Below are positions 1 to 64,000 of a DNA stretch of 64,000 nucleotides, one piece after another (the stretch's first letter is position 1; each line of letters starts with the position of its first letter). The stretch is taken from NCBI RefSeq assembly GCF_027943945.1, contig NZ_AP027141.1:1984001-2048000 (forward strand). Direction: 5' to 3'. The stretch is from Microbacterium terricola. Lineage in GTDB: Bacteria > Actinomycetota > Actinomycetes > Actinomycetales > Microbacteriaceae. The position numbers and the translations under genes are program-made. The notes under the pieces are model-generated. The model saw only the letters and a list, made by a program, of their open reading frames with translations. It had not been told where the DNA came from and did no database searches.

Positions 1-1110
1 GAGCACGTCACCGGCTCGTACGGCGCCGCCGGCCTGGTGCTGGCCGCCACCTCCATCGGGCAGGCCATCGCCGGACCCGTGACCAGCCGCTGGATGGGCA
101 TCTGGGGCATGCGCCGCGTGCTGAGCCTCACGCTCGCCGTGTGCGCCCTGTCGATCGCCGTTCTCGCCCTGGTCGAGATGGCGGTGCCCGCCTACATGGT
201 GCTCGGCCTCGTCGCCGGGCTGTCCACTCCCCCCGTGCAGTCGGCCGTGCGCACCATCTACCCGAAGCTCGTCACCTCCCGACAGCTGACCCCGCTGTTC
301 TCGCTCGACGCCTCGCTGCAGGAGATCATCTGGATCCTCGCGCCCGTGGTCATCACGCTCGTGGCCACGCAGGCAGGCACCGTGCCCGCGCTCCTGCTCA
401 TCGTGGTGATCCTCATCGGCGGCGGCGCGTGGTTCATCCTCTCCCCCGAGGTCGGGCGCGTCCGCATCCCGCGCAGCCGTCGCAGCTTCGGCAAGGTGCT
501 CACCAAACCCGCCGTCCTGCTCGGCACCGTGATCGGGCTGCTCCTCATCGGCGCGTGCGCCGCGGTCGAGGCGGGCGTCGTCGCCTCGTTCGGCCACGGC
601 GGGCTCGAGGCCGGGTTCGTGCTCGCGCTGTTCTCGGTCGGCAGCCTCGCCGGCGGTCTCGCGTTCGGGCACATCCCGATGGGGCCGTGGGCGATGGCCC
701 GGCGCATCGGCATCGTCACGCTCGGCATCGCGCTGACCGCAGGCTCGCTCTACCTGACGGTCGAGCCGAACCCCTGGCTGCTCGGCGGAACCCTCATCGT
801 CGCCGGCATCGGCATCGCCCCCGCCCTCGCCGTCCTGTTCGCGATGACCTCGGCGAGCGTCAAGTTCAGCGACACCGCCGAGGCGTACGGCTGGATCGGC
901 ACCGGCCAGCTCATCGGCGCGGCCACCGGCTCCGCCGTCGCCGGGTTCCTCATCGACGGCGTCGGCTCTGTGGGCGCGTACTGGGCCGCCGCGGCGTTCG
1001 CCGCCGTCGGGCTGATCGTCGCCGTCGTGTTCGTGCGCGGCTTCCCCGATCTCCGCGGGCGCGACGCGAGCCCCATCCCCGACACCGAGCCGGTGCCGGT
1101 CATCACCTGA
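1..1110 (+). CDS. MFS transporter, 5' end outside window
   Basis: This is a major facilitator superfamily membrane transporter that enters the window already in frame; the reading frame is open from base 1, so the true start lies upstream. The visible 369 residues hold repeated hydrophobic segments separated by short charged loops, such as TSRWMGIWGMRR near residues 22-33, which resembles the cytoplasmic loop 2-3 region of MFS proteins. An internal GTG at position 37 is not believed to be the start because the family signature begins before it. The C-terminal tail (RGRDASPIPDTEP) is hydrophilic. The substrate cannot be told from sequence. The gene ends convergently with the next minus-strand gene, with only 4 nt between the stop codons. 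Confidence 0.88.
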   Translation, partial: EHVTGSYGAAGLVLAATSIGQAIAGPVTSRWMGIWGMRRVLSLTLAVCALSIAVLALVEMAVPAYMVLGLVAGLSTPPVQSAVRTIYPKLVTSRQLTPLFSLDASLQEIIWILAPVVITLVATQAGTVPALLLIVVILIGGGAWFILSPEVGRVRIPRSRRSFGKVLTKPAVLLGTVIGLLLIGACAAVEAGVVASFGHGGLEAGFVLALFSVGSLAGGLAFGHIPMGPWAMARRIGIVTLGIALTAGSLYLTVEPNPWLLGGTLIVAGIGIAPALAVLFAMTSASVKFSDTAEAYGWIGTGQLIGAATGSAVAGFLIDGVGSVGAYWAAAAFAAVGLIVAVVFVRGFPDLRGRDASPIPDTEPVPVIT

Positions 1111-1114
1111 CCGC

Positions 1115-1534
1115 TCAGGCGATGCGGCGGAGCATCTCCAGCACGGCGAGCGCGTAGGCGTCGGCAGGCTCCGGATGCGCGAACACGAGCGTCTCCTCCG
1201 GGTCCTGACCCCGCCGGAGGACGATCTCGACTTCGTGCGTGTCGGTCAGGCGCCGGAGCGACCGGAACGCCCCGCGCAGCATCTCGCGCAGCTGGCTCTC
1301 GTGCGGGAGCCACAGGGCGTCCTCGAGCGCCACCGAGTCCAGCGCCCATTCGGTCGTGCCGTTGAAGGAGAGGATGCGGCCGGTCGGGTACTCGCGAGGC
1401 TCGATCGTCATCTCGCTGACCGTGAAGACGTCAGCCTCGAACTCCGGCTCGTCGAGCTGGAACCGGTCGCCGGAGCGGGGATGCCACACCAGGCCCGCGG
1501 AGCGCAGGGCGACAGCCAGTTCCGTCGAGATCAT
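1115..1534 (-). CDS. Conserved hypothetical protein (139 aa)
   Basis: This is a soluble protein of 139 residues beginning MISTELAVALRSAG. A longer frame is open upstream, but the ATG at 1534 gives the compact product I would expect of homologues and avoids overlap with the divergent hydrolase gene. I recall relatives in Microbacterium sometimes carrying the label pilus assembly protein CpaE, but nothing here supports that: there is no P-loop and no receiver domain. The composition is acidic, with several W and F residues (WHPRSGDRFQL, residues 17-27). It lies convergent with the MFS gene and divergent from the hydrolase gene at 1590. The function is unknown. Confidence 0.7.
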   Translation of the reverse strand: MISTELAVALRSAGLVWHPRSGDRFQLDEPEFEADVFTVSEMTIEPREYPTGRILSFNGTTEWALDSVALEDALWLPHESQLREMLRGAFRSLRRLTDTHEVEIVLRRGQDPEETLVFAHPEPADAYALAVLEMLRRIA

Positions 1535-1577
1535 GACAACAATCATCGCCCCGGATGCCGGGGCACCGGGCCGCTCA

Positions 1578-1583
1578 TAGGCT
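1578..1583 (+). promoter_or_regulatory. Leaderless -10 box TAGGCT before hydrolase
   Basis: TAGGCT ends 6 nt before the ATG at 1590. This fits an actinobacterial TANNNT -10 element that would place the transcription start at or next to the start codon, and no Shine-Dalgarno sequence is visible between the box and the ATG. Confidence 0.5.
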
Positions 1584-1589
1584 GATCCC

Positions 1590-2348
1590 ATGCCTGCACC
1601 CGTCACCCTGCCCCGGCTGTCGTGGGGCGACCCCGCGTCGTCGCAACGCGCCCTCCTCGTCCACGGCCTCGGATCGAACGGCGCCCTGATGTGGCGCTAC
1701 GCGAACGCCCTCGCCGACGCCGGCTGGCGCGCGGACGCCGTGGATCTCCGCGGCCACGGCACCGCGCCGCGCACGCTCGACTACACGATCCCCGCGTATG
1801 CGGCGGACCTGCTGGCCGCGCGCGCCGATGCGACCGACGCGCCATGGGATCTCGTCATCGGGCACTCGCTCGGCGGCGCCGCCGCCACCCTCGCCGCCGC
1901 CGACCGACCAGGGTGGACGCGCCGGCTCGTGCTCATCGACCCGGCGATCCATCTGCTGCCCGCCGATCGCGAGATCGTCCGCGAGAGCCAGGCCGCCTCG
2001 TTCGCGAACCCGACGGTCGCCTTCGTCCGCTCCGAGCACCCGCACTGGCACGAGCACGACATCGAGCTGAAGGCGCTCTCGGCGCAGCAGGCGAGCCCCT
2101 GGGCGGTCGAGCAGACCAGCATCCAGAATCCCGACTGGGACGTGCGGGATGCCGCGGCCCGCCTCAGCGTGCCGACGCACATCATCGCGAGCGACCCGAA
2201 GGTGTACTCGATCTTCGCGGGCACCCTCATCGACGAAGTGCTCGCCAACCCGCTCGCCGCCGTCTCGGTGATCGCGGGAGCCGGCCACTCGCCGCACCGC
2301 GACAAGCCGGACGAGACCATCGCGGAGCTCCTGGAGGTGCTCGGATGA
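1590..2348 (+). CDS. Alpha/beta hydrolase (252 aa)
   Basis: This is a soluble alpha/beta-fold hydrolase. The oxyanion-side motif LLVHGLGSNG is near residue 23, the nucleophile elbow GHSLGG lies near residue 91 with Ser as nucleophile, LIDPAIHLLP follows, and the C-terminal catalytic His is in GAGHSPHRDKP near residue 230. The length is normal for the family. The substrate cannot be assigned. The stop codon overlaps the ATG of the acyl-CoA dehydrogenase gene (ATGA), so the two are probably co-translated and may act on the same acyl or ester compound. A TAGGCT -10 box 6 nt before the ATG suggests a leaderless transcript. Confidence 0.9.
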   Translation: MPAPVTLPRLSWGDPASSQRALLVHGLGSNGALMWRYANALADAGWRADAVDLRGHGTAPRTLDYTIPAYAADLLAARADATDAPWDLVIGHSLGGAAATLAAADRPGWTRRLVLIDPAIHLLPADREIVRESQAASFANPTVAFVRSEHPHWHEHDIELKALSAQQASPWAVEQTSIQNPDWDVRDAAARLSVPTHIIASDPKVYSIFAGTLIDEVLANPLAAVSVIAGAGHSPHRDKPDETIAELLEVLG

Positions 2349-3505
2349 GCGTGTTCGACCCCGCCGCACATCTCCCCGACGAGCTGATCGACCGCATCCG
2401 CTCCCGCGCAGCGGTGCACGACCGCGAGAACACGTTCCCGTCCGACGACCTCGCCGAGCTGCAGGCGGCCGGCTACCTGTCGATCCTGGTGCCGGCCGAG
2501 CTCGGCGGCGGAGGACTGAGCCTCGCCGAGGCGTCGGTGCTGCAGCAGCGTCTCGCCGGCGCCGCGCCCGCCACCGCCCTCGCGATCAACATGCACCTGG
2601 TCTGGACCGGCGTCGCCAAGGTGCTCGCCGACCGCGGCATCGACAGCCTGCGATTCGTGCAGGAAGGCGCCGTCGCCGGCGAGGTCTTCGCCTTCGGCAT
2701 CAGCGAGGCCGGCAACGATCTGGTGCTCTTCGGCAGCGACACGGATGCTGCGCCCCACCCGGACGGCGGCTATGCCTTCACAGGCACGAAGATCTTCACC
2801 TCGCTGGCCCCGGTCTGGACGCAACTGGGCCTCCATGGGCTGGACACCACCTCACTGGACGCGCCGCAGATGGTCTACGCCTTCGTGCCCCGCACCGACG
2901 CCGTGACCACCCGCGACGACTGGGACACGATCGGCATGCGGGGCACGCAGTCGCGCACCACCGAGCTGCACGGCGCGGTCGCGCCGGCCGACCGTGTCGT
3001 GCGGCGGATCGCCCCGGGACCCAACCCCGACCCGCTGGTGTTCGGCATCTTCAGCGTCTTCGAACTGCTGCTCGCGTCGGTGTACACCGGGATCGCACGG
3101 CGGGCGCTGGAAGTCGCGGTCGCCACGGCGCAGCGCCGGACGTCCAAGAAGACCGGCGCCACCTACAGCCAGGACCCCGACATCCGGTGGCGGATCGCGG
3201 AGATGGCGCTCGCCTACGACGCGCTCCCGCCGCAGATCGCCGCGCTCTGCCACGACGTCGACGGGCTCGCCGATCACGGCGGCCAGTGGTTCGCGCAGCT
3301 CGCCGGGGTGAAGCACCGGGCCGTCACCACGGCCAAGGCCGTGGTCGACGAGGCGATCCTCGTCGCCGGCGGGTCGTCGTACTTCGCCGGCGCCGAGCTC
3401 GGGCGCCTCTACCGCGACGTGCTGGCCGGCCTCTTCCATCCGTCCGACCCCGAGTCGGCGCACAGCACGGTGGCCACGGCGTGGCTCGGCCCGATCGAGG
3501 GGTAA
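2345..3505 (+). CDS. Acyl-CoA dehydrogenase family protein
   Basis: This 386-residue flavoprotein of the acyl-CoA dehydrogenase superfamily overlaps the hydrolase by 4 nt (ATGA at 2345). The N-terminal helical part holds AAGYLSILVPAELGGGG near residue 42, a typical ACAD segment. The middle beta domain holds FTGTKIFTSLAPV and WDTIGMRGTQSRT, which matches the family pattern W..GMR.T.S, and the C-terminal helices include GGSSYFAGAELGRLYRDV. The usual catalytic Glu is not obvious, so the protein could equally be an ACAD-fold monooxygenase of the DszC type or a dehydrogenase with an unusual base. FAD use is known for the family; the substrate is not predictable. Confidence 0.87.
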   Translation: MSVFDPAAHLPDELIDRIRSRAAVHDRENTFPSDDLAELQAAGYLSILVPAELGGGGLSLAEASVLQQRLAGAAPATALAINMHLVWTGVAKVLADRGIDSLRFVQEGAVAGEVFAFGISEAGNDLVLFGSDTDAAPHPDGGYAFTGTKIFTSLAPVWTQLGLHGLDTTSLDAPQMVYAFVPRTDAVTTRDDWDTIGMRGTQSRTTELHGAVAPADRVVRRIAPGPNPDPLVFGIFSVFELLLASVYTGIARRALEVAVATAQRRTSKKTGATYSQDPDIRWRIAEMALAYDALPPQIAALCHDVDGLADHGGQWFAQLAGVKHRAVTTAKAVVDEAILVAGGSSYFAGAELGRLYRDVLAGLFHPSDPESAHSTVATAWLGPIEG

Positions 3506-3557
3506 CCGAGCAGGAATCGAGAAGCGCGACGAGCCCCCGATCCGTATCGTTGGCCTC

Positions 3558-4010
3558 GTGAACGCAGCCAAAGACACCAAGTCCGGATTCTCCGCCGACG
3601 AGCGCGCAGCGATGCGCCAGCGCGCCGCCGAGCTCAAGGCCGAGCAGCGCAAGGGGAAGAGCCCCGCCGAGCGCCAGGCGATCGACCGCCAGGATCTCGT
3701 CGACGCCATCGCCGGCCTCCCCGACGACGACCGCGCGATCGCCGAGCGCATCGACGAGATCGTGACCTCGGCGGCCCCTCATCTGCTGTCCAAGACCTGG
3801 TACGGCTTCCCCGCCTACACGCGCGACGGCAAGGTCGTCGTCTTCTTCAAGCCGGCGTCGAAGTTCAAGAGCCGATACGCCACCCTCGGCTTCGAAGAGG
3901 CCGCCGAGCTCGACGAGGGCAGCATGTGGTCGACGTCGTACGCCATCACCTCGCTGTCGAAGGCCGACGAGAAGCTGATCGCCGAGCTGGTCGCCCGCGC
4001 CGCCGGCTGA
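3558..4010 (+). CDS. DUF1801-family protein
   Basis: This is a 150-residue soluble protein with a charged, helical N-terminus (DERAAMRQRAAELKAEQRK, residues 14-32) followed by a compact domain containing SKTWYGFPAYTRDGK and FFKPASKFKSRYATLGF. This resembles the DUF1801/YdhG group of small cytosolic proteins, some of which have been proposed as iron-binding chaperones; that role is not shown here. The GTG at 3558 is chosen because TATCGT (3545-3550) sits 7 nt upstream as a -10 box of a leaderless message and no other start is better placed. A strong hairpin at 4065-4102 follows the gene. Confidence 0.75.
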   Translation: MNAAKDTKSGFSADERAAMRQRAAELKAEQRKGKSPAERQAIDRQDLVDAIAGLPDDDRAIAERIDEIVTSAAPHLLSKTWYGFPAYTRDGKVVVFFKPASKFKSRYATLGFEEAAELDEGSMWSTSYAITSLSKADEKLIAELVARAAG

Positions 4011-4064
4011 GCCGGCACCGCCGGCCGGGCCCGACACCCACTCGACCCGCCGCGACTTCACCCG

Positions 4065-4102
4065 CCGAAACCTCCTGTTCTGGCTAGCGCAGGAGGTTTC
4101 GG
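4065..4102 (+). terminator. Perfect 13-bp hairpin after DUF1801 gene
   Basis: CCGAAACCTCCTG (4065-4077) pairs perfectly with CAGGAGGTTTCGG (4090-4102) across a 12-nt loop. It lies 55 nt downstream of a stop codon and ahead of the DUF445 gene. There is no U-tract, which is common for actinobacterial terminators. Confidence 0.6.
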
Positions 4103-4122
4103 TGCGGTTCTGCCCTCCCTCC

Positions 4123-4140
4123 GCCAGAACACCTGTTTCG
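4123..4140 (+). repeat. GAACACCTGTTT dispersed repeat copy
   Basis: This copy, CCGCCAGAACACCTGTTTCG, shares its core with elements at 10305, 10363, 18139 and 18197. The core has dyad symmetry (GAACA..TGTTC). It is intergenic, about 80 nt before the DUF445 gene. Confidence 0.6.
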
Positions 4141-4221
4141 GGATGCTGGCGCCGGACGGTTCGGGATGCTGGGGACACCGGTTCGGGGCCGGGGCCCGCC
4201 GGGCGCGTGCGAGGATGAGCC

Positions 4222-5511
4222 ATGGCCTCCACGCCCACCGCGACGCCGGTCCCTGAGCTGTTCGAAGGGTCCGCGGATCAGGAGCGCCGCCGCGCCCTGC
4301 GGGTGATGAAGGGCGTCGCCCTCGGCGCTCTGATCTTCATGGCGGTGCTCTTCGTCGTCGCGTTCGCGCTGCAGCAGCAGGCGCCCGGCTGGGCGTACGT
4401 GCGGGCGGCCGCCGAAGGCGGCATGGTGGGCGCCCTGGCCGACTGGTTCGCCGTGACCGCACTGTTCCGGCATCCGCTCGGCATCCCGATCCCGCACACG
4501 GCGATCATCCCGAATCGCAAGGACGAGATCGGCCGCACGCTCGGCGAGTTCGTCGAGACCGAGTTCCTCCGCGGCGACGTCGTGCGCACCAAGCTCGAGT
4601 CGACAGCGATCGCCGCGCGCCTCGGCGAATGGCTCGCACAGCCCGAGCATGCCGAGCGCGTCGCCGCCGAGGGGGCGGCCATGGCCTCGGGCGTGCTCAC
4701 CGCGCTCAGCGACGACGACGTCCAGGACGTCATCGAGAGTCTCGCCCGCGAGCACCTCATCGCACCCGAGTGGGGTCCGTCGCTCGGCGGATGGCTCGGT
4801 CGCATCGTCGACTCCGGCGCACATCACGGCGCCGTGGACATGGGGGTCGACAGCATCGCCGCGTGGCTCGAGGCCAATCACGCCGCCTTCACCGGGCTCG
4901 TCTCCCGCCGGCTGCCGTCGTGGCTGCCCTCGGTGGCGCACCGGCTGGTGGACGACACGATCTACAACGAGGCCGTCAAGTTCATCGCCGCCGTGCAGGC
5001 CGACGCGCAGCATCCCGCCCGCCACGCGATCGACGGGTACCTGACCAGGCTCGCCGACAACCTGCAGCACGACCCCGCCACCATCGGCCGCCTCGAAGAC
5101 GCCAAGAGCACCGTGTTCGACAGCCCGCGCGTGCGCGAACTCGCCGCCGAGGCGTGGAACACCGCGAAGACGGGTCTGCTCGCCTCGCTCGCCGACCCCG
5201 AGAGCAGTCTGCGCCGCCGCGCCGCGAGCGCCCTCGCCGAGATCGGCGGGCGCCTGACCGCGGAGCCGGCCCTGCAGCGACGCGTCGACACGTGGGTCAC
5301 CGACGCCGCGGTGTTCCTCGTCGACCGCTACCGGCACGACATCGCCTCGATCATCACCGAGACGGTGGAGCGGTGGGATGCCCGCGAGACGAGCGAGAAG
5401 ATCGAGCTCATGGTGGGCCGCGACCTGCAGTACATCCGCCTGAACGGCACCATCGTGGGAGCCCTCGCCGGGCTCGCCATCTACACCATCGCGAACGCGG
5501 TCCTCGGCTAG
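4222..5511 (+). CDS. DUF445 domain membrane protein
   Basis: This 429-residue protein belongs to the DUF445 (YjiN-like) family. After a short cytosolic N-terminus there is a transmembrane helix (residues about 32-52, ALGALIFMAVLFVVAFAL). The family signature follows: EGGMVGALADWFAVTALF, residues about 66-83, then HPLGIPIPHTAIIPNRK. A long helical soluble domain comes next, and the protein ends in a second hydrophobic helix (IVGALAGLAIYTIANAVL). The topology suggests a domain anchored by both ends. The function of DUF445 proteins is unknown. The gene begins a run of closely spaced genes through 7232 (DUF445, AIG2-like, hutG, sixA-like). Confidence 0.88.
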   Translation: MASTPTATPVPELFEGSADQERRRALRVMKGVALGALIFMAVLFVVAFALQQQAPGWAYVRAAAEGGMVGALADWFAVTALFRHPLGIPIPHTAIIPNRKDEIGRTLGEFVETEFLRGDVVRTKLESTAIAARLGEWLAQPEHAERVAAEGAAMASGVLTALSDDDVQDVIESLAREHLIAPEWGPSLGGWLGRIVDSGAHHGAVDMGVDSIAAWLEANHAAFTGLVSRRLPSWLPSVAHRLVDDTIYNEAVKFIAAVQADAQHPARHAIDGYLTRLADNLQHDPATIGRLEDAKSTVFDSPRVRELAAEAWNTAKTGLLASLADPESSLRRRAASALAEIGGRLTAEPALQRRVDTWVTDAAVFLVDRYRHDIASIITETVERWDARETSEKIELMVGRDLQYIRLNGTIVGALAGLAIYTIANAVLG

Positions 5512-5512
5512 G

Positions 5513-5518
5513 TACCCT
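5513..5518 (+). promoter_or_regulatory. -10 box TACCCT before AIG2-like gene
   Basis: TACCCT lies 6 nt before the ATG at 5525. It may give the three downstream genes (AIG2-like, hutG, sixA-like) their own leaderless promoter, separate from read-through out of the DUF445 gene. Confidence 0.4.
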
Positions 5519-5524
5519 GGGCGC

Positions 5525-5872
5525 ATGAATGCGCCCGCCGACCAGCTGCTCTTCAGCTACGGGGTCTTCCTGGACCCCGAGGTGCAGCGCACGACCTTCG
5601 GGCGCGTGGTCGAGAGCGAGCCGGCGACCCTCTCCGGCTACACCGCCGACTACGTCGAGATCACCGATGCCCGATTCGCCGATCTGAGCGGCCTGACGAT
5701 GCACCCTCGGCTGCGCGCCACCGGCAATCCGCGCGACAAGGTGACCGGGCGGGTGCTGCAGGTCACCGATGCCGAGCTCGACGCCATCGATCAGCTGCAG
5801 GTGACCATGTTCCGACGCGCGCAGGTGACCCTCGCCGACGGCAGCGACGCCTGGATCTACGTGCCCGCATGA
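5525..5872 (+). CDS. Gamma-glutamylcyclotransferase/AIG2-like protein
   Basis: This is a small 115-residue protein of the gamma-glutamylcyclotransferase-like (AIG2) fold. The N-terminal FSYGVFLDPEVQ corresponds to the family YG-tL motif that forms the cyclotransferase cavity. GRVLQVTDAELDAIDQLQV corresponds to the later strand-helix unit in which such proteins carry an acidic residue (here Glu or Asp near residues 84-88). The activity is not certain, since many relatives are uncharacterised. Its stop overlaps the hutG start (ATGA at 5869). The coupling suggests co-expression with glutamate-producing histidine catabolism, although no direct link is known. Confidence 0.75.
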   Translation: MNAPADQLLFSYGVFLDPEVQRTTFGRVVESEPATLSGYTADYVEITDARFADLSGLTMHPRLRATGNPRDKVTGRVLQVTDAELDAIDQLQVTMFRRAQVTLADGSDAWIYVPA

Positions 5873-6762
5873 CCGCGCTCTCCCACGATGACCTCTGGCC
5901 GCGCGCGGGCGCGTGGCCGTCGTTCGACGCCATCCCCGGCGACCTGGATGCGGCCCTGCTCGGCGTACCCACCTGGCGCACCTCGCTCTCGCCGACCGGG
6001 GCGCACGCGACCCCCGCGGCCGTGCGGGCCGCGCTCCCCCGGTACAGCGCCGCCCTCGTCGGCTCCGACCCGGTCGACCTCGGCGAGCTGCTGCGCATCG
6101 TCGACGCGGGTGACGTCGACGAGCCGGACGGCCCGGACGGCGAAGAGCGTGTGCGGATGCGGGTGGCCGAGCTGCGTGCGCGGGCGGGACTCGTGATCGC
6201 GCTCGGCGGCGACAATTCCGCCACGTATCCGGTCGCCCAGGCGTCAGGGGCCGCGGGACTGATCACCCTCGACGCGCACCACGACCTGCGCGACGGCGTC
6301 TCGAACGGCTCGCCCGTGCGTCGGCTGATCGAGGACGGATTCGAGCCGCGCCGCATCGTGCAGGTCGGGATCGCCGACTTCGCGAACTCGGTGGCCTACG
6401 CCCGCCGCGCGGCCGAGGCGGGCATCACGGTCATCACGCTCGGCGACGTCCGCCGCCGCGGCATCGACGACGTGGTCGGCGAGGCGCTGGAGATCGCAGG
6501 GGCCGGTGGCGGCAGCATCCATCTCGACGTCGACGTGGACGTGTGCGACAGGTCCGTCGCGCCCGGTTGCCCCGCGTCGGTGCCTGGCGGGCTCGCCGCC
6601 TGGGAGCTGCGTGCGCTCGTCCGCGGCATCGCATCGGAGCCGCGTGTCGTCAGCGCCGACATCGTCGAGGTCGACGCGACGGCGGACGCTGACGATGCGC
6701 GCACGGTGCGCCTGGCCGCGCTGTGCGTGCTCGAACTGCTGGCCGGGAGGGCGGGACGATGA
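5869..6762 (+). CDS. hutG: Arginase-fold formimidoylglutamase (HutG-like)
   Basis: This 297-residue protein of the arginase/agmatinase/formiminoglutamase superfamily has the expected metal motifs: GGDN (113-116), DAHHD (135-139) and DVDVDVCD (220-227). HutG hydrolyses N-formimidoyl-L-glutamate to glutamate and formamide, the last step of the four-step histidine pathway. The assignment to that substrate rests mainly on the neighbouring hutI-hutU-hutH operon, which ends convergently only about 0.5 kb away. The first motif is GGDN where arginases usually have GGDH, so one manganese ligand is Asn instead of His. The gene overlaps both the preceding and the following gene by 4 nt. Another amidinohydrolase of the family is the alternative. 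Confidence 0.82.
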   Translation: MTALSHDDLWPRAGAWPSFDAIPGDLDAALLGVPTWRTSLSPTGAHATPAAVRAALPRYSAALVGSDPVDLGELLRIVDAGDVDEPDGPDGEERVRMRVAELRARAGLVIALGGDNSATYPVAQASGAAGLITLDAHHDLRDGVSNGSPVRRLIEDGFEPRRIVQVGIADFANSVAYARRAAEAGITVITLGDVRRRGIDDVVGEALEIAGAGGGSIHLDVDVDVCDRSVAPGCPASVPGGLAAWELRALVRGIASEPRVVSADIVEVDATADADDARTVRLAALCVLELLAGRAGR

Positions 6763-7232
6763 TCGAACTGGTGCTGGTGCGGCACGCGAAGTCGGACTGG
6801 GGGTCGCCCGCGCTCGACGACCACGAGCGCCCGCTGAACGCGCGCGGCCGGCGGGACGCTCCTGCGATGGCCGCCCGGCTCGCGGCGACGGGCTTCCGCC
6901 CGGACGTGATCCTGGCGAGCACCGCGGTGCGCGCACGGACGACGGCGGAGGCCTTCGGCGCCGAGCTCGCGGTCGCCGTCCACCTCGACGAGGAGCTCTA
7001 CGGGGCCCCGGCGCGCACGCTGCTCGCGACGGCGGCGGCCTCCGGCGCGGGATCGGTCGTGGTCGTCGCCCATGACCCCGGGATGTCCGCCCTCGCCGAC
7101 CGGCTCTCCGACGGCGACATCGCGCAGATGCCCACCTGTGCGGTCGCCCGCTTCACCTGGGACACCGACGACTGGGACGTCGCCACCGCGATCGACCCCG
7201 TGTCGTGGGCGTTCGACGCGCCCGGGCACTAG
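6759..7232 (+). CDS. SixA-type histidine phosphatase family protein
   Basis: This 157-residue phosphohistidine phosphatase-like protein begins MIELVLVRHAKSDWG. The RHAKSDW motif (residues 8-14) holds the catalytic His of the histidine phosphatase (phosphoglycerate mutase) superfamily and is typical of the short SixA subfamily. VILASTAVRARTTAEAF gives the second Arg, and the catalytic partner His lies in VVVAHDPGMS. The ATG at 6759 overlaps the hutG stop (ATGA). SixA removes phosphate from a phosphohistidine protein in E. coli; the partner here is unknown. The gene is last in its operon and is followed by a repeat and then the hut operon in the opposite orientation. Confidence 0.88.
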   Translation: MIELVLVRHAKSDWGSPALDDHERPLNARGRRDAPAMAARLAATGFRPDVILASTAVRARTTAEAFGAELAVAVHLDEELYGAPARTLLATAAASGAGSVVVVAHDPGMSALADRLSDGDIAQMPTCAVARFTWDTDDWDVATAIDPVSWAFDAPGH

Positions 7233-7250
7233 GCCCGGGCAGCGAGAACC

Positions 7251-7282
7251 GGGTCGTTGAGCGAGCGCAGCGAGACGAAACG
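7251..7282 (+). repeat. GTCGTTGAGCGAGC-type interspersed repeat (copy 1)
   Basis: The element runs GGTCGTTGAGCGAGCG, then CAGCGAGACGAAACG. It lies between two convergent genes. Related copies occur at 8326, 25489 and 25524. Confidence 0.8.
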
Positions 7283-7287
7283 CCCGT

Positions 7288-8498
7288 TCACCGAGTCAGT
7301 TCAGCGCCGCCCCGCCACACCCGCTCGACCAAAGGCACTCCCGGCCGGTAGGCCAGGTGCACGCGCGTGAGCGCGTTCAGCAGCACGAGGTCGGCCCGGG
7401 CGCCCGGGGCGATCACGCCCACGTCGTCGCGCCGCAGGGCTCGGGCGCCGCCGGCCGTCGCCGCCCAGACCGCCTCGGCGGGGGTCATCCCCATCTCGCG
7501 CACCGCGAGGGCGATCATCAGCGGCATCGAGCTCGTGAAGCTCGAGCCGGGATTGCAGTCGCTGGCGAGGGCGACGGTGACGCCCGCGTCGATGAGCCGC
7601 CGGGCGTCGGGGTAGGGCTGTCGGGTCGAGAACTCGACGCCGGGCAGCAGGGTCGCGACCGTGTCGCTCGCGGCGAGGGATGCCACGTCGTCGTCGGAGA
7701 GGTACGTGCAGTGGTCGACGGATGCGGCACCCAGCGCGACCGCGATCCGCACGCCGTCGCCCTGGCCGAGCTGGTTGCCGTGCACGCGGATGCCGAGGCC
7801 CCGCGCGGCGCCCGCCGCGAGGATGCGCTCGGTCTCCGCGGGGGTGAAGGCACCGGTCTCGCAGAAGACGTCGATCCAGCGGCTGTGCGGTGCGACGGCG
7901 TCAAGCATCGGACCGGCGACCAGGTCGACGTAGTCGTCGCGGCGATCGGCATACTCGACCGGCACCACGTGCGCGCCCAGGAAGGTGACCTCGGGCGTCA
8001 CCTCCGCGGCCAGCCGGGCGAGGCGCTCCTCGTCGGCGACGGTGAGCCCGTAGCCGGTCTTGACCTCGAAGGTCGTCGTGCCCTGCGCGTGCAGCTCGTC
8101 GACGAATCCGGACAGCCGGTGCCGCAGCTCGTCGTCGGTCGCCGCGCGGGTCGCGGCCACTGTCGTGCGGATGCCGCCCGCGGCATATGACTGCCCCGCC
8201 ATGCGCGCGGCGAACTCCTCGGCGCGATCGCCGCCGAAGACGAGGTGCGTGTGGCTGTCGACGAACCCCGGGATGACCGCGCGCCCGCCCGCGTCGACGA
8301 CCTCGACGGCGTGGGGCTCCCCGCCGGTCGTTGAGCGAGCGAAGCGAGCCGAAGCGTCCGGGGCTTCCGCCGCAGGACCGACCCAGGCGATGCGGTCGCC
8401 GACGACGAGCACCGCAGCATCCGTCATCGTGCCGCACGGGTCTCCTTCGGCGCCGACGTTCGTGGTCAGCTCGCCGATGTTCGTGATCAGCACGGCGC

Positions 8499-8502
<4 letters not shown>
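7288..8502 (-). CDS. hutI: Imidazolonepropionase
   Basis: HutI hydrolyses 4-imidazolone-5-propanoate to N-formimidoyl-L-glutamate, step three of histidine degradation, in the cytosol. The 404-residue protein shows the amidohydrolase metal site: [11 protein letters not shown] (HxH), [17 protein letters not shown] and the Asp in ASDCNPGSS. The GTG start at 8502 overlaps the hutU stop (GTGA), so the gene is coupled to hutU; the frame remains open far upstream but that part lies inside hutU. Codons about 50-59 ([10 protein letters not shown]) come from an interspersed repeat that inserted in frame between the first beta strands and the metal-binding core. The catalytic regions are intact, so activity is expected. 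Confidence 0.93.
8326..8356 (+). repeat. GTCGTTGAGCGAGC repeat inside hutI (copy 2)
   Basis: This is the same element as at 7251, here within the hutI coding sequence, where on the minus strand it encodes SARFARSTT. It keeps the reading frame open. Confidence 0.8.
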
Positions 8503-10256
<1,754 letters not shown>

Positions 10257-10304
10257 GGTGTGCTCCTCTGCTGCATCCGTCGTCTCTGCTGCATCCGTCG
10301 TCGA

Positions 10305-10316
10305 GAACAGGTGTTC
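10305..10316 (+). repeat. GAACAGGTGTTC repeat between hutH and hutU
   Basis: The dyad element GAACAGGTGTTC is followed by TGGC and sits 5 nt past the hutH stop, in the 64-nt gap before hutU. The gap also holds a direct repeat of TCTGCTGCATCCGTCGTC. Confidence 0.6.
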
Positions 10317-10320
10317 TGGC

Positions 10321-11916
10321 TCAGGCAGGATCATCGGCGCCGGCTTCGTCCTGTGCCGGCGAGAACAGGTGTTCCGGCCGAAGCCCCGCGGCCTCGGCCA
10401 CGGCCCCCGAGAGCACGAGCGCGGTGACCGCCTCGATGTCGGGGCTGACGTAGTGGTCCGGGCCGGGGCCGGCGGCGACCGTGCGCACGAGGTCGCGCAC
10501 CGCGCCCGTCCCCTGGCCGGGCTGCAGCGGCGCCCGCAGGTCGAGTGCGCGGGATGCCGTGAGCACCTCGATCGCCAGCACCCGGGCGAGCCCGTCGATG
10601 CCGCGGCGGAGCTTGCGGGCCGCGGCCCATCCCATCGAGACGTGGTCCTCCTGCATCGCCGAGGACGGGATCGAGTCGACGGATGCGGGCACGGCCAGGC
10701 GCTTGAGCTCAGAGACGATCCCCGCCGCGGCGTACTGCGCGATCATCAGCCCCGAGTCGACGCCCACCTCGTGCGCGAGGAACGGCGGCAGCCCGTGGCT
10801 GCGCGCCGGGTCGAGCGCCCGGTCGGTGCGGCGCTCCGAGATCGAGGCGACGTCGGCGACCGCGATCGCGAGGAAGTCGAGCACGTACGCGACCGGCGCG
10901 CCGTGGAAGTTGCCGTTGGACTGCACCCGCCCGTCATCGGTGATGACCGGGTTGTCGACGGCCGAGGCGAGTTCGCGCGCGGCGATCATGCGCGCATGCT
11001 CGACGGTGTCGCGGGCGGCGCCGTGCACCTGCGGCGCGCAGCGCAGCGAGTACGCGTCCTGCACGCGGCCGTCCTCCGGACCCTTGTGGCTCGCGACCAT
11101 CGGCGAGTCGCCGAGCAGCGCGCGCAGGTTCAGCGCGGACACGGCCTGCCCCACCTGCGGGCGCAGGGCCATCAGGTCGGCGGCGAACACGGCGTCGGTG
11201 CCGAGCTGGCTCTCGATCGACATGGCGGCGGCGATGTCGGCGGTCTCCAGCAGCACCGACAGGTCGTGCAGGGCGAGCAGCAGCATCCCGAGCATGCCGT
11301 CGGTGCCGTTGATGAGGGCGAGCCCCTCCTTCTCCTCGAGCACGAGCGGAGCGAGGGATGCTGTCGCCAGCGCCTCCGCGGCAGGCACGAGTGCGCCGGA
11401 TCGATCGCGCACCTCCCCCTCGCCCATCGCCGCGAGCGCGAGGTGCGACAGGGGCGCGAGGTCGCCCGAGCAGCCCAGCGAGCCGTACTCGCGCACGATC
11501 GGGGTGATGCCGGCGTTGAGCATGCCCGCATAGGTCTCCACGACCGCCGGCCGCACCCCGGTGTGCCCGGTGGCGAGGGTCTGGAGGCGCAGCAGCTGGA
11601 GCGCGCGCACGACCTCCGACTCGACCTCGGCGCCGGTGCCGGCGGCGTGCGAGCGGATCAGGCTGGCCTGCAGCTGCCGGCGGCGGTCCGGCGCGATGAA
11701 GGTGGTCGCCAGCGCGCCGAAGCCCGTCGAGATGCCGTAGTGCGGATGCGGGTCGCTCGCGAGCCCTTCGACGAGGGCGCGGGTCGCGGCCACCCGCGCC
11801 AGCGCTGCGTGGTCGATCTCGATGCGCGCGCCGTGCCGCGCGACGGCGACGACGTCCTCCGGGCGCAGGGGGGCGGCGCCGACCGTGACGACGTCGGAGG
11901 TGGTGATGGTGCTCAT
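10321..11916 (-). CDS. hutH: Histidine ammonia-lyase
   Basis: HutH deaminates L-histidine to trans-urocanate and ammonia, the first and committed step. The 531-residue protein carries the electrophile-forming triad Cys149-Ser150-Gly151 in [14 protein letters not shown]; the self-condensed MIO group is usually made from Ala-Ser-Gly, and Cys in the first place is a known variant. Tyr60 in HYGISTGFG and the [14 protein letters not shown] segment are also conserved. The ATG at 11916 gives the usual family length; upstream in-frame sequence overlaps the divergent regulator gene. The last residues include PEHLFSPAQ, encoded by a GAACAGGTGTTC repeat copy (10363-10374). The gene heads the hutH-hutU-hutI operon, with 64 nt before hutU. 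Confidence 0.95.
10363..10374 (+). repeat. GAACAGGTGTTC repeat within hutH 3' end
   Basis: This copy lies about 40 nt before the hutH stop and encodes EHLFS on the minus strand. Its flank (TTCCGGCCGAAG) differs from the copy at 10305. Confidence 0.55.
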
Positions 11917-11926
11917 GCCCTCGATT

Positions 11927-11963
11927 CCACACCTCTCCGGTGGGTCGCGACAGGGCGGTGTGG
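11927..11963. promoter_or_regulatory. Inverted repeat in hutH-regulator intergenic region
   Basis: CCACACC (11927-11933) and GGTGTGG (11957-11963) form a perfect inverted repeat in the 62-nt gap between the divergent hutH and IclR-type starts. It could be an operator or a 5' hairpin; no direct evidence separates these. Confidence 0.4.
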
Positions 11964-11970
11964 CATCCTG

Positions 11971-11988
11971 TGTCTGGTATGTCAGACA
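11971..11988. promoter_or_regulatory. HutR-like palindromic operator candidate
   Basis: TGTCTG (11971-11976) and CAGACA (11983-11988) are perfect inverted arms around GTATGT. The core TCTGGTATGTCAGA agrees at most positions with the TCTGwwATwCCAGA motif that I recall for the IclR-type HutR of corynebacteria. It overlaps the regulator's own ATG (11979), which would suit autoregulation, and lies 55 nt upstream of the hutH start on the other strand. Confidence 0.6.
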
Positions 11989-12761
11989 ACTCACCCGAGC
12001 GCACGCAGGTGCCCGCCGCCGACCAGACGCTGCGGATCCTGTCGTTCCTCGCGCGCCAGCGCGGCCCGATCGCCGCCCGCACGCTCGCGGACCAGCTCGA
12101 GATCCCCCGCTCGAGCGTCTACCACCTGCTCACGGTCCTCGCCGAGCACGGCTACGTCGTGCACCTGCCGGGCGAGCGCCGCTGGGGTCTCGGGACGGCG
12201 GCGTTCGAGCTGGGCGGCGGCTATACGCGGCAGGCGCCGCTCGCCCGCATCGGCCGGCCGCTCATCGCCGCCCTCGCCGACCGCGCGGGCGAGAGCGCGC
12301 ACCTCGCCGTGATGAGCGGGCGCGATGTGGTCTACATCGTCGAAGAGCGCGCCCCGCGCCGCCCCGCCCTGGTGACCGACGTGGGTGTCCGGCTGCCCGC
12401 GCACCTCACGGCGACGGGCCGCGCGATGCTCGCCGCGCTCCCCCGTGAGCAGGTCAGGGCGCTCTACCCGGATGCGGCGTCGTTCGCCGATCGCACCGGC
12501 CGCGGCCCGGCCACGCCCGGCGCGCTGCGCGAGGTCCTCCGCGCCGCGCGGGCGGACGGGCATGCCTCCGAGGACGGCGAGGTGACCCTCGGGCTGCGCT
12601 CGGTCGGTGTCGCCGTCCGCGATCACGCCGGCTGGCCGGTCGCGGCGATCGCCGTCACCTGGTCGGACGAACCGCCGCGGCAGGCTGATGCCCTCGTGCC
12701 GCTCGTCGAGACCGCCGCTGCCGAGCTCGGTCGCCGGCTCTACGCCGCGCCGCGACCGTAG
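11979..12761 (+). CDS. IclR-family regulator, probable hut regulator
   Basis: This 260-residue IclR-type regulator has an N-terminal winged helix-turn-helix (residues about 12-70: DQTLRILSFLARQ, then IPRSSVYHLLTVLAEHGYV) and a C-terminal ligand-binding domain with AHLTATGRAMLAALP, the typical IclR effector-domain helix. It is divergent from hutH with 62 nt between the starts, so it probably controls the hutHUI operon, as HutR does in corynebacteria. The ATG at 11979 is preferred over upstream in-frame codons because these would overlap hutH and lack similarity. Whether it activates or represses, and whether the inducer is histidine or urocanate, cannot be read from the sequence. Confidence 0.87.
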   Translation: MSDNSPERTQVPAADQTLRILSFLARQRGPIAARTLADQLEIPRSSVYHLLTVLAEHGYVVHLPGERRWGLGTAAFELGGGYTRQAPLARIGRPLIAALADRAGESAHLAVMSGRDVVYIVEERAPRRPALVTDVGVRLPAHLTATGRAMLAALPREQVRALYPDAASFADRTGRGPATPGALREVLRAARADGHASEDGEVTLGLRSVGVAVRDHAGWPVAAIAVTWSDEPPRQADALVPLVETAAAELGRRLYAAPRP

Positions 12762-12782
12762 GCGACCGCCGGCGCCGCCGGC

Positions 12783-13259
12783 CTAGTCGACCTTCGCGAC
12801 GGTGCCGCCGGTGAGACGCACGAGCTCGTCGAACGTCAGTGGGAAGACGGTGTGCGGCGTGCCGCCGGCCGCCCAGATCTCGTCGAACGCGGCGAGCGCC
12901 TCGTCGACGATGGTCACGATCGGCGCGGGGTGGCCCGTCGGCGCGACCCCGCCGATCGCCTGACCGGTCGCCTCGCGCACCTGCTCGGGCGTGGCGCGGC
13001 GGATCGGGCCGCGGCCGAGCCGCTCGGCGAGCGCCGCCGTGTCGACGCGGTGCGCACCGCTGGTCATCACCAGGAGCGCCTCGTCGTCGCATCGGAACAC
13101 GAGGCTGTTGGCGATCGCCCCGACCTCGACCCCCAGAGCGGCGGCCGCCAGCGGTGCGGTGGCGGCAGCATCCGGGAGCACGACGATCTCGCCCATGACG
13201 CCGGCGCTGCGGAGCGAGTCGTGGACGAGGCGGCTGCGGGGCGAGAGACCGTCGGACAT
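12783..13259 (-). CDS. YbaK/EbsC-family aminoacyl-tRNA deacylase
   Basis: This 158-residue protein has the YbaK/ProX editing-domain fold. GEIVVLPDAAATA and AIANSLVFRCDDEALLVMTSG include the strand with the conserved substrate-pocket residues. The segment GQAIGGVAPTGHPAP matches the family GGVSP-GH loop, and VFPLTFDELVRLTGG closes the domain. Free-standing members hydrolyse misacylated Cys-tRNA(Pro) or Ala-tRNA(Pro) to protect translation accuracy. Which tRNA is edited here is not known. The gene is convergent with the regulator gene (22 nt apart) and divergent from the dehydrogenase gene at 13427. Confidence 0.9.
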   Translation of the reverse strand: MSDGLSPRSRLVHDSLRSAGVMGEIVVLPDAAATAPLAAAALGVEVGAIANSLVFRCDDEALLVMTSGAHRVDTAALAERLGRGPIRRATPEQVREATGQAIGGVAPTGHPAPIVTIVDEALAAFDEIWAAGGTPHTVFPLTFDELVRLTGGTVAKVD

Positions 13260-13426
13260 ACTGCGACATTACCGATGAGGCGACGCCGACTCGATCGCGC
13301 AATCTGCGCAACACCGGAGCCACCGCTTGAACATCCCGCACGGCGGTGATGCAATGGAGGAAGGATGCCGCAACGCCGCGGATCCGGGAGCGCACAGCCC
13401 ACAAGGCCAGCCGAAGGAAGATCGCA

Positions 13427-14497
13427 ATGACGCCCGCACTGCCCCTGCCCGAGTTCACCCACGAGCGCGTGGAGGTGATCACCGGGCGACGCAGCGGACT
13501 CGTCATCATCGTCGCGCTGCACTCCTCCGTCCTCGGTTCCGCACTCGGAGGCGCGCGGCTCTGGTCGTACGCCGGCTTCGGCGACGCGCTGGGCGACGCG
13601 CTCCGGCTGTCGGCGGCGATGACGCTGAAGAACGCCGCAGCCGGGCTCGACGCCGGCGGCGGCAAGTCGGTCATCTGGCTGCCGGCGGGCGAGACGCTCG
13701 ATGCGACGCGCCGCCGCGACGCGTTCCTCGACCTCGGCGACGCCGTCGAGTCGCTCGGCGGGCTGTACCGCACGGCGGAGGACGTCGGCTCGACCACCGA
13801 GGACATGCTCGTGGTGAGCGAGCGCACCGCACACGTCGTCGGGCTCCCCGACGCGGTCGGCGGCTCGGGCGAGCCGGCCGGCCCCACGAGCCTCGGCGTG
13901 TACGAGGCGCTGCGTGCCACCCTGGAGCGCGTCACCGGTTCGCCGGAGGTGGCAGGTCGCCGGATCACCGTGTCCGGGCTCGGACAGGTCGGGAGCCGGC
14001 TGGCCGTGCGGCTCGCGGCCGAGGGCGCCGCGCTGACCGTCACCGACGTCAACCTCACCAAGCGCGACCTCGCCGCCGAGCTCGACGCCGCCTGGTGCGA
14101 GCCGGGCACCGAGCACCTCGTGCCCGCGGACGTCTTCGTGCCGGCCGGGATCGGCGGGCTGCTGACCGACGACGTCATCGACGGTCTCGCCGCCCGTGCC
14201 GTGTGCGGCCCGGCGAACAACCCGCTGGCCGACCGCACCGGCGCCGACCGCCTCGCCGCCCGCGGCATCCTCTACGCCCCCGACTTCGTGGTCAACGCCG
14301 GCGGCGTCATCTACCTCGACCTCGAGGCCAAGCGGATCGGCACCCGCAGCGAGATCATGGCCAGGGTCGGCGCCATCGGCGACACCGTCCGGCGGATCTA
14401 CGACGAGGCCGAGGCCCGCGGGGTCACTCCGCTGGCCGCCGCAGAGGGGCTGGCGGCGGAGCGACTCGGACACAGGGAGCCGCTGCTCGCGCACTGA
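13427..14497 (+). CDS. Glu/Leu/Phe/Val dehydrogenase family protein
   Basis: This 356-residue amino-acid dehydrogenase begins at an ATG with a GAAGGAAG ribosome site 7 nt upstream; longer in-frame extensions are ignored. Its N-terminal catalytic domain contains the glycine-rich MTLKNAAAGLDAGGGK with the two conserved Lys residues (K68 and K80). The Rossmann domain carries TVSGLGQVGSRLA near residue 178 and CGPANNPLADR, followed by APDFVVNAGGVIYLDLE. The length and the loop pattern are closest to valine/leucine dehydrogenases rather than the longer glutamate dehydrogenases. It would convert a branched-chain or aromatic amino acid to its 2-oxo acid with NAD+. The preferred substrate is not certain. 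Confidence 0.88.
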   Translation: MTPALPLPEFTHERVEVITGRRSGLVIIVALHSSVLGSALGGARLWSYAGFGDALGDALRLSAAMTLKNAAAGLDAGGGKSVIWLPAGETLDATRRRDAFLDLGDAVESLGGLYRTAEDVGSTTEDMLVVSERTAHVVGLPDAVGGSGEPAGPTSLGVYEALRATLERVTGSPEVAGRRITVSGLGQVGSRLAVRLAAEGAALTVTDVNLTKRDLAAELDAAWCEPGTEHLVPADVFVPAGIGGLLTDDVIDGLAARAVCGPANNPLADRTGADRLAARGILYAPDFVVNAGGVIYLDLEAKRIGTRSEIMARVGAIGDTVRRIYDEAEARGVTPLAAAEGLAAERLGHREPLLAH

Positions 14498-14545
14498 CGC
14501 GTCTTTGGTACCCTCCCCGTGGGGGGAGATCTGGAGACGTTCGTC

Positions 14546-15541
14546 GTGCCATCCCCCCGGTACCCGTTCCGCCACGCCCGCCTGCTGTCCCTCACCCTCG
14601 CCCTGAGCCTCGTGCTCACCGGCGGCACCGCCCTCGCGATCGCGCCCGCGCCGCCCGCCCATGCGGCGGTGAGCATCTCCGGCATGTCCGTCGCGCAGGT
14701 CCAGAAGCTGATCTTCGACCAGGTCAACGCACAGCGCACGAAAGCGGGCGTGAAGCCGCTCACGATGAACAGCGGCATCAACAGCGTGGCGACCAAGTGG
14801 TCGGGCAAGCAGGCCGCCGCGAAGAAGATGTCGCACAACCCGAACTACAGCAGCCAGATCCCGAGCGGCTGGCGCGCCGCGGGCGAGAACGTCGCCGCCG
14901 GGTACGCGCCGACCGCGGTCGTCGGCGCCTGGATGAAGAGCGAGGGTCACCGGAAGAACATCCTCAGCACCTCGTACACGCACATCGGCATCGGGGTCGC
15001 CCTCGACTCCGACGGCAGGGCCTATTACACGCAGAACTTCGCTGGCTACTCGAAGGCGCCGGCCGGCACGAACACCAAGCCGAGCAGCACGACCGCCGGC
15101 CCCTGCACGGCTCCGACGTCGGGTGTCTCCTCCGCGAGCGGGATCTACATCATCGCCACATCCACCACGACGACACGCGCATCGATCACCTCGCGTGTCG
15201 CCCCCTCGACGAGCTGCGCCACCGGCGCCTCGAAGATCGTCTACGGCACGAAGATCACACGGGTGAGCACGTACGGCAGCTTCACCAAGGTCAAGGTGGG
15301 CTCGAAGACGTGGTGGGTGAAGTCGACCGACATCCGGCGCTCGCCCGTCCGCTACGCGGCCGGCGTGCTCCCGCTGCGCGCCGAGCCGTCGGCGTCCGCA
15401 GCATCCGTCATCACGGTCCCGAAGCACACCAAGCTCCAGTTCCTCGCCTCGAGCGGGTCGTGGCGCAAGGTGGTCGCCACCGGCGGCACCGGCTGGGTGC
15501 CGGCGGCATCGCTGCTCACCGCGGACGAGATCGGCAAGTAG
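14546..15541 (+). CDS. Secreted CAP (SCP/PR1) domain protein
   Basis: This is a secreted protein of about 331 residues. The GTG at 14546 has GGAG 11 nt upstream and is followed directly by an Arg-rich signal peptide (RYPFRHAR, then hydrophobic LLSLTLALSLVLTG and a cleavage region PAHA|AVS); an earlier GTG at 14519 would add nine residues. The CAP domain spans residues about 55-165, with SHNPNYSSQ, the AGENVAAGY motif, KSEGHRKNIL and HIGIGVAL carrying the usual His and Glu positions. Two SH3b-like segments follow (about 185-255 and 260-325), suggesting attachment to the cell wall. Roles of bacterial CAP proteins are mostly unknown. The lysine-rich domain points to a wall or polyanion target. 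Confidence 0.85.
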   Translation: MPSPRYPFRHARLLSLTLALSLVLTGGTALAIAPAPPAHAAVSISGMSVAQVQKLIFDQVNAQRTKAGVKPLTMNSGINSVATKWSGKQAAAKKMSHNPNYSSQIPSGWRAAGENVAAGYAPTAVVGAWMKSEGHRKNILSTSYTHIGIGVALDSDGRAYYTQNFAGYSKAPAGTNTKPSSTTAGPCTAPTSGVSSASGIYIIATSTTTTRASITSRVAPSTSCATGASKIVYGTKITRVSTYGSFTKVKVGSKTWWVKSTDIRRSPVRYAAGVLPLRAEPSASAASVITVPKHTKLQFLASSGSWRKVVATGGTGWVPAASLLTADEIGK

Positions 15542-15682
15542 GCGCGGCCCGCGGACCGCGACGGCGCGGCGCGGGACTCAGTTCCACCCGAAGGGGGTCG
15601 CAGTCTCGCGACCCCGTGGCATGATGGACCGCAATCGGCAGCGCCGCCGAACCGCCGCACGGAGAATCAAGGGAGAATCCTC

Positions 15683-17275
15683 GTGTTCGAAAGCCCGTAC
15701 CCCGACGTCGAGATCCCCGCGCTCAGCGTCTACGACTACCTGTTCGGCTCGCTCAGCGACGACGACCTCGGCCGCGTCGCCCTGATCGACCCTGCGACCG
15801 GGGCCGAGACGAGCTACGGCGCGCTGCGCGGGCAGATCGATCTGCTCGCCGGCGCCCTCGCCGCCCGCGACGTCGGCCTGGAGACGGTCGTCGGCCTGCT
15901 CTGCCCGAACGTCCCCGCCTTCGCCACCGTCTTCCACGGGATCCTGCGCGCCGGCGCCACGGTGACGACCATCAACTCGCTGTACACGCCCGGTGAGATC
16001 GAGAAGCAGCTGAAGGATGCGGGGGCCACCTGGCTGATCACGGTCAGCCCACTCCTCCCCCAGGCGAAGGCCGCCGCCGCGGCGGTCGGGATCGCCGACG
16101 ACCACCTCATCGTGCTCGACGGCGCCGAGGGCCACCCCCACCTGCGCGAGCTGCTGACCGAGGGCCGGCAGGCACCCGAGGTGAGCTTCGATCCGGCCAC
16201 GCACGTCGCCGTGCTCCCCTACTCGTCGGGCACCACCGGCATCCCGAAGGGGGTGATGCTGAGCCACCGCAACCTCGTGGCGAACGTGGCGCAGTGCGTG
16301 CCGAACATGAACCTCACCGCCGACGACCGCGTGCTCGCGGTCCTGCCGTTCTTCCACATCTACGGCATGACGGTGCTGCTCAATCTCGCGCTGCGGCGGC
16401 GAGCGAGCCTGGTCACGATGCCGAAGTTCGACCTGGTCGAGTTCCTCACCGTCATCCAGAAGTTCCAGTGCACGTACCTCTACATCGCCCCGCCGATCGC
16501 GGTCGCGCTGGCGAAGCACCCGATCGTCGACCAGTTCGACATCTCCAGCGTGCACACCGTCTTCTCCGGCGCTGCTCCCCTCGACGGCGAGACCGCCGAG
16601 ATCGCCGGTCGGCGCATCAACGCGCGGATGCTGCAGGGCTACGGCATGAGCGAGCTCAGCCCCGTGTCGCACGCGATGCACTACGAGCGCGACGACGTGC
16701 CGGTCAGCTCGGTCGGCGCCGCACTGCCGAACGAGGTCTGCAAGCTCATCGACACCGCCACGGGCGAGGAGATCACCGAGATCGAGGAGAACGGCGCGAC
16801 GCGGCCGGGCGAGCTGCTGGTGAAGGGGCCGAACGTGATGCTCGGCTACCTGAACAACCCCGAGGCGACCGCCGAGACCCTCGACGCGGACGGCTTCCTG
16901 CACACCGGCGACGTCGCCGTGTACCACGAGGGCGGCTACTTCTCGATCGTCGACCGCGCGAAGGAGCTGATCAAGTACAAGGGCTACCAGATCGCGCCGG
17001 CCGAGCTCGAGGCGCTGCTGCTCAGCCACCCGAAGGTGATGGACGCGGCAGTGATCGGGGTCAACGACGAGGACAAGCAGGAGATCCCGAAGGCCTTCGT
17101 CGTCGCCGCGCCCGACTCCGGTCTCACAGCCGAGGACGTGATGGCGTTCGTCGCCGAGAACGTCGCCCCGCACAAGAAGGTGCGCAGGGTCGAGTTCATC
17201 GACGCGATCCCGAAGTCGACCGCCGGCAAGATCCTGCGCAAGGATCTCCGCGCGCGGGAGGCCACGGCCGCCTGA
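15683..17275 (+). CDS. Acyl-CoA synthetase, 4-coumarate-CoA-ligase type
   Basis: This 530-residue ANL-superfamily enzyme activates a carboxylic acid with ATP and transfers it to coenzyme A. The P-loop YSSGTTGIPKGVM (about 179-191), the A5 motif QGYGMSELSP, the A7-A8 region HTGDVA and KELIKYKGYQIAP, and the A10 Lys in PKSTAGKILRKDLR are all present and intact. The overall pattern resembles plant-type 4-coumarate-CoA ligases, which in actinobacteria may use aromatic or medium-chain acids; the substrate is not determined. The GTG start has an AGGGAG ribosome site. The ZIP-like gene follows after 20 nt but has its own -10 box. Confidence 0.92.
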   Translation: MFESPYPDVEIPALSVYDYLFGSLSDDDLGRVALIDPATGAETSYGALRGQIDLLAGALAARDVGLETVVGLLCPNVPAFATVFHGILRAGATVTTINSLYTPGEIEKQLKDAGATWLITVSPLLPQAKAAAAAVGIADDHLIVLDGAEGHPHLRELLTEGRQAPEVSFDPATHVAVLPYSSGTTGIPKGVMLSHRNLVANVAQCVPNMNLTADDRVLAVLPFFHIYGMTVLLNLALRRRASLVTMPKFDLVEFLTVIQKFQCTYLYIAPPIAVALAKHPIVDQFDISSVHTVFSGAAPLDGETAEIAGRRINARMLQGYGMSELSPVSHAMHYERDDVPVSSVGAALPNEVCKLIDTATGEEITEIEENGATRPGELLVKGPNVMLGYLNNPEATAETLDADGFLHTGDVAVYHEGGYFSIVDRAKELIKYKGYQIAPAELEALLLSHPKVMDAAVIGVNDEDKQEIPKAFVVAAPDSGLTAEDVMAFVAENVAPHKKVRRVEFIDAIPKSTAGKILRKDLRAREATAA

Positions 17276-17283
17276 CCGACCCG

Positions 17284-17289
17284 TAGGGT
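17284..17289 (+). promoter_or_regulatory. Leaderless -10 box TAGGGT before ZIP-like gene
   Basis: TAGGGT lies 6 nt before the ATG at 17296. No ribosome site is visible, which suggests a leaderless transcript. Confidence 0.5.
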
Positions 17290-17295
17290 GAGCCC

Positions 17296-18054
17296 ATGGG
17301 TGTGTGGCTCGCCGCGCTGAGCGGCATCATCGGCGGCGGGATGCTGCTCGTCGGCGCCGCGATCGCGTGGTTCGTCGACATCCCGCAGCGCGTCGTCGCC
17401 GCGATCATGGCGCTCGGCGCGGGCGTGCTGATCTCGACCCTCGCGTACGAGCTGGTCGAGGAGGCCGCTGCGGACGGCGGGCTCGTGCCCACGGTGATCG
17501 GCTTCCTCGCCGGTGCGCTGATCTACACGGCCGCCGACTGGCTGGTCTCGCGACCCGCGAAGCCCCACTCAGACGGCGTGCCCGCGAACGCCGTCCGCCG
17601 CCGCTCGGCGGCGAAGCTCGGCGGAGGCAGCGGCATCGCGATCGCCCTCGGCGCGCTGATCGACGGCATCCCGGAGTCGATCGTGATGGGGCTCTCGGTC
17701 ATCGGCGGCGGCCTCAGCATCCCGATCGTCGCCGCCGTGGCGATCAGCAACGTGCCGGAGGGACTCGGCTCGACGGCCGAGCTCAAGCGCAGCGGCGCGT
17801 CGGCGCGCCGCGTGTTCGCTCTCTGGGGCAGCATCGCCGCGATCACCGTCGTCGCCGCCGTGGTCGGCTACACGGCCTTCCAGTCGGCCTCGCCCGAGCT
17901 CACCGCCCTCGTCACGACGATCGCCGCGGGCGGCCTGCTCGCGATGATCTGCAGCACCATGATCCCGGAGGCGTTCGAGGAGCAGCACCTGCTCACGGGC
18001 CTCTGGGCGACAGCGGGCTTCCTCGGCGCGTTCGTGCTCCACGAGGTCTCCTGA
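17296..18054 (+). CDS. ZIP-family-like metal transporter
   Basis: This is an integral membrane protein of 252 residues with about seven or eight hydrophobic helices. The two paired motifs of the ZIP family are recognisable in helices 4 and 5: ALIDGIPESIVMG (about 120-132) and AISNVPEGLGST (about 149-160). Classical ZIP zinc transporters have His in these motifs (HNxPEG/HHxPEG); here the equivalents are Asp123 and Ser, so metal choice may differ from zinc. The cytosolic loop between helices 3 and 4 is short and basic (RRRSAAK). Uptake or export of a divalent metal is inferred from the family. Confidence 0.85.
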   Translation: MGVWLAALSGIIGGGMLLVGAAIAWFVDIPQRVVAAIMALGAGVLISTLAYELVEEAAADGGLVPTVIGFLAGALIYTAADWLVSRPAKPHSDGVPANAVRRRSAAKLGGGSGIAIALGALIDGIPESIVMGLSVIGGGLSIPIVAAVAISNVPEGLGSTAELKRSGASARRVFALWGSIAAITVVAAVVGYTAFQSASPELTALVTTIAAGGLLAMICSTMIPEAFEEQHLLTGLWATAGFLGAFVLHEVS

Positions 18055-18331
18055 CCCGCTGACCCCTTCCTCCCCCGAGCTCGACCCGCCCGGAACAGGT
18101 CCCTACACCCGCCCGGAACAGGTCCCTCCACCCGCCCAGAACAGGTGTTCCGGCGGAGGCAGGAAGAAACGGGCATCCAACGTCCTGCACACGCCAGAAC
18201 ACCTGTTTCGGGCAGAGGATCCGCGCCCGGAACGCCGCCGACACGAACGGGAAACATCGGCTCCCTAGCGTGTGGAATCGTGCGCGACTGCGCGCGACTC
18301 TCGACACGCACGATGACCTTGGGGGCCATTC
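18055..18331. other. 277-nt intergenic region with repeat cluster
   Basis: No gene is seen here. The first 160 nt hold two tandem copies of CCCGCCCGGAACAGGTCCCT (about 18086 and 18110), one GAACAGGTGTTC copy (18139-18150) and one inverted copy GAACACCTGTTT (18197-18208). The last part presumably holds the promoter of the M1 peptidase gene. Confidence 0.7.
18084..18208 (+). repeat. Cluster of GAACAGGT repeats
   Basis: Four copies of the GAACAGGT-core element lie here, three direct and one inverted. It is the densest site of this repeat in the window. The inverted pair (18139 and 18197) can form a long hairpin that might act as a terminator after the ZIP-like gene. Confidence 0.65.
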
Positions 18332-21328
18332 ATGGCGACGAAATCCGACGTGAGGGGTGCCCGTCTGCGGCGCGTCCTCGCACTCTCCCTTCCACTGCTG
18401 ATCACGGGCGGCACGCTCGTCGGTCTGCCGGCGGCGGCACACGCCGCCGACGAGCCGATCGACGGTGCGCACACGTCAGGGGACGCGATGTTCCCGAACG
18501 TCGGCAACGGCGGCTACGACGCGCTGCACTACGACGTCGATCTGGCGTGGACGCCCGACGCCACGCAGTCCGGCAGCTACATCGCCGGCTCGATCGTCGC
18601 GACCAGCACGATGACCGCGAAGGCAGAGGTGCCGCTGAAGTCCTTCTCGCTCGACTTCGAGGGGCTCGAGATCGACGCGGTGACGGTCAACGGCGTCGCC
18701 GCCACCTGGGAGCGCATCGTCGACCCCGGCACCATCACGTTCAAGCTCGTGGTCACTCCGGCGACGCCGGTCAGCGGCGAGTTCACCACCGAGGTCCGGT
18801 ACCACGGCACCCCGAGCTCGCACACCGACCTGGACGGCTCGTCCGAAGGCTGGAACCGCACGAGCGACGGGGCGACCTTCCTCGGGCAGCCCGTGGGCGC
18901 GATGACCGGCTACCCGGTCAACAACACGCCGTCCGACAAGGCGACCTACGTCTTCACCCTCGACGTCCCGACGACGCTCAACACCGTCGCCGGCACCGCG
19001 CCGGGCACGGCTGCGGCCGTGAGCAACGGCGAGCTCACCGCGAAGACGGCGTCCGAGGACGGCACGCGCACGACGTGGGAGTGGACCCAGACGAAGCCGA
19101 TGGCGTCGGAGCTGGCGCTCATCTCGATCGGCCGCTACGACGTGATCGAGTCGCAGGTCACCCTCAGCGACGGCTCGGCGATCCCCGCCTGGTCATTCAT
19201 GGAGTTCGGCCTGTCCTCGGCGAACAAGACGACCATCACGAACCGCGTCGGGCAGCTCGGCACGATCATCCGCAACCTCGAGACGCTCTACGGCCCGTAC
19301 CCGGGCAAGAGCACGGGCGTCGTCGTGGACTCCGTCCCCAGCGGCATCAACTACGCGCTCGAGACGCAGGACCGCTCGTTCTTCCCGTCCGCGAGCTCGG
19401 TGGGCGGGAACACGCTCATCCACGAGCTGGTGCACCAGTGGTACGGCGACAGCGTGTCGCCGGTCACGTGGACCGACATCTGGATCAACGAGGGCATGGC
19501 CACCTGGGGCCCGACCTTCTACAACTCCACCGCCGGGTTCGGCACCAGCACGACGCAGACGGAGACCTCGTACTTCAACTCCTGGAACAACTCGGCGAGC
19601 ACCTCGGCGAACTGGGCGATCGCACCGGGCGGGCAGACCGACTCGGCCGAGCTGTACAGCTACCAGACGTACACGCGGGGCGCGCAGTTCTGGGAAGCCC
19701 TCAAGACGGCGATCGGCGACACCGCGTTCTTCAGCCTGATCAAGAAGTGGCAGACCGACAACGCCGGCACCAGCAAGAGCGGCGCCGACCTGAAGGACCT
19801 CGCTGAGGAGCTCTCCGGGCGCGACCTGACCGCGTTCTACCAGGACTGGATCCTGGATGCGGACAAGCCCGCGTGGCCCGAGAAGCTCTCGGTCACGCTG
19901 GCCGCCGCGGGCGGCGCGCCCGTCGAGCGAGGCGACACGGTGACGTACACGCTCACCGCCGCCAACACGGGCCGCGTGCCGCTGGCCACGTCGGTCGTGA
20001 CGGTCGACCTGAGCGAGGTCCTCGACGCTGCGACGATCGACGCCGCGGCGCTGCCGGCCGGGCTCACGCTCAACGGCACGACGCTCACCTGGGCGGTGCC
20101 CGCCACGGCGACGGCCGCCTCGAGCACGGCGAGCTTCGCCGCGGTGGTCTCGGACGACGCATCGGGCACGGAGCTGACCGCGACCGCCCGTGTGGCGACG
20201 CTCGGCGGCACCTGCGCGACCTGCGCATCGTCGCTCGAGATCGCCACGTACGACGTCGCCTCCGCGGCGCCGGTGATCAGCGGCACGGCAGCCTACGGCT
20301 CCACGCTGACGGCCGTCACCGACGGATGGACCGAGGGCACCGCCTTCGCGTACCAGTGGGCGCTCGACGAGACACCCGTCGAGGGCGCGACCGACCCGAC
20401 CTTCGTCATCCCGGCGACGGCTGTCGGCAAGACCGTGACGGTCACGGTGACCGGATCGAAGGAGCACTTCTCCCCGGTCACCCTGACGAGCGACCCGACG
20501 GACGCGGTCGTGACCGCGCCGTTCACCGCGTCGCCCGTGCCGACGATCGCGGGATCGGCCGTCTTCGGCACGACGCTGACGGCATCCGCGGGCGTCTGGG
20601 ACGAGGGCGCCGAGCTCGCCTACGAGTGGCTGCGCGATGGCGAGGCCATCAGCGGAGCGACAGGTGCGAGCTACACGCTCGGCCTGGCCGATCTCGGATC
20701 GCGGATCTCGGTGGCGGTGACCGGCACCAAGCCCGGGTTCACCACGGTCACCCGGACGAGCGCCGCCACGGCGCCGGTCGTCACGGCGTCGCTGAGCTCG
20801 AAGGCGACGGCCACCATCTTGGGCTCCGCGGTCTACGGGAAGAAGCTCACCGCGACGGTCAGCGGGTGGGACGACAGCACGTCGCTCACCTTCCGCTGGC
20901 TGCGCGACGGCGTCGCGATCGGCGGAGCGGTCGGCACGAGCTACACGCTGACGTCGAAGGACATCGGCGCCAGGATCTCGTTCGTCGTCGCCGGGGTGAA
21001 GCCCGGATACGCGACGAAGATCATCTCGAGCACCGCGACGGCGAAGGTGGCTGCGCTCAGCTTCCCCTCGGCGGCGACCGTGAAGATCACCGGCACCGTG
21101 AAGGCCGGCAAGACGCTCTCGGCGGCCCTGTCGGGCTGGCCGGCCGTGTCGAAGAAGGTCAGCTACAGCTGGTACGTGGACGGCAAGAAGGTGAGCAGCG
21201 CGTCGACGCTGACCCTCGCCAACAGCCACGTGGGCAAGAAGGTGTACGTGAAGGTCACGGTCGCGGCGGCCAACTACACGTCGAAGACCGTCACCAGCAA
21301 GGTCACCGGCAAGGTCGCCAAGCGCTGA
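18332..21328 (+). CDS. Secreted M1-family metallopeptidase with Ig-like repeats
   Basis: This 998-residue exported aminopeptidase-N-type protein has a signal peptide in residues 1-38 (RRVLALSLPLLITGG then AAAHA|ADE). The gluzincin site is H364-E365-L-V-H368 with Glu387 in WINEGMAT, the correct HExxH-x18-E spacing for one zinc; the substrate-side motif is INYALETQ instead of the usual GAMEN. A DUF11-like segment (about 515-620) is followed by four Ig-like repeats of about 85-90 residues (about 640-995) with the pattern W..G....Y.W..DG..I.GA....Y. The tail is rich in Lys, Ser and Thr. It probably degrades peptides outside the cell, with the repeats giving wall or surface association. Confidence 0.9.
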   Translation: MATKSDVRGARLRRVLALSLPLLITGGTLVGLPAAAHAADEPIDGAHTSGDAMFPNVGNGGYDALHYDVDLAWTPDATQSGSYIAGSIVATSTMTAKAEVPLKSFSLDFEGLEIDAVTVNGVAATWERIVDPGTITFKLVVTPATPVSGEFTTEVRYHGTPSSHTDLDGSSEGWNRTSDGATFLGQPVGAMTGYPVNNTPSDKATYVFTLDVPTTLNTVAGTAPGTAAAVSNGELTAKTASEDGTRTTWEWTQTKPMASELALISIGRYDVIESQVTLSDGSAIPAWSFMEFGLSSANKTTITNRVGQLGTIIRNLETLYGPYPGKSTGVVVDSVPSGINYALETQDRSFFPSASSVGGNTLIHELVHQWYGDSVSPVTWTDIWINEGMATWGPTFYNSTAGFGTSTTQTETSYFNSWNNSASTSANWAIAPGGQTDSAELYSYQTYTRGAQFWEALKTAIGDTAFFSLIKKWQTDNAGTSKSGADLKDLAEELSGRDLTAFYQDWILDADKPAWPEKLSVTLAAAGGAPVERGDTVTYTLTAANTGRVPLATSVVTVDLSEVLDAATIDAAALPAGLTLNGTTLTWAVPATATAASSTASFAAVVSDDASGTELTATARVATLGGTCATCASSLEIATYDVASAAPVISGTAAYGSTLTAVTDGWTEGTAFAYQWALDETPVEGATDPTFVIPATAVGKTVTVTVTGSKEHFSPVTLTSDPTDAVVTAPFTASPVPTIAGSAVFGTTLTASAGVWDEGAELAYEWLRDGEAISGATGASYTLGLADLGSRISVAVTGTKPGFTTVTRTSAATAPVVTASLSSKATATILGSAVYGKKLTATVSGWDDSTSLTFRWLRDGVAIGGAVGTSYTLTSKDIGARISFVVAGVKPGYATKIISSTATAKVAALSFPSAATVKITGTVKAGKTLSAALSGWPAVSKKVSYSWYVDGKKVSSASTLTLANSHVGKKVYVKVTVAAANYTSKTVTSKVTGKVAKR

Positions 21329-21349
21329 CGACTGCCGACCGCTGAAGGA

Positions 21350-21381
21350 GGGCCCCGTCGCTGTTCGCAGCGGCGGGGCCC
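21350..21381 (+). terminator. Strong UUCG-loop terminator after M1 peptidase
   Basis: GGGCCCCGTCGCTG (21350-21363) pairs with CAGCGGCGGGGCCC (21368-21381) with one G-T wobble around a TTCG tetraloop, 22 nt after the stop codon. A short T-containing tail follows. Confidence 0.85.
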
Positions 21382-21443
21382 TTCGCTGTGCGGGTCGGCT
21401 GCTGCGGGTCGGCTGCGCCGCCCTGCTCCCCCTCGCGGAAATG

Positions 21444-21474
21444 CAGAAGGCCCCCGGCGAGCGGGGGCCTTCTG
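21444..21474 (-). terminator. Terminator of the tRNA-Ala gene
   Basis: CAGAAGGCCCCCG (21444-21456) pairs with CGGGGGCCTTCTG (21462-21474) around a 5-nt loop. Read on the minus strand it lies 6 nt past the tRNA CCA end and is followed by CATTTCC, so it fits termination of the tRNA transcript. Confidence 0.75.
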
Positions 21475-21480
21475 GGCTGG

Positions 21481-21556
21481 TGGTGGACCTGAGGGGATTC
21501 GAACCCCTGACCTCTTCATTGCGAACGAAGCGCGCTACCAACTGCGCCACAGGCCC
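21481..21556 (-). tRNA. tRNA-Ala (anticodon CGC)
   Basis: Read on the minus strand the gene starts GGGCCTG and ends CAGGTCC-A-CCA, giving a seven-pair acceptor stem with one G-T pair; CCA is encoded. The D arm holds GGCGCAGTTGGTAGCGC. The anticodon stem CTTCG/TGAAG encloses the loop TTCGCAA with anticodon CGC (reads GCG, Ala). The T arm has GGGGTTCGAATCCCC. A terminator follows. Confidence 0.95.
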
Positions 21557-21614
21557 AAGAACCTCGGCTACATTATCACGCTCGGCGCGTGGTTCTGGAA
21601 TCGAGGAGGGGCCG

Positions 21615-22469
21615 CTACTGACCCACGGCGCGCTGCGCCAGCAGGGCCCTCACGTGCGCCTCGATCTCGTCGTCCGAGGCGGTGCGCGCGAGGCGCGCGG
21701 TCTGGATGGATGCGGGGCGCAGCGCCTCTGCGCGCTCGCGCATCGCCTCGTGCACGCCCGCCTGCTCGAGCGCCGCGCGCGCGGCCTCGGCGTCGAGCAC
21801 CCGGGCCGCACGAGACCCGGCGGAGGCCGTCAGCGGGCGCGGGAGCTCGCGCGGCTGCCAGCCCGCACGGGCGGGTGCGAGTTCGAGATCCTGCACGGCC
21901 AGATCGCGGCGGACGACCGCATCCGGCAGCACTTCGCGGACGGCCGCGCGGGCCGTGACCCTGGCCATCCGGCGCAGCATCACTGCGCAGCCGGCCGCCA
22001 CGGCGACAGACGTCCACAGCAGGGCCTGGGCACCGGTCTGCACGACCAGCCACCCGCCCAGCAGGGCCAGGGCGAGGGCCGCGAGGGTCGTGGTGGTGAG
22101 GGCCAGGCGGGTGCGCCGGCGTGCGCGGGCACGGCGTGCCTCGGGAAGCTCGCGGGCGGCGATCTTCTCGAGGCGCGCGTGGTCGAGGTCGATCCTGGCG
22201 TGCTCGAGAGCAGCGTGCTCGCGTTCGGCGAGCGCACGGCGGGCGAGCTTCTGCTGGGCGAGCGCGGTGCGCGCGTTGAGCTCGAGTCGCACCTCCTGGG
22301 GCGTCTCGCTCGTCTCGGCCAGCACGCGCAGCGCCTGGTTGAGACGGACGGCGTTGCGCTCAGCCGCGTCGTACTGCCGGCGGCTGTGCCAGCTCGGCAG
22401 GAGATAGACGAGCCAGAGCACGACGGCGACTAGTACGACCACGCCGCCACCGAGCACCTGCCCACCCAT
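21615..22469 (-). CDS. Conserved membrane protein (284 aa)
   Basis: This hypothetical protein begins MGGQVLGGGVVVLVAVVLWL with one N-terminal transmembrane helix (about 5-25). A long charged coiled-coil-like stretch follows (about 28-115, with many R, E and A). Two hydrophobic helices lie near 120-160 (LALTTTTLAALALALLGGWLV and LLWTSVAVAAGCAVML), and the C-terminal domain is again charged. The ATG at 22469 is preferred over one 21 nt upstream because the product begins directly before the membrane anchor. I recognise this only as an actinobacterial conserved protein and have no function for it. It shares orientation with the GNAT and galU genes. Confidence 0.75.
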   Translation of the reverse strand: MGGQVLGGGVVVLVAVVLWLVYLLPSWHSRRQYDAAERNAVRLNQALRVLAETSETPQEVRLELNARTALAQQKLARRALAEREHAALEHARIDLDHARLEKIAARELPEARRARARRRTRLALTTTTLAALALALLGGWLVVQTGAQALLWTSVAVAAGCAVMLRRMARVTARAAVREVLPDAVVRRDLAVQDLELAPARAGWQPRELPRPLTASAGSRAARVLDAEAARAALEQAGVHEAMRERAEALRPASIQTARLARTASDDEIEAHVRALLAQRAVGQ

Positions 22470-22535
22470 GCCGCCAACGGTATGCGACAAGCGGTCTCCA
22501 GCCCGCGCATGCGGTGCGCGTGTCGCGCTGTCCTT

Positions 22536-23165
22536 TCAGGTGCGGAGGCGATCCGCGGGAGGGATGGCGGCAGCATCCTGCGGTGCACGGCCTTGCAGCC
22601 ACCGCTGCAGCACGCCGCCAGGCACCTCTTCGCGGACGAGCGCGAAGGCGTAGTGGTCGCGCCAATCGCCGTCGATGTGGATGAACCGGCGACGCATGCC
22701 CTCGTACCGGAAGCCGAGCTTCTCGACCACCCGCAGGCTCGCGAGGTTCTCCGGCCGGATGCAGATCTCCATCCGGTGCAGGTTCAGCTCGCGGAAGCAG
22801 ACGTCCGTGGCCAGCGCGACCCCGGTCGGGGTGATCCCGCGGCCGGCGAACCGCTCGCTCACCCAGTAGCCGATCGTCGCCGACGACAGCGACCCGCGCG
22901 CGATGCCCCAGACGTTCAGCGTGCCGGCCAGCTCGCCGTCCCACTCCATCACGAAGGGCACGCCCTGGCCGTCGCGGTACTGCTGCAGCAGCCGGCGCAC
23001 GCTCGCGCGCATGTCCATCGAGACCACGCCGTCGGGGCTCGTCGCCTCCCACCGCCGCAGCCAGGCGCGGTTGGTCATCAGCTCGTTCTGCAGCGTGCGC
23101 GCGTCGCGCTGGCGCACGAGCCGGATCGACACCTTGCCGTGCTGGCGCGGGCCAGAAAGATCCAC
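22536..23165 (-). CDS. GNAT-family N-acetyltransferase (RimJ/RimL type)
   Basis: This 209-residue GNAT acetyltransferase starts at a GTG (23165) with GGGGAG 5 nt upstream; a longer open frame overlaps galU. ATIGYWVSERFAGRGITPTG contains the Q/R-x-x-G-x-A/G-like acetyl-CoA pyrophosphate loop (RFAGRGI, about 118-124). NLHRMEICIRPENLASLRVVEKLGFRYEG is the typical RimJ/RimL C-terminal segment. The target may be an N-terminal or other amine of a ribosomal protein, as for RimJ, but this is inferred. The start lies 25 nt after the galU stop, so both genes are probably in one transcript. Confidence 0.9.
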   Translation of the reverse strand: MDLSGPRQHGKVSIRLVRQRDARTLQNELMTNRAWLRRWEATSPDGVVSMDMRASVRRLLQQYRDGQGVPFVMEWDGELAGTLNVWGIARGSLSSATIGYWVSERFAGRGITPTGVALATDVCFRELNLHRMEICIRPENLASLRVVEKLGFRYEGMRRRFIHIDGDWRDHYAFALVREEVPGGVLQRWLQGRAPQDAAAIPPADRLRT

Positions 23166-23190
23166 CGCGCTCCCCCTCGTGACGGCAGCG

Positions 23191-24084
23191 TCAGAGACCC
23201 GCTGCGAACTCCTTGAACCACGGGCGCAGGTCGGGACCGAGATCATCGCGGTCGGCGGCCAGCTGCACGATGGCCTTGATGTAGTCGACCCTATCGCCGG
23301 TGTCGTAGCGGCGGCCGCGGAAGATGACGCCGCGCACGCCAGGACCGTCCGGGTCGGCCGCGAGCTCCTGCAGCGCGTCGGTCAGCTGGATCTCGCCGCC
23401 CTTGCCCGGCTCGGTGCGCTCGAGGATCTCGAACACCGACGGGGCGAGCACGTAGCGGCCGATCACCGCGAGGTTCGACGGCGCGTCCTCCGCCTTCGGC
23501 TTCTCGACGAGTCCGGTGACCGTGACCACGTCAGCGTCGTCGCCGTCTCGCTCCACCGCGGCCGCGCCGTACATGTGGATGTGGTCCGGCGAGACCTCCA
23601 TCAGCGCGACGATCGCGGCACCGGTGCGCTCGTGCTCGGCGAGCATCAGCGTGAGCAGCTCGTCGCGCTCGTCGATCAGGTCGTCACCGAGCAGCACGGC
23701 GAACGGGTGGTCGCCGACGTGCGCCTTGGCGCGCAGCACGGCGTGCCCGAGGCCCTTCGGCTCGCCCTGGCGGACGAAGTGGATGTCGGCGAGGTCGCTC
23801 GAGGCCATCACCCGGCGGAGGCGATCGTCGTCGCCCTTGTCCTTGAGCTTCACCTCGAGCTCCGGCACCGCGTCGAAGTGGTTCGAGATCGCGTTCTTGT
23901 TGCGGCCGATGATGACGAGGATGTCGTCGATCCCGGCCTGCACCGCCTCCTCCACGACGTACTGGATCGCGGGCTTGTCGACGACGGGCAGCATCTCCTT
24001 CGGCATCGCCTTCGTTGCGGGCAGGAAGCGAGTACCCAGCCCGGCGGCGGGGATGACGGCTTTGAACGACTTGGCGGGAGGCAT
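23191..24084 (-). CDS. galU: UTP-glucose-1-phosphate uridylyltransferase
   Basis: GalU makes UDP-glucose from UTP and glucose 1-phosphate for cell-wall sugars and exopolysaccharide. The 297-residue protein has the N-terminal nucleotide loop IPAAGLGTRFLPATKAMPKE (residues about 10-29), KPAIQYVVEEA, LLGDDLI as the Mg-binding region and GLVEKPK. The start at 24084 (MPPAKSFKAVIPAAG) gives the family length. The gene is divergent from the cyclo-ligase gene with 35 nt between the two ATGs; TAGAGT lies upstream of its ATG on the minus strand and TAGAAT faces the other gene, so both messages may be leaderless from overlapping promoters. Confidence 0.95.
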   Translation of the reverse strand: MPPAKSFKAVIPAAGLGTRFLPATKAMPKEMLPVVDKPAIQYVVEEAVQAGIDDILVIIGRNKNAISNHFDAVPELEVKLKDKGDDDRLRRVMASSDLADIHFVRQGEPKGLGHAVLRAKAHVGDHPFAVLLGDDLIDERDELLTLMLAEHERTGAAIVALMEVSPDHIHMYGAAAVERDGDDADVVTVTGLVEKPKAEDAPSNLAVIGRYVLAPSVFEILERTEPGKGGEIQLTDALQELAADPDGPGVRGVIFRGRRYDTGDRVDYIKAIVQLAADRDDLGPDLRPWFKEFAAGL

Positions 24085-24107
24085 GAGGCACACTCTATCC
24101 GGGCGCC

Positions 24108-24113
24108 TAGAAT
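24108..24113 (+). promoter_or_regulatory. Leaderless -10 box TAGAAT before cyclo-ligase
   Basis: TAGAAT ends 6 nt before the ATG at 24120, inside the 35-nt gap between divergent genes. This leaves no room for a ribosome site. Confidence 0.6.
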
Positions 24114-24119
24114 CGACGC

Positions 24120-24716
24120 ATGTCCGACGCCATCGCCGATGCCAAGCGCGCGCTGCGCGCGGATCTCCGCGAGCGCCGCCAGAACCTCTCCTCCTCGGCA
24201 CGGGATGCTGCGGCCGCCGGCATCCGCAGCCAGCTCGATGCGCTGGTCGAGCGCGTCGGTGCGCGGTCGATCTCTTGCTTCCTGTCCACGCCGACCGAGC
24301 CCGGCACGCGCGAGTTCGTCAATGCGGCGGTGGCCCGCGGCATCCGCGTCCTCCTTCCGGTGACGCGCGCCGACGGCCTGCTGGACTGGGCCGTCGCCGG
24401 CGACGGGGACGACATCGTCGAGGGGATGTTCGGCCTGCCCGAGCCGGTCGGCGAGCTGCTCAGCCCGATGGCCGTGAACGACGTCGACCTCCTCGTCATC
24501 CCCGCAGCCGCCGTCGACCGCACCGGCATGCGGCTCGGCTGGGGGCGCGGCTACTTCGACAAGACGATCGGGTCGATGGAGAACTGCCCGCCCGTGTACG
24601 CCGTCATCTTCGACTCGGAGCTCGTCGACGACGTCCCCCGCGACCTCCACGATCAGCCGGTCACCGGCGTCGTGACACCCACTCAGACCCTTGAACTGGC
24701 GCCGACGCGGCGCTGA
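24120..24716 (+). CDS. 5-formyltetrahydrofolate cyclo-ligase
   Basis: This 198-residue enzyme uses ATP to convert 5-formyl-THF to 5,10-methenyl-THF, returning stored folate to one-carbon metabolism. Basic N-terminal residues (KRALRADLRERR) precede SARSISCFLSTPTEPGTRE, and the conserved C-terminal active-site segment GMRLGWGRGYFDKTI lies near residues 138-152. LVIPAAAVDRTG corresponds to the family VP--afD--G strand. All expected elements and the length are present. FmdB and MscL genes follow at short distance, an order I believe is common in actinobacteria. Confidence 0.94.
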   Translation: MSDAIADAKRALRADLRERRQNLSSSARDAAAAGIRSQLDALVERVGARSISCFLSTPTEPGTREFVNAAVARGIRVLLPVTRADGLLDWAVAGDGDDIVEGMFGLPEPVGELLSPMAVNDVDLLVIPAAAVDRTGMRLGWGRGYFDKTIGSMENCPPVYAVIFDSELVDDVPRDLHDQPVTGVVTPTQTLELAPTRR

Positions 24717-24734
24717 CCTCCCCCGGAGCACACC

Positions 24735-25004
24735 ATGCCTACCTACGCCTATGCCTGCCGCGCGTGCGGCCACCGTTTCGACGCCGTGCAGTCCTTCGCC
24801 GACCCGACGCTCACCGAGTGCCCCGAATGCGGCGGCGAGCTGCGCAAGGAGTACGGCTCGATCGGAGTGACGTTCAACGGCTCCGGCTTCTACCGCACCG
24901 ACTCGCGTGCGAGCGGCGGATCCTCCTCGGGTGGCGGCACGAGCACGTCTTCGACATCATCGAAGTCTGAGGCAAAGGCCTCACCCGCACCGTCGGGTTC
25001 GTGA
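24735..25004 (+). CDS. FmdB-family zinc ribbon protein
   Basis: This is a small 89-residue protein starting MPTYAYACRACGHRFD. Two CxxC pairs (CRAC at 9-12 and CPEC near 34-37) form a zinc ribbon. The next part, GSIGVTFNGSGFYRTD, is the conserved FmdB tail, and the C-terminus is a flexible Ser/Gly/Thr-rich stretch. FmdB-type proteins are proposed regulators, but their function is poorly known. The gene lies 18 nt after the cyclo-ligase gene, with GGAG before the ATG, so it is probably in the same operon. Confidence 0.9.
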   Translation: MPTYAYACRACGHRFDAVQSFADPTLTECPECGGELRKEYGSIGVTFNGSGFYRTDSRASGGSSSGGGTSTSSTSSKSEAKASPAPSGS

Positions 25005-25041
25005 GCCGGGTCGCCCGGCCGTCATCGAGGGGGCTGCACCC

Positions 25042-25467
25042 ATGATCAAGGGCTTCAGGGACTTCATCACCCGCGGCAATGTCATCGACCTCGCGGTCGC
25101 GGTCGTCATCGGCGCGGCGTTCACCGCGATCGTGACGGCGCTCGTCGAGGGCTTCATCAACCCGCTCATCGGGCTCATCTTCCAGGTGGGCGATCTGAGC
25201 AAGTGGGTGTGGGTCGTTCCCTCGCTGACCGGTGGAGGCAAGTCGACGTTCGCGATCGGCGGGATCCTCGGCGCGATCATCAACTTCCTCGCCGTGGCCG
25301 TGATCGTCTACTTCGTCTTCGTGTACCCGATGAACAGGTTCAAGGAGCGCGCAGCGGCGAAGGCCGGCGTCGCCGAGGAGGAGGCCTCCGACCTCCCGAC
25401 CGAGCAGGAGCTGCTCATCCAGATCCGCGACCTTCTGGCGACCCAGACTCCCCCCACAGGTCGCTGA
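25042..25467 (+). CDS. mscL: Large-conductance mechanosensitive channel
   Basis: MscL opens under membrane tension to release solutes on hypo-osmotic shock. The 141-residue protein starts at 25042 (MIKGFRDFITRGNVIDLAV) behind a GAGGGGG ribosome site. Helix TM1 follows (DLAVAVVIGAAFTAIVTALV, about 14-33), with the pore-lining small residues, then the conserved FINPLIG. A periplasmic loop, TM2 (about 75-97, IINFLAVAVIVYFVFVYPMN) and an acidic C-terminal helix bundle (EEASDLPTEQELLIQIRDLL) complete the channel. Length and topology are standard. Two interspersed repeats follow the gene. Confidence 0.96.
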   Translation: MIKGFRDFITRGNVIDLAVAVVIGAAFTAIVTALVEGFINPLIGLIFQVGDLSKWVWVVPSLTGGGKSTFAIGGILGAIINFLAVAVIVYFVFVYPMNRFKERAAAKAGVAEEEASDLPTEQELLIQIRDLLATQTPPTGR

Positions 25468-25488
25468 GCGAAGCCCCTCTCCCTCACC

Positions 25489-25554
25489 GGGTCGTTGAGC
25501 GAGCGAAGCGAGGTTCCCTCGCGGGTCGTTGAGCGAGCGAAGCGAGACGAAACG
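25489..25554 (+). repeat. Two tandem GTCGTTGAGCGAGC-type repeats (copies 3 and 4)
   Basis: Copy 3 (25489-25513) is truncated after GCGAAGCGAG. Copy 4 (25524-25554) is full and ends GACGAAACG. A matching opposite end, GGTTTCGATACGGCGCC (from 25568), lies just downstream, so the unit may be a paired element. Confidence 0.8.
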
Positions 25555-25600
25555 TACCCCGCGTCAGGTTTCGATACGGCGCCGGGGCGCCTACTCACCC

Positions 25601-25653
25601 TTGACCCGACGCGCGTCAACGCAGCTTCGCAGCATTGACCCGCGTCGCGTCAA
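25601..25653. repeat. Paired TTGACCCG...GTCAA palindromes
   Basis: TTGACCCGACGCGCGTCAA (25601-25619) and TTGACCCGCGTCGCGTCAA (25635-25653) are each near-palindromic and are near reverse complements of each other. They can fold together into one long hairpin at the 3' end of the small minus-strand gene and may serve as its terminator. Confidence 0.55.
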
Positions 25654-25847
25654 TAGTGCGGCGGCACGTCCCGGCGGAGCCGCTCGTCGTTCGGACCGGA
25701 TGCGGCGGCCTCCCCGCTCGGGGCGGGCTCAGCATCCGTCTCCTCGTCCGACGGCACCGGCTCGGCCGATGAGCCGGGCGCGGGCGTGAGCTTCGCCCGG
25801 CGCGAGCCGGCCACCCGGACGATGCGCTGACGGTTACTCGATGACAT
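25650..25847 (-). CDS. Small acidic conserved protein (65 aa)
   Basis: This small protein starts MSSSNRQRIVRVAGSRRAK and ends NDERLRRDVPPHY. The basic N-terminus and the conserved-looking RDVPPHY tail flank an acidic, Pro-rich linker. The same kind of protein is, to my knowledge, present next to the large helicase-like gene in other Microbacterium genomes. Its ATG (25847) lies inside the end of that gene, with an overlap of 14 nt in another frame, so the two are translationally coupled. The function is unknown. The position suggests a partner or assembly factor for the helicase-like protein. Confidence 0.72.
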   Translation of the reverse strand: MSSSNRQRIVRVAGSRRAKLTPAPGSSAEPVPSDEETDAEPAPSGEAAASGPNDERLRRDVPPHY

Positions 25848-28800
25848 CGATCGGCTGGGTGTCGGGGTCGGCGGTCGCCGAATCCGGCGCGACGCCGAGC
25901 ATCGCGGCGATCCGCGCCGCCACGCCGGCCGGGTCGCTGTACAGGTCGAACGAGTGCACGCGCACGTAGTGCCAGCCGAGCCTGCGCAGGATCTGCGGGC
26001 GCAGTCGCAGCGACTCGCGCAGGGACTCGCCGATCGTCTCGGGGTCGCTCTCGACCACGACCGCCTTGCCGCCGTGCTGGGCGACCAGCGGCAGCAGGCC
26101 GCGGTAGTGCACGTCGACCGAGACGCCGAGACGGCGCAGCTCACGGGCGAGCGAGCGGGTGAGCGGGTCGGCGAGGTCTTCGAGGCGCGCCTCGCGCGAG
26201 CGGGCGGCGATGTTGCCGAGAATGCCCATCAGGGTCGCCGCGCCGTACTCGAGGCGTCCGTCGTCGAACGCGGACGGCCGGATCGACGAGACGATCACCA
26301 TCGAGCGACGGGCACGGGTCATGCCGACGGTCAGCAGCCGCTCGCCGTCGGGGGTCGACAGGTCGCCGAAGTCGCTGAGGACGCGACCGTGCTTGGTCAG
26401 TCCGAAGCCCAGCGAGAGGATCACGCGGTCGCGGCTCTCGGCCACCGACTCCTCGAGGCTGAGCACGGCGAACGGCTCGGCGGTCTCGCGCGAGACGAAG
26501 TCGGCGACGTCGGAGCGGCCGGCGAACGCCGCCTCGACGGCGGCGCGGATGCGGTCGGCGTGACGCTCGCTGGCGGTGATCACCATGAGCGACTCCGAGC
26601 CGCGGTTGACCGCGTGCTCGACGACGAGCGTGACGACGCGCGCCACCTCGGCGTCGGGGCTCTCGACCGCGCCGGTGATCGGGTCGGGCGCGCCGACACC
26701 GCCCTCGACGTAGTCGACGCTGAGGCTGCCGCGGCCGAGGTACGAGCCGGCCCAGGGCAGCGACACGATCTCGCCGCCGTAGAACGCCTCGTTGACGAGC
26801 TCGGCGAGATCCTCGCCGCCGGCGCGGTAGCTGCGCGTCAGGGTCTCGACCGGCAGCAGCTCGGCGAGCCGCTCGAAGACGCTGACGTCGTCGAACTCCT
26901 CCTCGAGCTCGTCGTCCGGACCGGGGATGCCGGCGGCCACACGGAACGGCGTCGGCTTCTGCGTCACCGGGTCGCCGAACACGACGACCTGGCGGCTGCG
27001 CCGCAGGGCGGGGGCGGCCTCGGCGAGGGCGAGAGCCGCAGCATCCGCGATCAGGACGACGTCGAACGCCATGTCGTCGGGGAGGAAGGGCACGTCGTAG
27101 GGCGACGCGATCCACACCGGCGCGAGCGTGCGCAGCAGCGTGGGAGCCGCGGCGGCCAGCTGAACGGGCGTCGGCTCGCCCTGCGTGAGGGCGCGCTTCA
27201 GGGCGCTCGCCTCACGGGGGTGGTCGACGATGCCGATGCGCCACTGCGTCGCCAGCTGGGCGGCCAGGAGCGGACCCGATGCGGCGGCGTGCGCCTCGTC
27301 GACGAGCCGGAAGTCGCGCTCGAGCCGGTCGGCGACGGAGGTGTTGGCGCCGAGCAGTGCGCGGTCGCTGCGGAGCAGGTGCTCGAGGGCCGACTGCCAC
27401 CAGGCGAATTCCAGCTCCGCGCCGACGCGGTCTTCCGGCACGTGGCGGACCGACAGCTCGGTGAGCAGGCCGTCGAGCCCAAGGGCAGCGAGCTCGCCGC
27501 GGAGCGTGGCGCGTTCGACGAGGTTCTCGAAGACCGCGGAGTCGGCCGCGAGCGAGGCGAGGATGCGCACGAGCTGCGTGATGGGCTGCATGGCCAGGCG
27601 GGCGGTGCCCGAGCGGCCGAGGATCGCGTCGAGCTCGCCGAGCTCGGCGTCGACCCGCTGCCACGCCACCTGCACGTCGGCGAGGCCCAACGGCACCTCG
27701 GGGACGACCCCGGCGGCCACGAACCGCTGCCACTCGGTGCGCTGCTGCTGGACGCGCAGCAGGGCCTCGTGCATGTCGGTGATGTGCACGCCCGGGCGGA
27801 TGTACTCCTTCGACAGCTTCCGCAGTCGACGACGGTTCGGCGCCGTCATGTTCGGCGCGTCGCGGCGAGGCGCGTGCGCCTGGATGAGCTCGGTGAGGGG
27901 GCGCTCGAAGACGGTGGGGCTGAAGCGGTCGAGCGAGTCGCGGATGCCGCGCAGCAGGCGCAGGTAGGCGCCCATCTCGGCAACCGTCTCGAACGGGCGC
28001 ATGCGCGTCTGCGCGATGAGCTCGTAGCCGCGCTCGACGAGCGACGGCACGCCCTGGCGATGCAGCTTGCCGGCGAGCGCGTGCGCCGAGTTCGCCTGGA
28101 TCGTCGAGTCGAACGACACCCCGTACCAGGGCGAGTCGTCGGGCCCGAAGCGGAACTCGCCCAGGCGGGCCGCGGTGGCGAGCTTCGCAGCCGCCTCGGG
28201 GCGCGCCGAGGCGAGGCGCCCGAGCGTGTCGCGGTCGAACCGGGTCTGCGCGGTCGGCGCGGGCGTGACCTGGGCGAGCTCGGACAGCTCACGGAGGATC
28301 TCGAGCACCGACACGCCCAGCGCGCCGTGACGCACGGTCACGGCCGAGCGGTAGTCGCGCAGCACGCCGCGCAGGCGCACGAGGGCGTCGTCGACGTCGG
28401 AGGTCTTGGGCTGCTCGGCCTTCTCGTTGCGGCCGATCGCCCGGATGAGGTCGCGCCGCAGGTGCCGGGGCGACACCGCGAGGCCGGGGAGGCCGATGCC
28501 GCCGAGCCGGTGGCGGACGCCCTCGAGCGTGGAGCGGCGGGCGCTCACGACGAGCACGCGCTTGCCGTCGCGCACGAGCGCACCGAGGGCGTTGATCACG
28601 GTCTGCGTGCCGCCGGTGCCGGGAAGCGTGTGCACGACGAGCGACTGCCCTGCGGCGATGCGCGCGAGGACTCGCTCCTGCTCGGCGTCGGCATCGAGGA
28701 GGAGCGTGTCGGATGCGGGGGCCCGCTCGTCGGGGCTCACCACCGGCGACGCGGACGGCTGCACCGCCAAGGCCTCGCGGTCGGAGGCGTGACCCGCGAG

Positions 28801-29568
28801 CGCGTTCAGCACCGGGTGGTCGAGCTCGACGGTGTCGCGCACCATCTGCGCGGCGACGTCGGCGAAGCTCGACACCACGAGCCGCGGCTTGACCACGAAC
28901 GAGTCGATCGAGCGGGTCAGCGCGCGCAGCTGGTCGATGACGGGCTGGGGCTTGAAGACGCCGTCGTCGATGGCGAGGGCGGCCAGCGCCCGGCCGTCGA
29001 CCTGGATGCCGAAGTGCACGCGCAGGGCGTGCACGAGCTCGGGGTTGACGATGAACGACGAGTGCAGCTTGAGCTCGAAGTCGGCGTGGTGGCGGCGGAT
29101 CGCGAGCGGCCGCAACAGCACCGGGGCGGTGCACGGCATGCCGCCGATCTTCCAGGTGGCGAGGCCAACGGCGAGGTGCACCGGCTCGATGCCGCGCGCG
29201 GTGCGCAGCTCGACGTTCTTTGCGGTGATGCGCTCGGCGGCCAGATGCGCGTTGCGCAGGGCGACCTCGTCGCGGAACAGGTTCGACACGAGGGTCGACC
29301 GGCCGGTCAGGAACTGCGGCAGGCTGCCAGGGTGCGCCTTGGTGATCTCGAGGCCCGCGTCGACCTCGTCGTCGAAGTGCAGGAGGGTGGAGCGGCCGCC
29401 GAGCTGGGCCGCCTGGCCCCGCAGGCGGTCGCGTTCGGGCTCGGCGACGTGCACGACCGTCACCCCGGGCTCCGAGAGCCCGAGGTCGCTCGGAGTCACC
29501 GCTGCCGCGGTGACGATGTCTTCCTCGCCGACCACGGCGCTGCCTTCAGCTCGCCACACAGAGATCAC
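25834..29568 (-). CDS. Large SF1-helicase-like protein with degenerate motor motifs
   Basis: This 1244-residue protein has the layout of DNA2/Sen1-type superfamily 1 helicases with a C-terminal Vsr-like nuclease fold (about 1130-1225, ending RRLGWHYVRVHSFDLYSDP). The N-terminal 290 residues resemble the accessory domain of such proteins. Motif I reads LPGTGGTQT with Gly320 where the ATP-binding Lys should be. Motif II reads LIADAAALAL with Asp842-Ala843 where D-E is expected. Later motifs are better kept (GDPVTQKPTPF, LTRSYRAGGEDL, VGMTRARRSM). The nuclease Asp also seems to be missing (GLLPLVAQHGGKAVVVESD). It may therefore be a non-catalytic DNA-binding relative. It is upstream of and coupled to the 65-aa gene. 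Confidence 0.82.
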   Translation of the reverse strand: MISVWRAEGSAVVGEEDIVTAAAVTPSDLGLSEPGVTVVHVAEPERDRLRGQAAQLGGRSTLLHFDDEVDAGLEITKAHPGSLPQFLTGRSTLVSNLFRDEVALRNAHLAAERITAKNVELRTARGIEPVHLAVGLATWKIGGMPCTAPVLLRPLAIRRHHADFELKLHSSFIVNPELVHALRVHFGIQVDGRALAALAIDDGVFKPQPVIDQLRALTRSIDSFVVKPRLVVSSFADVAAQMVRDTVELDHPVLNALAGHASDREALAVQPSASPVVSPDERAPASDTLLLDADAEQERVLARIAAGQSLVVHTLPGTGGTQTVINALGALVRDGKRVLVVSARRSTLEGVRHRLGGIGLPGLAVSPRHLRRDLIRAIGRNEKAEQPKTSDVDDALVRLRGVLRDYRSAVTVRHGALGVSVLEILRELSELAQVTPAPTAQTRFDRDTLGRLASARPEAAAKLATAARLGEFRFGPDDSPWYGVSFDSTIQANSAHALAGKLHRQGVPSLVERGYELIAQTRMRPFETVAEMGAYLRLLRGIRDSLDRFSPTVFERPLTELIQAHAPRRDAPNMTAPNRRRLRKLSKEYIRPGVHITDMHEALLRVQQQRTEWQRFVAAGVVPEVPLGLADVQVAWQRVDAELGELDAILGRSGTARLAMQPITQLVRILASLAADSAVFENLVERATLRGELAALGLDGLLTELSVRHVPEDRVGAELEFAWWQSALEHLLRSDRALLGANTSVADRLERDFRLVDEAHAAASGPLLAAQLATQWRIGIVDHPREASALKRALTQGEPTPVQLAAAAPTLLRTLAPVWIASPYDVPFLPDDMAFDVVLIADAAALALAEAAPALRRSRQVVVFGDPVTQKPTPFRVAAGIPGPDDELEEEFDDVSVFERLAELLPVETLTRSYRAGGEDLAELVNEAFYGGEIVSLPWAGSYLGRGSLSVDYVEGGVGAPDPITGAVESPDAEVARVVTLVVEHAVNRGSESLMVITASERHADRIRAAVEAAFAGRSDVADFVSRETAEPFAVLSLEESVAESRDRVILSLGFGLTKHGRVLSDFGDLSTPDGERLLTVGMTRARRSMVIVSSIRPSAFDDGRLEYGAATLMGILGNIAARSREARLEDLADPLTRSLARELRRLGVSVDVHYRGLLPLVAQHGGKAVVVESDPETIGESLRESLRLRPQILRRLGWHYVRVHSFDLYSDPAGVAARIAAMLGVAPDSATADPDTQPIDVIE

Positions 29569-29608
29569 CCTAAGCGCGCGTGTCGCGCTGGCCCGTCACC
29601 GCGACAGG

Positions 29609-29629
29609 GTGTCGGCCGATTGCCGACAC
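29609..29629. repeat. GTGTCGGC hairpin upstream of MGMT-like gene
   Basis: GTGTCGGC (29609-29616) and GCCGACAC (29622-29629) are perfect arms around a 5-nt loop, next to a second pair, TGTCGCG (29581-29587) and CGCGACA (29600-29606). The stretch CGCGTGTCGCGCTG also occurs at about 22518. Confidence 0.5.
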
Positions 29630-29732
29630 GCCGGATGACCGGCCGTTCCTCCCCAGGCGGGCGGCGACAGCATCCGTCCCCCGTTCGACCGTGCCGCGGC
29701 CGCCGATCGCCGGGGCGCGCCAGGATGGTCGC

Positions 29733-30263
29733 ATGACCTCGGCGCCGTTCACGTTCCACCTGCACCCGTCCCCCATCGGGGAGGTGCTCATCGTCTCGGG
29801 CGCCGACGGCATCGTGACCCTGCACCCGCTGCGCGACGACCTGTCGGCCTCGCTGAGCGGCCTCGAGCACCAGCTCGACGCGGCGCTCGCGCCCGACGAC
29901 ACCACCGCGACGGCACGAGCGGCCGGTGCCCAGCTCGACGAGTACTTCGCCGGCGAGCGCACCGACTTCGATCTGCCGCTCGACTGGCGGCTGGTGCGCG
30001 GGTTCACACTCGACGCGCTGCAGGCGGTGTGCCGCATCCCGTACGGCGAGACCGCCGGGTACGGCGAGGTGGCGATCGACGCGGGTCGTCCCCGCGCGGC
30101 CCGCGCGGTGGGCACGGCCTGCGCGACCACGCCGTTCTCGATCGTGGTGCCGGTGCATCGTGTGGTCCGCGCCGACGGGTCGCTCGGCGAATACGGCGGG
30201 CATCCCGAGATCAAGAGGTTCCTCGTGGACCTCGAACGCGATCGGCCCGTGGCAGGCGAGTAG
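29733..30263 (+). CDS. Ogt/MGMT-like protein lacking the catalytic Cys
   Basis: This 176-residue protein has the full two-domain layout of methylated-DNA-protein cysteine methyltransferases: an N-terminal ribonuclease-H-like domain, then the DNA-binding domain with RIPYGETAGYGEVA, the arginine-finger helix ARAVGTACATTPF, and the active-site loop. That loop reads VVPVHRVVRADG: Val141 replaces the nucleophilic Cys of PCHR. Without Cys it cannot accept an alkyl group, so it is more like the alkyltransferase-like (ATL) proteins, which bind O6-alkylguanine and hand it to nucleotide excision repair; known ATLs have Trp or Ala at this place and are shorter. The ATG at 29733 gives the normal family N-terminus. 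Confidence 0.85.
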   Translation: MTSAPFTFHLHPSPIGEVLIVSGADGIVTLHPLRDDLSASLSGLEHQLDAALAPDDTTATARAAGAQLDEYFAGERTDFDLPLDWRLVRGFTLDALQAVCRIPYGETAGYGEVAIDAGRPRAARAVGTACATTPFSIVVPVHRVVRADGSLGEYGGHPEIKRFLVDLERDRPVAGE

Positions 30264-30275
30264 GCCGCCTGCGCA

Positions 30276-30306
30276 GCGCGGCCCGGGTTCCCCACCCGGG
30301 CCGCGC
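30276..30306. terminator. Bidirectional terminator between convergent genes
   Basis: GCGCGGCCCGGGT (30276-30288) pairs perfectly with ACCCGGGCCGCGC (30294-30306). It lies 13 nt after the MGMT-like stop and 15 nt from the symporter stop on the other strand, so it probably serves both. Confidence 0.75.
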
Positions 30307-30320
30307 GTCGCTCCTGCCGG

Positions 30321-31934
30321 TCAGTGCGACGAGGCCTTCTCCGCGCCGTAGCCCGTGAGCGACCGGACTTCCATCTCGGCGGCCTTGGTCGGGTCCTCCT
30401 TGGTCCGCGACGTCACGGTGCCGAGCCAGCCGAGGAAGAACCCGACCGGGATCGACACGATGCCGGGGTTGTTCAGCGGCCAGATCGCCGTGCCGACGTT
30501 CTTGAACACGCTCGTCTCCGTGCCCCAGAACACGGGCGACAGCACGATCAGGATGACCGCCGCGGCGAGTCCCCCGTACATGCTCCAGACCGCGCCGCGG
30601 GTGGTGAACCTGCGCCAGAACAACGAGTAGATGATCGTCGGCAGGTTCGCCGACGCCGCCACGGCGAAGGCGAGTGCCACGAGGAACGCCACGTTCTGCC
30701 CCTGCACGCCGATGCCGCCGATGATCGCGAGGACGCCGATCACGATGACCGTGCGACGGGCGACCTTGACCTCGCCGTCCGGCGGCACATCGCCCTTCTT
30801 CACGACGTTCGCGTAGATGTCGTGCGCGAACGACGCCGCCGCGGTGATCGTCAGGCCCGCGACGACCGCGAGGATCGTGGCGAACGCGACAGCGGAGATG
30901 AACCCGAGCAGCAGCGGTCCGCCCAGCTCGAACGCCAGCAGCGGCGCCGCCGAGTTCACGCCACCCGGTGCGGCGATGATCGTCTCCGCACCCACCAGTG
31001 CGCCCGCGCCGTAGCCGAGCACAAGGGTGAGCAGGTAGAACAGGCCGATCAGCCAGATCGCCCAGACCACCGAACGGCGAGCCTCCTTCGCGGTGGGCAC
31101 CGTGTAGAAGCGCATCAGCACGTGCGGCAGACCCGCCGTGCCGAGCACCAGCGCGATCGCGAGCGAGATGAAGTCCCACGGGTTGGCGCCGTACTGCAGG
31201 CCCGGCGCCAGGATGGCGTCGGTGCCGGCCGTGTCGACCGCGCTCTCGAGGACGGCGTTCAGGCTGAACCCGTTGATCGCGAGCACCCAGATCGTCATCA
31301 CCAGCGCACCGCCGATGAGCAGGAACGCCTTGACGATCTGCACCCAGGTGGTGCCCTTCATGCCGCCGATCAGCACGTACACGATCATCAGCACGCCGAC
31401 CACGGCCACGACGACCGACTGGCCGATGCGGTCGTCGATGCCGAGCAGCAGCGCGACGAGGCCGCCGGCGCCGGCCATCTGCGCCAGCAGGTAGAAGAAG
31501 CACACCGCGAGGGTCGTGATCGCCGCGGCCATGCGCACCGGGCGGGCACGCAGACGGAAGGCGAGGACATCCGCCATCGTGAACTTGCCGGTGTTGCGCA
31601 TGAGCTCGGCGACGAGCAGGAGCGCGACGAGCCAGGCGACCAGGAACCCGATCGAGTACAGGAACCCGTCGTATCCGTTGATCGCGATCGCGCCCGTGAT
31701 CCCGAGGAACGACGCGGCGGACAGGTAGTCGCCGGAGATCGCGAAGCCGTTCTGCGGCCCGGTGAACGAGCGACCGGCGGCGTAGTAGTCGGCCGCGGTC
31801 TTGTTGTTGCGGCTGGCCCGGATGACGATGAACAACGTCACGGCGACGAACGCGGCGAAGATCGAGATGTTCAGGATCGGGTTGTTCTCGACGGTCTCGA
31901 CGGCGGCCTCGACCGTGCTGAGCACTTCGTTCAT
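30321..31934 (-). CDS. Sodium/solute symporter, acetate permease type
   Basis: This 537-residue integral membrane protein of the solute:sodium symporter family has about 13 helices. Near the N-terminus it carries KTAADYYAAGRSFTGPQNGFAISGDYLSAASFLG, typical of ActP/MctC monocarboxylate symporters, and GYDGFLYSIGFLVAWLV follows. It likely takes up acetate, propionate or pyruvate with sodium or protons. The ATG (31934) overlaps the stop of the DUF485 gene (ATGA), the standard pairing for this transporter class. The RamA-like regulator gene is divergent from the operon, and in corynebacteria RamA activates the orthologous mctC operon. The C-terminal tail (SRTKEDPTKAAEMEV) is cytosolic. Confidence 0.92.
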   Translation of the reverse strand: MNEVLSTVEAAVETVENNPILNISIFAAFVAVTLFIVIRASRNNKTAADYYAAGRSFTGPQNGFAISGDYLSAASFLGITGAIAINGYDGFLYSIGFLVAWLVALLLVAELMRNTGKFTMADVLAFRLRARPVRMAAAITTLAVCFFYLLAQMAGAGGLVALLLGIDDRIGQSVVVAVVGVLMIVYVLIGGMKGTTWVQIVKAFLLIGGALVMTIWVLAINGFSLNAVLESAVDTAGTDAILAPGLQYGANPWDFISLAIALVLGTAGLPHVLMRFYTVPTAKEARRSVVWAIWLIGLFYLLTLVLGYGAGALVGAETIIAAPGGVNSAAPLLAFELGGPLLLGFISAVAFATILAVVAGLTITAAASFAHDIYANVVKKGDVPPDGEVKVARRTVIVIGVLAIIGGIGVQGQNVAFLVALAFAVAASANLPTIIYSLFWRRFTTRGAVWSMYGGLAAAVILIVLSPVFWGTETSVFKNVGTAIWPLNNPGIVSIPVGFFLGWLGTVTSRTKEDPTKAAEMEVRSLTGYGAEKASSH

Positions 31935-32281
31935 GCGGAGGGCTCCTTCGCCTCGAGCTCGGCGCGGATCTCCTCGGAGACCGGGTCGAGCTTGCGGTTG
32001 GCGTACCAGACGTAGGTCATCGTGATCGCGAAGGTCGTCACGAACTGGCCGAGACCGAACAGCAGCCCGACGGTGATGTCACCCGAGACGCGCTGCGCCA
32101 TGAAGTCGGGCGCGAAGGACGACAGCAGCACGTAGGCGAAGTACCAGACGAGGAAGGCGACAGCGAGCGGGAAGACGAACCCGCGGTGACGCCGTTTCAA
32201 TTCGACGAATCGCGGCGACTGCTCGACGGCGACGTAATCGATGCCACCGGGTGGGGCGGTTTCTGACCGGGTATCGGACAT
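31931..32281 (-). CDS. DUF485 membrane protein
   Basis: This is a 116-residue partner protein of acetate/SSS symporters. It starts at 32281 behind a strong AAGGAGG ribosome site 6 nt upstream. The N-terminus is hydrophilic. It is followed by FVELKRRHRGFVFPLAVAFLVWYFAYVLLSSFAP, which carries the first of two transmembrane helices (about 42-64). A second helix lies near 78-100 (LLFGLGQFVTTFAITMTYVWY), and the tail is charged. DUF485 proteins are nearly always encoded directly before the symporter gene, as here with a 4-nt overlap, but their biochemical role is not established. It is the first gene of the operon. Confidence 0.92.
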   Translation of the reverse strand: MSDTRSETAPPGGIDYVAVEQSPRFVELKRRHRGFVFPLAVAFLVWYFAYVLLSSFAPDFMAQRVSGDITVGLLFGLGQFVTTFAITMTYVWYANRKLDPVSEEIRAELEAKEPSA

Positions 32282-32420
32282 GTGGCCTCCTTGCCTCATG
32301 AACGCGGCGCTGCGGTGCGCCTGGAGAGGGTGCTCGGCCGGAGGCACGCCACCGACCGAGTGGTATCCTCGACGCTACGAACGCGGCGAAGGTGCCGTCA
32401 CCCCCGGAAGTAGGTAGTGC

Positions 32421-33275
32421 GTGCTCACACACGCAGACTCGGAACCCGATGAGCAGCTGATCGCACGAGCGGTCGGCGATCTGGCGCGTCGCACCCGCTT
32501 CCCCGTGGCCTTCGGCGGTCTCGAGCGCGACGGCGCCATCCACATCTCCGCGATCTCGGGTGCCCGCACCCGCAGCATCGACGGTCTCGTCGTGCACGCG
32601 ATGCGCGGTCTCGGCGGTCGCGCCCTCGTCGAGAAGCGCCCTCGGCTGGCCCTGGACTACCGGGTCGCCCGCTCGATCACGCACGACTACGACCGCGCCA
32701 TCCTCGGCGAGGGCATCTCGACGCTGTTCGCCGTGCCGGTGGTCGTCTCCGGGCGTTCCCGTGCCGTGCTGTACTGCGGCGCCTGGTCGCAGGCACCGGT
32801 CGGCGATGTGGTCGCCCGGCCCGCCCTCGCGGTCGCCGACGAGCTGGCGGCCGAGCTCCGGGTGCGCGACGAGGTGCAGCGGCGGCTCGCCCTGACCTCG
32901 ACCGGCCCGGTCGACGTCCTCCCGGCGACCGCCCGGGAGGAGCTGCGCGAGAGCTATGCCGAGCTGCGCAGGATCGCCGCGGGGGTGGACGACCCCGAGC
33001 TGCGGTCGCGGCTGACCGCGGTCGAGACGCGCCTCGCCTCCCTCTCCTCGGCCGCGGCGCCGCCCGCGCTCGACCTCGACGTCAGCCTCGCGCCCCGCGA
33101 GCTCGACGTGCTCGCCCACGCCGGCCTCGGCGAGACCAACGGCGAGATCGCGGCGGCCCTGGGTCTGCGCGAGGGCACCGTCAAGTCGTACCTGCAGGCG
33201 GCGATGGCCAAGCTCGACGCCTCGACGCGCCACGCCGCAGTGGCGAAGGCTCGTCGCGCCGGCCTGCTGCCCTGA
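32421..33275 (+). CDS. GAF-LuxR regulator, RamA-like
   Basis: This 284-residue transcriptional regulator has an N-terminal GAF-like sensory region (about 10-150, with FAVPVVVSGRSRAVLYCG) and a C-terminal LuxR-type helix-turn-helix (about 225-282: LAPRELDVLAHAGLGETNGEIAAALGL, then EGTVKSYLQAAMAKL). The architecture and length match RamA of Corynebacterium, the regulator of acetate metabolism. The divergent DUF485-symporter operon, 139 nt away, supports a role in carboxylate uptake and use. GTG at 32421 is taken as start, with GGAAG about 11 nt upstream; TATCCT (32364-32369) may be a -10 box. The effector is not known. Confidence 0.85.
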   Translation: MLTHADSEPDEQLIARAVGDLARRTRFPVAFGGLERDGAIHISAISGARTRSIDGLVVHAMRGLGGRALVEKRPRLALDYRVARSITHDYDRAILGEGISTLFAVPVVVSGRSRAVLYCGAWSQAPVGDVVARPALAVADELAAELRVRDEVQRRLALTSTGPVDVLPATAREELRESYAELRRIAAGVDDPELRSRLTAVETRLASLSSAAAPPALDLDVSLAPRELDVLAHAGLGETNGEIAAALGLREGTVKSYLQAAMAKLDASTRHAAVAKARRAGLLP

Positions 33276-33276
33276 G

Positions 33277-33282
33277 TAGGGT
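33277..33282 (+). promoter_or_regulatory. -10 box TAGGGT before lsr2
   Basis: TAGGGT lies 7 nt before the lsr2 ATG at 33290 and overlaps the region just after the stop of the LuxR-type gene. It would give a leaderless lsr2 transcript. Confidence 0.5.
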
Positions 33283-33289
33283 TCTGGGC

Positions 33290-33649
33290 ATGGCCCGCAG
33301 AATCGTGCATCAGCTCGTCGACGACCTCGACGGCAGCGTCCTCGAGGTCGGCGAAGGCGAGACCGTGCTCTTCTCGCTCGACGGCGTCGCGTACGAGATC
33401 GACCTCACCGACGACAACGCCGCCGCCCTGCGCGCGGCCTTCGACCCGTTCGTCGCCGCGGCGCGCCGGATCTCGTCGGGGCGGACGCCCGCCGCGTCGA
33501 GCGCGGCGAGCGCACGCGGTCGCCGCCGCACCGGGCAGAAGGACTACGGGCCGGTGCGCGAGTGGGCCAAGCAGAACGGCTACCAGGTGTCCGAGCGCGG
33601 CCGGGTGCCCGCCTCGGTGCTCGAGGCGTTCGAGGCCGCCACCTCCTGA
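33290..33649 (+). CDS. lsr2: Lsr2-type nucleoid-associated protein
   Basis: Lsr2 is the actinobacterial H-NS analogue, which coats AT-rich and acquired DNA and silences it. The 119-residue protein has the N-terminal dimerisation domain (MARRIVHQLVDDLDGS, with VLFSLDGVAYEIDLTDDNA), a variable basic linker (SARGRRRTG) and the C-terminal DNA-binding domain WAKQNGYQVSERGRVPASV, in which the RGR residues act as an AT-hook-like clamp in the minor groove. All key positions are conserved. It may silence the accessory region at the right end of this window, though that is inference. The gene stands alone. Confidence 0.96.
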   Translation: MARRIVHQLVDDLDGSVLEVGEGETVLFSLDGVAYEIDLTDDNAAALRAAFDPFVAAARRISSGRTPAASSAASARGRRRTGQKDYGPVREWAKQNGYQVSERGRVPASVLEAFEAATS

Positions 33650-33727
33650 CGATGCTCTGAGCTGCCGCCTGGGCGACGCATAGCCGGCGGCGAGCGCGCG
33701 CATCAGCGCGGCCCGTAGCAAGGGAGC

Positions 33728-34657
33728 ATGGTCAGATCCCGCCCCCGCACCCGCCGCCTCCGCACCACCCTCATCGCCGCAGGACTCGTCGTGCTGCTCG
33801 CCGCCGGCGGCGGCACCGCCTGGGCGGTCGACCGCTTCCTGGTGGAGCACGTCGAGATCGCCGATGCCAGCGCCTATGAGGCCGCACACACAGCGACCGA
33901 CTCGACCGGATCGACAGACGCGACGCAGACGGATGCTGACACCGCGGTCGATGTGCGCACCGTCGTCACCGGAACCGGCGACGACACCGTCACGTACTAC
34001 GTCGCGGAGGTGACGCTCGGCGACGCCACCGATCTGCGGTCGGCGTTCGCCAAGGACCAGTTCGGCGAGAACATCACCGAGACGACGAGCGGCATCGCCG
34101 AGGACAATGACGCCCTGTTCGCCATCAACGGCGACTACTACGGGTTCCGCGACACCGGGATCGTGATTCGCAACGGCGTGGTGTACCGCGACGAGCCGGC
34201 TCGCACCGGCCTGGCGTTCTACACCGACGGCCGGGTGGAGGTCTACGACGAGACGGCGACCACCGCCGATGAGCTGCTCGCCGACGGCGCCTGGAACACC
34301 CTGAGCTTCGGCCCGGCGGTCGTCGAGGACGGCGCGGTCGTCGCCGGGATCGACGATGTCGAGGTCGACACCAACTTCGGCAACCACTCGATCCAGGGCG
34401 CGCAGCCGCGCACGGCGGTCGGGGTGATCGACGAGAACCACCTGGTCTTCGTCGTGGTCGACGGCCGTGCCACCGGGTACAGCCGCGGCGTGACGATGAC
34501 CGAGCTGGCCGACATCATGATCGGCCTGGGCGCGACCACCGCGTACAACCTCGACGGCGGCGGCTCCTCGACGATGTACTACGACGGCGAGGTGGTGAAC
34601 CAGCCCTCCAACGGCGGCGAGCGCGGCACCAGCGACATCCTGTACATCGCGGAGTGA
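33728..34657 (+). CDS. Phosphodiester glycosidase (NAGPA) domain protein
   Basis: This 309-residue membrane-anchored exported protein has a basic start (RSRPRTRRLR) followed by one transmembrane helix (about 13-34), which places the rest outside. The NAGPA/DUF2233 domain covers about 85-305: AINGDYYGFRDTGIVIRNG, GAQPRTAVGVIDEN, and the hallmark TTAYNLDGGGSSTMYY near the C-terminus. The family cleaves N-acetylglucosamine or other sugars from phosphodiester links; wall teichoic acid or glycolipid is a possible substrate here. It lies 4 nt before the GT2-GtrA gene, so the two are likely co-transcribed and may act on the same surface glycan. Confidence 0.9.
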   Translation: MVRSRPRTRRLRTTLIAAGLVVLLAAGGGTAWAVDRFLVEHVEIADASAYEAAHTATDSTGSTDATQTDADTAVDVRTVVTGTGDDTVTYYVAEVTLGDATDLRSAFAKDQFGENITETTSGIAEDNDALFAINGDYYGFRDTGIVIRNGVVYRDEPARTGLAFYTDGRVEVYDETATTADELLADGAWNTLSFGPAVVEDGAVVAGIDDVEVDTNFGNHSIQGAQPRTAVGVIDENHLVFVVVDGRATGYSRGVTMTELADIMIGLGATTAYNLDGGGSSTMYYDGEVVNQPSNGGERGTSDILYIAE

Positions 34658-34661
34658 CCCG

Positions 34662-35786
34662 GTGATCGTGCTCATCCCCGCGCTCGATCCGGGTGACACC
34701 CTCCCCCGGCTGGTCGCCGACCTGCTCGCCGCTGACCCCGACACGCAGGTGCTGGTCGTCGACGACGGCAGCAGCATCCGCTCCTCCCCCGTGTTCACCG
34801 CCGCGCAGGCGGCCGGCGCGACCGTCATCGCCCACGACGTCAACCACGGCAAGGGCGCTGCGCTGAAGTCGGGGTTCGCGCACATCGCGCAGGCGTGGCC
34901 CGGCGAGGACGTCGTCACGGCCGACGCCGACGGCCAGCACACCGTCGCCGACATCGTCCGCGTCGCCGAGCGCCTGCGGGCCGATGCCACGGCGGACGAA
35001 CCCACCCTCGTGCTGGGCTGCCGCACGTTCTCGGGCCCGGGTGTCCCCGCCCGCAGCCGGATCGGGAACACGGCGACGCGGTGGCTCTTCCGCGCCGCCG
35101 CGGGCACGCCGGTCTCCGACACGCAGACCGGCCTGCGCGGCATCCCCGCGACGCTCCTCGACTGGCTCCGCGGCCTGCACGGGGAGCGCTTCGAGTACGA
35201 GCTGACGATGCTGCTGCGGGCACCGCGCGACGGCATCGCGCTGACCGAGGTGCCGATCGAGACGGTCTACCTGGGCCGCAACGAGTCGAGCCATTTCCGC
35301 CCAGTGATCGACTCGCTGCGGGTGCTGCTGCCGATCGTGCTGTTCGCCGGGTCGTCGCTGCTGGCCTTCCTCGTCGACACGATCGCCCTGCTCGTGTTCA
35401 CGGCGCTCACCGGCTGGATGGTGCCGTCGATCGTCGCCGCCCGGGTGCTGAGCGCCGCCGTCAACTTCACGGTGAACCGGCGGGTGGTCTTCGCGCGCGG
35501 CGGGCGGATCGGGGTGCAGGCGCTGCGGTACGGGCTGCTCGCCCTCGCGCTGCTCGGCTCGAACATCGCCTGGATGTCGTTCCTCACCGACTCAGGCTGG
35601 GCGCTCCTGCCCGCCAAGATCGCGACCGAGATCGTGCTGTTCGTCATCAGCTACGGCGTGCAGCGCAGCGTCGTCTTCGGACCACAGGATGCGGGAACTG
35701 CGGGCCCCCACGTGGGCCGGCGTCCCGACCCCGCGCTTCACGTGGCAGTTGCTGCCGCATCCCGCCCGCCGAGCGGCACCACCTGA
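34662..35786 (+). CDS. GT2 glycosyltransferase fused to GtrA domain
   Basis: This 374-residue bifunctional membrane protein has an N-terminal GT2 domain (about 1-200) with VLVVDDGSS, KGAALKSGF and the nucleotide-sugar/metal motif VTADADGQH. It is close to dolichyl-/polyprenyl-phosphate mannose or glucose synthases. The C-terminal GtrA domain (about 215-345) has four transmembrane helices with VNFTVNRRVVFARGGR, and is thought to flip the lipid-linked sugar. Fusion of the two activities in one chain suggests coupled synthesis and flipping. The GTG start lies 4 nt after the NAGPA gene. The last 35 residues are Pro/Ala-rich and look non-conserved. Confidence 0.9.
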   Translation: MIVLIPALDPGDTLPRLVADLLAADPDTQVLVVDDGSSIRSSPVFTAAQAAGATVIAHDVNHGKGAALKSGFAHIAQAWPGEDVVTADADGQHTVADIVRVAERLRADATADEPTLVLGCRTFSGPGVPARSRIGNTATRWLFRAAAGTPVSDTQTGLRGIPATLLDWLRGLHGERFEYELTMLLRAPRDGIALTEVPIETVYLGRNESSHFRPVIDSLRVLLPIVLFAGSSLLAFLVDTIALLVFTALTGWMVPSIVAARVLSAAVNFTVNRRVVFARGGRIGVQALRYGLLALALLGSNIAWMSFLTDSGWALLPAKIATEIVLFVISYGVQRSVVFGPQDAGTAGPHVGRRPDPALHVAVAAASRPPSGTT

Positions 35787-36058
35787 CACCTGAGCTCGCG
35801 CCCCCTCGCCCGCGGCCCCGTCACAGCAGCTGACCGCGCCACATCGCCGCATGCGCGCCACTTCGCCGCATCCGCGCCATAGGCCTGTGGCGCGGTTGCA
35901 GGGAAGTGGCGCGCCAGCCAACCCCAGCCCCAACCGCCACCCCCACCACAGGATGCGGCTACGGGATCCGAAAGCCCGGCACAGACGCGGCATAGGGACC
36001 CCATAGGGCCGCCGGTTCGAATGGGGGCACACCACGTGAACACCGGGAGAACGCCTTC
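35787..36058. other. 272-nt intergenic region with nested repeats
   Basis: No gene is seen here. It holds 19-bp direct repeats and nested inverted repeats at 35833-35914, described separately. The rest leads into the ribosome site of the DUF4956 gene (GGGAGAACGCC). Confidence 0.7.
35833..35914. repeat. Direct and nested inverted repeat element
   Basis: CGCGCCACATCGCCGCATG and CGCGCCACTTCGCCGCATC are adjacent 19-bp direct repeats with two differences. GCGCCACTTC (35855-35864) pairs with GAAGTGGCGC (35903-35912), and inside this CCGCGCCA pairs with TGGCGCGG. The fold is a long two-tier hairpin. Confidence 0.6.
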
Positions 36059-36652
36059 ATGACACCCACCGCCCTCATCCTCGCCGGCATCGACCTCGCC
36101 GCGATCCTGCTGCTGAGCTTCGGCCTCTACTACCGCCGGCACCACCGCCGCGACCTCGTCGTCGCGTTCATCGGCGTCAACGTCGGCGTCCTCGCCGTGA
36201 CCACCGTGCTCGGCAGCGCGGACGTCGCCGCCGGCCTCGGGCTCGGGCTGTTCGGGGTGCTGTCGATCATCCGCCTGCGCTCGTCCGAGATCTCGCAGCG
36301 CGAGGTCGCCTACTACTTCGCGGCGCTCGCCCTCGGCCTCATCACCGGGCTTCCGCAGACGAACCCGTGGCCGGTCACCGCGCTGGCCGCCCTGATCCTC
36401 GTCGCCATGTGGGCCGCCGACCACCCGGCGCTCCTCGCCCGCAGCCGGCACCAGGTGATCCGCGTCGACCGCGCCATCACCGACGAGGGAGAGCTGCGCG
36501 CCGAGCTCGCCGCCCGCCTGGGCGGCCCGGTGACCTCGCTCACCGTCCAGGAGCTCGACCTCGTGAACGACACCACCCTCGTCGATGTGCGCTGGAAGGC
36601 GGCGATCTCCACCGGCGCCGCCGCACGCCAGCTCGTCGGAGCCCGCGCGTGA
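36059..36652 (+). CDS. DUF4956 membrane protein
   Basis: This 197-residue protein has four predicted transmembrane helices in residues 1-120 (ALILAGIDLAAILLLSFGLYY, then three more) and a cytosolic C-terminal domain. The conserved segment GLFGVLSIIRLRSSEISQREVAYYF (about 66-90) is the DUF4956 hallmark. The function is unknown, but the gene is repeatedly found with VTC-type polyphosphate polymerase genes, as here, where its stop overlaps the GTG of the next gene (GTGA). A role as membrane partner, channel or anchor for the polymerase is inferred. Confidence 0.9.
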   Translation: MTPTALILAGIDLAAILLLSFGLYYRRHHRRDLVVAFIGVNVGVLAVTTVLGSADVAAGLGLGLFGVLSIIRLRSSEISQREVAYYFAALALGLITGLPQTNPWPVTALAALILVAMWAADHPALLARSRHQVIRVDRAITDEGELRAELAARLGGPVTSLTVQELDLVNDTTLVDVRWKAAISTGAAARQLVGARA

Positions 36653-37455
36653 CCGCCGCGGCCCTCCTCCGTTTCGAGCCGCTCAGCCTCGACGAGCTGG
36701 TCTCCGAGGCCGCGCTGCTCACCCGCGTCGACCGCAAGTACGTCGTGCCGCGCGGTGATCTGGCGGCGATCCTCGGCGCGATCGACGAACCCGCCAGGGT
36801 GCTCGAGATCGACGGCGCCCGCGAGTTCGGGTACGCCTCCGTGTACTTCGACACCCCCGACCTGCTGAGCTACCGGATGGCGGCGCAGCCGCGCCGGCGC
36901 CGCTTCAAGCTGCGCACCCGCAGCTACCTCGACGTCGGCACCTCGTTCCTCGAGATCAAGACCCGCGGCGCCCGCGGCACGACCGTCAAGGAGCGCAGCG
37001 CGTACGACCCCGACCGAGCAGACGTGCTCACGAACGACGCACTGGTCGAGGTGGCCGGGGCGTTCGACGCCATCGGCGTCCCCGCCGAACGGGCTGACGA
37101 CCTCCTGCCCACCCTCACCACCCGGTACCGGCGCGCGACCCTCCTGGCCGCCGACGGCGCCGCCCGCGCCACGATCGACACCGACCTGCAGTGGATCGCC
37201 CCCGACGGGAGCGCGTTCGAGCTGCCCGACATCGCGATCGTCGAGACGAAGTCGCCGGCCGCAGCATCCCGCATCGATCGCCTGCTCTGGCGGGCAGGGC
37301 ACCGCCCATCGACGGTGAGCAAGTACGCCACCGGCCTCGCCGCGATGCACCCCGCCCTCCCCCGCAACAAGTGGGCGCGCCTCCTGCGCACCTCGTTCCA
37401 GAACCCCCGCACCATCCCCACCCCTGAGGAGGAGTCATGCGCCACCGCCGCCTGA
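36649..37455 (+). CDS. VTC-domain polyphosphate polymerase
   Basis: This 268-residue protein has the VTC catalytic tunnel fold of the CYTH/TTM class. Basic and acidic tunnel residues are visible: TRVDRKYVV (25-33), the R89-x-R91 pair in RFKLRTRSY, FLEIKTRG (E102, K104), TVKERSAY (K114, E115) and IAIVETKSP near residue 200. In yeast Vtc4 the equivalent residues polymerise ATP gamma-phosphate into polyphosphate with a divalent metal. No SPX domain or membrane helix is present, so the DUF4956 protein probably gives membrane attachment. It starts at a GTG overlapping the DUF4956 stop and overlaps the next gene by 19 nt. Polyphosphate synthesis is inferred from the fold. Confidence 0.87.
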   Translation: MTAAALLRFEPLSLDELVSEAALLTRVDRKYVVPRGDLAAILGAIDEPARVLEIDGAREFGYASVYFDTPDLLSYRMAAQPRRRRFKLRTRSYLDVGTSFLEIKTRGARGTTVKERSAYDPDRADVLTNDALVEVAGAFDAIGVPAERADDLLPTLTTRYRRATLLAADGAARATIDTDLQWIAPDGSAFELPDIAIVETKSPAAASRIDRLLWRAGHRPSTVSKYATGLAAMHPALPRNKWARLLRTSFQNPRTIPTPEEESCATAA

Positions 37456-39197
37456 TCCTGTCCGCCGTCCCCCTGACCCTCGCCGCCGTCGTGTTGGCCG
37501 GCTGCGCCGTCGACGCGGCGATCGGCTCGTCCGGATCGACCACGAGCGAGTCGAGCACCCAGGCCGCCGCGGTCGTCGACTCGGATCTCACGGCCGACGC
37601 GGTGCTCGCGGCGAACGAGGATGCGTCGGTGGTCCGCGACGACGAGTGGTCGGCCGCCGACGCCGAGGCGATCACCCTGAGCGGTTCGACCGCCAGCACC
37701 TCGGCCGACGGGGTCGCCGTCGACGGCTCGACCGTCACGATCACCACGGCCGGCGTGTACACGCTGTCCGGGTCGCTCGCCGGGTCGGTCGTGGTCGACG
37801 CGGCCGACGACGCACTGGTCGTGCTGATCCTCGACGACGCGCAGATCGACAACCCCGACGGCGCCGCGATCGACGTGGTGACGGCGGACGACGTGGTCAT
37901 CTCGCTCGCCGACGGCAGCGACAACGCGGTGTCGGATGCCGCCTCCTACGACGACACGGCCGACGCGAACGCCGCGATCTACGCCGACGCCGACCTGACG
38001 ATCACCGGCACAGGCTCGCTCGAGGTGACCGGCAACGGCAACGACGGCATCACCAGCACCGACGACCTCGCCGTCCTCTCGGGCACGATCACCGTCGATG
38101 CCGCCGACGACGGCCTGCGCGGCAAGGACTCGCTCGTCATCGAGGGCGGCACGGTCGAGGTCACCGCCGCCGGTGACGCCCTGAAGAGCGACCAGGACGA
38201 GGACACCACGCGCGGCTACATCGTGATCGAGGGCGGCGACCTGACCCTCACCGCCGGCGACGACGGGCTCACCGCCGCCACCGACGTGGTGATCACGGGC
38301 GGCACCCTCGACGTCACCGCGGGTGGCGGCGCGCGCGCCACGGTCGGCGCCGACGCGTCGCCCAAGGGCATCGTGGCCGGAGTCGCACTGATCGTCGAGG
38401 GCGGCGAGGTGTCGGTCGACGCGGCCGACGATGCCGTGCACTCGGACGGCTCCATCGGCATCGGCGGGGGCACACTCACCGTCACGGCGGGCGACGACGG
38501 CCTCCACGCCGAGCAGGCGCTCGAGATCCGCGACGGCTCGGTCACCGTCGCGCAGTCGAACGAGGGACTCGAAGGCGTCGACATCGCCCTCTCCGGCGGC
38601 GACATCTCGGTCACCGCGGCCGACGACGGCGTGAACGCCTCCGGCAACGCGACCACCACGACCGACGGCGGCGGCGGCATGGGCGGCGGCATGCAGGACA
38701 CCGGCGAGACCCTGGTCATCAGCGGCGGCACCCTCGTCGTCGACGCGGGCGGCGACGGCCTCGACTCGAACGGATCGCTCACCGTCTCGGGCGGCGACAT
38801 CACCGTCTTGGGGCCCACGAACGACGGCAACGGCGCGCTCGACTCGAACGGCGGCATCACCGTCACGGGTGGGTCGCTGGTCGCGATCGGCAGCTCCGGG
38901 ATGGCGGAGTCGCCCGGCGAGGAGTCCACGCAGCCCTGGGTCGGTGCGACGGTCAGTGGTCAGGCCGGAGACGTGATCGAGGTGCAGGATGCTGACGGCA
39001 CCGTGATCGGCACGATCACCGCCACGAAGCAGTACGCGTCGATCGTGTTCAGCTCGGCCGAGGTCGTCGACGGCGGCGAGTACTCGGTGGTCGTGAACGG
39101 CACCGTCGCGGCGACCGCCACGGAGGGCACCGCCCTCGCGGGTGGCATCCGCGGTGGCGGTCAGGGCGGCGGCCCCGGCGGAGGCCGGCAGCCCTGA
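37437..39197 (+). CDS. Secreted beta-helical lipoprotein (DUF4353-like)
   Basis: This is a 586-residue lipoprotein. The signal peptide ends in a lipobox (VVLAGC, Cys23), so the mature protein is lipid-anchored outside the membrane. After a Ser/Thr linker there are repeats of the form GG-h-h-V-TAGDDGLHAE (for example near 245, 265, 345 and 405). These build a right-handed beta-helix with Asp-rich turns, as in the carbohydrate-binding Cthe_2159/DUF4353 family. The many Asp residues suggest calcium. The C-terminus is Gly/Pro-rich (GGGQGGGPGGGRQP). It overlaps the polymerase gene by 19 nt. In other bacteria a CotH-type kinase often takes part in this cluster; none is seen here. Confidence 0.87.
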   Translation: MRHRRLILSAVPLTLAAVVLAGCAVDAAIGSSGSTTSESSTQAAAVVDSDLTADAVLAANEDASVVRDDEWSAADAEAITLSGSTASTSADGVAVDGSTVTITTAGVYTLSGSLAGSVVVDAADDALVVLILDDAQIDNPDGAAIDVVTADDVVISLADGSDNAVSDAASYDDTADANAAIYADADLTITGTGSLEVTGNGNDGITSTDDLAVLSGTITVDAADDGLRGKDSLVIEGGTVEVTAAGDALKSDQDEDTTRGYIVIEGGDLTLTAGDDGLTAATDVVITGGTLDVTAGGGARATVGADASPKGIVAGVALIVEGGEVSVDAADDAVHSDGSIGIGGGTLTVTAGDDGLHAEQALEIRDGSVTVAQSNEGLEGVDIALSGGDISVTAADDGVNASGNATTTTDGGGGMGGGMQDTGETLVISGGTLVVDAGGDGLDSNGSLTVSGGDITVLGPTNDGNGALDSNGGITVTGGSLVAIGSSGMAESPGEESTQPWVGATVSGQAGDVIEVQDADGTVIGTITATKQYASIVFSSAEVVDGGEYSVVVNGTVAATATEGTALAGGIRGGGQGGGPGGGRQP

Positions 39198-39346
39198 GTG
39201 ACGGTCGGATGCTGTGTGCCCGGCCCCGGCGCCGGGCGCGCAGCATCCGCTCGTGAGGAGAATCGGCGAACGGAGGATGTTGGGGCGCCCGAATGTCCTC
39301 GCGACGCCGAACGTCCTCACGAGCACCCGTCTGCTAGACAGACTCC

Positions 39347-42232
39347 GTGCTCTTCGACTACTTCGCCCACGTCGAACTGCCGACGCCCACACTCGGCCTC
39401 GACGAGGCGACGGCCCTGGTGCGCAGCGAGTTCGGCATCGACGCGATGCTCACCGAACTCGGCAGCCAGCAGGACCAGAACTTCCTCGTGCACCCGGTCG
39501 GCGCCCCCGAGCCGCTGGGTGTGCTGAAGATCAGCAACCCGGTCTTCACCGAACCCGAGATCGAGCTGCAGACCCTCGCCGGTGCCCGGGTCGGCGAGCG
39601 CCAGCCCACCGTGCGCACGCCGCACGTCGTGCCCGGCGCGGAGGGCTGGTGGCAGACGTCGCAGGGACCCCTGCACGCCCGCATCATCAGCTTCGTGTCG
39701 GGCAGCACCCTGACCGGGTCGGCGTACCTCGCCCCCGCCGTCGTCGCGCGGATGGGCGAGCTCTCCGCCCGCGCGAGCCTCGCCCTCGCCGACCTCGACC
39801 ACCCGGCGGCCGCGCGCACCCTGCAGTGGGACCTGCGCCACGCCGGCCGCGTCATCGACACGCTGCTCCCCCTCGAGCCCGACCTCGCCGTGCGCGAGCG
39901 CGTCGCGGCGGTCGCGCACGCCGCCCGACAGGCTCTGGCGCCCGTCGCCGATCGCCTCCCCCGCCAGCTCGGGCACTGGGACATCACCGACGACAACATC
40001 CTCGCCCCCGACCTGCCCGGCGCCCTGCCCGATGCCATCATCGACTTCGGCGACGTCGCCGCGTCGTGGGCGGTCGGCGAGCTGGCCGTCACCCTCTCGT
40101 CGGTGCTGCACCACGACGGTGCCACCCCGCTCTCGACACTCCCGGCGATCCGGGCATTCCATGAGCTGCGCCCCCTGAACACCGACGAGGCCGATGCGCT
40201 CTGGCCGCTCGTCGTGCTGCGCGGCGCTGTCCTGGTGCTGAGCGGCCGCCAGCAGGTGCGGCTCGACGCCGACAACGCCTACGCGACCGACGGCCTCGAC
40301 CGGGAGTACCGCATCCTCGAGCAGGCCGCCGCGGTCCCGGTCGCCGTGATGACCCGGCTGATCCGCCACGCGCTCGGCCTCCCCATCGACGACTCCCCTC
40401 GCTGGGGTGCCGCACCTCTCCTCGACATCGACGGCCCGACGGTCCTCCTCGACGCGGGCACGACGGCGCCGCTCAACGACGAGGGCGCGTGGCTCGACCA
40501 CGACGCCCTCGACCGCGCCGCGCAGAGAGCGCTCGACGGCGGCGCGGGCGCCGTACTCCTGCCCGCCCTGTCGCCCGTGCTGACCGGAGCACCCCTGCGC
40601 ACCCCGACGGCCCCCGCGACCATCCCGACCGCTGCCACCCTGTGGCTCGCCCACGAGACGCCGCTGCACGTGCCGGAGGGCGCTACGGTCGACCGCGACC
40701 CGACCGGCGTCACGATCACGGCGGGCGACGCATCCGTCCGCGTCACGGGGGCGTTCGACACAGACGAGCGGATGCTGCCGCCCCGCGCCCGGATCGACGT
40801 CCGCCTCACCGCGGCCGGCGCCGACGTGCCCGCGTGGCTCGCCCCCGCCGTCCTGCCCGGCTGGCAGGGGCTCGTCGGCGACCCGGCTGCGGCCATCGGG
40901 TTCCCCGCACCCGAGCAGCCCGGACCACCCGAGGCACCCGCAGCGCCGGCAGACGCCGACCTCCTCGCCCGCCGCGCGAGCGTGCTGGCCGACGTCCAGG
41001 AGCACTACTACGCCCGGCCCCCGCGGATCGAGCGCGGCTGGCGCGAGCACCTCATCGACACCGACGGCCGCGTGTACCTCGACATGGTCAACAACGTCGC
41101 CTCGGTCGGGCACGCGCACCCGCGCATCGCGGAGGCGGCCGGCCGTCAGCTGCGCCTGCTGAACACGAACTCGCGGTTCCACTACGCGGCCATCACCGAG
41201 TACGCCGAGCGCCTCGCGGCCACGCTGCCCGACGAGCTCGACACGGTGTTCCTGGTCAACTCCGGCTCGGAGGCCGCCGACCTCGCCCTTCGGCTGGCCA
41301 TGGCCGCCACCGGCCGCACCGACATCGTCGCGATGCGCGAGGCGTACCACGGCTGGACTTTCGCGAGCGATGCCGTCTCCACCTCGGTCGCCGACAACCC
41401 GCACGCGCTCGCCACCCGTCCGAGCTGGGTGCACACCGTCGCCGCCGCGAACGGCTACCGGGGCGCGCACCGGGGCGTCGAGGCCGCGCGCTACGCACCC
41501 GAGGCCGTCGCGCACCTGCGCGCGCTCGCGGCCGGAGGCGCACAGATCGCCGGGTTCATCTGCGAGAGCTGGTTCGGCAACGCCGGCGGCATCGCCCTCC
41601 CCGACGGCTACCTGGCCGAGGTGTACGCCGCGGTCCGTGAGCTCGGCGGACTCGCGATCGCCGACGAGGTGCAGGTCGGCTTCGGGCGGTTGGGCGACTG
41701 GTTCTGGGGCTTCGAGCAGCAGGGTGTCGTGCCCGACATCGTCGCGGTGGCGAAGTCGATCGGGGCGGGGCACCCGCTCGGCGCCGTGGTCACGACACGC
41801 GCGATCGCCGAGCGGTACCGCACGCAGGGGTACTTCTTCTCGTCCACGGGCGGATCGCCGGTCTCGTCCGTCGTCGGCACGACGGTGCTCGACATCATCG
41901 CCGACGAGGCGCTGCAGGAGAACGCGCGGGTGGTCGGCGCGCATCTGAAGGGGCGTCTCGAGGCGCTGGGCGCACAGCATCCGCTCGTCGGAACCGTGCA
42001 CGGCGCCGGCCTGTATCTGGGCCTCGAATTCGTCCGCGACCGCGCGACCCTCGAGCCGGCCACCACCGAGACCGCGGCCATCTGCGACCGGCTGCTCGAG
42101 CTGGGCGTGATCATGCAGCCCACCGGCGACCACCAGAACGTGCTGAAGATCAAGCCGCCGCTCTGCCTGACCACCGCATCGGCCGACTTCTTCGTCGACA
42201 TGCTCGATCGGGTGCTCACGACCGGCTGGTGA
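39347..42232 (+). CDS. Kinase-aminotransferase fusion (APH + class III PLP)
   Basis: This 961-residue multidomain enzyme has an aminoglycoside-phosphotransferase-like kinase domain at residues about 25-320, with catalytic loop H210-W-D212-ITDD-N217 and metal motif IIDFGD. A short middle region (about 345-520) looks like a reduced M23/beta-barrel domain. The class III aminotransferase domain fills about 540-961, with FLVNSGSEAADLA, IADEVQVGFGR and PLP Lys803 in AVAKSIGAGHP. The pairing matches hydroxylysine or ethanolamine kinases with their phospho-lyases, so the protein may phosphorylate an amino alcohol and eliminate phosphate. The GTG start follows TAGACA by 6 nt. The substrate is not known. 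Confidence 0.88.
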   Translation: MLFDYFAHVELPTPTLGLDEATALVRSEFGIDAMLTELGSQQDQNFLVHPVGAPEPLGVLKISNPVFTEPEIELQTLAGARVGERQPTVRTPHVVPGAEGWWQTSQGPLHARIISFVSGSTLTGSAYLAPAVVARMGELSARASLALADLDHPAAARTLQWDLRHAGRVIDTLLPLEPDLAVRERVAAVAHAARQALAPVADRLPRQLGHWDITDDNILAPDLPGALPDAIIDFGDVAASWAVGELAVTLSSVLHHDGATPLSTLPAIRAFHELRPLNTDEADALWPLVVLRGAVLVLSGRQQVRLDADNAYATDGLDREYRILEQAAAVPVAVMTRLIRHALGLPIDDSPRWGAAPLLDIDGPTVLLDAGTTAPLNDEGAWLDHDALDRAAQRALDGGAGAVLLPALSPVLTGAPLRTPTAPATIPTAATLWLAHETPLHVPEGATVDRDPTGVTITAGDASVRVTGAFDTDERMLPPRARIDVRLTAAGADVPAWLAPAVLPGWQGLVGDPAAAIGFPAPEQPGPPEAPAAPADADLLARRASVLADVQEHYYARPPRIERGWREHLIDTDGRVYLDMVNNVASVGHAHPRIAEAAGRQLRLLNTNSRFHYAAITEYAERLAATLPDELDTVFLVNSGSEAADLALRLAMAATGRTDIVAMREAYHGWTFASDAVSTSVADNPHALATRPSWVHTVAAANGYRGAHRGVEAARYAPEAVAHLRALAAGGAQIAGFICESWFGNAGGIALPDGYLAEVYAAVRELGGLAIADEVQVGFGRLGDWFWGFEQQGVVPDIVAVAKSIGAGHPLGAVVTTRAIAERYRTQGYFFSSTGGSPVSSVVGTTVLDIIADEALQENARVVGAHLKGRLEALGAQHPLVGTVHGAGLYLGLEFVRDRATLEPATTETAAICDRLLELGVIMQPTGDHQNVLKIKPPLCLTTASADFFVDMLDRVLTTGW

Positions 42233-42355
42233 CGGCGGACTGTACCCGAAGACGCCTCCGAGTCAAGCCCCTGCCCCGCGCGAGCCGATTCGCTGTCGGA
42301 TGGGCTCAGTGACCGCGGGACCCCGCGGGCACCACCGACAGAAAGGGGGCGACCG

Positions 42356-42526
42356 ATGGGCTTGGACGACAAGATCGAAAACGCCGCAGAGGACCTCAAG
42401 GGCAAGAGCAAGGAAGCCGCCGGCAAGGCAACCGGTGACAAGAAGCTCGAGACCGAGGGACATGTGGACCAAGCCAAGGCTGACGTCAAGAACGCGGCTG
42501 AGGACGTCAAGGACGCGTTCCGCTGA
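42356..42526 (+). CDS. CsbD-family stress protein (56 aa)
   Basis: This small, very hydrophilic protein starts MGLDDKIENAAEDLKGKSKE and continues with the family repeat K-G-x-x-K-E-A-A-G-K-A-T-G-D. It is all-helical and charged, as CsbD proteins are, and is expected in the cytosol under general stress. The ATG at 42356 has AAAGGGGGC 5 nt upstream. A 16-bp perfect terminator follows 7 nt after the stop, so it is a single-gene unit. No sigma-B-type promoter could be identified with confidence. Confidence 0.88.
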   Translation: MGLDDKIENAAEDLKGKSKEAAGKATGDKKLETEGHVDQAKADVKNAAEDVKDAFR

Positions 42527-42533
42527 TTCGGCC

Positions 42534-42569
42534 GGAAGGTGGTCGGGATCTCGATCCCGACCACCTTCC
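42534..42569 (+). terminator. Perfect 16-bp terminator hairpin after csbD
   Basis: GGAAGGTGGTCGGGAT (42534-42549) pairs fully with ATCCCGACCACCTTCC (42554-42569) around CTCG. It has no clear T-tract but is by far the most stable hairpin in this stretch. Confidence 0.85.
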
Positions 42570-42614
42570 CCGTGTCCGCTGCGCGCGGGAGAATGAGCGC
42601 CCGGTGGACATGAC

Positions 42615-44108
42615 ATGGACGGATTCGCGGCGGTCGACTTCGAGTTCGCGCGGCAGGTGCTGCAGCGGGGCATCGCGGCGCTCTACCTGGTCGCCTTCGT
42701 CTCGAGCCTGAACCAGTTCCGCCCGCTCCTCGGCGAGCGCGGCCTCATGCCCGCGCCGGACCTCCTCGCCTGGGCCGCCTCCTCCCCCGCACGCGGCCGT
42801 CTGCTGCGCCCGACCCTGTTCCGCTGGGTCCGCTATTCCGACCGGATGCTGGTCGTCCTGTGCTGGCTCGGCATCGCCCTGTCCGCGACGCTCGTCGCCG
42901 GGCTGCCGCAGCTGTCCTGGCCATGGGTGCCGATGGCCGGCTTCCTGCTGCTCTGGCTCGGCTACATGTCGATCGTCAGCATCGGGCAGACGTTCTACGG
43001 GTTCGGGTGGGAGATGCTGCTGCTGGAGGCCGGCTTCCTGGCGGCGTTCCTCGGCTCGGACGACCAGCCGCCCCCGACGGTCGTGATCGTCCTGTTCTGG
43101 TGGCTGCTGTTTCGGCTCGAGTTCGGCGCCGGGATGATCAAGATCCGCGGCGGCCGGGAATGGCGCGACCTGTCCGCGCTCACGTACCACCACGAGACGC
43201 AGCCGATGCCGGGCCCGCTCAGCCGCCAGGCGCACCTGCTGCCGCGCGGGTTCCACGAGCTCGAGGTGCTCGGCAACCATTTCGCGCAGCTCGTCGTGCC
43301 GTTCTTCCTGTTTTTCCCGATCCTCGGGCTCTGGGTGCCCGGGCCCGTGCCCGCCCTCATCGGCGCGGTCGCCGCCGCGATCGTGATCGCCACGCAGACC
43401 TGGCTCGTGCTCACCGGCAACTTCGCGTGGCTCAATTGGGCGACCATCGTGCTCGCGTTCGCGACCATCGGCGTGCCGGGCATCGGCGCAGATGCCGCGG
43501 CACCGGCATCCGATCCGCCCTGGATGATCGACGGGATGCCGCTGCCCTGGCTGATCGTCACGGCGGCGGTCGCGCTGCTGTACGTCGTGCTGAGCTGGCC
43601 CGCGCTGCGCAACCTGTTCGCGCGGCGCCAGCTGATGAACGCGAGCTTCAACCGGTGGCAGCTCGCCAACGCCTACGGCGCGTTCGGCACGGTGACGAAG
43701 GAGCGGATCGAGATCGTCGTGGAGGCGACGCGCGATCCCGACCCGGATGCGGCGACCTGGCACGAGTACGGATTCAAGGGAAAGCCGGGCGACCTCACCC
43801 GCATCCCGCGCCAGTTCGCGCCGTACCACCTGCGGCTGGACTGGCTGATGTGGTTCCTGCCCCTCGGCACACCGCTCGAGGAGTGGTTCACGCCGTTCCT
43901 GGCGCAGCTGCTGCGGGCCGATCCGGCCACGCTGCGACTGCTGCGCCACGACCCGTTCGACGGCGAGCGCCCACGGTGGGTGCGCGCCGTCTCGTACCGC
44001 TACCGGTTCGCGACGCGCGCCGAGCACCGGGAGGGTGGCGTGGTGTGGGTGCGCGATCGCCGCCGGGTGGTGATCGGTCCGGCGCATCTGCCCGGTGAGG
44101 ACGGGTGA
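42615..44108 (+). CDS. Lipase maturation factor family membrane protein
   Basis: This 497-residue integral membrane protein is homologous to eukaryotic lipase maturation factor 1. It has about seven to eight hydrophobic helices in the first 330 residues, for example MLVVLCWLGIALSATLVAGL and LIGAVAAAIVIATQTWLVL. The central loop with GAGMIKIRGGREWRDLSALTYHHETQPMPGPLS (about 172-204) is strongly characteristic of the family. The soluble C-terminal domain holds PRQFAPYHLRLDWLMWF and WVRAVSYRYRF. In animals the protein helps fold lipases in the ER; its bacterial role is unknown. The ATG at 42615 begins the conserved FARQVLQRGIAALY helix in the correct place. Confidence 0.9.
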   Translation: MDGFAAVDFEFARQVLQRGIAALYLVAFVSSLNQFRPLLGERGLMPAPDLLAWAASSPARGRLLRPTLFRWVRYSDRMLVVLCWLGIALSATLVAGLPQLSWPWVPMAGFLLLWLGYMSIVSIGQTFYGFGWEMLLLEAGFLAAFLGSDDQPPPTVVIVLFWWLLFRLEFGAGMIKIRGGREWRDLSALTYHHETQPMPGPLSRQAHLLPRGFHELEVLGNHFAQLVVPFFLFFPILGLWVPGPVPALIGAVAAAIVIATQTWLVLTGNFAWLNWATIVLAFATIGVPGIGADAAAPASDPPWMIDGMPLPWLIVTAAVALLYVVLSWPALRNLFARRQLMNASFNRWQLANAYGAFGTVTKERIEIVVEATRDPDPDAATWHEYGFKGKPGDLTRIPRQFAPYHLRLDWLMWFLPLGTPLEEWFTPFLAQLLRADPATLRLLRHDPFDGERPRWVRAVSYRYRFATRAEHREGGVVWVRDRRRVVIGPAHLPGEDG

Positions 44109-44121
44109 GCCGTCCGGGCTC

Positions 44122-44207
44122 GTGCACAACTGCGGGGCGTCGTCCGCGACACGCCGGGGACGGATGCTGTCACCCGGCGTGTCGGGCAGGATCTCTCGCT
44201 GTTGTGC
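44122..44207. repeat. GTGCACAAC...GTTGTGC palindromic element (copy 1)
   Basis: This 86-nt interspersed element begins GTGCACAACTGCGGG and ends CTCGCTGTTGTGC. Inner arms GACACGCCGGG and CCCGGCGTGTC are perfect complements. It lies between the lipase-maturation-factor and GT2 genes. A second copy is at 46045. Confidence 0.75.
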
Positions 44208-44269
44208 TCGCGACGAACACGCGACGGCTCGCTGCCGCGGATGTGACCCACGGGACGCCCCGAGACCCC

Positions 44270-44275
44270 TAGGCT
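44270..44275 (+). promoter_or_regulatory. -10 box TAGGCT before GT2 gene
   Basis: TAGGCT lies 10 nt before the ATG at 44286. The spacing is a little longer than for the other leaderless candidates, and no ribosome site is seen. Confidence 0.4.
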
Positions 44276-44285
44276 GAGCCTCGCG

Positions 44286-45053
44286 ATGCCCGCCCTGTCT
44301 GTAGTGATCCCCTCGTACAACGACGCCGCCATGCTCCGCAGCTGCCTGGACGCTCTGGCGGTGCAGACGCGTGCCGTCGACGAGATCGTCGTGGTCGACA
44401 ACGGCAGCACCGATGCGACCGCGGCCGTCGCCCGCGCCGCCGGGGCGCGGGTCGTCACCGAGAGCATCCGGGGCGTCCTGCCCGCCACCGCCGCGGGGTT
44501 CGATGCCGCTCGGGGCGACCTGCTGGCCCGGCTCGACGCCGACTCCGTGCCGCCGCCGGACTGGGCCGCGCGCGTGGTCGCCGCCTTCGAGGACGACCGC
44601 GGTCTTGACGCCCTGAGTGGCCCCGGCGCCTTCTACGGCGGGAGCCCGCTCACGCACTGGGTGGCGGAGCACCTCTACATCGGGGCGTACCGGGTCGTGG
44701 TCGGCGGCATCATGGGCCATCCCGTCCTGTACGGCTCGAACCTCGCGCTCCGCGCCGACACCTGGCGCGACGTCCGGACCAGGGTGCACCGCACGATGGC
44801 CGACGTGCACGACGACTTCGACATCTGCATGAACCTCGAGCCGGGCACGAACATCCGCTTCGACATGGACCTCGTCGTCGGCGTGTCCGCCCGCCCGTTC
44901 GCGACCTTCGCCGGCTTCGGCCGCAGGGTGCGGGTCGGGCTGAGCACGCTCGCGCTCAACGCCCGCGAGGAGTCGCTGATCTCGCGGCGCAGCGCGTGGC
45001 GGCGCGCCGCCCGTGGTCCTCAACTCGAGCCGGACGTGTCCACCTCGTCGTAG
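44286..45053 (+). CDS. GT2-family glycosyltransferase
   Basis: This 255-residue soluble glycosyltransferase has an N-terminal nucleotide-binding unit (LSVVIPSYNDAAMLRSCLDAL, EIVVVDNGSTDAT), the DxD-type metal motif RLDADSVPPPDW near residue 80, and the acceptor-side residues MADVHDDFDICMNLEPG. The protein lacks a membrane domain, so it probably works at the inner face of the membrane on a lipid-linked acceptor. The donor and acceptor are unknown. Its 3' end overlaps the 3' end of the convergent hydrolase gene by 34 nt, so both genes use the same bases for their C-terminal residues. Confidence 0.88.
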   Translation: MPALSVVIPSYNDAAMLRSCLDALAVQTRAVDEIVVVDNGSTDATAAVARAAGARVVTESIRGVLPATAAGFDAARGDLLARLDADSVPPPDWAARVVAAFEDDRGLDALSGPGAFYGGSPLTHWVAEHLYIGAYRVVVGGIMGHPVLYGSNLALRADTWRDVRTRVHRTMADVHDDFDICMNLEPGTNIRFDMDLVVGVSARPFATFAGFGRRVRVGLSTLALNAREESLISRRSAWRRAARGPQLEPDVSTSS

Positions 45054-45967
45054 AGCGCCACGAGATCGCGGCTGAGCTCGTGCGGAGTCGTCTCGCACGG
45101 GCTGTGGCCGGTCGTGTACAGCGCGAGGCGCGCGCCCAGCCGCTCGGCGAACGCGCGATGCGCCGCGCCGGGCCAGAGATCGTGGTGCCCGGCGGCGACG
45201 AAGATCGGGATGCCGGTGCGCCGCAGCGGCGCGTCGAGGTCGGGCGTCGCGCGCATCAGCCCGATGACGTCGCGCACACTGTCGCGCCGGGTCAGGGAGA
45301 ACCGCGCCCGCGCGAACGCCACGCGTCCCGGCTTCACCCGGTTCAGGTTGTTGCGCACGCCCCAGATCATCAGTGCCGCACCCGCGGACGGCGGCGTCCA
45401 CCGCGACATCGGCCCGAGCACCTTCACGTCGCGGAACGCCTGACCCGAGATCGGCGGGCAGCCCAGCAGGCTCAGTGAGGCGACGAGGTCGCGCCGGTGC
45501 ACCGCGACGAGCTGCGCGACCGTCCCCGCGAACGAGTACCCGAGCAGATGCGCGGGCTCCGGCAGGGTCTCGAGCACCGCGACCAGGTCGTCTTCGAAGA
45601 GCGGGTGGTCGTAGTGCGGGCGCGGCGGCGAGAGCCGCTCGGGGCCGGCGGCGGCTGATTCGTACTGCCCGGCGAGGTCGAAGCTGATGACCCGGAACCC
45701 CGCTGCGGCCAGCAGCGGCGCCATCAGCACGAAGTCCTCCTTCGACCCGGTGACGCCCGGCACGAGTACGACGGGGCACCCGTCGATCGGGCCGATCTCG
45801 AACCCGGCGAGCTCCCCGCTCGGGACGGTGAACGCGACCCGACGGAACCCCGCCGGGAGGACCGCCCAGTCGCGATCGGGCAGCGCCGCGTCGAGGCCCT
45901 GCGCGTCGGCGGCGGTCAGCGACCGGACGTCGACGACGGCTCCGACATCCGATGTGTCCCGCGTCAC
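45020..45967 (-). CDS. Alpha/beta hydrolase (315 aa)
   Basis: This alpha/beta-fold hydrolase is longer than the family minimum because of an N-terminal extension of about 45 residues. The conserved strand VVLVPGVTGSKEDFVLM provides the oxyanion hole. HLLGYSFAGTVAQLV has the nucleophile elbow G-Y-S-F-A-G near residue 143, IFVAAGHHDLWPG gives the acid, and LYTTGHSPCETTP gives the catalytic His near residue 290. The substrate is unknown. It shares 34 nt of its end with the convergent GT2 gene. A repeat-containing intergenic region lies upstream. Confidence 0.87.
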   Translation of the reverse strand: MTRDTSDVGAVVDVRSLTAADAQGLDAALPDRDWAVLPAGFRRVAFTVPSGELAGFEIGPIDGCPVVLVPGVTGSKEDFVLMAPLLAAAGFRVISFDLAGQYESAAAGPERLSPPRPHYDHPLFEDDLVAVLETLPEPAHLLGYSFAGTVAQLVAVHRRDLVASLSLLGCPPISGQAFRDVKVLGPMSRWTPPSAGAALMIWGVRNNLNRVKPGRVAFARARFSLTRRDSVRDVIGLMRATPDLDAPLRRTGIPIFVAAGHHDLWPGAAHRAFAERLGARLALYTTGHSPCETTPHELSRDLVALYDEVDTSGSS

Positions 45968-46233
45968 GATCGAATGCTAGCGACCGCCGGCGCGCCCGGG
46001 GCCGATGCGCGCCCGCGCCGCGCGTCGCCGGCGGTCTCGTCGCCGTGCACAACCGCGGGAGATTTCCGGCGACACGCCGGTCGGCCGGCCACCCGGGCGG
46101 CGTGTCACCCCGGATCTCCCGCTGTTGTGCTCGACCCGGCGGGGCGGGTTCGAGACCGCGGGGCGGATGGCCCAATACGCTGTGGATGCTGCAGACCGCT
46201 GACACCAGCGATCCCCGACGGAGAGGATGCCCC
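45968..46233. other. 266-nt intergenic region with palindromic element
   Basis: No gene is seen here apart from the element at 46045-46130. The region separates a minus-strand gene from a plus-strand gene, so both promoters should lie here, but no clear -35/-10 pair could be chosen. Confidence 0.6.
46045..46130. repeat. GTGCACAAC...GTTGTGC palindromic element (copy 2)
   Basis: GCACAACCGCGGGAGAT (46047-46063) pairs with ATCTCCCGCTGTTGTGC (46114-46130) with one mismatch. The inner arms GACACGCCG (46071-46079) and CGGCGTGTC (46099-46107) are perfect. It has the same end-to-end length as copy 1 at 44122. Confidence 0.8.
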
Positions 46234-46623
46234 ATGACCGACGCACAAGCCGGCTGGTACGACGACGGCACGGGAACCACGAGGTGGTGGGACGGCCAGG
46301 CGTGGACCGACACCGTGCAGCCGCCCGCACCGAAAGCTCCCGGTCTCGACGGAGTGATCGCCCGAGCCCAAGCGGATGCTGTGGCCGGCGCCCAGCCACG
46401 GCCCGCGCCGGCGGGCATGAGCTACGTCGTGCTCCAGGTCGTGCTGAAGGAGAAGTTCTTCGGCAGCGGATCAGGCAATCTCACCGAGCTGGAGAAGGCG
46501 ATCAACGCGCAGGCCGCGCTCGGCTACCGCCTGCACACGATCACCACGGCCTCGTCGGGGACCGGCGGATTCGGCGGCGGCGACCGCATCCAGGCGACTC
46601 TGGTCTTCGAGCGGCTCACCTGA
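46234..46623 (+). CDS. DUF2510 + DUF4177-like small protein
   Basis: This 129-residue protein has a short N-terminal DUF2510 motif (AGWYDDGTGTTRWWDGQAWT, residues 6-25), a domain common at the ends of actinobacterial membrane or exported proteins. A proline-rich linker leads to a C-terminal domain (about 62-129) with YVVLQVVLKEKFFG, LEKAINAQAALGYRLHTIT and IQATLVFERLT, which resembles DUF4177. No transmembrane segment is present. The ATG has GGAGAGG 7 nt upstream. The function is unknown. The VOC gene starts 5 nt after its stop and is probably co-transcribed. Confidence 0.82.
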   Translation: MTDAQAGWYDDGTGTTRWWDGQAWTDTVQPPAPKAPGLDGVIARAQADAVAGAQPRPAPAGMSYVVLQVVLKEKFFGSGSGNLTELEKAINAQAALGYRLHTITTASSGTGGFGGGDRIQATLVFERLT

Positions 46624-46628
46624 GGCAC

Positions 46629-47042
46629 ATGCCTGTCTTCGACCATCTCGGCGTCTCCGTCGACGACCTCCCGACCGCGATCGCGCAGTTCGATCCGGTG
46701 ATGACCGCCCTGGGCTTCACGCGCTACGACGCGGACAACGGGGTCTCGTGGCACACCGAGGGCGAGACCGAGTTCATCCTCCTGCCGGCCAGCCAACCCG
46801 GCACCGGTCCGCACCGGCACGGCCGGGTCGGATGGCAGCACCTCGCCTTCGCGGTCGACTCGCGCGCCGAGGTCGACCGCCTGCACGAGATCGCTGTGGA
46901 TGCCGGCTGGTCGGTCGTACGCGCGCCGAAGCTGTACCCGCGCTTCAACGACCGCTACTACGCCGCGTTCCTGGAGGACGCCAACGGCATCCGCATCGAG
47001 TTCATGCACAACCCAGGGCCGGAGCCGGCGCCAGAGGACTAG
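46629..47042 (+). CDS. VOC-family (glyoxalase-like) protein
   Basis: This 137-residue protein has one vicinal oxygen chelate domain. The start PVFDHLGVSVDDLPTAIAQFD supplies the first metal His (His6). GRVGWQHLAFAVDSRAEVDRLH supplies the second His on the paired beta-alpha-beta unit, and YYAAFLEDANGIRIEFMH ends in the metal-binding Glu. Such proteins act as glyoxalase, dioxygenase or resistance enzymes, and the substrate cannot be predicted. It follows the DUF2510 gene by 5 nt. Its stop codon overlaps the stop of the convergent gene at 47039. Confidence 0.88.
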   Translation: MPVFDHLGVSVDDLPTAIAQFDPVMTALGFTRYDADNGVSWHTEGETEFILLPASQPGTGPHRHGRVGWQHLAFAVDSRAEVDRLHEIAVDAGWSVVRAPKLYPRFNDRYYAAFLEDANGIRIEFMHNPGPEPAPED

Positions 47043-47791
47043 CCGCGCGGGCTGTCCCCGTCGGTCCGCGGCTCGTCGCCCTCGGCGACCTCGGGTGATT
47101 CGACCGTCCGTTCCGTCTCGTCGACGCCCGCCTTCTCGGCCGGCGTCTCATCACGCTCGGGCGACGCATCCGCTTCGCCCTCATGCGCGGCCGCGAAACG
47201 GCCGAGCGACTTCCACGTCGACCGCACGCCCGTGATCGCGTCGAGCACGCGCCGCGTCGTGGCCGTGCCGTGCTCCTCGAGATGCCGCCGCAGCCCGACC
47301 GCGTCGATGACCTTGTCCGCAGCATCGTGCGAGATGAGGTTCTGCTCGACCGCCCGCCGCACCCGCCCGTCGAGGCGGGGCCAGTCCGTGGCGTGCGGGT
47401 CGAAGGTCTCGCCGAGCACCCGCGCGAGCCGCTCGTCGAGGTCACCGAGGTCGGAGACCAGCACGCTGAACACCGACCCGGCGTACCGCTCCCCCGGGCC
47501 CGGCTGGCTGATGAGCCCGTCGTCCTCGTCGGGTCTCGCAGCGGCGAGCGCGGTGCGCAGCCGCGCCTCCAGCACCGGATCCGCCACGATCACCGAGATC
47601 GGCACCGCCGCGAGGTCGCCCAGCGCCTCGGCGACCTGCTCCCGACCCGATCGCGCGAGCAGCGACTCGACCCCCTTGGCGGCATGCCGACCGACGGGGC
47701 GCTCGCGGCGTCGCTGGACGGCGGATGCTGCGCCGATCCCCGCCAGCGCGACCACGCCGACCAGCAGCACCACCGTGACGGCGACGTTCAT
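47039..47791 (-). CDS. Hypothetical membrane-anchored protein (250 aa)
   Basis: The protein starts with one transmembrane helix (NVAVTVVLLVGVVALAGIGAASA, residues 2-24) followed by a basic stop-transfer region (QRRRERPVGRH). The soluble part is acidic and mostly helical, with no motif I recognise, and the C-terminal 50 residues are strongly acidic (ESPEVAEGDEPRTDGDSP). Its start overlaps the stop of the upstream gene (ATGA at 47791), so it forms a two-gene operon with the membrane protein at 47788-48222. The two proteins may form a complex in the membrane; the role is unknown. Confidence 0.72.
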   Translation of the reverse strand: MNVAVTVVLLVGVVALAGIGAASAVQRRRERPVGRHAAKGVESLLARSGREQVAEALGDLAAVPISVIVADPVLEARLRTALAAARPDEDDGLISQPGPGERYAGSVFSVLVSDLGDLDERLARVLGETFDPHATDWPRLDGRVRRAVEQNLISHDAADKVIDAVGLRRHLEEHGTATTRRVLDAITGVRSTWKSLGRFAAAHEGEADASPERDETPAEKAGVDETERTVESPEVAEGDEPRTDGDSPRG

Positions 47792-48222
47792 GGTGACGCA
47801 CTCCCCCGTGGCAGCGGGCCGATGGCGAGGAGGTCGCCGAGGATCGCGTGGGCGACGATGTACTCGCGCTGCACCCGCGCGGCGGCGACATGCAGCAGCA
47901 CTCCGACGCCGACGACGAGCGCCGACACGATGAGCGCGGGGATCACGAGCAGCAGATCGATGAGGTCGTCCGCCGCGGGCACGATCACCGCGACGAGCAG
48001 GGCGGTGAGCAGGCCTGCGCCGAAGCCGGCGACGGCCCGAGCGCGGACGATCAGCTGGTCGTACCGGCGGGCGTAGAGCGTCTCGAGGCGGTCGGTCGGC
48101 TCCGCGACCTGACCCGCAGCCAGTTCGACCAGGTCACCGATCGTGATCGGCCAGGTGTCGGCGATCAGCGGGACCCGGCGCAGCCGCGCACCCTCGATGC
48201 CGCTCGGCGCCGCCCCCGTCAT
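47788..48222 (-). CDS. Hypothetical two-helix membrane protein (144 aa)
   Basis: The ATG at 48222 is preceded on the minus strand by TAGATT, about 9 nt upstream, which again suggests a leaderless message. Residues 1-60 are soluble. Two adjacent transmembrane helices follow (about 68-86, VAGFGAGLLTALLVAVIVP, and 91-113, DLLLVIPALIVSALVVGVGVLL), and the end is a helical cytosolic tail. No family was recognised. It is the first gene of the pair with the 250-aa anchored protein. Confidence 0.7.
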   Translation of the reverse strand: MTGAAPSGIEGARLRRVPLIADTWPITIGDLVELAAGQVAEPTDRLETLYARRYDQLIVRARAVAGFGAGLLTALLVAVIVPAADDLIDLLLVIPALIVSALVVGVGVLLHVAAARVQREYIVAHAILGDLLAIGPLPRGSASP

Positions 48223-48301
48223 GCCGAGCAATCTAGGGGATCCGACCCGCCGACACCACCGGCGCCGCGATCGACCCCAAGCCGGAGGGGATGATGGAAC
48301 C

Positions 48302-48739
48302 ATGCCCGCCGCTCATCGCCCCGGTCTCCGGGTCACCTCGGGAGTCACGATCCCCGAGTCGGAGCTGTCGTGGCGGTTCTCGCGGTCATCCGGGCCGGGT
48401 GGGCAGGGCGTGAACACCGCGGATTCCCGCGCCGAGCTCGTATGGGATGCCGCGGGCTCCGCGGCGCTGTCGGAGCTTCAGCGCGAGCGGGTCCTCGAGC
48501 GCCTGGGCGGCCGCCTCGTCGACGGCGTCCTGACGATCGCCGCCTCCGAGTACCGCTCGCAGCTGCGCAACCGGGATGCGGCGCGGGAGCGGCTGGTCGC
48601 CCTGATCGCGGACGCCCTGCGGCCACCTGCACCGCAGCGCCGGCCGACGAAGCCGTCCCGCGGAGCCAAGGAACGGCGCCTCGACGAGAAGAAGCGTCGG
48701 ACCGACGTGAAGCGTCTGCGGCGACCGCCCCTCGACTGA
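48302..48739 (+). CDS. arfB: Peptidyl-tRNA hydrolase ArfB (ribosome rescue)
   Basis: ArfB releases ribosomes stalled without a stop codon. The 145-residue protein has a release-factor-like catalytic domain with SGPGGQGVNTADSRAEL (about 30-46), whose GGQ motif hydrolyses peptidyl-tRNA. The C-terminal tail is strongly basic (PTKPSRGAKERRLDEKKRRTD), which in E. coli ArfB enters the empty mRNA channel. The codon-reading domain of ordinary release factors is absent, as expected. The ATG at 48302 begins the family region. The gene stands alone, divergent from the preceding membrane-protein pair. Confidence 0.93.
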   Translation: MPAAHRPGLRVTSGVTIPESELSWRFSRSSGPGGQGVNTADSRAELVWDAAGSAALSELQRERVLERLGGRLVDGVLTIAASEYRSQLRNRDAARERLVALIADALRPPAPQRRPTKPSRGAKERRLDEKKRRTDVKRLRRPPLD

Positions 48740-48863
48740 GCCTCACCGCCGGGCCATCGACCCGCGACCGCATGCCGCGACCGGCCGAGTATCCAGGGCG
48801 TCGGGACAATACGCGCACCCGACCGCGATGACAACCCCGCCGGGAGTTCGTGGCGCGCCGACT

Positions 48864-48869
48864 TAGCCT
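48864..48869 (+). promoter_or_regulatory. -10 box TAGCCT at the head of the stress operon
   Basis: TAGCCT lies 8 nt before the ATG at 48878, the first gene of the run that leads to manganese catalase. No convincing -35 was seen. Confidence 0.45.
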
Positions 48870-48877
48870 TCGGCACT

Positions 48878-49567
48878 ATGACCTCCAACGAGCACAACGG
48901 CCGAGTGGCCGAGCCCGCGACCACCGCACCGACCAGCGCTCGCCGCCCGGCCGATGCCCCGACCTACGTCCCCGCCGAGCAGGCGAACGCCGAGTCGGGT
49001 CGCGCCGCGCACGAAGCCGTCCTCGCTCAGGAGAAGAGCCGCTTCGGCGGCTTCAAGTTCGGCTCCGCCTTCTTCGGCTGGCTGACCGCCACCGGCGCTG
49101 CCGTGCTGCTCACCGCCCTCGCGACGGCGATCGGCGCCGTCGTCGGCCTGAACACCGGCGCCAGCCCGGAGCGGGCCGCGGAGGATGCGACAGCATCCGG
49201 CGCGACCGGCATCTGGGGCGCGATCGTCCTGGGCGTCGTGCTCCTGCTCTCGTACTACGCCGGCGGGTACGTCGCCGGGCGGATGGCGCGGTTCGACGGA
49301 CTCAAGCAGGGTCTCGCCGTGTGGCTGTGGGCCGTGGTCATCGCCGTGGTCGTGGCCATCGTCGCCGCGATCGCCGGCACCCAGACCGACATGTTCTCGA
49401 CCCTCGGCGGGCTCCCGAAGATCCCGGTCTCGGCGGAGTCCGCGACCCTCGCCGCGATCCTCCCGGCCGTGGGCGCTGCGGTCGTCGCCCTCGTCGGCGC
49501 GCTCCTCGGCGGCCTCGCCGGCATGCGCTTCCACCGCAGGGTCGACCGCGTCGGGCTCGACCGATAG
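48878..49567 (+). CDS. Conserved four-helix membrane protein (229 aa)
   Basis: The first 65 residues are hydrophilic (AEPATTAPTSARRP). Four transmembrane helices follow (about 65-90, 112-130, 148-168 and 195-215), with a Gly-rich central segment YYAGGYVAGRMARFDGLKQGLAVW between helices 2 and 3. This pattern resembles the small YrzE/TIGR04086-like membrane proteins, whose function is unknown. It heads a run of plus-strand genes coding for membrane and stress proteins; the next gene starts 98 nt later with its own ribosome site. Confidence 0.78.
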   Translation: MTSNEHNGRVAEPATTAPTSARRPADAPTYVPAEQANAESGRAAHEAVLAQEKSRFGGFKFGSAFFGWLTATGAAVLLTALATAIGAVVGLNTGASPERAAEDATASGATGIWGAIVLGVVLLLSYYAGGYVAGRMARFDGLKQGLAVWLWAVVIAVVVAIVAAIAGTQTDMFSTLGGLPKIPVSAESATLAAILPAVGAAVVALVGALLGGLAGMRFHRRVDRVGLDR

Positions 49568-49665
49568 CCCCGCACGCCCCCACAAACCCTCAGGCCAGCC
49601 GGAACCGACGGAGACCTGTCACGCCCGCTTCCGAACACGGAACGGTCCAGCGAGAAGGAGACACC

Positions 49666-50427
49666 ATGTCAGATGGCAACAGCGCCGTGGGCGGCACCCA
49701 GCCCTACGGCACACAGCCCTACGGCACCCAGCCCAACGGCACCCAGCCCAACGGCACCCAGCCCAGCACGGCGTCCGACGACGCGTCCACCGGGACGCCG
49801 AGCACGGTCGACACCGTCAAGGACGAGGCCGGCGAGCTGAAGGACACCGCGAAGGACGCGGCGAAGGACGTCGCCGGCACGGCGAAGGACGAAGCGGTCT
49901 CGGTCGCCCGGGAGACCAAAGCGCAGGCGATCGACCTCTACCATCAGACGCGCAGCGACCTGACCGATCAGGCCGCGACGCAGCAGGCGCGCCTCGCCGC
50001 GGGCCTCGGTGCCCTGGGCGACGAGCTCGGGTCGATGGCACGCAACTCGGACGGCTCCGGTCTCGCCGCCGACCTCGTGCAGCGGGTGTCCGACCGCGCC
50101 TCCGGCGCCGCATCCTGGCTCGACAGCCGCGACCCCGCCGGCGTGCTGAGCGACGTCAAGGCGTTCGCACGGTCACGTCCGGTTCTGTTCATCGGTGCGG
50201 CGCTGCTCGCAGGTCTGGTGGCCGGTCGCCTGACCCGCGCCCTCGCGGCCAACGCGAAGGACGAGGCCGACGCCGGCACACCGGCACCCGCAACATCCGT
50301 TCCCGCCGACGCTCCGCCGGTGCCCGACACCGCACCGGCCTACGACTCGCCGCTCTACGCCGAGTCCGCTGCCCGGTTCGACACGACCGCCGGGGAGCGT
50401 TCGCATGAGCGATCCGACACCCTCTGA
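49666..50427 (+). CDS. Stress-associated membrane protein with GTQP repeats
   Basis: This 253-residue protein starts at 49666 behind GAGAAGGAG. Residues 10-34 are five copies of a five-residue repeat GTQP(Y/N/S) encoded by 15-bp units. A charged helical stretch rich in Lys, Asp and Ala follows (KDEAGELKDTAKDAAKDVAG, similar to CsbD and LEA-type sequences). A helical domain leads to one transmembrane helix near 168-190 (SRPVLFIGAALLAGLVAGRL), and the tail is Pro/Ala-rich. This is the membrane component often found with Holin-X and DUF3618 proteins. Its end overlaps the next gene by 23 nt. Confidence 0.8.
   Translation: MSDGNSAVGGTQPYGTQPYGTQPNGTQPNGTQPSTASDDASTGTPSTVDTVKDEAGELKDTAKDAAKDVAGTAKDEAVSVARETKAQAIDLYHQTRSDLTDQAATQQARLAAGLGALGDELGSMARNSDGSGLAADLVQRVSDRASGAASWLDSRDPAGVLSDVKAFARSRPVLFIGAALLAGLVAGRLTRALAANAKDEADAGTPAPATSVPADAPPVPDTAPAYDSPLYAESAARFDTTAGERSHERSDTL
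49693..49767 (+). repeat. Five 15-bp tandem repeats (GTQPx)
   Basis: The unit GGCACCCAGCCC(T/A)AC occurs five times in tandem (49693-49767) with few changes. It encodes GTQPY, GTQPY, GTQPN, GTQPN and GTQPS. Confidence 0.9.
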
Positions 50428-50818
50428 GCAGCGCGCGGCGACCGCGTCGCTCGGCGAGCTGCTCGGTGAGGTGACGAGCGACCTCTCCACCCTCATGCGC
50501 CAGGAGCTCGCGCTCGCCAAGGCCGAGCTCAAGGAGTCGGCCACGACGTCGGCCAAGGGCGCGGGCATGCTCGGCGGCGCCGGGTACGCAGCATCCATGA
50601 CCGTTCTGTTCCTGTCGATCGCCTTCTGGGCCGCTCTGGCGGTCTGGATCGGCGGCGGCTGGGCGGGCGTCATCGTCGCGGTCCTGTGGGCCGTGATCGC
50701 CGCGATCCTGTTCGTCATGGGCCGCGGTCAGCTGAAGGAAGTGAAGGGCGCTCCCCAGACGGTGGAGACCCTGCAGGAGATCCCCCCGACATTCAAGAGA
50801 AATGAGGAGAACCGATGA
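50405..50818 (+). CDS. Holin-X/DUF1469-type membrane protein
   Basis: This 137-residue protein has the actinobacterial Holin-X (phage holin family) layout. An N-terminal amphipathic part holds LGELLGEVTSDLSTLMRQELALAKAELKESA, the clear family signature. Two transmembrane helices follow (about 55-80 and 84-105), then a short charged tail. Despite the name these are normal chromosomal proteins of unknown function, typically placed next to DUF3618 genes, as here (ATGA overlap at 50815). There is no sign of a prophage around it. Confidence 0.9.
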   Translation: MSDPTPSEQRAATASLGELLGEVTSDLSTLMRQELALAKAELKESATTSAKGAGMLGGAGYAASMTVLFLSIAFWAALAVWIGGGWAGVIVAVLWAVIAAILFVMGRGQLKEVKGAPQTVETLQEIPPTFKRNEENR

Positions 50819-51378
50819 CCGATTCACCCGACGCGATCCGTGCCGACATCGAGCGGACCCGCGAAGACCTGGGCCAGAACGTCGACGCACTCGCCGACAA
50901 GGTCACCCCGTCGAAGATCGTCGACCGCCAGGTCGACAAGGTGCGGGGCGCGTTCGGCTCCGTCCGCGAGCGCGTGATGGGCGCCGCGGACGACGCGTCG
51001 TCGTCGGCATCCGACCTCGCTGACGGCGCGAAGGACCTCGCGCACCAGGCGAAGGACAAGGCCCAGGGCGCTCCCCTGGCCGTCGGACTCGTCGCCTTCG
51101 GCGTCGGTCTGCTCGCCGCGGCCCTGATCCCGGCCTCCCGCAAGGAGAAGGAGCTGGCCGAGACCGTCAAGGACAAGGCCCAGCCGCTCGTGGACGAGGC
51201 GACGAGCGTCGCCAAGGACGTCGCGAGCGGTCTCAAGGAGCCCGCGCAGCAGGCGGCGACCGCGGTGAAGGACCGCGCGGCGGAGGCCGTCGACACCGTC
51301 ACGTCCGAGACGACGGATGCTGCCGGCACCGTCAAGGACCAGGCACAGCAGGCGCGCGAGCACGTCGCCGAGCACTGA
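50815..51378 (+). CDS. DUF3618 protein with LEA/apolipophorin-like repeats
   Basis: This 187-residue protein begins with the DUF3618 motif (AIRADIERTREDLGQNVDALADKV, residues 7-30), followed by a short hydrophobic helix (about 88-108, LAVGLVAFGVGLLAAALIP). A long Ala/Lys/Asp-rich helical tail follows (VKDKAQPLVDEATSVAKDV, AAEAVDTVTSETTDAAGTV). Such tails resemble late-embryogenesis-abundant proteins and suggest a role in protecting the membrane under desiccation or oxidative stress; this is inference. It starts inside the stop of the Holin-X gene and is followed 32 nt later by manganese catalase. Confidence 0.9.
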   Translation: MTDSPDAIRADIERTREDLGQNVDALADKVTPSKIVDRQVDKVRGAFGSVRERVMGAADDASSSASDLADGAKDLAHQAKDKAQGAPLAVGLVAFGVGLLAAALIPASRKEKELAETVKDKAQPLVDEATSVAKDVASGLKEPAQQAATAVKDRAAEAVDTVTSETTDAAGTVKDQAQQAREHVAEH

Positions 51379-51410
51379 CGCCGGCTCGCGCGAGATCACG
51401 GAGGCACGAC

Positions 51411-52361
51411 ATGTATTTCCACGTCCAGGAGTTCATCAACGAGATCGCGGAGGACGAGCCGGATCCGGCCGCCGCGAACGCCCTGCAGGAAGGCCTCGGC
51501 GGGCAGTTCGGCGAGATGCGCACGATGATGCAGTACCTCTTCCAGAGCATCAACTTCCGCGGACCTGACGTCAAGCCGTACAAAGACCTCATCCAGGGCA
51601 TCGGCACCGAGGAGATCAGCCACGTCGAGCTGATCGGCACGACGATCTCGCGCCTGCTGGACGGATCGCCGCAGTACCAGGGCAAGAAGTCCGATCCGGT
51701 CGACAAGCCGGGGGCCGCCGGCGCGGTGCCGCTGAACATCGCGCTCGACACCGGCAACATCCACCACTACCTGGTCGGCGCGCAAGGCGCCCTCCCGGTG
51801 GATGCGGTCGGCAACCCGTGGAGCGGCAGCTACGTCTACAACTCGGGCAACCTCGTGCTCGATCTGCTCTACAACCTGATGCTCGAGTCCACGGGGCGCC
51901 TGCAGAAGTGCCGGCTGTACGAGATGACCGACAACAAGATGGCCCGCAGCACCATCTCGTACCTGATCGTGCGCGACCAGGCGCACGAGAACGCGTATGC
52001 GAGGGCGCTGGAGACCCTCGGCGTGGAGTGGCGGACGACGCTGCCGATCCCGAAGACGAACGCCGAGCGGTTCCCGGAGGTCAAGGCGCTCATCGACCTG
52101 GGCCTGCAGAGCAAGCAGTACTCGTTCGACCTCACGGCGCAGTCGGAGGCGGGGAAGATCTTCCAGGGAGCGTCGCCCTCCGGCGACGGGACCACCCTGG
52201 ATGCCAGTGAGCAGGCCCCCGCGGGCGCGCCCATGACGATCTCACCGGAGCGCCGGGAGGAGTTCTCCCCCGGCGCCGACAAGGAGCTGCAGGCGCTGAT
52301 CGCGGCGACGGCGGCGATGGAGATGGCTGACATCGACGCGACGTTCGGACGCTTGAGCTGA
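51411..52361 (+). CDS. Manganese catalase
   Basis: This non-haem catalase disproportionates hydrogen peroxide with a dimanganese site. The 316-residue protein keeps the ferritin-like four-helix ligands: Glu35 in GGQFGEMRTMMQYLFQS, Glu68 and His71 in GTEEISHVE, Glu159 in MLESTGRLQK, and His192 in VRDQAHENAYARALE. The C-terminal part wraps the neighbouring subunit in known structures. The ATG has GGAGG 6 nt upstream. It is the last gene of the stress/envelope run (membrane protein, GTQP protein, Holin-X, DUF3618), which suggests induction in stationary phase or oxidative and desiccation stress. Confidence 0.94.
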   Translation: MYFHVQEFINEIAEDEPDPAAANALQEGLGGQFGEMRTMMQYLFQSINFRGPDVKPYKDLIQGIGTEEISHVELIGTTISRLLDGSPQYQGKKSDPVDKPGAAGAVPLNIALDTGNIHHYLVGAQGALPVDAVGNPWSGSYVYNSGNLVLDLLYNLMLESTGRLQKCRLYEMTDNKMARSTISYLIVRDQAHENAYARALETLGVEWRTTLPIPKTNAERFPEVKALIDLGLQSKQYSFDLTAQSEAGKIFQGASPSGDGTTLDASEQAPAGAPMTISPERREEFSPGADKELQALIAATAAMEMADIDATFGRLS

Positions 52362-52467
52362 CCCGGACGGCCATCGGCGTGAACCCGACCGCCGGTGGCC
52401 GTACCGACAGCGGGATGTTAGGTTCGCCCGAAGGCACCGATCGGTGCGGGCGGGGGAGGTCACAGTC

Positions 52468-52785
52468 ATGGGCACGCTCTTCTACGACGGATCGCACTTC
52501 GCGCTCGACGATCGTCTGCTCGCGCACCTCCAGATCATCATCAGCCTGAAGCTGCGCCGCAACGAGGGCTTCTTCATCTCGTGGACGACCGGGGTCGACA
52601 ACGGCAGCGGCCGCCACGCGATCTGGATCGACAACGGCGTGGCGATCCGCCTCCAGTTCGACGGCACCCGCCCGCCCGCGATCAACCGCGAGTGGGCCGA
52701 GTCGCTCGCCATGGCGGCCAACACCAACAACGGACTCGTCGTCACGAACGAGCGCATCGAGCCTGCCGAAGACCTCCTGACTTAG
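52468..52785 (+). CDS. DUF7882-like small conserved protein (105 aa)
   Basis: The protein begins MGTLFYDGSHFALDDRLLAHLQIIISLKLRR and continues with EGFFISWTTG, HAIWIDNGVAIRLQF and PPAINREWAESLAMAANTNNGL. This is the pattern of a small protein family common in Microbacteriaceae (labelled DUF7882 as I recall), often present in several copies per genome. The function is unknown. The ATG at 52468 has GGGGGAGG 7 nt upstream, which decides against the GTG 24 nt earlier. It precedes another small gene in the same orientation. Confidence 0.82.
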   Translation: MGTLFYDGSHFALDDRLLAHLQIIISLKLRRNEGFFISWTTGVDNGSGRHAIWIDNGVAIRLQFDGTRPPAINREWAESLAMAANTNNGLVVTNERIEPAEDLLT

Positions 52786-52879
52786 CGGGCGGGATGCTGT
52801 CGCCCCCGCGCGCTATCACAGCCGCGAGGAGAGCGGTAGCCCCACGGCCCTCGCCGCCGATCGGGGCGATGGTCAGGAG

Positions 52880-53221
52880 ATGGACAGGATCACGTACACC
52901 GCAGAGTCCTTCCTCACCGGAAGCGATATCGCCCACGCCCTGCTCGATTACGCGCAGGCGCTGGCCGAGACCGGGTCTGCGGCGACGGTCGAGATCCCGA
53001 CCCTGCAGGATGACGGGACCGTCTCGCGCGCCGAGGTGCTGGTGGGGCCGTCGAGCCAGCTGATGGCGACCCGGGTGTCCGGCAACTTCGACGAGATCGT
53101 CGACCACACGCTCGTCGAATACCTCACGAAGGAGGCAGACCGGCTGCGCCGGCAGGGTCCGGCATGGCCGGCCGCCGAGGCGACGCCCGTGCGTTCGCAG
53201 TGGGACGACTTCGACCTCTGA
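52880..53221 (+). CDS. Hypothetical small protein (113 aa)
   Basis: This is a soluble protein starting MDRITYTAESFLTGSDIAHALLDYAQALAETG. The first half has alternating strand and helix character, and ATVEIPTLQDDGTVSRAEVLVGPSSQL follows. The acidic C-terminus ends QWDDFDL. No family is recognised. I have the impression that similar short proteins accompany the DUF7882-like proteins in Microbacterium, which would fit the adjacent position. GTCAGGAG upstream serves as ribosome site. A hairpin (53228-53263) follows. Confidence 0.7.
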   Translation: MDRITYTAESFLTGSDIAHALLDYAQALAETGSAATVEIPTLQDDGTVSRAEVLVGPSSQLMATRVSGNFDEIVDHTLVEYLTKEADRLRRQGPAWPAAEATPVRSQWDDFDL

Positions 53222-53227
53222 AGAATT

Positions 53228-53263
53228 CTGACGGCGGCCGCCAGCGCAGTCGACCGCCGTCAG
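53228..53263. terminator. Hairpin between convergent genes
   Basis: CTGACGGCGG (53228-53237) pairs with CCGCCGTCAG (53254-53263) across a 16-nt loop. It lies between the 113-aa gene and the RecQ-like gene, which converge, and may stop transcription from both sides. Confidence 0.6.
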
Positions 53264-53305
53264 ATGTGGGTCTTGCGCCCGGCCGGGCCCGACCGCGGGC
53301 TGGTG

Positions 53306-55423
<2,118 letters not shown>

Positions 55424-55514
55424 GGGTCAACACTGCCTCATGCCACCGACCCTCCGTTCGTCCCCGATCGCGGAGGTGGTGGCCGATCGCGCGCCTCTGC
55501 GATAGACACGACGC

Positions 55515-55877
55515 ATGGCGCAGACCGCTCAATGGCTCGAAGGCTACATTCGCGCGTGGCGCTCGAAGGACGCCGCCGACGTCAGGGCGATCTTCACGGA
55601 CGACGCCGAGTACTGGTTCCGACCTGACGACGCGGATCCGATCCGCGGCATCGAGGCGATCGTCGAGATGTGGCAGGAAGACGAGCCCACGGACCCGGAG
55701 TTCGTTCTCGATGTGCTCATCGAGAACGAACGGCTCGGCATCATCAAGGGCCACGTCGACTACCCCGGGCATCAGTTCTACTCGAACCTGTGGGAGGTGC
55801 ATTTCGCCGCGGACGGTCGGGCCCAGCGATTCGTGGAGTGGTTCATGACCCCGCGGGTCGCATCGCCGGAGGAGTAG
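55515..55877 (+). CDS. SnoaL/NTF2-like protein
   Basis: This 120-residue protein has the cone-shaped NTF2-like fold. The N-terminal helix AQWLEGYIRAWRSKDAADVRAIF leads to TDDAEYWFRPDDADPIRGIEAIVEMW, the typical SnoaL start, and the later strands are FYSNLWEVHFAADGRAQRFVEWFM. Such proteins bind small hydrophobic ligands or act as isomerases or hydrolases; no catalytic set can be picked with confidence. It is divergent from the RecQ-like gene (91 nt between starts) and precedes the alcohol dehydrogenase-like gene. Confidence 0.85.
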   Translation: MAQTAQWLEGYIRAWRSKDAADVRAIFTDDAEYWFRPDDADPIRGIEAIVEMWQEDEPTDPEFVLDVLIENERLGIIKGHVDYPGHQFYSNLWEVHFAADGRAQRFVEWFMTPRVASPEE

Positions 55878-55915
55878 CCCTACCGGTCTCCATCGGGTCG
55901 CGATCGGCTGACCCG

Positions 55916-55921
55916 TACGCT
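55916..55921 (+). promoter_or_regulatory. -10 box TACGCT before MDR gene
   Basis: TACGCT ends 6 nt before the GTG at 55928. This is the main reason for choosing that GTG over the ATG 12 nt downstream. Confidence 0.5.
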
Positions 55922-55927
55922 GACACC

Positions 55928-56890
55928 GTGGCCCCGACGATGAGGGCGGTCGTGTACGACCGCTACGGACGGCCGGACGTGCTCCGGCTCGATGATCTTC
56001 CGGTGCCCGCGCCCGGACCAGGTGAAGTTCTCGTCGAGGTGGCGGCGACATCCCTGAATCTGAGTGACTGGGAGGCTCTCACCGGATCGCCGGCATATGC
56101 GCGATTCGGCGGGCTGCGCCGGCCGCGAAGGCACGTGCTCGGCTCGGACATCGCCGGAGTCGTCCACGCGCTGGGAGCCGGAGTCACGCGCTTCGCGCCG
56201 GGCGACGAGGTGTACGGCGACAATCTGCAGCACAAGGGCGGGTTCGCGCAGTTCGCGATCGCCCCCGAGTCGGTGCTCGCGATCAAGCCGCCCGAGCTGA
56301 GCTTCGCGCAGGCGTCGACGATCCCGCAGGCGGGGGCGATCGCCCTCCAGGGCACAGCCCGCGCCGAGCCGGGCGCACGGGTGCTCATCAACGGCGCCGG
56401 CGGTGGGTCCGGCTCGTTCGCGATCCCGGTGGCCAAGGCCGCCGGGGCCCACGTCACGGCCGTCGACAACGCCGGCAAGCTCGAGTTCATGCGCACGCTC
56501 GGAGCCGACGCCGTCATCGACTACCGCGCCGAGGACTTCACGCGCGCCGGGCACTACGACCTCATCCTGGATCTCGTCGCGCACCGGTCGGTCTTCGCCT
56601 ATCGCCGGGCGCTCGCTCCCGGTGGGCGCTACCTGGCGGTCGGCGGGAACGTCAGGACCCTACTGCGACTGCTGACCGTCGGCGCGCTTGCCGCACGCCT
56701 GACCGGCAGGCATATGGGCGTCCTCGCCGTCCAGCAGGGGCCGTCCGCGTTCGAGCCGCTCGCTGCCCGATGCGTGACCGGCGAGATCGGCATCCGCATC
56801 GACCGCAGCTTCGCGCTGGGCGAGACAGCCGCCGCGCTGGCCTATGTCGGCGCGGGGCGGGCGCTCGGCAAGGTGGTCGTCGAGCCGTGA
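55928..56890 (+). CDS. Zinc-independent MDR oxidoreductase (quinone reductase type)
   Basis: This 320-residue medium-chain dehydrogenase/reductase has an N-terminal GroES-like domain with DLPVPAPGPGEVLVEVAATSLNLSDWEAL and HVLGSDIAGVV. The Rossmann domain has VLINGAGGGSGSFAIPVAKAAGAHVTAV (about 140-167) with the glycine-rich loop. No structural zinc Cys cluster is present, and the catalytic zinc ligands of true alcohol dehydrogenases are missing, so it belongs with quinone or enone reductases using NADPH. The substrate is unknown. ATG at 55940 is the alternative start. Relative to the SnoaL-like gene it lies 50 nt downstream. Confidence 0.88.
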   Translation: MAPTMRAVVYDRYGRPDVLRLDDLPVPAPGPGEVLVEVAATSLNLSDWEALTGSPAYARFGGLRRPRRHVLGSDIAGVVHALGAGVTRFAPGDEVYGDNLQHKGGFAQFAIAPESVLAIKPPELSFAQASTIPQAGAIALQGTARAEPGARVLINGAGGGSGSFAIPVAKAAGAHVTAVDNAGKLEFMRTLGADAVIDYRAEDFTRAGHYDLILDLVAHRSVFAYRRALAPGGRYLAVGGNVRTLLRLLTVGALAARLTGRHMGVLAVQQGPSAFEPLAARCVTGEIGIRIDRSFALGETAAALAYVGAGRALGKVVVEP

Positions 56891-56953
56891 GCTCTGCGCG
56901 TTGCCCGCTCTGTGTGTCGCCCGTCAGTAGTGTGACGTCGTGAGGAGGTAATC

Positions 56954-57619
56954 GTGCAGGCTGTCGGCAACATCCTTCCGTTCGCGATCGCCGTCGCGTT
57001 CAGCGGGGTGCCGATCATGGCGACGATCCTCATCCTGCTCTCCCCCAACCGGAAGCGATCAGGTCTCCCGTTCCTGATCGGGTGGCTCGTCGGCCTGTTC
57101 GTCGTGGTCGTCTTGAGTGCGCTGGCGGCTCAGGCCGTGCCGACGTCACGATCACCGCGGCAGCCCGACACCGTCGTCGGGTGGATCGAGATCGTCCTCG
57201 GTCTCGCGCTCATCGCGCTCACACTGTTCACGCTCCGGCGTGCGCGCCGCCGCAAGGAGATGGCGATCCCGAAGTGGCTGGAGTCGGCTGGCTCGCTCGG
57301 GCCCTGGTCAGCGCTCGGCCTGGCGCTCGTCCTGAACATCCGGCCGAAGGCGCTGCTGCTCGCGGTTGCCGCCGGCCTGACGGTTCGCGCCGACGCGAGT
57401 GACCTCTCGGACGCGCTCATCGCGATCGTCGTCTATACGGTCATCGCCGGATCAACGGTGGCTGTGCCGATCGTCGGCACGCTGCTCGCGCCGGAGAAGA
57501 TGGAGCCCCGCCTGGTCGGCACGCGCACCTGGCTCGGCCGCAATGGTGAAGCTCTCGGCAGCATCATCGGCATCGTCATCGGCGTGGTCATCGTCGGGAT
57601 GGGGATGGCGCGGCTCTGA
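56954..57619 (+). CDS. GAP-family membrane protein
   Basis: This 221-residue integral membrane protein has about six helices and is similar to the GAP (Sap, LysE-like) proteins of actinobacteria. It begins LPFAIAVAFSGVPIMATILILLSPNRKRSGLPFLIGWLVG, where the Pro-rich first pair of helices and the S-N-R-x-x-G-x-x-F loop are typical. A cytosolic loop (RRARRRKEMAIPKWL) follows helix 3. In mycobacteria a GAP protein helps move glycopeptidolipid to the surface; the cargo here is not known. The GTG at 56954 has GAGGAGG 6 nt upstream. It is the last core-type gene before the accessory region. Confidence 0.85.
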   Translation: MQAVGNILPFAIAVAFSGVPIMATILILLSPNRKRSGLPFLIGWLVGLFVVVVLSALAAQAVPTSRSPRQPDTVVGWIEIVLGLALIALTLFTLRRARRRKEMAIPKWLESAGSLGPWSALGLALVLNIRPKALLLAVAAGLTVRADASDLSDALIAIVVYTVIAGSTVAVPIVGTLLAPEKMEPRLVGTRTWLGRNGEALGSIIGIVIGVVIVGMGMARL

Positions 57620-57657
57620 GGGGCTGTGTGGGCCCGGTCGAGGCGCAGGAAGAGAGA

Positions 57658-57678
57658 TGCCCCTGGAGGGACTCGAAC
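57658..57678 (-). other. tRNA 3'-end remnant, putative att site
   Basis: Read on the minus strand the 21 nt are GTTCGAGTCCCTCCAGGGGCA: a T-loop (TTCGAGT), the 3' half of a T stem, seven acceptor-stem bases and a discriminator A. The 5' part of the tRNA is missing; to the right the sequence is unrelated. This is what remains at the distal end when an element integrates into a tRNA gene. Confidence 0.6.
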
Positions 57679-57794
57679 ACGTTTTGAGCATTTTGCATTT
57701 CGACGTGTTGCGACAGAAACCGCGGAATTACGCGGATCTTGGAGAGCACGGCAGCATCGAGCGACGTCCGAAAACAGCCAGTTGGAAATGGAAT

Positions 57795-57872
57795 GCGGGC
57801 AAAACGTGGGCAAGAACTGCCTGTCGCGGGGCGGCTCTCCGACCCACGCGAAAAGAGAATACGGGCAAAAAC
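57795..57872. repeat. GGGCAAAA-type short repeats near att remnant
   Basis: GCGGGCAAAACG, GTGGGCAAGAAC and ACGGGCAAAAACG occur in the same orientation within 80 nt of each other. Such short repeats flanking an attachment core resemble arm-type binding sites of tyrosine recombinases, though this is inference. Confidence 0.4.
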
Positions 57873-57975
57873 GAATTCGACCTGTGGATAACTCGCGCAT
57901 TATGAGCAGATTGTTCATTTTGGCGAACGTCGTCCGGCAATGTGCGGACAGGGGTCAGAATGCGCCAGATTGCCG

Positions 57976-58593
57976 TCAACGGCCCAGCGAGGGGCCTGTC
58001 GATGAGTTCGACCCCACGCGCGGGAGCGCCAGCGCCTCTTCGTCCGCGCGCATTCGGTTGTACGTCTCCCTCGGGATCAGGTCCTCAGCGAGGCCCGCTT
58101 CGCGTGCACGTGCCATCATGCGCGTCGCCGTGCTGACGCTCACACCGAGCTGCTCCGAGACAAGTTTGAGGGGGGCCAGGTTCACGGTCGTCGCGATCCG
58201 GTATAGCCGCACCGCCTCGCGCACCGTTTCCTCGTACGTGCGGTCGGTACGTGATTTCACGTCTGCGAGGTAGTCGCTCAATCGCTGCGGCGTGCCGCCC
58301 TCGCGTGCCACGGTGACCACGCGCATCGAAGAGAGCGCGACGACGTACTGCACACGCACCTCGCGAAGCGCGGCGGCGGTCACTTCGTCGCCCTCCCCCA
58401 CGCGATCGAGACGAATCGATGCGGCCACGGTGCGCCGCAGCTGTTCGTCGAACACCACGCGAAGACGGATGGCTCCCGCAACGTTCGGCTCGCCGGTCGC
58501 GACGGCATCCCATGCCTTGGGGATACTCACCCCGTCGCCGACATCGATGCGCTCGCTGGCCGTCACCTCGACGTCGACGTCACCATCACTCAT
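57976..58593 (-). CDS. HTH-type protein of mobile element, putative repressor
   Basis: This 205-residue protein has an N-terminal acidic and beta-rich part (DVDVEVTASERIDVG, then IRLRVVFDEQ) and a C-terminal helix-turn-helix at about 148-178 (LVSEQLGVSVSTATRMMARAREAGLAED). An Arg-rich helix lies before it (TYEETVREAVRLYRI). The layout resembles uncharacterised regulatory proteins found near the ends of actinobacterial integrative elements. It is divergent from the excisionase-like gene. The 115 nt between their starts hold three copies of a TGAGCAAT half-site, so the protein probably binds there and controls both genes. Confidence 0.72.
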   Translation of the reverse strand: MSDGDVDVEVTASERIDVGDGVSIPKAWDAVATGEPNVAGAIRLRVVFDEQLRRTVAASIRLDRVGEGDEVTAAALREVRVQYVVALSSMRVVTVAREGGTPQRLSDYLADVKSRTDRTYEETVREAVRLYRIATTVNLAPLKLVSEQLGVSVSTATRMMARAREAGLAEDLIPRETYNRMRADEEALALPRVGSNSSTGPSLGR

Positions 58594-58620
58594 GCCATGA
58601 GCCTGTCACGATCTCCGGCC

Positions 58621-58694
58621 GGTGAGCAATACATGTCGCGGATTGCTCACGGCAGGAGTACGGTGTGGGCAAGTGATGACATGCATTGCTCACC
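58621..58694. promoter_or_regulatory. Three-half-site operator between divergent element genes
   Basis: GGTGAGCAATACATGTC (58621-58637) and GACATGCATTGCTCACC (58678-58694) are inverted copies with one mismatch in 17. A third half-site, ATTGCTCAC, lies at 58642-58650 and forms a perfect 9-bp inverted pair with the first copy, with an 11-nt spacer. The arrangement fits cooperative repressor binding over both promoters. Confidence 0.7.
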
Positions 58695-58708
58695 GAAAGG
58701 AGAAGGCC

Positions 58709-58966
58709 ATGAACAAGACGAACAACTCACTCGCGCTGACGATGAAGGATGCCGCCAAGCTCGTCGGCGTCGACTACCGCACGATCAAGCTCGGCATCGA
58801 CAGCGGGACGATCCCCACGATTCAACTCGGTCCCCGACGCATGATCCCCCGAGCTGGCCTGCTACGAGCATTCGGTGTCGAGATCGCGGCGGTATCAGGC
58901 GCCGCGAACGCAGGACAGGCAGCGCCGCACAGAGGCGCGAACACGAGCGATCAGCGACACGCATGA
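58709..58966 (+). CDS. Excisionase-like HTH protein (85 aa)
   Basis: This small DNA-binding protein starts MNKTNNSLALTMKDAAKLVG. The motif LTMKDAAKLVGVDYRTIKLGIDSGTIPTIQLGPRRMIPRAGL is the winged-helix pattern of excisionase (Xis/MerR-like) domains: helix-turn-helix, a short wing with GPRR, then a final helix. The start at 58709 has AAAGGAGAAGG 3-9 nt upstream, which rules out the earlier in-frame codons. It could be a recombination directionality factor for the element or a small transcription factor. Its promoter carries the three-half-site operator. Confidence 0.82.
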   Translation: MNKTNNSLALTMKDAAKLVGVDYRTIKLGIDSGTIPTIQLGPRRMIPRAGLLRAFGVEIAAVSGAANAGQAAPHRGANTSDQRHA

Positions 58967-59237
58967 GTCGTCCGACGCTCCGAGACTTTCCGTAACTAGG
59001 AATCCCCCTGACTCCAGGTGCTGCGCGAGTCGATCCCTGTACGGGCTTCGCACGGAGATGGGTCCCCGCGGGCGCGCGCTGGTGTGGCGAGTGGCGCCTT
59101 CGCGCAGGGTTAGGCGAGCAACCCGACCGCGGCGGTGAATCCAGTGACGACGAGGCCCTACCGAGTGAATGTCGGAGGCCCAGGTGATGATGGCACCGTT
59201 CGGCGCACAACGTGATCGAACCAGGGAGGAGCACATG

Positions 59238-59462
59238 ATGGCCAAGGGTGACGTGTCGACGTACAACGAAGACGGTCAATGGAAAAGCAAGGTGGAGGGC
59301 AGTTCGCGCGCGGCGCACGTCGGAGGCACGAAGGCCGAGCAACAGGCCGTCGGGCGTCAGATGGCGCAGGATCGCCACGTGGAACACACGATTCGCAGGA
59401 TGGACGGGACGATCGGTGCGAAGAACTCCTACGGCAATGATCAGCACCCTCCGAAGGGCTGA
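59238..59462 (+). CDS. DUF2188 protein (74 aa)
   Basis: This small protein begins MAKGDVSTYNEDGQWKSKVEG and continues SSRAAHVGGTKAEQQAVGRQMAQDRHVEHTIRRMDGTIGAKNSYG. This is the DUF2188 pattern, in which a W-x-V/K strand pair is followed by T-K-x-E-Q-x-A-x-x-x-x-R and a final strand with G-x-I/K. The function is unknown; such proteins are often found on mobile or variable DNA. An ATG 3 nt upstream is equally possible; GGGAGGAGC provides the ribosome site. The next gene begins 3 nt after its stop, so they are one unit. Confidence 0.82.
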   Translation: MAKGDVSTYNEDGQWKSKVEGSSRAAHVGGTKAEQQAVGRQMAQDRHVEHTIRRMDGTIGAKNSYGNDQHPPKG

Positions 59463-59465
59463 GCC

Positions 59466-59903
59466 GTGGCGTGGCTGAAGCTGACGACGACCGCACAGTC
59501 GCCGCATCGAGTGATGCTCATCAAGGCCTTCCCTGTTGACGTCAAGGAGTGCGCCGCGAACGCCCAGTGGAGCAAGAACGACTGGGCTCGTGGGCTCGAG
59601 GAACGGTACCTGCCTGACGGTGATGTGCCGGTGGCCTGGTTGGAGGCCATCTCTGGGAACTTGGTGCTCGTCGAGGTCGTCGGCGCCGAGGAAAGGGAAG
59701 GGGTGGTCCAGGCTCGGCTCTGGGTCCAGGCTTCCCAGGCGACCGTCGATCTCCTCGGGGGAAAGATCGTGCGGTACGGAAACCGATCACGAACCCGCTC
59801 GCAGGCGGTCGCTTCGGTCGTCGCGCTCGTGGTCGCGATCGCCGCACTTGATTTGCCTGCTGAACCCGTACCCGAAGTCGACGCGATCGACACGATCGAC
59901 TGA
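59466..59903 (+). CDS. Hypothetical protein (145 aa)
   Basis: This protein starts at a GTG 3 nt after the DUF2188 stop. It begins AWLKLTTTAQSPHRVMLIKAF, contains DWARGLEERYLPDGDVPVAWLE and a mostly beta middle part (LVLVEVVGAEEREGVVQARLWV), and near the end has a hydrophobic stretch (AVASVVALVVAIAALDL, about 114-130) that may be a membrane helix. The tail is acidic. I do not recognise the family. The tight spacing suggests that it works with the DUF2188 protein. Confidence 0.65.
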   Translation: MAWLKLTTTAQSPHRVMLIKAFPVDVKECAANAQWSKNDWARGLEERYLPDGDVPVAWLEAISGNLVLVEVVGAEEREGVVQARLWVQASQATVDLLGGKIVRYGNRSRTRSQAVASVVALVVAIAALDLPAEPVPEVDAIDTID

Positions 59904-60054
59904 TCCGGGTCCGCCGGCGCCGGGTAGAGTTCGGTCGGGTGTCGTTTCCCCGGGATCCCCAAACGCGCGTCGCGGTAAAGGGCGGCACGGGAGCAGCCGC
60001 CATCACGTCCACGGCATCTACGACTAGCGCTGGAAGCCATGTTCGAGCATCCCT

Positions 60055-60060
60055 TACGTT
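60055..60060 (+). promoter_or_regulatory. -10 box TACGTT before AlbA_2 gene
   Basis: TACGTT ends 6 nt before the GTG at 60067, the same spacing as the leaderless starts in the core region. Confidence 0.45.
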
Positions 60061-60066
60061 GAACAG

Positions 60067-61338
60067 GTGCTATCCAACCAGGAGATCGCCGCGCTCATTG
60101 AGGGCGGATATGAGATTCGGTCCGTCGAGTTCAAGGGGCCAGGCTCCATCAACGATCCGGAGTTCGTCGCGAAGATCGCGCGAGCCGCGCTGGCGCTCGC
60201 GAACCAGCGGGACGGCGGGTCCATAATCATCGGTGTCGACGAGGTGGATGAGGCCCGCTCCGGACTCACCGCGGAGCAGCTTATCGAGTGGCTCGACTAC
60301 GACAATGTCTCCGACAAGTTGAACAAGTTTGCCGACCCGCCTCTCCGACTCGACCGCGCTGGCCGCCAACTCTCGAATGGTAAGGACGTGGTGGTCCTGC
60401 TAGTCGCGGAGTTCGACGATATCCCCGTGCTCGCCGCAAGAGACTTCCCGCGTCATATCCAGCGTGGACAGCTCTACACTCGGTCGTTCCGCAAGCCGGA
60501 GAGTTCGGCCAGCCACACACAGAACGAATTGCGCGCCGTTTTGGAACTCGCGACGCAAAAGCAGGTGACGAAGTTCATGTCGCTCGCCGCGGCCGCGAAC
60601 CTCACCACGGGCGGCGTGCCGACCGCACAATCGCGCTACGAGGACGAGTCCGCGGATTACCTGGCCGATGCTGACATCTCGGACATCACGACGGCCGCTC
60701 ACTTCAAGTTCACAATCCGCCCCCAGGAGTTCCGTGCGGAGCGTGTCGACTACAACGCGATTGCCTCGCTCATACGACGCGCAGCGCTGCATCTGCGCGG
60801 TTGGCCCTACCCGTTCGTGTCCCGCCCGGCGCAAGGCGCCTCGTGGGTGACCGAGCAGGAAACGGTGATGCACCGTGAGGCCTGGGTCGCGTTCGAGAGC
60901 GGACAGTTCCAGTCGTGGCACGCGCTGCCTCTTGACGGGCGGCATGTATACGACGGGGGAGCGGACGCGAAACCCGGTCACGGGTACTTCCCGCTTTGGC
61001 AGCCCGTGACCGACTTCACCGAGGTTCTGATGTTCGCACAGCGACTGCAGGGTGCAGTCGCCCCGGCGGAGCCCTACCAAGTAACGTTCGAGCTCATCGG
61101 CGCGAAAGGATGGGAACTAGTCCCGGGAGACCGCCGCTGGCAACCCTTCTACGACGAGCACCGACTGCAGACGTCGGCTTGGGAGCGCACGGTTCAGCTT
61201 CCCGCGGGTGGCGGTCCGCGTTCCGGCCGCGAACTGGCCCTCACTCCCAGCCTCCACCTGCTCCGGCGGTTCGGCTGGGCGGGGGCGAGCGAGGAGGTCG
61301 TCAAAGCCGTGCAGGAGAGCGTCTTCGGGCCAGCCTGA
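60067..61338 (+). CDS. AlbA_2 (Schlafen-like) domain protein
   Basis: This 423-residue protein has an N-terminal AlbA_2 domain (about 1-135). The characteristic signs are SVEFKGPGSINDPEFVAKIARAALALANQRDGGSIIIGVDE (about 19-59) and VVVLLVAEFDDIPVLAARDFPRHIQRGQLYTR, with the E-F-K motif that in Schlafen-type proteins belongs to the nuclease or nucleotide site. The remaining 280 residues hold no domain I recognise; they include many W, F and H residues (REAWVAFESGQFQSWHALP). AlbA_2 proteins are found as regulators and in bacterial defence. A TACGTT box 6 nt before the GTG suggests a leaderless transcript. It converges with the two-gene pair downstream. Confidence 0.82.
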   Translation: MLSNQEIAALIEGGYEIRSVEFKGPGSINDPEFVAKIARAALALANQRDGGSIIIGVDEVDEARSGLTAEQLIEWLDYDNVSDKLNKFADPPLRLDRAGRQLSNGKDVVVLLVAEFDDIPVLAARDFPRHIQRGQLYTRSFRKPESSASHTQNELRAVLELATQKQVTKFMSLAAAANLTTGGVPTAQSRYEDESADYLADADISDITTAAHFKFTIRPQEFRAERVDYNAIASLIRRAALHLRGWPYPFVSRPAQGASWVTEQETVMHREAWVAFESGQFQSWHALPLDGRHVYDGGADAKPGHGYFPLWQPVTDFTEVLMFAQRLQGAVAPAEPYQVTFELIGAKGWELVPGDRRWQPFYDEHRLQTSAWERTVQLPAGGGPRSGRELALTPSLHLLRRFGWAGASEEVVKAVQESVFGPA

Positions 61339-61463
61339 GTGCTCATGCGGGACCAGTTCTCCGCCGCTTGGCCCGCCATCAGGTACGCGCAGAATCGAGC
61401 AGGCAAGTCGCGTGAGGACGGCCCTGCTGCGAGGGAAGCTCTGCGCCACTGGATCGGGCCGTG

Positions 61464-62867
61464 CTAGTCGCCTGTGAGCGTCTCGATATCCTCGTCAGTC
61501 AGAGGACGTCGCACCGCCAGAAGTGCAGCGGCGCGGACGTGGAAGTCAACGGTCGCCTTCCCGGTCCCGACTGCACCTTCAAACTCAACCTTCACCTCGC
61601 CGGCGTCCGCATCGCCCTTCTCTCGAACGGTGACTGCCGCGACATGGAAGTCGTCTTTGATGGTTCCGCGGATCCGCTCAACATCTTCGCGGAGCGTGTC
61701 AGGGTCCTCGTTGCCGACCGCCAACCGACGGCTGAGTCCATGAAGCTCAATGGCGGTGAGGTCGAATGCACGCAGGGGCGCCGACAGTTCATCCCAGCGG
61801 GCGTCCGTACCGTCGTCGCGCGCCCGGATCTTTCGGGCGTCAGTTCCCATCCAAAGCGCCCAACGGTGCACATCGGCCACAAGACGGCCGTTTCGAACCT
61901 TCCACGACGGTGGCAGTTCGGCGTGTTCGTCGTTCGCCACTTCCGTGTTCGGAAATAGTGCCGAACGGCCAGCCGTCATTGACTTCGTGGCACGCGCGAT
62001 TATCGGTGTCAGATCAAGGTCAGCCAGAGAAGGAGACATTGATTCGAGGCGCTCGAGGGTCAGCATCGACGCGAGCGCCTCCCAGACCTCCGAGGACTTC
62101 ACCTCGCTTGCGCGCCTCAAGATATATGGCAGCACGACTCGTAGTTCACCGTCGAGGAGAGGTTCCTCCCGCAACAGCCCCAACGTCTGTTGACTGGGGC
62201 GCTCCTCGAAAAACTCCACAAGGAGACCAGCAGTGCGATTCAAGCGCTCGGCGGTTGCCCCCGTGAACAGCTGGCGAACGGTCGATTGAAACGCCTTCAG
62301 AGCTTCGAGCGGTTCGTCTTCCTCGACGGCGACAATTCGATCCGCGGCCTTATCACTGAGGAGGCCCCTGCCGCCGCGAACGATGTTTGCTCGTACCAGC
62401 CCTGACAGCTGGGTGTCCCGCTGTTCGTCCCGCGTCAGCGTGGGAATGCGTGAAGTAGCGGATACCTCGGTTGCCAGTGTCCGGGTCGACGCCGGTAGCT
62501 GCTTGCGCAGATCAGCGAGCACCTTCTTCTTCTCGTCTCCCAGCCCAATCAGCAGCGGCTCCTGGTCGGCGAGCGACTCGACGTCCTCAGCAGCAACAAC
62601 GCTGGACAGCGATCCGCGGATGAAGATCCGGCGCTCCTGCTCTCGACCTGCCTCCCGCCAAACAGCAATGAGGTCCGGCGCGTAGCTGTGATTGAAGTAG
62701 TCGGTCTTCTTGATCTTGAGGGTCGGGTCGAGGCGCTTGAGTTCATCGATGACGGCCGTCTTGACGCCCTCGATGACATCGGCCGAGCGCGAATATGCCC
62801 TGGCCTGACGTACTGCTGACACAACGGGCGCTTCGTTCTGAGCGCCGCCCTGAACATCGATGGTCAT
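61464..62867 (-). CDS. Uncharacterised element protein, partner of nuclease-like gene
   Basis: This 467-residue protein begins MTIDVQGGAQNEAPVVSAV. Its N-terminal domain (about 15-110) includes KKTDYFNHSYAPDLIAVW followed by RRIFIRGSL, which has the strand order of a PD-(D/E)XK core but with Arg where the E-x-K element would be. The middle part (150-330) is helical, with DKAADRIVAVEEDEPLEAL, and the C-terminal part is mixed, ending DEDIETLTGD. I know no named family that fits. The ATG (62867) overlaps the stop of the upstream gene (ATGA), so both are made together. A role in defence is an inference from the location and partner. Confidence 0.72.
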   Translation of the reverse strand: MTIDVQGGAQNEAPVVSAVRQARAYSRSADVIEGVKTAVIDELKRLDPTLKIKKTDYFNHSYAPDLIAVWREAGREQERRIFIRGSLSSVVAAEDVESLADQEPLLIGLGDEKKKVLADLRKQLPASTRTLATEVSATSRIPTLTRDEQRDTQLSGLVRANIVRGGRGLLSDKAADRIVAVEEDEPLEALKAFQSTVRQLFTGATAERLNRTAGLLVEFFEERPSQQTLGLLREEPLLDGELRVVLPYILRRASEVKSSEVWEALASMLTLERLESMSPSLADLDLTPIIARATKSMTAGRSALFPNTEVANDEHAELPPSWKVRNGRLVADVHRWALWMGTDARKIRARDDGTDARWDELSAPLRAFDLTAIELHGLSRRLAVGNEDPDTLREDVERIRGTIKDDFHVAAVTVREKGDADAGEVKVEFEGAVGTGKATVDFHVRAAALLAVRRPLTDEDIETLTGD

Positions 62868-63442
62868 GCTTTGCCCTTCCGGTTCAACTTCGCTTCGATC
62901 ATGTTGAGTTCCTTCGGCGTCAGCGTGAACTCTTGCTGCCGCTTGTTGTAGACCAGCAGCCACACCCTGTCGGCCATCAAATCCAAGACTTCTTCGTCGA
63001 TTGGGTTGCCGTCGAGCAGTCCCGTCGTATCCGCCTCTAGTGCAGCCTTGATCTGGGATCGCTTGGTCAGCTTCAGCCATTTCTTCTGTGCGAACGGGTA
63101 CGTCGTAACCCACATGAACTGCCACCGGGGGTCCTGGGTGCGGGAGATCTCCGCCGCCGTCGCGCTGTATGCGATCGCCAGGAAGTCCTGGTAGTCCTTC
63201 GCCTGGCTACCGACGGAGGTGTAGGACTTATTCTCTACATAGAGCATGGACTTGGACTGGTAGATGTGACCCTTTAGATCGAACGTCTGCAACCCTCCGT
63301 CCAGGCAGCTAATGGTGCACTCGGACGCCCAGTCGTAGGCGTCGAAGTTCAGCTCGATGTGCGTTGTACTCTCTAGCCACCGCTTAGTGCGAAAGACGCC
63401 TTTACGTCCCTCTTCATGAGCGGACTCTGCGCGCAGCGCCAC
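62864..63442 (-). CDS. PD-(D/E)XK nuclease-like protein (192 aa)
   Basis: This protein is the first gene of a two-gene unit. The GTG at 63442 is chosen because GGAGG lies 4 nt upstream and the likely conserved start (EEGRKGVFRTKRWLE) follows; the frame continues further upstream without a supported start. GRKGVFRTKRWLES is similar to the first helix of Mrr/RecB-type nucleases. TFDLKGHIYQSKSMLYVENKSYTS then gives the Asp and the E-x-K of a PD-(D/E)XK active site. The rest is helical, with QFMWVTTYPFAQKKWLKL. DNA or RNA cleavage is plausible but inferred. Its stop overlaps the start of the 467-aa gene by 4 nt. Confidence 0.68.
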   Translation of the reverse strand: MALRAESAHEEGRKGVFRTKRWLESTTHIELNFDAYDWASECTISCLDGGLQTFDLKGHIYQSKSMLYVENKSYTSVGSQAKDYQDFLAIAYSATAAEISRTQDPRWQFMWVTTYPFAQKKWLKLTKRSQIKAALEADTTGLLDGNPIDEEVLDLMADRVWLLVYNKRQQEFTLTPKELNMIEAKLNRKGKA

Positions 63443-64000
63443 GGAACCTCCAACGGGGAATCGCCTCCTATGACGAGGTTCGCTCACTCTATTGGACAGC
63501 TGCTGCCGACCTCGGAATATCCTCACCTTCTCGCGAACCACCGACACCGGTCCTCGCGGGGCTCGACACGGCTGCTCAGCAGAGGGTCTCCTCGGTGTGC
63601 CGGAAGGGGCCACGGGGATGCAGCCGCTGCTGCACCATCGATACGGTGCCTAATGACCACAGCGCGCCGTCGCAACGTTTCGTCGACCGAGCTCGTCGAC
63701 TGCGCCTGGGAGGCTTAGCGCGCGTCGCCTTACTGGCCCTCGGGCGCAGCGCGCAAGTCGGTCGCTGTCAGCGACGAGGTCCGCGCCTTGCGCATGCCGC
63801 TTGTGACGACGCTCTCGCTCCGTACAATCCGCTCCTTGCGATTCACGATGAGCGGGCGCTGTCGGATCCCACGCAGGTCGCGGCAGTTACCGGCGGCACT
63901 CGGATGACACGGGCGTTGCCAAGTTGATGGTAGTCCTCGGCGTCAACGTTCCGCTGGCGTTCGCCTACGGACGCGCGGTGGCACATGACGGTCGCGGAGA
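63443..64000. other. 558-nt right-edge region without a supported gene
   Basis: No reading frame here has both a ribosome site and a recognisable protein. A short plus-strand frame (63653-63718) and an open frame at the very edge (from an ATG at 63927, MVVLGVNVPLAFAYG) were inspected; the latter could be the start of a gene that continues outside the window, but this cannot be judged. Confidence 0.5.

What the first reader, a model, noticed from the sequence alone, without database searches (positions are those of the whole stretch)
61464..63442. Uncharacterised two-gene nuclease-like module on an integrated element
Two genes coupled by an ATGA overlap encode a 192-aa protein with a PD-(D/E)XK-like core (Asp in TFDLKG, then VENK) and a 467-aa partner whose N-terminus looks like a related but degenerate core (YAPDLIAVW ... 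RRIFIR). They lie beside an AlbA_2/Schlafen-like gene, on DNA that starts at a tRNA remnant. A nuclease plus a larger partner at a variable locus is a common form for anti-phage systems, and I can match this pair to no named one.
Basis: partly seen in the sequence, partly recalled or inferred. Interest (0 to 1): 0.72.

Follow-up and report, generated by a model that had tools for sequence, protein, structure and literature searches.

The report
Mobile two-gene nuclease-and-partner module
Two tightly linked bacterial genes, one for a likely DNA-cutting enzyme and one for a larger partner with a worn-out copy of the same kind of fold, travel together on mobile DNA and often lie near known anti-virus genes, so they are probably an unnamed defence module; this is inferred and untested.

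Summary
Window 62864-63442(-) encodes a 192-aa protein (P1) and 61464-62867(-) a 467-aa protein (P2), overlapping by ATGA, in a Microbacterium genome. They lie on a 34.8-kb island bounded by a tRNA-Arg repeat, with a tyrosine integrase and, beyond the window, a complete type I BREX set. P1 keeps Asp and Glu-x-Lys in 29 of 29 relatives; its modest AlphaFold model has the PD-(D/E)XK strand order, and its best, weak fold matches are defence nucleases (Cap4, LmuA, Avs3). P2's N-terminus is predicted with the same strand order; its best, weak matches are restriction enzymes (FokI first), with [FY]-x-[RK] where Glu-x-Lys would stand. In 30 of 30 distinct loci both genes share a strand, in 26 with a possible overlapping start. 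The same 12 of 366 Microbacterium genomes hold both full-length genes. Recognised defence genes lie within 5 kb in at least 9 of 27 loci. No Pfam, NCBIfam, PHROGs or PADLOC model names the window proteins. Most likely: a two-subunit restriction-type nuclease without NTPase or own methylase; P1 cuts, P2 binds DNA and licenses cutting. Fold, pairing and context are computed; function is inferred. New variant of a known kind.

The parts
62864..63442 (-). P1, 192 aa, predicted PD-(D/E)XK nuclease
   Evidence: D55, E70 and K72 invariant in 29 of 29
63278..63280 (-). P1 Asp55 codon (TFDLKG), predicted catalytic
   Evidence: invariant 29 of 29; between strands 51-54 and 56-59 of the model
63227..63235 (-). 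P1 E70-x-K72 codons (VENK), predicted catalytic
   Evidence: E and K invariant 29 of 29; end of strand 66-71 in the model
61464..62867 (-). P2, 467-aa partner: degenerate nuclease-like N-terminal domain, helical middle, strand-rich C-terminal part
   Evidence: its ATG overlaps the stop of P1
62466..62786 (-). P2 residues 28-134: predicted helix-strand-strand-strand-helix-strand core with T-x2-F-N-H-x3-P-D and [FY]-x-[RK] where E-x-K would stand
60067..61338 (+). neighbour, not part of the conserved module: AlbA_2/Schlafen domain protein, 423 aa, convergent
   Evidence: Pfam E=2.3e-6; clustered only with L003
59955..63587 (.). block shared at 90.7% DNA identity with M. telephonicum: P1, P2 and AlbA_2 gene; no further alignment in the stretches compared
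57658..57678 (.). attL: 21-bp copy of the 3' end of tRNA-Arg(CCT), left end of the 34.8-kb island

Best explanation
P1-P2 is a horizontally spread two-subunit restriction-type nuclease carried on islands, plasmids and viral (prophage-like) contigs. P1 is the catalytic PD-(D/E)XK subunit (D55, E70, K72, divalent metal). P2 carries a catalytically dead domain of the same general fold plus two uncharacterised parts; it is taken to bind foreign or modified DNA and to recruit or license P1, so that cutting needs both. No NTPase motif is conserved in P2 and no methyltransferase is constantly linked, so self/non-self discrimination should come from a DNA feature such as a phage modification or structure. 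Computed: motif, strand order, pairing, coupling, mobility, defence context. Inferred: cleavage, complex formation, what P2 recognises, anti-phage role.
For: P1: Asp, Glu and Lys invariant in 29 of 29; model with helix, three strands, helix, strand; Foldseek ranks 1-6 and 10 are Cap4 chains, 7 LmuA, 9 Avs3, E from 8.6e-3. P2: pLDDT 79-92 over residues 11-80; ranks 1-6 are FokI, MspJI and Ecl18kI, best E 0.056, FokI probability 0.85-0.99. Pairing: 30 of 30 distinct loci on one strand, 21 with a possible start giving a 4-bp overlap and 5 a 1-bp overlap; the same 12 of 366 Microbacterium genomes hold both full-length genes; P1 and P2 distances correlate r=0.90 against at most 0.27 in 2000 permutations (plain co-inheritance would also give this). 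Context: BREX on the same island; recognised defence genes within 5 kb in at least 9 of 27 loci; 188 and 236 PADLOC families matched in 121 and 97 neighbour proteins against 42 in 131 control proteins. Spread: starred branches force at least 4 changes of the Microbacterium label on the P1 tree.
Against: No Foldseek match reaches E 0.001 and TM-scores are low. The P1 model has mean pLDDT 58 and residues 1-45 are below 50. No activity, interface or target is shown. P1 and P2 show no sequence-profile similarity. Three contigs of the viral collection carry the pair. In 17-18 of 27 loci no defence gene was recognised within 5 kb, though only ten neighbour proteins were scanned one by one. PADLOC family counts are inflated by redundant models hitting a few proteins, and the control regions also gave matches.
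Confidence: 0.48

Rival explanations
1. Abortive-infection pair: P2 senses an infection signal or holds P1 in check, and released P1 degrades host or total DNA, killing the cell.
For: P1's best weak fold matches are Cap4, LmuA and Avs3, known to me as effectors of abortive-type systems. A small effector gene is followed by a larger coupled gene.
Against: No NTPase, cyclase or signal-binding family recognised in P1 or P2. In locus L013 a P1 gene with intact motif stands beside a P2 split between two frames, which a toxin with an obligate inhibitor would not readily tolerate; one case, possibly a sequencing error.
Confidence: 0.27
2. Accessory nuclease of neighbouring modification-based systems (BREX, type I, III, ISP, Pbe), using their marks as self signal.
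For: Modification-system genes recognised near 7 of 27 loci; at L052 and L009 on the same strand 23 and 91 bp away, at L050 on the same strand with two small ORFs between. Auxiliary REases next to BREX are described (PMC12839542, section 35 part 1).
Against: The partner system differs from locus to locus, and none was recognised within 5 kb in 20 of 27 loci (not every neighbour was scanned singly). In the window's island the pair is 13.4 kb from BrxL, outside the BREX genes.
Confidence: 0.12
3. Housekeeping nuclease of mobile elements (replication, recombination or transfer), not defence.
For: Found on plasmids, on an island with a TrwC-type relaxase, and in three viral-collection contigs, two of which have replication- or packaging-type neighbours by eye.
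Against: No match in 50,697 phage records; only 9 of 72,556 plasmid records, one of them at E=0.6; neighbours differ between loci.
Confidence: 0.1

Closest known systems
Cap4-type PD-(D/E)XK effector nucleases (CBASS Cap4, Lamassu LmuA, Avs3 N-terminal nuclease)
   Same: Best fold matches of P1; Asp and Glu-x-Lys motif; defence context.
   Different: No match of the window proteins to any Pfam or PADLOC model of these; no conserved NTPase motif in the partner; the fold match is weak. That these carry PD-(D/E)XK domains and have SAVED, SMC or STAND parts is recalled.
Heterodimeric type IIS endonuclease R.BspD6I (small subunit ss.BspD6I plus large subunit Nt.BspD6I)
   Same: Small catalytic protein plus larger DNA-binding partner on which it depends (PMC6261011, passages); FokI, another type IIS enzyme, is P2's first fold match.
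   Different: The large subunit of BspD6I is itself an active nickase, and the small one works only when the large one is catalytically active; P2 lacks Glu-x-Lys.
Auxiliary PD-(D/E)XK REases of BREX loci
   Same: PD-(D/E)XK protein on the same island as type I BREX; such auxiliary REases are reported as common (PMC12839542, section 35 part 1).
   Different: The pair is outside the BREX genes here. That paper counted only nucleases in or next to the core loci. The passages and section seen do not describe this pair; its supplements were not seen.
BrxU, a GmrSD-family type IV enzyme on a BREX island
   Same: A second restriction enzyme beside type I BREX (PMC8565348, abstract and outline).
   Different: BrxU is a nucleotide-using ParB plus HNH protein; no conserved NTPase motif in P2.
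Orc/CDC6 neighbourhoods with an inactive plus an active REase
   Same: Active REase coupled with an inactive REase-like domain (PMC10853773, passages).
   Different: There the inactive domain is inserted in an AAA+ ATPase; a Walker-type pattern occurs in only 2 of 29 P2 relatives.

Membership tests
PD-(D/E)XK nuclease superfamily (P1) | Asp followed by Glu-x-Lys | tested here: met
   29 of 29 relatives; 14 residues between Asp and Glu in the window protein, more in several relatives
PD-(D/E)XK nuclease superfamily (P1) | helix-three strands-helix-strand core with the motif on strands 2 and 3 | tested here: met
   model of modest confidence: mean pLDDT 58, blocks of residues 51-110 at 59-80 apart from the block 41-50 at 50
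PD-(D/E)XK nuclease superfamily (P1) | significant structural match to a solved member | tested here: inconclusive
   best E 8.6e-3, Cap4; none at 0.001
PD-(D/E)XK nuclease superfamily (P1) | nuclease activity | not testable with these tools
   needs purified protein
inactive PD-(D/E)XK domain (P2 N-terminus) | same strand order with lost catalytic residues | tested here: met
   H28-46, E51-54, E66-72, E75-84, H90-98, E105-108; where Glu is expected stands F or Y in 27 of 27, where Lys is expected R (24) or K (3); the expected places are my inference from the strand order
inactive PD-(D/E)XK domain (P2 N-terminus) | significant structural match | tested here: inconclusive
   ranks 1-6 are restriction enzymes but best E 0.056
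CBASS Cap4 / Lamassu | Cap4/LmuA sequence family with cyclase or SMC partner | tested here: not met
   no such Pfam or PADLOC match up to E 10 for P1 and P2; no Walker motif conserved in P2
Heterodimeric type IIS restriction enzyme (BspD6I type) | active nicking site in the large subunit | tested here: not met
   no Glu-x-Lys at the expected place in P2, 27 of 27
Heterodimeric type IIS restriction enzyme (BspD6I type) | own linked methyltransferase | tested here: inconclusive
   none among the eight L002 island proteins scanned with Pfam or the AlbA_2 gene; PglX of BREX is 18 kb away; small ORFs nearby were not scanned; 7 of 27 loci have a modification system near
Type I BREX component | encoded within or next to the BREX genes | tested here: not met
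   13.4 kb from BrxL; six core genes present without it
Type IV (modification-dependent) restriction | cuts only modified DNA | not testable with these tools
   needs an assay
Type II toxin-antitoxin | partner needed to tolerate the effector | tested here: inconclusive
   one locus with intact P1 and split P2 (L013)

The most novel reading that the evidence does not exclude
An unnamed immune system in which a catalytically dead restriction-nuclease domain (P2, with its invariant T-x2-F-N ... P-D ... W ... R signature) acts as the DNA sensor or clamp that licenses a separate Cap4-like nuclease (P1), with neither NTP hydrolysis nor a dedicated methyltransferase, and which is shuffled between BREX, type I, III, ISP and phosphorothioate-linked islands.
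Probability: 0.4. Interest if true: 0.65.

Novelty: new variant of a known kind. Interest (0 to 1): 0.5.

Why it matters
If true, it adds a compact two-gene defence module of Actinomycetota that the model libraries searched here miss, and shows a pseudo-nuclease paired with an active nuclease as separate coupled genes. It makes testable how such a pair tells self from foreign DNA without a methylase or an ATPase. It also names concrete residues to mutate.

Tried and rejected
Rejected: AlbA_2/Schlafen gene as third component (clusters only between window and L003). P1 and P2 as detectable paralogues (no similarity). Known system by sequence: none for the window proteins in Pfam, PADLOC, NCBIfam or PHROGs up to E 10, apart from a lipase-chaperone hit at E=0.15 for P2. 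Of the relatives, 38 proteins (19 P1 and 19 P2) against Pfam and PADLOC up to E 0.1 gave only single-member hits: tetratricopeptide repeats in one (best E 5.6e-8), JetA 0.0017, Sm_like 0.011, REase_II 0.031, Specificity_I 0.038, DpnII 0.05 and others. Solved relatives by sequence: none credible, best E 0.34. Papers: searches of an open-licence library showed, in listings and starts of abstracts, no description of this pair; accession numbers of six homologues occur in no paper there. Viral fold search for P2: best E 0.12, with VRR-NUC and other nuclease-named proteins among weak hits.

Dropped rows: duplicates L030 (=L027 contig), L040 (=L003), L041 (=L004), L065 and L066 (=L029 and L028). Loci with a short P1 and no P2 found (L012, L051, L054) and L013 (P2 split) were not used in the alignments. 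The 27-row alignments A10 and A11 leave out L013, L055 and L059 of the 30 distinct pair loci. The neighbour scan used 218 proteins of at least 130 aa within 5 kb in 27 loci; window, L013 and L059 were not in it. The control used 131 of 187 proteins from 19 regions chosen by hand; 25 of its 42 matched families were displayed, as were 25 of 188 and 25 of 236 for the neighbours. The ten neighbours scanned singly were chosen by eye after reading, so 9 of 27 is a lower bound and not a blind count.

Full report
What is there. The window lies in a complete 3.25-Mb genome whose nearest named relatives at this locus are Microbacterium telephonicum and M. oryzae. On the minus strand, P1 (62864-63442, 192 aa, GTG start with GGAGG four bases before it) and P2 (61464-62867, 467 aa) overlap by ATGA. 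The pair occurs once in the genome. GC content is 0.57 and 0.62 against 0.709 for the window. dN/dS between the window genes and the two nearest relatives is 0.03-0.11. These are therefore real, constrained and probably imported genes.

The island. A 20-base stretch of the remnant occurs twice in the genome, 34.8 kb apart, with no further site at up to two mismatches. The match extends to 21 bp, and the far copy is the 3' end of an intact tRNA-Arg(CCT) next to a phage-integrase family protein. Between the two copies, beyond the window end, lie BrxA, BrxB, BrxC, PglX, PglZ and BrxL, each with strong PADLOC matches. Also present are a kinase-like protein, a large AAA/RNase H-like protein, an NYN plus OST-HTH protein, a TrwC-type relaxase/helicase and a DUF4357 protein. 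The pair is 13.4 kb from BrxL.

Relatives. P1 had no match in 50,697 phage records. Frequencies for P1, own genome included: 13 of 366 Microbacterium, 3 of 396 in the order and 8 of 394 in the class with a profile, and 2 of 396 in the phylum with the single sequence. The eight plasmid hits other than the one at E=0.6 are all in Arthrobacter or Streptomyces/Kitasatospora.

Pairing. In the 36 sources examined (duplicates included) a P2 was found in 33; L012, L051 and L054 hold a short P1 without P2, and in L013 an intact P1 stands beside a P2 split between two frames. In the 30 distinct pair loci (L013 included) both genes are on one strand. In 21 a possible P2 start gives a 4-bp overlap, in 5 a 1-bp overlap, in 3 the start lies within 11 nt by other spacing, and in L013 none was found. 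The reciprocal test with a P2 profile over the same 366 Microbacterium genomes found 13 genomes. Twelve are the same as for P1; the thirteenth of each list (G697 for P1, G609 for P2) holds a short fragment only. Pairwise distances of P1 and P2 correlate at 0.90, against at most 0.27 in 2000 permutations, as co-inheritance as a unit would give. On the P1 tree, starred branches force at least four changes of the Microbacterium label, which points to horizontal transfer, though several branches are long. P1, P2 and the AlbA_2 gene share a 3.6-kb block at 90.7% identity with M. telephonicum, and the alignment ends there.

P1. The Asp and the Glu-x-Lys are invariant in 29 of 29; 14 residues separate Asp from Glu in the window protein, more in several relatives. 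The AlphaFold model from 7 sequences is modest (pLDDT 58, pTM 0.61) but shows helix 5-25, strands 42-45, 51-54, 56-59 and 66-71, helix 77-101, strand 108-113. Foldseek's best matches are Cap4 (E 8.6e-3), LmuA (0.047) and Avs3 (0.069), with one unrelated chain between them at rank 8. Lower hits include SgrAI, Kpn2I, BsoBI, BstEII, R2 retrotransposon proteins and bunyaviral L proteins, mixed with clearly unrelated proteins; no match reaches 0.001. That Cap4, LmuA and Avs3 carry PD-(D/E)XK nucleases is recalled.

P2. The model is better (pLDDT 74.7, residues 11-80 at 79-92). It shows helix 28-46, strands 51-54, 66-72 and 75-84, helix 90-98, strand 105-108, then a helical middle (about 172-290) and a strand-rich end (301-435). 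Foldseek ranks 1-6 are FokI, MspJI and Ecl18kI chains; E is 0.056 or worse, TM-scores are low, and from rank 7 on unrelated proteins are mixed in. T55, F58, N59, P64, D65, W70 and R79 are invariant in 27 of 27, H60 in 26. Where the catalytic Glu would be expected stands F or Y (27 of 27), and where Lys would be expected stands R (24) or K (3). P2 therefore looks like a dead nuclease-type domain.

Neighbours. Neighbourhoods differ between loci: apart from P1 and P2, no protein cluster (BLAST at 1e-8, genes picked by a simple coding measure) spans more than 4 of the 30 pair loci compared. Recognised defence genes within 5 kb: type I R at L052, ending 23 bp before the P1 ORF, with M and S upstream; a type ISP enzyme 91 bp after P2 at L009 (annotation); PbeA and PbeC at L050; type I R at L028; M and S of type I or IIG kind at L048; type III M and R at L053; S and M at L008 (S by annotation); OLD/GajA-like ATPases at L010 and L045; and weakly a TIR-type protein at L004. 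That is 9 of 27 loci without L004, 7 of 27 with a modification-linked system. PADLOC at 1e-10 matched 188 families in 121 and 236 in 97 neighbour proteins, against 42 in 131 control proteins from 19 regions of the same genomes or of genomes holding fragments. The control families shown were mad3 (3 proteins), PycC (2) and single hits of PD-T4-6, mad6, RTasPolA, MkoA and the like. Families are not proteins: redundant models hit the same protein many times. The contrast favours defence islands but is not a blind count.

Mechanism. Shown by computation: pairing, coupling, mobility, motif and strand order. Inferred: P1 cuts DNA and P2 targets or gates it. R.BspD6I is a precedent for a small catalytic subunit that depends on a larger DNA-bound partner, but there the large subunit is itself active and must be so for the small one to work (PMC6261011, passages). 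Inactive REase domains are proposed to act as sensors (PMC12839542, passages), and auxiliary REases are common near BREX (same paper, section 35 part 1). The main rival is abortive infection, in view of the Cap4-like matches; L013 speaks weakly against P2 as an obligate inhibitor. Linkage to BREX in this genome may be simple cargo sharing.

Verdict. The finding is real and, by the libraries and papers searched, unnamed. It is a new variant of a known kind: nuclease plus partner defence module, with a dead nuclease domain as the probable partner. Function is untested.

Noticed in passing
L064:2869-15843 (genome C1:2060868-2073842), beyond the window end: Complete type I BREX gene set (BrxA, B, C, PglX, PglZ, BrxL) on the same tRNA-Arg island.
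   Followed up: yes
L064:1607-2872: Kinase-like protein directly downstream of BrxL, best PADLOC models mad6 and PD-T4-6, possibly an accessory of BREX.
   Followed up: partly
L002:8942-10060: 372-aa protein with 'KIDIALIFSG...GIEAKFD', a possible further PD-(D/E)XK nuclease by eye; no Pfam or PADLOC match at 1e-3.
   Followed up: partly
L002:14380-17934: 1184-aa RNase H-like plus AAA helicase protein on the island, matching PADLOC MkoA models only in part.
   Followed up: partly
L013:8992-11089: Intact P1 next to a P2 split between two frames on a Streptomyces plasmid; bears on the toxin-antitoxin rival, may be a sequencing error.
   Followed up: partly
L050:4560-9762: PbeA and PbeC (phosphorothioate-linked defence) with two small ORFs directly upstream of P1 on the same strand.
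   Followed up: partly
L027 and L029: Pair on contigs of the viral collection next to replication- or packaging-type genes by eye, so it may also be prophage-borne defence.
   Followed up: no
G417 C1:665857-666153: A second, partial P2-like fragment about 1 kb after the full pair.
   Followed up: no
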